Assembly (NCBI GenBank): GCA_910592005.1
Contig: CAJVPP010000701.1
Coordinates: 1 to 27,455 of the forward strand
Length of the DNA stretch: 27,455 nt
Source: Funneliformis mosseae
Lineage: Eukaryota > Glomeromycota > Glomeromycetes > Glomerales > Glomeraceae
Reading direction: 5' to 3'
The notes below the pieces were generated by a model that did not search any database, was not told where the DNA came from, and worked only from the letters and a program-made list of their open reading frames with translations. Of this stretch, positions 1-27,455 are shown in pieces. The translations under genes were made by a program, and so were the position numbers. Within the stretch, counting starts at the first letter, position 1, and each line of letters starts with the position of its first letter.

Positions 1-274
1 TTTTTTTTGTTGATTTGCCAATTTACCTAATTTTAATTTATAATGTTGTCTTTAGGTTTTTAAGTTAATGTGGGCATGGGAAAAAATGTTTATTTTTTTT
101 TTTAAGAACAAATTAGACTGTGTTAAATAATAGTCGGGGATCCTTTTTTTTTTTTTAGGAAGTATTTGGTTAATTACAACTATTATTTAAATAATTCTTG
201 GATCAGGTGAGTTTTGAAATTTTTTTTAAATAATAAAAATAATAAAAAAATAAAATAATTTAAGGAACTTTTTG

Positions 275-280
<6 letters not shown>

Positions 281-305
<25 letters not shown>
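281..305. repeat. Poly(T) tract, 25 nt
   Basis: An uninterrupted T25 run, one of many long A/T homopolymers in the noncoding parts of the window. Its length makes it prone to sequencing and assembly error. Confidence 0.9.
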
Positions 306-1401
306 CATATTCGATTATTTAAAAAGAATTAATCGAAATCCTTTATTATTTTTAATATGGATTAGATTCGATTAAATTGTTTTCTTTTTTCCTCCCTCAT
401 TAAAACTTTTATTAAAAATCTACGTTAATTTTAAAATATCACATGACACATCCCTTAATGACAAGATTAACGTTAGCCCCTTACATTCATCAAATTAAAA
501 AAAAACTTTATTCAATTAGAACCACGAATAAGGAGACACAAAGAAAAAAGGTTCGTTTAACTTAAACAGGATATACCATATAATTAAGGGAGTCAATAGC
601 ATATGTTAATTTTAACAAATAAAGAAATTTCTGGCGAAATTGTCTGTGAGTCTACATATGTTTCACACAAGTCCGTTCGTCAACTCCCGTTCACCGTGAA
701 AATCCAGTTTTTTATTAGTCATATTGATCACTTTTTTAGCTTAGCATACAAGAGTTAAGTTTAGTCTATCGATTGAAATCGCGATTATTATTACTTTTAA
801 TTAAAAAAAGAAATCTTTTTTTTTTTTTGAAAAAAAAAAAAAAAAAAAAAGTTCCCTTCTTATAACAATAAGGAAAGTCTGAATAATAAAAAGAAATTTT
901 TTTTTTCTTTTTGTTAAAAAAATCATGATGTAATATTTAATTATTGTATAACAATTTTAGTAATTTAACAAATATGGTATGATCGAATTTTTTTTTTAAA
1001 AAAAAAAAATAAATAAAAAAGAGATAGAGTTTTAGGCCTAGAAGTCCTTTTAGTTTAGCCAATCGCCTAAAAGATAAAAAATCCTTGACAAAAAGAGATG
1101 GGATCACTGCGGATCCGTACTTCACGATCCCATAGTTGTTGCCGTAATCGTACACAAAAACAAATAAACCACGGACGGATCCAGAAAAAATCAAATCAAA
1201 TCAAATCCTTATGGAATTAATTTCACGCGATAATATTTTTTATTTTTTAACACGCGACATTTAAAAATGTGAAAAACGTGTGTTAAGTTAAAAAAGCGTC
1301 GCAGCTTCGATTTATTTTTTCTCCACAAAATCATGGCGATTTGCCTGGTTCACTTTGCTCATACATCAAAACAAACAAGCAATGAACGCATCTCAACCAT
1401 C

Positions 1402-1430
<29 letters not shown>
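1402..1430. repeat. Poly(A) tract, 29 nt
   Basis: An uninterrupted A29 run followed by GGG. There is no adjacent gene copy upstream that would mark it as a retroposed mRNA tail, so it is best treated as a simple repeat. Confidence 0.9.
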
Positions 1431-1435
<5 letters not shown>

Positions 1436-1962
1436 TAAAATACGGCAAAGTGCCTGTCCTACGCCTTTTCGACATATATAGAATAACTTGATAATTTTAT
1501 CATTAGTGATACTAATTATAGTCATTCTATAAATTATTAATAAGAAAAAAAAAAATTTAGTATTCCGGGTACCAAAAAAATTTTTTATTTTAAATTTCAT
1601 TCGTTCATTATCATTTATAGCATTCATTCAACTTTCCTCTCTAAACCCAAATAAAATTTAGTTTGACAAATCATAAACAAGAAACGAGAAAAAAAAAAAA
1701 AAAAAAGAAAAAAAACGCAATTGCGGCGATGCAAGTCCAATATGCATAAGGCAATTGTGCATTTAAGAAAACTCATATTTGATATCAAAAGTACCCAAAA
1801 GGAAAGGTTGATAAAAAATATGGTTCGACGTTTTTTTATTCAGGTTGGGGATGATTTATAGTAGATGGCCAGTGCGTGGCTCAACAATGGCTTGGCCTTT
1901 TAAATGAATTAACATTAGGTGTGTAGGTTAGTAAATAAATGATACGATTTGGGCCCAGCTTT

Positions 1963-3291
1963 TTATGACCAGAAAACTTTCCATTCCGCGGTACCAATGT
2001 GATTTAATGATCTATGTAGATTGGCTTCAACGTTTTCAAAAGCCGTTTGCAGAATTTGCAACGAATCTCCATGACTAACAAACACCACCACCAAATGTTC
2101 TTTTAAAAGTTCGGAATGTTGTTCAATCTCGCGAATCACGTCGCACATACGTGATCTGACTTGTTCACAAGATTCAACGCCAATTTCTTTGTATTCATTG
2201 TTTGATGGCGTGGTGATGGACTCATCAATTGCCCACACTTTAGAATAAGACTCATGATCTGATCTTAACTCAAATATACCAAAATTTCGTTCTCTTAAAT
2301 CATCATGTACAATGACCTCTGGATGAACCGTGACATCTACGTAAGGTTCGTCTCTTCCATTATTCAATAATTCCGTGAGCAGGATATTCGCGGTTTCAAT
2401 GGTACGAAGGAATGGAGAAGAATAGATTTTAATGTGAATTCTTTTAGACAAAGAAAACTGATTTTGTGATGGATTGTTGAACTCTTCATTGTTCCTATCA
2501 TCATCTCTTTTCTTTTGTTGATCATTTAGGTGGTATCCTGATGGGAAATTGTTGTAAAGATAATTCAACATATTTTGTGATGCCTGTAATCATGACAATG
2601 TGGCATTATTAATCATATTACATGTTGTATATCTCTCGGAATTAGAGTTGACAATTAAGCGAATTAAACAAGCTTTAAAGTTTTTTTTTTTTTTTTTCTT
2701 TTTTTTTTTCCTTAATTAGAAGAATGTTTGTCGTAATTCCATTGTGTTGATTACGAGAAAAATTTTTTTTTTTTTTTTTTTGGAGATTTTACTTGCATAG
2801 ATGTACGAACAAATACTTTAATTATTTTTTGTTGTTTATGTGTCTCTTTTTGCATTGTATGAATTTTGGTTGAAATATTTTTACATTAATAAATTAATGA
2901 TTATACAATGCAAGGAATGTGATTTACACTATTATGTGCATTTTGCACATAATGCCGTAAGAAACTTCCATTTCGACTCATGATTACGACAAATTTTTTT
3001 CTTAACAACAATAAACCCATTTATGAATTTATTGTTTTACTATTTATTTTCTTAATGACAAAAGTTACTTACACTTTTAACTTGTTCCTTACCTAGCTGC
3101 GTTAATCCCCATCCATTGCCTTCACTCGAGGAGGAGGCGGGAGACGGAGGTCCTACTCCCGAAGAGGGAATCCCATTTTCCGGATGTGATACTACGATTT
3201 TAGCACTATTAGCTTTCGATTGTCCATGTCTGAAAAGAATGTAATGATTATTTAATTGTTCTAAAGAAAGTTTTGTTGGGGGTGAATTCAT
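1963..3291 (-). CDS. Histidine phosphatase (phosphoglycerate mutase-like) family protein, 2 exons
   Basis: Minus-strand gene with exon 1 at 3291-3073 and exon 2 at 2583-1963, coding for 279 aa. The intron (3072-2584, 489 nt) starts GTAAGT and ends AG, and both exons join in phase 0. The product carries the family signature: LFRHGQSKAN near the N-terminus, with the nucleophilic His at about residue 22. Exon 2 has an SSPFLRTIETA segment, an ERNFG segment (candidate acidic general acid) and VSHGDSLQIL with the second catalytic-pocket His. These place it in histidine phosphatase branch 1. The substrate cannot be told: members act on phosphosugars, fructose-2,6-bisphosphate or phosphoproteins. The open frame extends upstream to 3351 but begins there with GTG, across a G10 run; the first ATG is at 3291, so I start there. 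The linker between residues about 35 and 60 is rich in Pro, Ser and Gly. No targeting signal is visible. Confidence 0.85.
2931..2953. repeat. Perfect 10-bp hairpin inside the phosphatase intron
   Basis: ATTATGTGCA, then a TTT loop, then TGCACATAAT: a perfect inverted repeat with a 3-nt loop. It lies in the unusually long 489-nt intron; the other introns in the window are 63-186 nt. It could be a structured intronic RNA or the remnant of a small inverted-repeat element. I see no target-site duplication next to it. Confidence 0.7.
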
Positions 3292-6200
3292 GGCTAAATT
3301 TAACAAATTGTTTATGGTGGGGGGGGGGGAAAATAAACCTATTTGTTTCACGGTATAAAAATAATTTGATAACTTGATAAAGTATGATAACTTATTGATA
3401 AATTCAAGGGTTAAACTTTAAAAAAAGATTTTTTTTTTTTTTGATGGAAATTGATAAGGTTTCATTAAATAAATAAATATATTGTTCAAAGTATTTCAAA
3501 AATTTTCCGTGTCATACGGAATTATTTTTTAATAAATTTTAAATCTCGTACCAAAAACGTTTTTTCTTTTTTTTTTTCTTTTTTTTTTTTTTTCAATAAA
3601 CAAGCCCAAAAGCTTTTCATGGTAATGTGGCACAATTTGTTTTTGTTTAATCAATGGCTAAAAAAAATGAATAACTAAAAATGTATCACAAAAAAATGTG
3701 CGAAATGCAAACAAAGAGAACCATTCAAGTAAATATAAATAATTTTTTTTACCCGCGAATCTTTATGTAAAGTTTGGGAGGACATGGTCCTTTTATTCAC
3801 TTTGTTAATTACTTTATTTTGAATGGTAAAAATTTTTTTTTTTTCTTTAAGAGATGCTTCTTCGCTGTCATGTACGAATCTTTCGATTTTCGTGTGGTTG
3901 AATTGCACTCACACGCAATGTTTTGTTTGATTCAATGTTTAAAAAAAGAAAAACGCCAAGGAGGTTAACCATTTTCGTGATTTGTCAAAGAAAAATCCTG
4001 TTTCATTTCCTGTCAGATGAGGTGACTATTTATGAAAGAGATCGTTCACTACATGCTCTCTTTTCGAAAGAAGGAATCTTGCCAAATCGTACATTGCTTG
4101 CGCGTAATACTTTTCATCATGTTTGAACGTCTTACCTCTTTGTTTACCAAAAGGTTCCATTATTCCTTTTGAAACAGGGTACTCGTATAAAATAATATAT
4201 TCAATAACAAAATTATGGTTTGAAAATTGTGAATGATTTTCGATTATTTGTAATACCGGAATAAATAATAAACAAACCTGCATCGACTTCAAAAAACCAA
4301 GTTTTTGAAATTGGTCTTAGGATTTTTCAAGTAATGAATTTATGACGTAAGATTAACTGGTAATAATTTTTTCGGCTAGTTGTTTAAAAACGGGTTAAAA
4401 AAAAAAAAAAAAGAGATTGCTTGCGTCACGTCACGTTTTTTGTCACAACTATGAAGATTTCCGGACCCCTTATTTTGCCCGGATTTTCTTGGATAATGGA
4501 TGCAGGGGGGTGTTCAAATCTTAATAATTTTGACGTTACTTCAATGCAACACACATATTATACGTACGAGATGGATTAATTTACGACGGTCCTTTGAAAA
4601 ATTAAACCCCCTAATGATGATGTTATAAAATGATGTACGCAGAATCGATCATGTAAAGGTTAAAAGAAATGAGATGAAAATTATCCAGGGGGGATTTCAT
4701 TATTTTTTGCTTTGAAAATAACGAAATCAATCTAGAAAGTCCAAAGTTATTATGATAATTGTTATGATATTTGAGCGGATTTGCAATCTGATATTTTTTT
4801 TTTTTTTTATTTATTTAATCTTATCTTCATGACAGATTTAGATTTTCAATTGTTTCTCGAATTATTGTTCTTTTTCACTCAACAAAAAAAAAAAAAAAAG
4901 ATTACTCTCGAATTTAAAATATTTATCCGTGGTTTTACAAACCTGAAAAAACGGGCAAAGATAAATTCGAAGCATCGCACAAAAAAAGAAAAGAACAAAC
5001 GACTAGGACAATTAGGTTTAAGATAATTGACATTGTCATTAAATTTTAGGTTTTTTTTTTTTATCTTTGGGCTCGTGACCTTTCTTTGGGGTAAATTTGT
5101 CCTAATGAATATCATGTTTTAACGAATTAAGGTAAATTAAACTAAATCGGAGCATTTTAACTGGTTATTTTTCTTGGAAGATTTGTTTGTGTAAAGCCTC
5201 CAAATTTTTTTTTTTATTATAGAATAAAAACTCGTTTGAAATGAGTTGAAGGAGTAAAATTATATAAGGATACAAAAAGATTCTTGAGAAATTTCTTCAA
5301 GCTTTTTTCACAAAAAAAAAAAAAAAAAAGAAAAAAAAGAAAAAAAAAAAAAAAAAAAAATAATAAAGAATTTTTTTTTTTCCCCCTCTTCTCAGGAAAA
5401 AAAGAAAATAGTTACCCAAAAGTCACTACGTACATTGTTAAAAAAACATCGGATTATTTCTTATCGCAATCCTTGCCTCCCCAACCCCTGTGTTGTTTCT
5501 ATATTTCATCTCTCATTTGATCAACACGCATATTTTCTTCGAGAGAAAATACCCCACCAAAAAAATTCTTTAATTAAAACGAGAACATTCCAGTTACTTT
5601 TTTTTTTTTCTTTTTCTTAAAAAATAAAAAAAAAAAATTATTTTTTTCTTTTCACATTCTCTCAACATTCTTATATTCTTATATACTTAAATTTCAAAAA
5701 ATCCTTTTACGCCATTTTCTAAAAAAAGATTCATCAAAATTACTTTTTTTAACCCCTAAGCTATAATAAAGAAAACGATTACTCCTTTAAGAAAACGATT
5801 CATCATACGGGAACTTAAAATTTTCCTCAATTGAATCTTTAAGACAAACTAAGATAAAAAATTCTCAAACCGCTCCGAGTAACCAATGTAAGTATAGTCT
5901 CAATTATGAAAATGACTGTTTAAGGGAACATAAAAATATTAGGGAATGTTAGGCGGATATCGGGACTTTATATAAAACTCTGGATACAAAACGCAGTAAA
6001 ACAACGAACCAGGAAAGCCACGCGCGCCACGGGATGTCGATCCGTCAAACAAAATTAGCTAGCATAGGTGTTGCAAACACGAGAGAAACGCAGCAAATGT
6101 TAAAGTTGCTTTTTTTTGATGTGGTAGATAACAACAACCAGAATGCAATATACACATAGCAAGAGAAAGGCCTTGCGTTTAATGACGAATGCTTTGAAGT

Positions 6201-6907
6201 TTGAAGATCATCGTTGTGAAAATATTAAATAATAAATTCACAGTCTGACATGTGAATTCGAATTTCATTATATCAACACAGAAAGGTTCTTTGCGTAACT
6301 AAAAAGTGTCGAATCACCTATTCAAATTAATTATTAACCTTTTTTATTATATAACGGTAAGACCTTCATATACTTAATCACTCCACAATCTCATGTTAAT
6401 ACGTTGTCATTGCAACTATTGCGCCTCTTTTATACATATATATAAAAAAAAAAAATGGTAACATTTACAAACAAATAAATAAAGGGCGTTTTTTCCTAAT
6501 ATTCTCATTTCTATCATTTTTTTTCTATTCATTTTTTTTTATTTTTAACTCTATTGTTCGCTAAACGTTTCTTTTGAAAATTAACAAAAACTAACGCCGT
6601 ATGTATTTCTATTTGTTTTTTTCTTTCTCATTTTTAAAAGTGGGTTTCTTTTTGGGGGTAGTTTGGTTATAATTATAGATACGAATATAGCCACAAGAAA
6701 TTCAATTCTATCCAATTAGTTTTGATTTCTGTTGTAAAACCTGCTCGAAAAAGTTAACAAACGAAAATTTTTTTTTTTTTTTTTTTTTTTGAGGAAAAAA
6801 AAAAAATTATATATACATACATATATTTATCTTTCTCTTCTTTTTTTTTAACTTTTTTACTTAACTTCCTTTATTCTCAATTGTTTCCATTTTTTTTTTT
6901 ATCGCAA
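3292..6907. other. 3.6-kb spacer with no supported gene
   Basis: The spacer between the phosphatase and J-domain genes is rich in poly(A)/poly(T), for example 5310-5360 and 6767-6790. All frames that cross it are short and translate to Lys/Phe-rich low complexity. The only less repetitive stretch that hints at coding is the minus-strand frame at 4026-4292, listed separately. The 5900-6300 part has higher GC but no exon I can support. The final 300 bases would hold the promoter and 5' UTR of the J-domain gene; there are TATATA stretches around 6806-6826. Confidence 0.55.
4026..4292 (-). pseudogene. Possible coding remnant, unrecognised
   Basis: The open minus-strand frame ends at a TAG at 4026-4028. 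About the last 45 residues (GKTFKHDEKYYAQAMYDLAR and onward) have a balanced composition, unlike the low-complexity frames around it. There is no ATG at its upstream end (the first codon is TTG) and no convincing partner exon. A GTAAGA motif in the middle (around 4130) could be a splice donor. The overlapping plus strand also has an open frame here (3923-4126), so coding is not proven. I do not recognise a family. It may be a decayed exon or chance. Confidence 0.15.
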
Positions 6908-8597
6908 ATGGATTATTTGTTCAACTTAGTATTTGGCAACAACAAAATCGAAAAATCTCGAAAACCAATCAAACCAACCAAACCAATTCCTCCATTTGCT
7001 CCATTATCCTCTAAAAAATCGGATTATTTTAACAGCAACGGTAATAGTAAGCAAAATAGAAAGTCACACAGCAACGCTTACAATTACCATAATTATACTC
7101 ACAAATTCCACAAAGGTTCTTTCAATAATAAGTCAAGATATTCATCAACCAAATCACATCATCATCATCATCATAAAATGCCTCCTGCAGCATTCTCGAC
7201 CTTTCACTCACGTACTACGGCATTCACTGCTGCCACGATTAACTCACCCAGTAATAATAACTCCCCAATTAAAACTCCACAAAATAGAAGAGTGATTGAT
7301 AGTGAGCAGAGATATAGAGTAGTTGATGATATCTGCGGGGAATCGAACTTGTACAAAATACTTGGTGTTGAACAAACTTGCTCTTCGGAAGAACTTAGAA
7401 GAGCTTACATTAGTGTAAGTAATTTTCTGACTATCGGTGTTTTTTTTTTGGAAGGAAGGTTATTGAGAGGGGAAAACTTATTATATATAGACACGTATAA
7501 CGTAAAAAAGATGGATCACGTAATTAGTTGAAGTAGCGACAAAAAAATGGAAATGTTTATTAAAATGGCAATTGGATTTTTTCTTTTGGCTTTTCATTAG
7601 AGATCACGAATCTGCCATCCAGATAAATTCCCGGAATATCCAAAAGCAACTGAAGCCTTTCAAAGTAAGTGATCCTTGTCGAATCATTACTTTATGTTTT
7701 CCTTGTTGAAAACGAATTGATCGTCTAACATCTTTCCTTTTTTCCCTTTGATTTAACCAGAATTGGCATATGCATATGAAACACTGAATAAACCATCTTC
7801 GCGCCGCGCTTATGATATATCGGGAACCAGCGACCTCGGTAGCGTAAGCGGCATGGGCGACGAAACATTACATGGCGTTTTATATCAAGTAAGTCAAGAT
7901 GTTGAAAAATCATTTTTTTTTTCCAAAAAAAAAAAAAAAATTTACCTTTTTTTTGGATTTAGTTATTCTTGGAATTTATGGATGGTGACTTCGAAATGAT
8001 CCGTGCTTTAGTCAGTGAGTATATGAGGACTAATAGTATTTTCACTGCTGAAACGACCGGGCTGGATGTGACACCACCCGATAATGAATCATTCCTAATA
8101 TCACGTGCACAAATCATTGCTTTTATAGACGCTTTAAATGAAGGCAATCCTGGGCTTAACCTAGGTGATGATGCAATTGAAACTTTAGAAACTGCTTTTC
8201 GAAGAATGAGAGAGTTACTTTTAGGTAAATGATCTTCGATTTATCGTGTTTCGTCTTTGTTTCATTTCAATTGTTTTTCTAAATCCTCGTCTACTTTACT
8301 ACCTTGATAGCTGGAAAGAAGTATGTTAAAGTTGTACAATTTGAGCTCATCCGCTTGTATGAATTACAACAACAATTAAGATCACTTTCATATTTTGACG
8401 TGTTTGGTCGTTTACGTATAACCATGCAATTGGCAAAATCAACACTGACCATACCGATCCTCGTTGACAATGCAATGAAAGAAGAATTTGATACGTTAGG
8501 AAATAAAGGCATTAATAAAGGACTTTTAGGTGATGGTATGGCTAAAGTGATCACTAGTTTAGTGGCAGTCTTGGAAAGGGGTGAACGATACTTTTAA
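6908..8597 (+). CDS. J-domain (DnaJ/Hsp40-type) co-chaperone, 5 exons
   Basis: Exons 6908-7414, 7601-7664, 7761-7888, 7963-8224 and 8311-8597 join in frame to 415 aa. Each intron has a GTAAG/GTAAA-type donor and an AG acceptor. A J domain spans about residues 147-209: LYKILGVEQTCSSEELRRAY, the HPD motif at 175-177 formed across the first intron, then AFQKLAYAYETLNKPSSRRA. HPD is the motif that stimulates Hsp70 ATPase, so the protein should recruit an Hsp70. The first 146 residues are low-complexity Asn/Ser/Lys/His with a His6 run near 7160-7176 and no signal peptide. Residues 234-415 form a helical-looking region with no Gly/Phe segment, no zinc finger and no client-binding beta domain that I can see, so this is a class C type J protein. 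I cannot name the C-terminal domain. The frame starts at 6881, but I read the more likely ATG as 6908, right after a poly(T) tract. Confidence 0.85.
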
Positions 8598-8869
8598 AGG
8601 AAATTGGAGAGCAGGGTTGTTCTTTTGGAAAAAATATATTTTATTATATATGATTAAGATATTTCCTTTTTTTCTATTTTTTTTTTTTTAAAAAAAAAAT
8701 ATTACGTCATCATTTTTTTTTTGGTATGGGCATCATAAAACACACACATATTTTTTTCTTATCACATTAACATAACACCTTTACCTAAGTTTGAAAATTC
8801 ATATCCTCATTTTTTATAAAGAATTAGACGTATAGCGAAAGTATTTGATTTTTTTTCCTATATACAGAG

Positions 8870-8903
<34 letters not shown>

Positions 8904-8905
8904 AT
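8870..8905. repeat. (AT)n microsatellite
   Basis: An almost pure AT dinucleotide run of about 36 nt with one phase break (ATTA) near 8891-8894. It is self-complementary and likely polymorphic. Confidence 0.9.
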
Positions 8906-9012
8906 TCGTGAATTACACGAACAATTGAAAAAGTAAGGTGATGGGTTTTTATTTGTAGAGTGATATTTTTCAAAAAAAAAAAATCATTTCAATCTTTAAA
9001 TTAGCGTTTGTA

Positions 9013-9015
<3 letters not shown>

Positions 9016-9046
<31 letters not shown>
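9016..9046. repeat. Poly(A) tract, 31 nt
   Basis: The longest homopolymer I see in the window, an uninterrupted A31. It has no coding context. Confidence 0.9.
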
Positions 9047-9051
<5 letters not shown>

Positions 9052-9681
9052 CACATATTTATATATTAATAGTTATTTGCCATATCCCATCCCCACTTTT
9101 TGTATTTAGTTTCTACTCATTATTATTAATGCGCGCGAGATTATTATTATATATATTTTTTACTTTCTTTTTTTTTTTTTTATATCTTTATTTATTTTTA
9201 GTGATATTATCAAGGGTCATATACATACGTACATATAAGCAACCTTTGGTAATATTGCCTCGCACGCTTTAATTTACACAAAAAAGGAAGAAAAATTATC
9301 GTTAAAAAAATATAAATATATCGAAATTTTCTGTTACATAATTCAAATATTTTATCACGTGCGTACGCGAAGTTTTCTGGTCAATTAAAATTGCGTTAAA
9401 GGTTGTAGAAACGGAGTATGTAAAGTAAAAAAATTATCGTTACAAGCTTGTAAAAATTTCACAATAATAATAAACGTTTGAATAGAAGACATTTGTAAAG
9501 AAAAGTTTTATTTGCGCATATTAAAAGTTCACTTTGATTCCTCACGAAATGGAGCTATATTTCCCAGTCTGTGTATAAATGCCATTTACAAAAGTTAAAA
9601 TTTAATGAAAAAAAAATATAAAATATTTTTTTCTCAAGAGATAATAAAAAAAAAATATATATATATATATTGCAAATTATG

Positions 9682-9690
9682 AAAAAAAAA
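9682..9690 (-). terminator. Pol III poly(T) terminator of U6
   Basis: Read on the minus strand this is T9 directly after GGCAGCAAAA, the expected RNA polymerase III stop at the 3' end of the U6 gene. Transcripts would end in a few U residues within this tract. Confidence 0.8.
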
Positions 9691-9747
9691 TTTTGCTGCC
9701 GTAGCAGCTATCCACTCAAGATAACGTGTCATCCTTGTGCAGGGGCC

Positions 9748-9779
<32 letters not shown>

Positions 9780-9806
9780 ATAAGTGTCGCTCCGAAGAGA
9801 CGACAC
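9687..9806 (-). ncRNA. U6 spliceosomal snRNA
   Basis: The minus strand carries the U6 core: AAAATTGGAACGATACAGAG, then AAGATTAGCATGGCCCC and TGCACAAGGATGACAC. This includes the ACAGAGA box that pairs with the 5' splice site, the AGC catalytic triad and the internal stem-loop. U6 forms the catalytic core of the major spliceosome with U2. The 5' stem-loop GTGTCG...CGACAC closes on a CTC-TTCG-GAG tip. Downstream of the internal stem-loop lies a second hairpin, GCTGC-TACG-GCAGC, immediately before the T9 stop, so the RNA would be about 120 nt, somewhat longer than the roughly 100-112 nt usual in fungi and animals. A TATA motif lies about 25 bp upstream. It is not U6atac, because ACAGAGA and the U6 core are intact. 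The exact 5' end is inferred from the stem and the TATA distance. Confidence 0.95.
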
Positions 9807-9824
9807 TATAATACCCAACGCTAA

Positions 9825-9834
9825 GTTTATAAAG
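9825..9834 (-). promoter_or_regulatory. TATA box of the U6 gene
   Basis: CTTTATAAAC on the minus strand lies about 20-28 bp upstream of the inferred U6 5' end at 9806, the usual place for a Pol III type 3 TATA element. Confidence 0.65.
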
Positions 9835-9916
9835 GGCTAGAAAATTGGATTTGAAAAAATTATGGGATTCCAAATAAACCCACCTCTACACATCGTACGT
9901 ATTTGACGCGATTTTG

Positions 9917-9926
9917 ATTGGCCAAT
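9917..9926. promoter_or_regulatory. Palindromic CCAAT box pair in the divergent spacer
   Basis: ATTGGCCAAT is a perfect palindrome holding a CCAAT box on each strand. A further GATTGG (CCAATC on the other strand) is at 9946-9951. CCAAT boxes are bound by the NF-Y/HAP complex, which in fungi often controls respiratory and mitochondrial genes; that link here is inference. The position, about 110 bp from the U6 start and 125 bp from the PPR ATG, would let it serve both genes. Confidence 0.5.
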
Positions 9927-10002
9927 TTTCTTCGTTCTGAATTATGATTGGATGACCAAAGTGCTTGAGATGATCGGCGGTTGTGATAAAAATCGTCTAT
10001 TC

Positions 10003-10009
10003 TATAAAA
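10003..10009 (+). promoter_or_regulatory. TATA-like box of the PPR gene
   Basis: TATAAAA lies 43-49 bp upstream of the chosen ATG at 10052. The open frame extends upstream through this motif to 9983, which argues that the longer frame is not translated. Confidence 0.5.
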
Positions 10010-10051
10010 TATTGCTCATCTCATCTATTTCTCGTACTTTTTTATTTTACC

Positions 10052-13000
10052 ATGTTTTCTTCTAAATTAAATAAAATTAATTTGCCACTTTTACGTAACA
10101 AACTATTTTCCGAGACGCAACAAAATTACTCCCTTTATTCTATTTTGCTTCGACGACATAGTAATAAAAAGTAATATAACTCCAAATGACTAGTGACTTT
10201 TTTTTTCTCCTTATTTTTTAACAGAATATAATTTTTTTTTTTTTTAGGTTAAGTATCCATGAAAAAACCTTGCAACTTGAAAAAGAAATAAAGAAGCTGG
10301 AACAAAAAATATTGAAGTTTGATAAAAAAGCTATTGCCTCGGAGGTGTTACCTCATTTAAACATTTTTTTTTTTTTTTAAAAAAAAAAAAATAATAATAT
10401 TTATATATTTAAATCTTGAATGTTAGTCAGACAGTCAACCACTATTATCAGAAGACCTTTACACAAATGTATATAAAGCAATTTCCGACCCTTCCGTACC
10501 TCTTCCTCGACGACTTCAATCTAATTTTACAAATAATCTTAAATTACCGATGGATTCTCTTCAAGCGTGTCAAAGATCACCATTTCCTTCTATAAGTGAT
10601 TTGAAAGCATCCAAGCAGGATCAAGCAAATGCAATAACTGAATGGGACAAAGAAAACTTGGAATCCTTGGAACAATTTAATAAATGGTTGTACGCTTGCG
10701 TAAGTTTTTATATTTATTATTTATAAACTTTTATCATTTGCTAATTTTAAAAGAAAAAATCAAATTTAATTATATCTAGGCGTTATTGAAACGACCTGAT
10801 GAAGTCTTGGATATATTTTTATTGATGGAGGTTAGAATAAAACAAAGAACGTCGTTCCCTTAATACGCGCATTTTATATTCTAATCAAATGAAAGTTATT
10901 TATTTCAGAAAGCAGGTATTACCCCTAATATCATTACGTATGATAATTTAATAAACCTTTTCGCTTCTGTTGGAGATCTACAAAAAGCAATCGAATCATT
11001 TGAATTGATCGAACCTGGCAAGTATCTAAATTATTTAAATATTGATTACATTATTGCCTTTAATATTAATCGTTAATATAATATGTATTTATTTAGCTGG
11101 TCTTAGGCCGACGATACATAGTTACGCGAATTTGATTAAAGCATACGTTAAATATAATCGAGTCGATGATGCATTTAATGTGTATTCAAATATGAAAAAT
11201 AGTGGGGTGATGCCATCTCAGGTAATCTAATATTCAAAACTTTTAAAATCTTTTTTATTTCTATTCTGAAATTTTATTCGTCCTTTTTTTTTTTTTTTAA
11301 AAAAAAAAAAATTATAGCCTATTTTTACTACCTTAATTAAAGGGTGTATTGACAACGGAGAAATCAAGCGTGCATGGACAACATTTGATCATATGCGGTT
11401 GGAAGTATGTCAACCCGATGAGGTTACGTACAGTTTAATGATCCGCGCGTGTGCAAAGGTCGGTATATAAATAAATATGATGATCGGATTGAATAAACCC
11501 CATACTCATTATTCTCATTTATTCTCGTAGGAAGAAAATTCTGAAAGGGCTTTTGATTTATACCAAGAAATGAAAGAAAAAGGATTATATCCAACTGACG
11601 TGACATTTAATTCTTTGATTCATGCTTGCGCAAAAAGAAAAGATATCCTTTAGTATATTTGATTGCTTCTATATTTTATATATATATTCTTAATTAAATT
11701 CTTACATTATTATGAAGAAGCATTTAAATTACTACACGAGATGGAAGAATTTGGTTATCAACCCGATATGATTACATATAATTTATTGATGTTTGCATGC
11801 TCAAAGAAGGGAGATTTACAAATGGCTAGGAATCTGTTAATATCAATGATCCGAAGGTGAGATTATCTGTGCTCTGTTATAGACATTTTATATACGCCCA
11901 ACCAACCGAACACGATCGCTTCTTTTTTTTTTGTTTATAGTGCAAAGACCTATCCGTCATTGGCCCCAGATGAGTATACATTTACGAATTTATTTTGGAC
12001 GTATTCTACCTATAGAGAACCCATGAATTACATAAGTAGAGATCAACGAGAAGAAATATTAAAAAATAAACAATTAGACGCAGAGGCAGATGCAGAGGCC
12101 TTGTTATCGGGAGGTAATTCTTTGGAATTTTCTCAGAGGCATCAAATTGATCAGAGAGATCTGTTGGACGAAAATGAGATTGCAGATATGAAAACTCATT
12201 TGTTATCTGGAGTTGAAAATAAAGATAATTCTTTGGAATTATCTCAGGGACAACCAATTGATCAAAGGGAACTGTTGGACAAGGATGAGATTGTAGAGAT
12301 GAACACTCATCAAGAACTACAATCCGAATTAGTAATAGCAAATGGAGCACAACGAGAGAACGGGATTTCAGAAAATAAAGACTTGGTAATGATCGGATCC
12401 GGTACTTATCCATTATTGCGCAATGTGCCTGTTACTTACGCACAAACGGTTACAGAAGTGGAAATGATTTTCAATTATATAATCACATCGCAAACAAAGG
12501 AAACGACAGCTCCATTTCCCATAACATTGTCACCACAGTTAATTACCTCATATTTAGGCGTTCTAATTAAAAAGGCCCGTTATCCCAGTGTTTTTGATTT
12601 TTATCAAAATATAATACCAAAACTTAATGTTGAATTAAACGGATGGATATTTTTAAGTATATTAGATGTATGTTACAAACACAAGAGGGTTGATGAATCT
12701 TGGAGAATTTGGAAAGATTGGGAGAATTGGCGCGAACAACAAAATGAAAAGATTTACGAAAATGATTATGTTAGGAAGAAAGCATTTAAAGAAATCGGAA
12801 TGACTTCAGAAATGGAATACAAAATTTATAGATCAATGATCAAAATTTTGGCTAGGTAAAGTAGTCAACATGCATTAAACTCTAACACTTTAAAACACGT
12901 TATCCTAACATTTTATTTCAAAAAATTTATTAGGAGTAATGAATTACAAAGTGGTATTAGATTATTACAAACTTTATCAAATTTACAAAGACCTGATATT

Positions 13001-13285
13001 AAAGACTTTATTTTATTGTTGCAAAAATGTGTTGAAAATGATGATGAAATGGCACAAAGAAAAGTAATTAATTTATGTTATAATGATCCAGAAAGAAGTA
13101 AAATATTGAAATCTAGAAATTTATTAGCAAAAAAATGGAAAGGACAAGGAATCAAATTACCACCTAGAAACAAATTCGAGGAAAGCGAAGGAAGGATGGG
13201 ACGGTTTAATAAAAAAAGGGATGGAAATAAAAAATGGGAAAACGATAGGGGTGGTGAAAAATGGCATTTGCATGATGGTAAATAA
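10052..13285 (+). CDS. Mitochondrial-type pentatricopeptide repeat (PPR) protein, 11 exons
   Basis: Exons 10052-10170, 10248-10344, 10427-10699, 10780-10830, 10909-11017, 11097-11221, 11318-11458, 11531-11642, 11706-11856, 11941-12855 and 12934-13285 join in frame to 814 aa. The N-terminus (MFSSKLNKINLPLLRNKLF onward, then LLRRHS) is basic and looks like a mitochondrial presequence. After a coiled, charged stretch come about seven to eight PPR motifs (residues about 157-420) with the helix pattern TYxxLIxxxAK...A..LxxxM...G..P. PPR proteins bind single-stranded RNA, so a role in mitochondrial RNA processing or translation is likely; which RNA is unknown. An acidic insert (about residues 425-530) contains a tandem duplication, and the C-terminal tail (about 755-814) is very basic. 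One intron is AT-AC U12-type and one is GC-AG, listed separately. The intron at 11459 has a weak donor (GTCGGT) but is the only option I found that keeps the frame. It diverges from U6. I cannot assign a named orthologue. Confidence 0.88.
11018..11096 (+). other. GC-AG intron of the PPR gene
   Basis: The exon ends ...GAACCTG and the intron opens GCAAGT. The acceptor is TTTAG, and the split codon G+CT gives Ala within a PPR motif. Using the nearby GT four bases later (GTATCT) instead gives TAG after two codons. GC-AG introns are a known minor class of major-spliceosome introns. Confidence 0.75.
11643..11705 (+). other. U12-type (minor spliceosome) AT-AC intron
   Basis: The intron begins ATATCCTTTA, matching the minor-class 5' splice-site consensus RTATCCTT, and ends TTAC. 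TTCTTAAT at 11687-11694 resembles the U12 branch-site consensus TTCCTTAAC, with the likely branch A about 12 nt from the 3' end, the expected distance. Removing these 63 nt gives the codon GAT and the reading ACAKRKDYYEEAFKLLHEME, an uninterrupted PPR motif. Reading through hits TAG at 11651-11653. The only nearby GT (11653) with either following AG (11717 or 11720) creates a stop at or just after the junction. Confidence 0.85.
12101..12310 (+). repeat. Tandem duplication in the acidic insert of the PPR protein
   Basis: Two adjacent copies, 12101-12199 (33 codons) and 12200-12310 (37 codons), share NSLEfSQ...IDQRdLLDeDEI..M.TH. The second has a four-residue insertion (VENKD in place of G). 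The segment separates the PPR array from the C-terminal part and is acidic and low in hydrophobic residues, so probably disordered. Confidence 0.8.
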
Positions 13286-13997
13286 ATGTTCTTAGATAAT
13301 GACTTTGATCGATGATGAGATGTTAACTTTCCTTAATAAAAACTAAATTTATCATTGCGTCGCGTAAAAAGGCGCGATTAATACGTCGAAGTTCGGGGTA
13401 TAAGATAGCTTGACCACATGATAAATCCGAAAATGATTCGAGTATAATTAAGTGATAATTAATTGGCGTGATTGAGAGTTGGCTTAAGAGATTGATCTAA
13501 TTTAATCTCGATTCACAATACTCGTCGTGTAATGTCAAATTGGTACATATAGTAGTATATTGTAATATAAAATTCCAATTTCGAAAGTGGTCATTGCGCG
13601 AGGTAATATTCTTAAATTTCATACGTAATCTCAATAATGATCAGTTTGAGATTAAGTTTATTTACGTTTATTGTGTTTATTGTGATATGATATTAACTAA
13701 TAATCCCGATTTCAAAGTATCGGATCATAATTTCTCCAACCTTATTTGTTTTTTTTTTAATGCATTATATCTCAAATGGGGAGGAGATGCAATTTCGTGA
13801 TGAGGACACATTTCTGTACACGATCCTTTTATCTGTAGATTGATACATCACGTAAATGTCATACATTTCACGTATAAAAAAATTTTTTTTTTTTTTGCAA
13901 ATGGTAAAGATTTATTTGATATACTGTAAATAATCTATAAAAATTATTAAAATCAATTTACAAAGTTCTATATTATTAGTCTAAAAAATTTCTATAA
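13286..13997. other. Convergent spacer between PPR and BTB-TLDc genes
   Basis: Both neighbours end here. A plus-strand frame at 13540-13800 has no recognisable content. A short A/T tract lies at 13877-13895. I see no RNA gene or conserved structure. Confidence 0.55.
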
Positions 13998-15631
13998 TTA
14001 TTGGGATCTAGGCCTTTCATCTTCACTAATTATTTCAGTAGTAAAATCATAATCATCAGCTATTGAATCATCATAGAAAGTTTCATAAAGAACGTGATCA
14101 TTGCTTTTATGAAAAAGTTTATAAACTTCAACCCTTTCAGAAATAAAATGTTCATAATCCACGATCTTTTTTTCAAAGATTTGTTGCCTACATACACCTT
14201 TAATCCAATTTAAATCATTACCAAACCAAGGAAACTTCTCAGAAGTACAACCAACTTTATTAACGGTGGGTTTAATACTACTATATATACCCTTGGAATC
14301 ATTGTCATCATCATGATTCATGTCTAAAGAAAAGATAAAACAATTTGCCAAGGTATCATATTTTTGGATTTTATTCCAAATATCAGCATTATAACCACCA
14401 ATTATTTGATTAAACCCCGAAGGTTTGATAAGAACTACGGTTGGACCATGACGATTACATTTCTTGTAAAATTTGTTGATATCTTTTAATTCATCTTGAC
14501 CACTACGATAAAGTAGCTTAAACATATAAGGCATGGATTCGGGTTGATAAGGTTGATGCTTTTTATCAATCCACGAAGAAATCAAAGAGAAATGTTTTAA
14601 CCTGATTAAGGTAGACTCTTCATCGGTGTACCTTAATCTCTTTGACAAAATGATTGAACGATTTGGTCGTCTACCCGCCAAATAAAATTCTCTCAATTCA
14701 TTCTTTACTTCTTTTGACAAGATTTTTTTAAAGGGTCTTACTTTATCATGATAATCCGCTCCAGAGATCAAAAAGAATCTAATGTGCGGTAAACAATCTT
14801 TCAAAGATGATTTTAACTTTTCAAAATCTTCCGTCTTCCAATTATTTATATCATCTTTTTCTTCAGTATCTAATGAACATTTGACTTTACCCCATTTAAT
14901 AACTTGATTCCAAATTTCAATCTCTTTTAAATCCAAATTATCACTCATCAATAATTTAGTTAAGATGCTCTCCTCTAAATGTCCAATATCTTTTGATCTC
15001 AAAAATGTTGATGAATCCTTTTGTATGATCTCCTCGCACGTCATTTTTAATTTACAAAACGCCTCATGTGTTGATGCAATTCGTTGAATCCTTACTAAAT
15101 TTTGTCGAAGCCAAAACATTTCTTTTTTAAGAATATAATCGATAATATGATCGATCAATTCGGTTAACGCAAGTTCATCCGCTGCTATCAATATATCAAG
15201 GAAGTACGGAAGCATATCTTCCGATAAAGAAATTATTCCGGTATAGATAAATCTAAACGAGAATGTGTGGTGAAAAACATAGATTTATATTTATAATAAG
15301 TATTGACTTTTTTTTCCTAAAAAAAAAAATAAAGATAAAAAAATAAAAACAAAAAAAAAAATTATCGGATTATTTACCTCAATATAATACGAAAAACGTC
15401 GGGTAAGATATTTGGTTTCTTCATCCTAATAATCCCATTGTCGGATTTCGCCCAATTAGTTGATAAAGCTGCGAGAAAATACGCCGATCTAGACCTCAGG
15501 ATGACGGAATGAGCTTTAAAAATTTCAATATTTTGTTCATGGCCAACTTCAATTACAACATTATAATCATCTGCCTCCTGATATAATTTTCGAATATCTC
15601 GTAAAAAAGATTTTTCCAATTTATTTTCCAT
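13998..15631 (-). CDS. BTB-BACK-TLDc domain protein, 2 exons
   Basis: Exon 1 at 15631-15378 and exon 2 at 15252-13998 join through a 125-nt GTAAAT...TTTAG intron, giving 502 aa. The N-terminal BTB/POZ fold (about residues 15-125) shows DYNVVIEVG, FKAHSVILRSRSAYF and, across the splice, FRIILRFIYTGIISLSEDML. A BACK-like helical region follows (about 132-250). A TLDc domain (about 307-466) has TVVLIKPSGFNQIIGGYNAD and a CFIFSLD strand. BTB proteins usually pair with cullin-3 as substrate adaptors; TLDc domains are linked to V-ATPase regulation and oxidative stress. This domain order is known to be greatly expanded in arbuscular mycorrhizal fungi; the function of individual members is unknown. 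The acidic tail and the missing usual aromatic run at the end of TLDc suggest a divergent member. The start is the first ATG after a TATA-like box. Confidence 0.87.
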
Positions 15632-15715
15632 CTTCCTTTTTTTTTTTTATTTATTTTTTTTTTTTTTAAAAGAGAGGAGAAAAACTTTCAAAAAAAAATA
15701 AAAAGGTCGATTCGG

Positions 15716-15723
15716 TTATATAA
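15716..15723 (-). promoter_or_regulatory. TATA-like box of the BTB-TLDc gene
   Basis: TTATATAA, self-complementary, lies about 85 bp upstream of the ATG at 15631. The assignment rests on position only. Confidence 0.4.
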
Positions 15724-16724
15724 TCAAATCCCTTAACTTTCCTTCCTTAATAGGGGAGATGTGAAGGTTGTAAATATCAATAATTGTTTCACTTGAAAAA
15801 ATGATTTCATATGGTTTCCTTAAAAAAAAAGACGTTGTTTTTAGAATCAATTTATATATATATAGGGTGGTATGCTATCAATTATCATATGACTCTATCC
15901 AATTTATAGTGCAGATGTTATTTGAAAGGTTAGGATTATCGTTAACCTAATCAATCAAATGATTTTTTTTGGAGACCGATATTTCTTTGATTGTTATCAA
16001 CCCTTTTCATGTTTTTTGAAACGGCATCTTTTTGGTCAAAAAATTGCACGTTAAAAACTGAAACTTTGAAATGAATTAAAATCTGATTTTAATAACCTTT
16101 AGGCATTGCTGATCTACAAGCCGTTTGAAAAAAATATGTATTTAATACAGACCTCTGTTACGAATCAAATTTTGATCTATTTGTAAAGCAAATCGTGAAC
16201 ACAAATACAATAAAAGAAAAGATTATCTCGCTTTAACCACGTATTATTGTCAGAAACCGTTCTTTTCGCCTCCTGTGGTGTGTCGATTTTTTTATTTGAG
16301 AATCTTCTCTCTTTTTTTTTTTTTGGTTAACGGAATCATCTTTTTGATCATGTTTCATATTATAACTAACTCTCTTTTCCGTGGATAGATTAAATAAATA
16401 TAAAATCGTTCCGAGGATTTAATTTTATCTCATTTCCTTTAAAAGCTTGTTTTGCGATAATTCGACTCTTTCCTTTTTTTTTTTTTTTATTGAGTCATTG
16501 TTATTTAAAATGTAATCACCAATCTCTATTAGAATTAGTTGCTTTAAAAAATTTATTAAAAAAAGAAGATTATTATACATACAATATAAATTTAATGATT
16601 TGAAACCTTGATAATATATATAAATAAGTATTTTCATCGATTTATGACGCAATTTCAATTAACTGCGCACGGGAATACATAAAGAGAAAAAAAGAAATAA
16701 AAAAAAAAAGAGTTTCGCTTGCGA

Positions 16725-16734
16725 ACGTGCACGT
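16725..16734. promoter_or_regulatory. Palindrome upstream of the SANT gene
   Basis: ACGTGCACGT is a perfect 10-bp palindrome about 130 bp upstream of the chosen start, next to an overlapping TTCGC-TT-GCGAA inverted repeat (16714-16725). It could be a transcription-factor site; no factor can be named. Confidence 0.35.
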
Positions 16735-16862
16735 TTTTTGAAAAGTCATGTAACGTCGTGATTTATTACTATTCTTAGTCAAAGATCACAGATTAGGTGA
16801 ACGTTTTGATCAAAATCCTCCTTGACGAGATCTCTGGTATTTATACAGAGTTCATTCCCCCC

Positions 16863-18494
16863 ATGTTCAAAAAAAAAGGTTTAATCGATGGAAGAAATCA
16901 TATAATGATGCTCCTTAAGATAAGATTTCAAATTTTTCGTAACCCTAGGATGCGACAATCGTCATCTGTAATGCAACGAAGGTTATTCAACTCGAGTTTG
17001 ATGAAACGTCAATCCACATCACCTCTAGGATCGGAAACGAACCTTGTTCCGATGGAATCGATCGACAACAATGTCAATTCAAGAGATCAACCATTGAAGA
17101 TATGGACGGATCAAGAATTAAAGACCCTTTTTGATGCTTTCTCTAAGCATGGTAGCGATTGGAACATCATATCCAAGGAATACTTTCAAGAAAGTCGAAC
17201 CCCTTCGGCTATAAAAAACAAATGGAAACGTGCTAACATTTGGACCAAAGTGGAAGAAAATAAACTCGAAGATGCCATCTCAAAACATGGAGAAGATTGG
17301 GAATTTATTTCCAAAGAGTACTTTCAAATGAAACGGACACCTCGAATATTAAAAATCAAATGGAAAACTTTCCTCAAGCGTCAGACGCAAAAAGCAAGGA
17401 CACTTAGAGATGCTGTCAAGGAATACTTTCAAGTAAGTCGATCCCCTTCGTCATTAAAACATAAATGGGTACGTTCTGTTAATCATTTGACCGAAGAAGA
17501 AGTAAGGTTACTTCAAGATGCCGTATCAAAACATGGAAAAGATTGGGAATTTATTTCCAAAGAGTACTTTCAAATGAATCGGACACCTCGGGAATTAAAA
17601 AACAAATGGAACAATCATTGGACGGAGGATGAAGTAAGGAAACTTAGAGATGCTGTCGCCAAACATGGTGAAGATTGGAATTTCATAACCGAGAAATACT
17701 TTCAAGCAAGTCGAACATCTTCGTCAATAAATCATAAATGGATACGTTCTGTTAATCATTTGACTGAAGAAGAAGGATGGATACTTATTGATGCGGTTTC
17801 AAAACACGAAGGAGATTGGGAATTTATTTCTAAAAAGTATTTTCAAAATAATCGGTCAGCTCGGGAATTAGAAATCAAATGGAACACTCTTCTCAAGTAT
17901 TGGAGTGAGGAAGAAATAAAGAAACTTAGAGATGCCGTTTCTAAGCATGGTAAAGATTGGCAGTTGATATCCAAGGAATATTTTCAAGCAAATCGAACAG
18001 TTTCGTCATTAAAAGATAAACATAGTAGGAGCAAAGATAAAATGCTTCTGATCAAAGAACATGACACATACCAGGAAAACGTTAAAAAAATCAACAACAC
18101 CAATCCAGAGAATCAAGAAATTTATGATACAAAATCAACTAACGATTACCATACAAAGACATATCGTAAACGAAATAAACATTCATGGACAAACGAAGAG
18201 GATCAAATTTTACCCGAACTAATTAAAAATCATGGGATTAAAATAGCTGCCGAAATGTTGAATCGGTCTAAAAGGTCACTATATTCCTATTATAAGAAAA
18301 AAGAACATTCTTATGATTCGTTAATGAAAAAATCGAATACGATTTCGAAGAAATTTCAAAAGCCTTCGGATGTTGGCGTTGATAAAGATATAGAGACCTC
18401 GTGGATTAGAAATTTGGATGAAAGCTCTACATATAAATCAAGTTTACAACGATGCAGAATAAATTGGCAGCAGCTTTGTTTACAAAGTCCTTGA
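16863..18494 (+). CDS. Multi-repeat SANT/Myb-like protein
   Basis: One open frame running to the stop at 18492-18494. From the first in-frame ATG at 16863 it encodes 543 aa; the frame extends to 16797 but opens there with GTG. Other ATGs at 16905/16908 and 16950 are also plausible. Counting from 16863, eight SANT/Myb-like helix-turn-helix repeats cover about residues 81-387 and 442-478. Repeats follow the pattern W..EE...L.DAVSKHG.DW.FISKEYFQ..RTP..LK.KW. Repeat 3 lacks 11 residues. Repeats of this kind bind DNA or chromatin. Residues about 15-57 contain no Asp or Glu but many Arg, Lys, Ser and Leu (ending RRLFNSSLMKRQSTS), which resembles a mitochondrial presequence, so the compartment is uncertain. 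The Lys-rich tail has no clear domain. I do not recognise a specific orthologue. Such multi-SANT proteins are known as expanded families in these fungi. Confidence 0.8.
   Translation: MFKKKGLIDGRNHIMMLLKIRFQIFRNPRMRQSSSVMQRRLFNSSLMKRQSTSPLGSETNLVPMESIDNNVNSRDQPLKIWTDQELKTLFDAFSKHGSDWNIISKEYFQESRTPSAIKNKWKRANIWTKVEENKLEDAISKHGEDWEFISKEYFQMKRTPRILKIKWKTFLKRQTQKARTLRDAVKEYFQVSRSPSSLKHKWVRSVNHLTEEEVRLLQDAVSKHGKDWEFISKEYFQMNRTPRELKNKWNNHWTEDEVRKLRDAVAKHGEDWNFITEKYFQASRTSSSINHKWIRSVNHLTEEEGWILIDAVSKHEGDWEFISKKYFQNNRSARELEIKWNTLLKYWSEEEIKKLRDAVSKHGKDWQLISKEYFQANRTVSSLKDKHSRSKDKMLLIKEHDTYQENVKKINNTNPENQEIYDTKSTNDYHTKTYRKRNKHSWTNEEDQILPELIKNHGIKIAAEMLNRSKRSLYSYYKKKEHSYDSLMKKSNTISKKFQKPSDVGVDKDIETSWIRNLDESSTYKSSLQRCRINWQQLCLQSP
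17100..18030 (+). repeat. Internal array of seven SANT repeats with two-repeat periodicity
   Basis: Repeats start near 17103, 17241, 17376, 17487, 17619, 17760 and 17901. Odd repeats 1, 3, 5 and 7 share EYFQ.SR.psSl.hKW with R3 and R5 followed by RSVNHLTEEE, while even repeats 2, 4 and 6 share DWEFISKeYFQm.RtpReLk.KW. This indicates growth by duplication of a pair, about 270-285 nt long. Repeat 3 has lost 33 nt between helices 1 and 2. Confidence 0.85.
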
Positions 18495-18967
18495 TAAAAA
18501 AAGTGACAAATTTATTAAATTTTTTTTTTAAAAATAAATTTTTATTTTATTTTATTTTTTTTGGAATTCTAGATTAGGTTTTTTTTGTTGTTTTTTTTTA
18601 AAAAAAAAGGTTTTTTGATCCGCAAGTCCGATGTATACCACCGAAAACCGCTTTTGACTTCCCTTTACGGAAGTGATGTTTGTTTGATAATCACGTGTAT
18701 ATGATCGACATTCTCGTTATGCATCAAACAAACAATTCGAAAAGAAGAATAACACGATTCCTTTTATGACATTTCGAATTAAAAATTTTGATTTTTCGAG
18801 ACATCGCAAACCAAATCGGGGATGCTGATCATATTTATTGTGTTTATGTAAGGGGAATTTACAAAATTCTCCGATAAAAATTTTTTCGACAATTGAAGTG
18901 TAACCACTTTTTTTTTTTAAATTAAGGGAAAAAAAAAAAAAAAAAGGAATGTGTGTATATTATATTT
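18495..18967. other. Convergent spacer between SANT and F-box genes
   Basis: 3' ends of both genes. It has T-A junction tracts at 18520-18534 and 18591-18608, and a small hairpin ACTTCC-CTTTAC-GGAAGT at 18657-18674. No gene is seen. Confidence 0.55.
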
Positions 18968-20659
18968 TTAAAATTGATCTTGAATCCAAATTGGCAGAGA
19001 TTCAATTACCTTATAGGAAAGTTTCTTTTTATAATGTAAACTAAAATGATATTTTTCTAAAAGATATCTGCTCAATTTTATAAATTGTAAACTGCCAACT
19101 CTATCGTAATATTCCATGATGAACAAAGAATATTTTCTATGCGGTTCATATATAACAAATAACTCGAAAGAAATTAAATGTATTGAACATGCACTCAAGA
19201 ATGTTTTTAGTAATCCCATAGTGAAGGAAAGATTTAGGGATAAGTGGTGTAAGGAGTAAGGTAATGAATGAGCTAATTGATGGATCATGGCCTCCGTGAA
19301 TAAACAATACTCCTCTTTAGGAGATTCTACATACAATTGCTTCAAAGAATTCATCAAAGACAATACTTTACTAAACCTTGATATGGTCTGAGATTTAATG
19401 ATGATACGCAGATGAGTCAAGTTCACCGAGTACTTTTTTAAATTGATAAAGTATTCGGAACAAAAATATTTACAGGTAAATGTTTTTAAGTTATTCGATA
19501 TCATTTGTAACAGGAAGGAAATTCCATAGTCATTATGAGTGTTAACGGTAGAACTTTCCGGTTGATTTTGCAAATAACAAAGTTTGTTTATAGAAATATT
19601 TGCATTCCTATATTTTAATATGGGCACGTGGTCATTTTTATGGAATTCTTCAACTTCTAACGTGGTTAAATTATTACAAATCACTAACACTTCCATTAAA
19701 CAACTTAATCTAACCCTACCAAATAATCTAATATGACTTAAGGAATCTCCTTGTTTACATAATGAATTAAAGATCACTTTATCATGTCGAGGTATCCAAA
19801 TTTCGTTTATCTCAAAACTTTTTAGAGCCCTTTGGGATCCAACTAGATTCGCAATCGAATTATAAATTGATTGCACGCTAAATTCTGTATTATTTAAACG
19901 GAAAGATAAATGTTTGATATTCGTCGCGGATGATGAGATGGTATTAAGGAAATTTGGCCATGTTATCGAATAAACTTCATCCATGATACAGCTTCCATTA
20001 AATCTAAATGATTGAATCTTATCCAACGAATTGTTTATCAAGGAATGACTTGAACCTACTCTCTCTTCTCTTTTTCCTCCAAGCAACGATAATGAATGGT
20101 CTAATGTAAGGATGATCTGTCTAGACAGATGAGTCCGGTAATAATCAAATTCTCTGATACCTCGAGATCGAGAAAAGATCATGTTGACGATTACGCTGGA
20201 TATGATCATCCTTTTCCCATTCATGTGCAAAAAATCGATTTCGTTTCCGGTAACGAAATCCTCGAGACCTATAGCAAAATTGCTATAGATAAATGTCAAG
20301 AGGAATGAAGGGTAATCAAATAATGGTGGGGATGGATGGGTTGGAATTCGAATCTGTTGCTGACGCAACAGGGACTTTTCTGATTCATCCAAACAGCAGA
20401 TATATGTACGTACGGCAAAATATCCATAATAATTCGGTTTCATGAATGGATTGCTCCATAATATTGGTATGGCTAACCTACACCAAAGTCTGCTCACCAG
20501 GATACAAGAATGCAAAGACGTTCGATCATCACTTAAACAACGGAATATTTCATCCAATATATCTGGTATTAATACTGGTTTGGATTTTGTTAACTTTGAA
20601 AGTTTTGGAAATTTTAACTTGTTTGAAAATCTTTTGATGGAAAAGTTACTATGTCCCAT
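18968..20659 (-). CDS. F-box protein with LRR-like C-terminus
   Basis: A single uninterrupted exon of 563 codons on the minus strand, beginning at the ATG at 20659. Residues about 29-72 form an F-box: LIPDILDEIFRCLSDDRTSL followed by HSCILVSRLWCRLAIPILWS. The F-box binds Skp1 in SCF ubiquitin ligases. The rest (about 200-540) has irregular leucine-rich segments such as SLDKIQSFRFNG, NIKHLSFRLNN, LTTLEVEEF, NLTHLRIII and LHHLSLNLSF, which would form the substrate-binding part. The N-terminus before the F-box is basic. F-box proteins of this layout are a large family in arbuscular mycorrhizal fungi; the target is unknown. It faces the SANT gene tail to tail. No frameshift or stop is seen. Confidence 0.88.
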   Translation of the reverse strand: MGHSNFSIKRFSNKLKFPKLSKLTKSKPVLIPDILDEIFRCLSDDRTSLHSCILVSRLWCRLAIPILWSNPFMKPNYYGYFAVRTYICCLDESEKSLLRQQQIRIPTHPSPPLFDYPSFLLTFIYSNFAIGLEDFVTGNEIDFLHMNGKRMIISSVIVNMIFSRSRGIREFDYYRTHLSRQIILTLDHSLSLLGGKREERVGSSHSLINNSLDKIQSFRFNGSCIMDEVYSITWPNFLNTISSSATNIKHLSFRLNNTEFSVQSIYNSIANLVGSQRALKSFEINEIWIPRHDKVIFNSLCKQGDSLSHIRLFGRVRLSCLMEVLVICNNLTTLEVEEFHKNDHVPILKYRNANISINKLCYLQNQPESSTVNTHNDYGISFLLQMISNNLKTFTCKYFCSEYFINLKKYSVNLTHLRIIIKSQTISRFSKVLSLMNSLKQLYVESPKEEYCLFTEAMIHQLAHSLPYSLHHLSLNLSFTMGLLKTFLSACSIHLISFELFVIYEPHRKYSLFIMEYYDRVGSLQFIKLSRYLLEKYHFSLHYKKKLSYKVIESLPIWIQDQF

Positions 20660-22439
20660 TTTCTTTTTGGGGAATACCGGTTATGAGATAGATAAAAAGA
20701 ATGTGTAATGATAAAGTTTAAAAAGGAGAAGGGAGAGTATAAGATGGTAAGGAGAAAAAAGAGAAGAATAATTTTTTTTTTTTTTTTTGTGTGAATGAAG
20801 GAGCTCATCGTTTTATAAAAAAAATTTCATGATTTGTCCGAATATGTGTGTATTACCCGTAAATTCCTAAAGAAGTAACATAACCTTATTCTTATTATTC
20901 TGAAAATCGGATCATCCTTCTTTACTAAATACCAATAATAATATTTTTTGTTGTGGTATGTCCACGTCACGGTTGTAAGTAAAAATAAAGATCAAAATCA
21001 TTTGTTCAATTTTTATAAATATGACATGGGAGTCTATCACCTGTTCACTTGTTAACCTTTACACGATGTTTGTGACACTGCGATACAGGTGTGATTAGTA
21101 GTCGGTTTCATATTCGGCGTCGAAATTGATGAAACCGACCAAGTTATCATTGATAGATCGTGACTTGTAGCTTTTTTTTCGTAAAGTCACGCGATTAGAA
21201 TGATGCCTAACTTCGGTCCGGCTGGTCCATATAAGGATCATTTTTATTAAACCATTTATTCATAGTGACAGATTCCGTTTATAAATTGTTTTATTTGCAG
21301 TTTTTCAGGAGAAAGTTTGTGTTACGTAATACAGGTTTAGAGCTTATTAATGTTTATAATACATTTATCCGTGATGACAGCGGTTCAATGGAAAGAAACT
21401 AACCTAAAACTCTATCATCATTTCTTTCATGTAATTCTTTTAAACGTTTTTGCTTTTTTTTTTATTTTTATCTTTTTTATTTTTTTTAAAAAAAAACTTG
21501 ATTGTCAAAAAGCATTTATTGTATTTTACAAACAAACTCGTTTTTAATTGAGTGATAATGATAGAAATTAAATCTTATCTAATTTGTAATTTTACGGGGG
21601 TCCCTTATTGTACGCTTCTGCATATGTACACTGATAATGTCCGTTCTTTATCTTTCTCAAATTATCTATATCATCAATCAAAGATTTTTGGTGTCAAAAT
21701 TTTGATTTGGTAATTTCCCATTTGTTGAAATTTGTGAATTTTTTAAAAAAAAAAAAAAAAAAAAAATAAATAAATAAGTAAATAAATAAATGAAGACGTG
21801 TATTTATGTATGATGAAATGAGGCATGATAAAGATCTTCAGTTGATATTTTTGAGTAATTATAACGGGCTATATATACTTTGAACTTTATCATTAAAAAA
21901 ATTCGATTTAATAAAAGTTAATTTGTCGAAGATCCCTCTACATCGTAAATTGTTGACGCTAAAAAAAGGTGCATCTATTTATGGAATTTTTTTTTTATTT
22001 TGTTTTCTTTAATTGTGCGTTTCCAACTAGATTTTTAAATAGAAGAGAATATGAAATTTTTCGTAACAAAAGTTTTACCGCAACAAGTATTTCAAATAGA
22101 TAGGGGTTGGTATTGTAACGTAGTACATCGGTTAAATCAATTCCAACTATCAAATAATTTTATTAAAGTAAAGTAATATTATTATTAAATTGCATTAACT
22201 GAACATGTTCTAATCTAGTGTTGACGACCAAAAGATTGTCAAATGTCAAAACACTCTCCATAAAGATGATCTGGACTCATTCATAAGACTGATCTCTGTG
22301 TAATCTAAAGGGTAGGAAATCAAAGATTGATTGACAGATTCCAAAATGGTCCTAATAACAATTCTTCAATATACATGTTAAGCCAGCAACTTTTTTTAGA
22401 AATAGATTAGATACAAAATAGCAAAGAGTAGCAATATTT
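20660..22439. other. Gene-poor spacer right of the F-box gene
   Basis: It starts with the F-box promoter region; a TTTTATAAAA at 20811-20820 is the only TATA-like motif, about 155 bp from the ATG. It then contains a cluster of stem-loops at 21036-21190 (listed separately). The plus-strand frame at 21350-21547 is Phe/Lys low complexity. No coding exon is supported. Confidence 0.55.
21036..21190. repeat. Three successive imperfect stem-loops
   Basis: Arms: CACCTGT at 21038-21044 with ACAGGTG at 21085-21091; GTCGGTTTCAT at 21101-21111 with ATGAAACCGAC at 21129-21139 (perfect 11 bp, with an inner TTCG-GCGT-CGAA stem at 21113-21124); GTGACTT at 21160-21166 with AAGTCAC at 21184-21190, its loop containing a T run. 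The region is more GC-rich than its surroundings. It could be a structured noncoding RNA or the inner part of an inverted-repeat element; I recognise no RNA family. Confidence 0.6.
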
Positions 22440-24300
22440 ATAAAAAAAATGCTGATTTGTATTGAAATTATTTTGAAAATCATTATTTTATAAAAGAAAA
22501 CATTATTTTTTACTTTACTTCTATTTTTTATTTATTTATTTTTTTTTTTAAAAAAAAAAAAAAAGTTTTATATTTAATAAAAAGTACAAATAAAGTTTGA
22601 TTGTAAAAATCTGATTTTATTTAAAAAAATAAATTAGATTAGATTATTTAGATAACTTAATACTATTAACACTAATATTAGATATATAAGATTAGAAATA
22701 ATGTTAAAGTATAGTATTTTTTATACAAGTAGTATCAACTTTATTTAATATATATAAATTTTTCAATTCTAATTATAAGTAATTTATATATTTACCAAAA
22801 TTTAAAATAATAAATAGTAGTATAATATTAGAAATATACATATTCTTCTCCTATTACATGATTATATATTATTAAGATTATAAAACTTAATTTAAGAATT
22901 AACTATTTGATCATTATATTTATAAAAATTTATATTCTTTATAAAATAATTTTAACTAACTTTAAAGTAATCTATTATAAAATCTTTATTTTTTATAATA
23001 ATTATTATATTAGTTATATTTAAATGAATTTTCAGAATTTTTATATAATGAAAATAACAATAAAAAATAATATAAATAAAGCAATAATATTAATAATGAA
23101 TCAATGATATTTCATTAAAAAATATATATACTAGACAAATATTAATAATATTTGAAATCCTTAAAATATGTTCAAATAATATGTAATTTAAAATAAAAAC
23201 AATAAGATATAAAAAAATAGTAGTAGCTAGTTCAGAAAAATATATAAATATTATTATAGAATAAATAAAAATTTAAGAAAAAGATAGGTTCTATACATAA
23301 TTAAAATCAAGAATCAGTTCATATTAAATGTAAATTTCTTATAAGTATAAAATATTATAACCTTTTAAATTTAGTATTTATTAACAAATTTGTTAATATA
23401 TATTATTATATATTATAAATAAGACTACTTTTCAGAAATTTTTATTTGTATTATACAAAATATCAAATAATATTATGGAATAATACAGTTTATTATTTAA
23501 AAATGTAATTTAAAACTATTATTTTATAAAAATATTAAGAAATAAAATATTTTAATTAAAATATTTATAATCAAGATCTTTATAATATAATATATAGATT
23601 TAAGTTTAATATTCAAATTAAAAATAATGCAATAATTCTTATTGAATATTTAAAAAAAAATTATATAAGAAAGATTTTAAATGGTATTTCAAGTTAATTT
23701 AAAAAATTAATAATAGATTATCTAAAAACTAATAAATATTTAATATTATTGAGTATATTTATTATAATAGATTATGATTAATAAAGTTAAATTGTAATAA
23801 TAATAGTTATTCATAATAATTAATATTAATCCTATATTATAAATTATAATTAATAATTAATATTTTAAAATAATAGTAAAATACTATGCTTTTCATAATT
23901 AATAAAAAGTTTAAAAGAAAATTTAATAATAAATATGATAAATTTATTAAAGATTTTTATGTTTACATAATTTACTTATTATATCAAAATTTAAAAATTG
24001 TGAAACTGATCTAATAATAAAATATTTAGAAATTAAAAAAATATAATAAAGATATATTATATTTTACTAAGATATATTAGACTTGTAGATTACTAAATGC
24101 AATTTTTAATAAACATATATTTTACTCAATAAGTAGAAAATTTAAATTATATTATAAAAGAAAGCTAATTCAAAAAATTTATTATATTAGCTTTATTAAA
24201 AATTAAACTGTAATTAAAAAATAAAGTTAAATATTTAAAACTATAAAATTTTATAATATAAACTTTAATATAAGAATTTTATAAATTCTAATATCATTTT

Positions 24301-24650
24301 AAAACTATTGATGAAATTTGTAAAAAATATTTTATTTTAAATTTATTAGCTTTATAACAGAATAAATAGTTAAACCTCTTTTATATAGATTCGGATAAAG
24401 AAATTAATAATATAATAATACAGATAATAGCTTATATTATATATATATTTGTTAATTCTATTTATTATATATATAATAATACTTAAATTTTAATAATTAA
24501 TGTTAAGAATAAAAATTAATATAATAAAGGTTTTATAAAAAATAATTATAAAAAATCACAAATTTTACTTAATATAGTTCTTAAAGATTATTTAAATAGT
24601 GTTATAAAGAAATCTAAAAGGTTAAACATATTTAAAATATAATAATTTAT
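24301..24650 (+). pseudogene. Possible decayed ORF, unrecognised
   Basis: One plus-strand frame has only about four stops in roughly 117 codons, and these are TAA or TAG codons that could derive from CAA, CAG or TGG. This is fewer than expected for DNA this AT-rich. The reading is Ile/Asn/Lys-rich, and I do not recognise a family. It may be another mutated transposon fragment. Confidence 0.2.
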
Positions 24651-25384
24651 TATACTATTTAATAATAATACTTAATATTATATGTATCACTAATTTATAT
24701 TAGATTTATTTGCAGATATTTTTTTAATAATATTATAATTAAAAATAATATAATTTAATATCAAAACTAATTTCCTTTTATTAATATTATAAAAAAGGTT
24801 TTGTAATAAAAGTACTGTTAGAAATATCTAATATTATATTAATATAAATACTATTTCTTGATAAGATATACTATAAAATCATGTAATATAATTTTATATA
24901 TTAATAATAATAATTAAAAATTAATAATATTTATTATCCTTTAAATTATCTAATAGATAAATTTACTTATAAACTAAATAAAATATTAATTTTTTAAATA
25001 TTAATATAATAATTTTATGAAAATATAGTTTAATATCTATTTTATTAATTTTATTAGAAGAAATTTTAAGTTTATTAAGAAGATTTTTAAAATAATTTAA
25101 TTTTTAAAATTAAGTTTTAAAAAATTTATTATAAAAATTTTTTTGATTATAAATTAATTAAATTATTTTATTACTAATAAATCATGAAATTTTAATAATT
25201 AAAGTTATTTTTTATGATAAATTTTGTAATATTAATATTAATGTTAATAGTTTATCAAAAGTTAATGATAAAATTTTTTAATATAAATTTTTATATTTTA
25301 AAATTTACAAATTTTTAGCTTATAAATAAGGTTGTTAAATAAAATCTAAAGGTTTTATAAGTCATCTAAATAGAAAAAAATAAA

Positions 25385-25505
25385 ATTTAGCAAAATTATA
25401 TTAAAATCTTATTAAAAAATCTGCAAAATTCTAAAAAAGGTAAAACTACATTAAAGCTTATAAAAATGTGAAATTATATCAAAATCTTAGTAAAAATTTA
25501 GTAAA
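25385..25505. repeat. Degenerate short tandem repeats
   Basis: Three to four related units of roughly 30-40 nt share the motif GNAAAATTATATTAAAATCT (also seen as GTAAAACTACATTAAAGCTT and GTGAAATTATATCAAAATCT). The differences are largely C/T and G/A transitions, as elsewhere in the island. Confidence 0.5.
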
Positions 25506-25823
25506 CTATAATTTAGATATTTTGCCTAATCTAAAATGAGCTTAGACAAGTAACTTTACTTATAAGTAACTTTAAATTATTATTATATAATTTAAAAATA
25601 AAAAGTTATTATAATATAATATATTTATATAATTAATTTAAAAAAATAATTTTTTAAAAAATTTTAATTTTTCATAGAAGTAAATCTGAAGAGAATTTAT
25701 AGTAAATAAGTAGGTAAATTTGTTTATAAACTTTTATTATCTAAGAAATAATTTATATAATATGAAAATTTAGATTTAAATAAATTAATCAAATATATAA
25801 TTATAATAATATATTTTTGTATT

Positions 25824-26480
25824 GTATAAATAGCTGTAACTTCTAAATATTCATGTTGAGACTTAGCTATTCATAAATCAATAGTTAAATGAATAGTTAT
25901 TATGCTACTACAAAGTAGAAAACTTAATTGATCATAATTCTAATTATAAGATTTGTGAATTATTTCTTTAGTAGTTTTTATTATAATGAATACAAAATCC
26001 TGGTTCTTATGCATAAATAAATTCATGAAAAAAATAATTTTATAAAATGTATAGAGATAATACAAAATAAACAATAAATTTAATTAATTTTCTTGCTAAT
26101 AATTCTTATCTTTAGACTGAACATTTCAGTGATGAATTATAATAATTGGTAACTTAGGTTTGATAATTCTAATCACATTTCAACTAATAAAAAATCAATA
26201 AATTATGTTAATTTTAATAATATACAAATATAAAATATAAATAATAATTTAATTTTAACCATACTACCTTATGTTCATCTAAATAGTTGATAAAATTATC
26301 TTTTATTATTCCATATTTATCTCATAAATGAGCTATCATGCTTGAAGTATTTCTACCTTTATAAGTACATGCATAAGGTTTTTTATATAATTTAGAAGCT
26401 TAGAGTCATTTTCATCAATATAAAAAAAAGAAGATATGTCTCTTGTTATTGCAATCAAATACAACATTAGATTTTTATTT
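25824..26480 (-). pseudogene. Decayed hAT-family transposase with BED zinc finger
   Basis: Read on the minus strand in pieces. At about 26405-26260 there is a BED-type zinc finger: KGRNTSSMIAHL, a stop, DKYGIIKDNFINYLDEHK. The expected last zinc ligand His is Tyr, and a candidate Cys before it is also Tyr. At about 25990-25824 the catalytic start of a hAT transposase reads IIHKSYN, a stop, then SIITIHLTIDL, a stop (25873-25871) and IAKSQHEYLEVTA. This matches the family block T-x-DLWT-xx-x-x-GYLGVT with Trp turned into TGA and two Gly turned into Glu. There are two or more frameshifts; the finger and catalytic block are in different frames. It is non-functional. I could not find the C-terminal dimerisation block or terminal inverted repeats. 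Confidence 0.75.
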
Positions 26481-27413
26481 TTTTGAGTTTTAGATGAATG
26501 TATAAAGTGCATTTTATTAGAATCTTAATTAGAATTAATGTCTAAAGAATACAATATAGCTGATATTAAAATTTTTTTCCTAAAGAGTTAAGAAAGAAAT
26601 GAGACTGAAGTCTAAGAAGATTATCAGTATCAATCTAGTTGATTTAAATTTTGATTTTAAATTTTTGCACATTATAGTATAATACTATAATTAAAGTTTA
26701 AGATCAATCATTTAAATTGGTTATAATAAAACTGGTTTATTATTTTATTAAAATTCTAATCCAGTTATAAATTTGAAACAATTAAGCCTGATTATAAATC
26801 TGATTTTGATAACTGGTTCCAACTTTTAATCCTTTATATTTTTAATATTCATAGAATTTATAATATTTTTAAAATTAATCATTATACTACATGAACTTTT
26901 GATAAACTAATATTTTATTTAGTAATTAATATAACAATAATACATGTATGTAAATTTATAAATTATTTGCTTATGTTAAAAAAAATAGGTAAATACAAAA
27001 AAGATAATTATGAATAAATATATTTTAATAAATTTAGCAATTATAGCATTAATTAATATATATAATTAAAATTTTAATTTATATTTTAGATAAAAAAGAT
27101 TTAGAAGATTATTTTTTTTTCTTAACAATAGAATTTATATTTATTATACTGTATATTTAAATAAAATAATTTATAGTAAAATAATATTTATTATTTATAA
27201 TAGATATATAAAAAAAATTGTACTATAAAAAAATTATACAGAAAAAAAGAAAAAAAATAAAAAAAAAATTTCTTTGAGAAACTTTGTAGTGACTTGTATG
27301 GCTTGTAGGAATAAACTAGATAAATGGTAAAAAGTGTTGGCAAGAGTTAGTCATAGTATGAGCCTATACAAAAGTATGAAAATTGGTATCTAAATTTTAC
27401 GACGATATTGTCC

Positions 27414-27455
27414 TTAACCCTTAAAGCATGCATAGGGCAAGATACCTCCTATGAC
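27414..27455. mobile_element. Possible piggyBac-like element terminus, cut by window end
   Basis: TTAA at 27414-27417 is followed directly by CCCTTAAAGCATGC, then CATAGG...CCTATG as an inner inverted repeat. piggyBac elements insert at TTAA and begin with CCC or CCY, often with such an inner palindrome. The rest of the element would lie beyond the window, so this is only a suggestion. Confidence 0.3.

Follow-up and report, generated by a model that had tools for sequence, protein, structure and literature searches.

The window, i.e. the whole 27,455-nt stretch of DNA that was analysed, carries a gene for a PPR protein of Funneliformis mosseae (Table 1). The exon-intron model of this gene was built by eye. 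Its spliced product of 814 amino acids contains no internal stop, and its introns comprise eight with GT-AG ends, one with GC-AG ends and one with AT-AC ends. The Pfam family PPR_2 matched seven stretches along the predicted protein (E = 2.9e-57), which thus contains the tandem 35-residue motifs of PPR proteins. The N-terminus appeared basic by eye, and the protein may have a mitochondrial role. To find relatives, the 7,992 candidates that shared most words with the protein were scored, and the best 120 of 178 proteins were considered. Among the matches listed, the closest deposited protein was P0001 of F. mosseae, which was 100% identical over 57% of the query. There is some likeness to the fungal CCM1-type mitochondrial PPR proteins, in that the source name of relative P0025 opens with 'Mitochondrial group I intron splicing'. 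The CCM1 chain 8d8j_d matched the PPR protein with E = 3.3e-11, but other PPR chains scored far better. This likeness is limited by the broad cross-matching among PPR proteins, and CCM1 is at most a putative orthologue.

Some 250 bases separate the upstream end of the PPR gene from a divergently oriented U6 spliceosomal RNA gene (9687-9804, reverse strand; Rfam RF00026, 89.4 bits). Reading frames were also found nearby at 13998-15646 (-), 16797-18494 (+), 18968-20680 (-) and 1963-2589 (-). These neighbours encode BTB and BACK/TLDc pieces, a protein in which seven stretches are Myb-like, an F-box-like protein and part of a histidine phosphatase.

Table 1. Features of the PPR gene and its predicted AT-AC intron, with the strict-pattern AT-AC loci found elsewhere in the genome.
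Feature	Position	Strand	Remark
PPR protein gene	10052..13285	+	model by eye, 11 exons, 814 aa
GC-AG intron of the same gene	11018..11096	+	by-eye model
Exon 8, upstream of the AT-AC intron	11531..11642	+	ends with the first base of a split codon (phase 1)
Predicted U12-type AT-AC intron	11643..11705	+	63 nt, phase 1
5' splice site ATATCCTTTA	11643..11652	+	pairs with the 5' end of the genome's U11 (-8.4 kcal/mol)
Branch-like TTCTTAAT	11687..11694	+	two differences from TCCTTAAC, both C to T
3' splice site TTAC	11702..11705	+	end of the AT-AC intron
Exon 9, downstream of the AT-AC intron	11706..11856	+	PPR gene model
Strict-pattern AT-AC loci	L007, L009, L011, L012, L013, L014		genome G000

The AT-AC intron starts with ATATCCTTTA and ends with TTCTTAATTAAATTCTTAC, between the flanks AAAAAGAAAAG and ATTATTATGAAG. 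In animals and plants, AT-AC introns of the U12 type have AT-AC ends, a ATATCCTT donor and a branch site shortly before the acceptor. The branch site of U12-type introns is close to TTCCTTAAC, at a distance of roughly 10 to 20 nt from the acceptor. The intron in the PPR gene has AT and AC termini with the donor ATATCCTT, and its branch-like TTCTTAAT, at intron position 45, is close to TTCCTTAAC and has its second A 12 nt before the last base of the intron. The branch consensus in Table 1 is that of the strict AT-AC matches of this genome. Hence, the intron shares ends, donor and branch placement with the animal and plant subclass, whereas its length of 63 nt, its G+C content of 16%, its location in a fungal PPR gene and the two C-to-T departures in its branch motif set it apart. 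When the intron is kept, the reading frame gives KRKDIL and then an in-frame TAG. When it is cut out, the join reads HACAKRKDYYEEAFKLLHEMEEFGYQPD without a stop, and KRKDYYEEAF falls within a 35-residue PPR motif. Cuts at 11644-11706 and 11645-11707 would give the same mRNA, but with the ends TA-CA and AT-AT. The first-pass annotation had proposed this AT-AC intron, with a branch motif about 12 nt before the TTAC, and its coordinates proved exact to the base.

A splice test was used to compare the possible junctions. Donors from 11560 to 11719 were combined with acceptors up to 11839 for intron lengths of 30 to 200 nt, and the resulting 24,200 donor/acceptor pairs gave 2,427 distinct open, in-frame products. 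These were scored with a profile built from 26 orthologues that do not belong to the Glomeromycotina and were hand-picked as intact at the junction. The AT-AC product ranked first of the 2,427 (132.5 bits), and its junction residues are conserved in the orthologues. This bears out the earlier claim that splicing restores the PPR reading. The next-best products were near variants with unlikely ends (e.g. AG-TT, 129.8 bits), while the best AT-AG and GC-AG products reached 111.8 and 90.9 bits, respectively. The first-pass annotation had also stated that GT-AG alternatives create stops, which is nearly right: among the 15 GT-AG pairs in the tested range, 11600-11740 is the one that stays open and in frame. 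That pair fell outside the 12 best canonical-type products, which extended down to 75.8 bits. GT-AG and GC-AG junctions, as well as AT-AG acceptors, were rejected.

We also considered how easily the motifs could arise by chance. The 8-mer ATATCCTT occurs once on the two strands of the window, which is unsurprising because the mean in shuffled sequences was 2.1. A pattern of donor, branch and AC, composed after the intron had already been seen, had one match in the window, and 6% of 300 shuffled windows also contained it; for a laxer pattern that also allowed GT and AG, the figures were one match and 14%. By themselves, the motifs are only moderately unlikely. Chance becomes very unlikely because the motif match coincides with the need for an open frame and with the fit to the orthologue profile. 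A chance motif was rejected on this frame evidence, with the first rank among the open products.

Pairing energies were calculated with the genome's own U11 and U6atac and with the U1 5' end. The AT-AC donor paired with U11 at -8.4 kcal/mol, compared with +1.3 to -4.8 kcal/mol for the nine other introns of the gene. In contrast, its pairing with U1 was only -0.2 kcal/mol, against -3.2 to -9.6 kcal/mol for the nine others. Hence, the AT-AC donor prefers U11 over U1, whereas the other nine all pair more strongly with U1 than with U11. Pairing with U6atac was likewise strongest at the AT-AC donor (-6.4 kcal/mol versus +1.9 to -3.4 kcal/mol). Pairing of the branch with U12 failed as a discriminator, since two GT-AG introns of the gene (-11.8 and -8.5 kcal/mol) scored better than the AT-AC intron (-6.4 kcal/mol).

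The F. mosseae genome was searched for minor-spliceosome RNAs with limits of E <= 1 for U11 and 0.001 for the other families. Genes for all four RNAs were found: U12 (71.5 bits), U6atac (80.1 bits) and U11 (74.7 bits) exceeded their Rfam cut-offs, and U4atac (48.5 bits) was just below its gathering score of 53. A second U11 match was weak (25.6 bits). The control genomes were empty, except for one sub-threshold U11 match in Synechococcus at the laxer limit of E <= 1. Furthermore, a gene on contig C927 encodes a U11-48K-like protein of 252 amino acids, with a CHHC finger at 34 bits (cut-off 21.1). The finger alone is not specific, because one of the 14 control genomes, Sulfolobus acidocaldarius, also scored over this cut-off. 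The spliced C927 peptide matched the U11/U12 48 kDa protein (PDB chain 8r7n_F) with E = 1.1e-19, in a match that covers RDYKRRR.SYRAKN. The minor snRNAs and the U11-48K protein that the first-pass annotation had named as parts to look for are thus encoded in the genome, with U4atac under its gathering score. The same annotation had envisaged a working minor spliceosome on which expression of the PPR protein depends. Its presence is supported by these component genes; that it works, and that expression depends on it, is presumed.

An exon-wise Pfam search gave no match to CCDC84/CENATAC, PDCD7, SNRNP25 (Ubiquitin_4) or SCNM1, and none in the controls either, so that this negative result carries no weight. 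The search for the DIM1 family gave four exon matches at a single locus (L024, G000:C683:22547-23236), which we take to be the shared DIM1 of the TXNL4A type rather than TXNL4B. Despite the AT-AC introns of the genome, neither a TXNL4B-type nor a CENATAC gene turned up in this search of limited sensitivity.

Across the genome, the strict AT-AC U12-type pattern gave eight hits at six loci, against three hits in a reversed control. The intron of the PPR gene is not included among them, since its branch motif departs from the strict form. All six loci carry TTCCTTAAC, though the pattern did not require its final C. At each of the six, one or more combinations of AC acceptor and reading frame gave an open join, but this is weak evidence by itself. 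The joins at two of the six loci span known domains, ATG9 (4e-29) and ChAPs (1.6e-15), and the spliced flanks of the other four had no Pfam match. One of these four, L013, had no sensible PDB match either; its spliced flank is presumably VAC14-like. The strict GT-AG pattern gave five hits at three loci (L015, L017, L018) and none in the control. These three were assessed by translation alone, and L015, which carries TTCCTTAAG, may be a GT-AG chance match. Strict AT-AC loci (six; three control hits) outnumbered strict GT-AG loci (three; no control hits), and AT-AC may be the commoner U12 subtype in this genome.

The relatives were aligned to compare the junction between species, with 66 of the 120 listed proteins taken into the alignment. 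Most of the aligned fungal orthologues, and a protein of an amoeba, read KRPDYY, KREDYY, RPEYF or similar across the junction. The exceptions outside the Glomeromycotina were three Syncephalis models (P0038, P0039 and P0041), which read CAQAF, CAPHYY and CAPIHYY. Their odd junctions suggest that an intron at this point may predate the Glomeromycotina. At least three of the ten residues around the junction were gapped in 12 of the 15 Glomeromycotina models (recognised by species name among the proteins listed), but in only one of 49 other models, namely Syncephalis fuscata P0038. The latter group leaves out P0037 and P0058, which by eye are not orthologues. At six other junctions tested, only 2 to 5 of the 15 models were gapped.

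Three of the 15 models had no such gap. Glomus cerebriforme was intact and reads KRKDYYEEAF, the same as the AT-AC splice at the protein level, while Ambispora gerdemannii reads KDILN and Cetraspora reads LYLNILHYYEE. Three more Glomeromycotina models were added through an N-terminal query (E <= 1e-60). In total, 17 of the 18 models were broken at the junction or contained likely intron residues. Read-through of G-ATATCCTT would yield KDIL. This reading is found inside the models of Geosiphon and A. gerdemannii, and the models of R. clarus (P0121, 345 aa) and Gigaspora rosea (P0122) end exactly there. Similarly, NILHYY is expected from a translated TTAC-ATTATTAT, and the NILHYYEE of Cetraspora would fit a 3' splice site that has been translated. 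The Scutellospora model skips the junction stretch. The deposited F. mosseae model P0001 (460 aa) starts at a Met within exon 9, that of F. geosporum (P0004, 465 aa) starts downstream of the AT-AC intron, and that of R. irregularis (P0003) has a junction that corresponds, at the protein level, to a GC-AG cut at 11628-11720 here. These Glomeromycotina data are protein models, many from one pipeline and some partial, and are not independent; they suggest that the AT-AC intron is probably common to the Glomeromycotina, and that the species sampled probably inherited its position and class from their common ancestor.

The motifs, the pairing with the genome's U11 and U6atac, the splice test and the orthologues all agree with the U12-type class that the first-pass annotation had assigned. 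Hence, we are highly confident, on sequence evidence, that this is a genuine AT-AC intron of the minor spliceosome in the PPR gene of F. mosseae. According to the known mechanism, U11 with U11-48K would recognise ATATCCTTT, U12 would pair with TTCTTAAT and bulge an A as the branch nucleophile, and U6atac would take the place of U11 at the donor. Removal of the 63 nt would join G|AT and restore the Asp of KRKDYYEEAF in the PPR motif. Full-length PPR protein would require minor splicing, because translation otherwise stops after KRKDIL. That the intron is spliced, and how efficiently, we infer from its sequence.

Other junctions could be chosen here. The major spliceosome might remove a GC-AG intron at 11628-11720 (IHA|SFKLL), which would leave a shortened PPR motif. 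This cut corresponds to the deposited protein P0003 of R. irregularis, but its product scored 90.9 instead of 132.5 bits and turns 11 residues that are kept in most other fungi into a single one. Moreover, the other Glomeromycotina models fail at this point in various ways, as if working round an intron that could not be modelled, and the G. cerebriforme protein agrees with the AT-AC splice. We consider the GC-AG cut extremely improbable. It is also hard to believe that U12-type splicing runs from the same donor to an AG at 11717 or 11720 rather than to the AC. The frame stays open through either junction (111.8 and 108.2 bits), but the products lose four or five residues and score 21 to 24 bits lower, and 24 or 27 nt, not 12, would separate the branch A from the acceptor.

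A further possibility accepts the minor intron as real, but supposes that it is often retained, such that the KDIL-ending product (345 aa, with a shortened PPR array) is a regulated or functional form. The KDIL-ending models P0121 and P0122 would then be true alternative products, and minor introns elsewhere are reported to be slow to splice. However, such models are also what an annotator without AT-AC introns is expected to produce, and we regard functional retention as unlikely, though compatible with the main explanation. Still more speculative, and rather improbable in our view, is the idea that the AT-AC intron has been kept in the Glomeromycotina as a switch, by which limiting minor splicing would yield KDIL-truncated PPR protein and tie the mitochondrial gene expression of these obligate symbionts to minor-spliceosome activity.

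Minor introns are already known in the mycorrhizal group from R. irregularis, a member of the same subphylum as F. mosseae. For that species, Larue and Roy (2023; PMC10639083) report 205 predicted minor introns, all four minor snRNAs with many specific proteins, donor and branch consensus sequences close to those of animals and plants, and a phase order of 1 > 2 > 0. The phase of the AT-AC intron (phase 1) is thus the commonest one in R. irregularis. The same study agrees with what the first-pass annotation had stated: early-diverging fungi keep minor introns, and convincing cases are lacking in Ascomycota and Basidiomycota. Because that study is based on annotated introns and P0003 skips the AT-AC junction, the R. 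irregularis counterpart of this intron may have gone uncounted there. The words 'Funneliformis' and 'pentatricopeptide' are absent from its main text. Our literature search found no paper joining Funneliformis mosseae and U12, and only PMC10639083 for arbuscular mycorrhizal fungi and the minor spliceosome. As far as searched, the novelty lies in this particular intron, in its likely conservation and in the damage done to public gene models.

These results place minor-spliceosome genes in F. mosseae together with one clear, testable AT-AC substrate. They also suggest that a single rare intron lies behind the faults in 17 of the 18 Glomeromycotina models of the PPR gene that were compared, such that public proteomes contain truncated or altered forms of a conserved protein. 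Minor introns may therefore be undercounted in these fungi where the counts rely on annotation.
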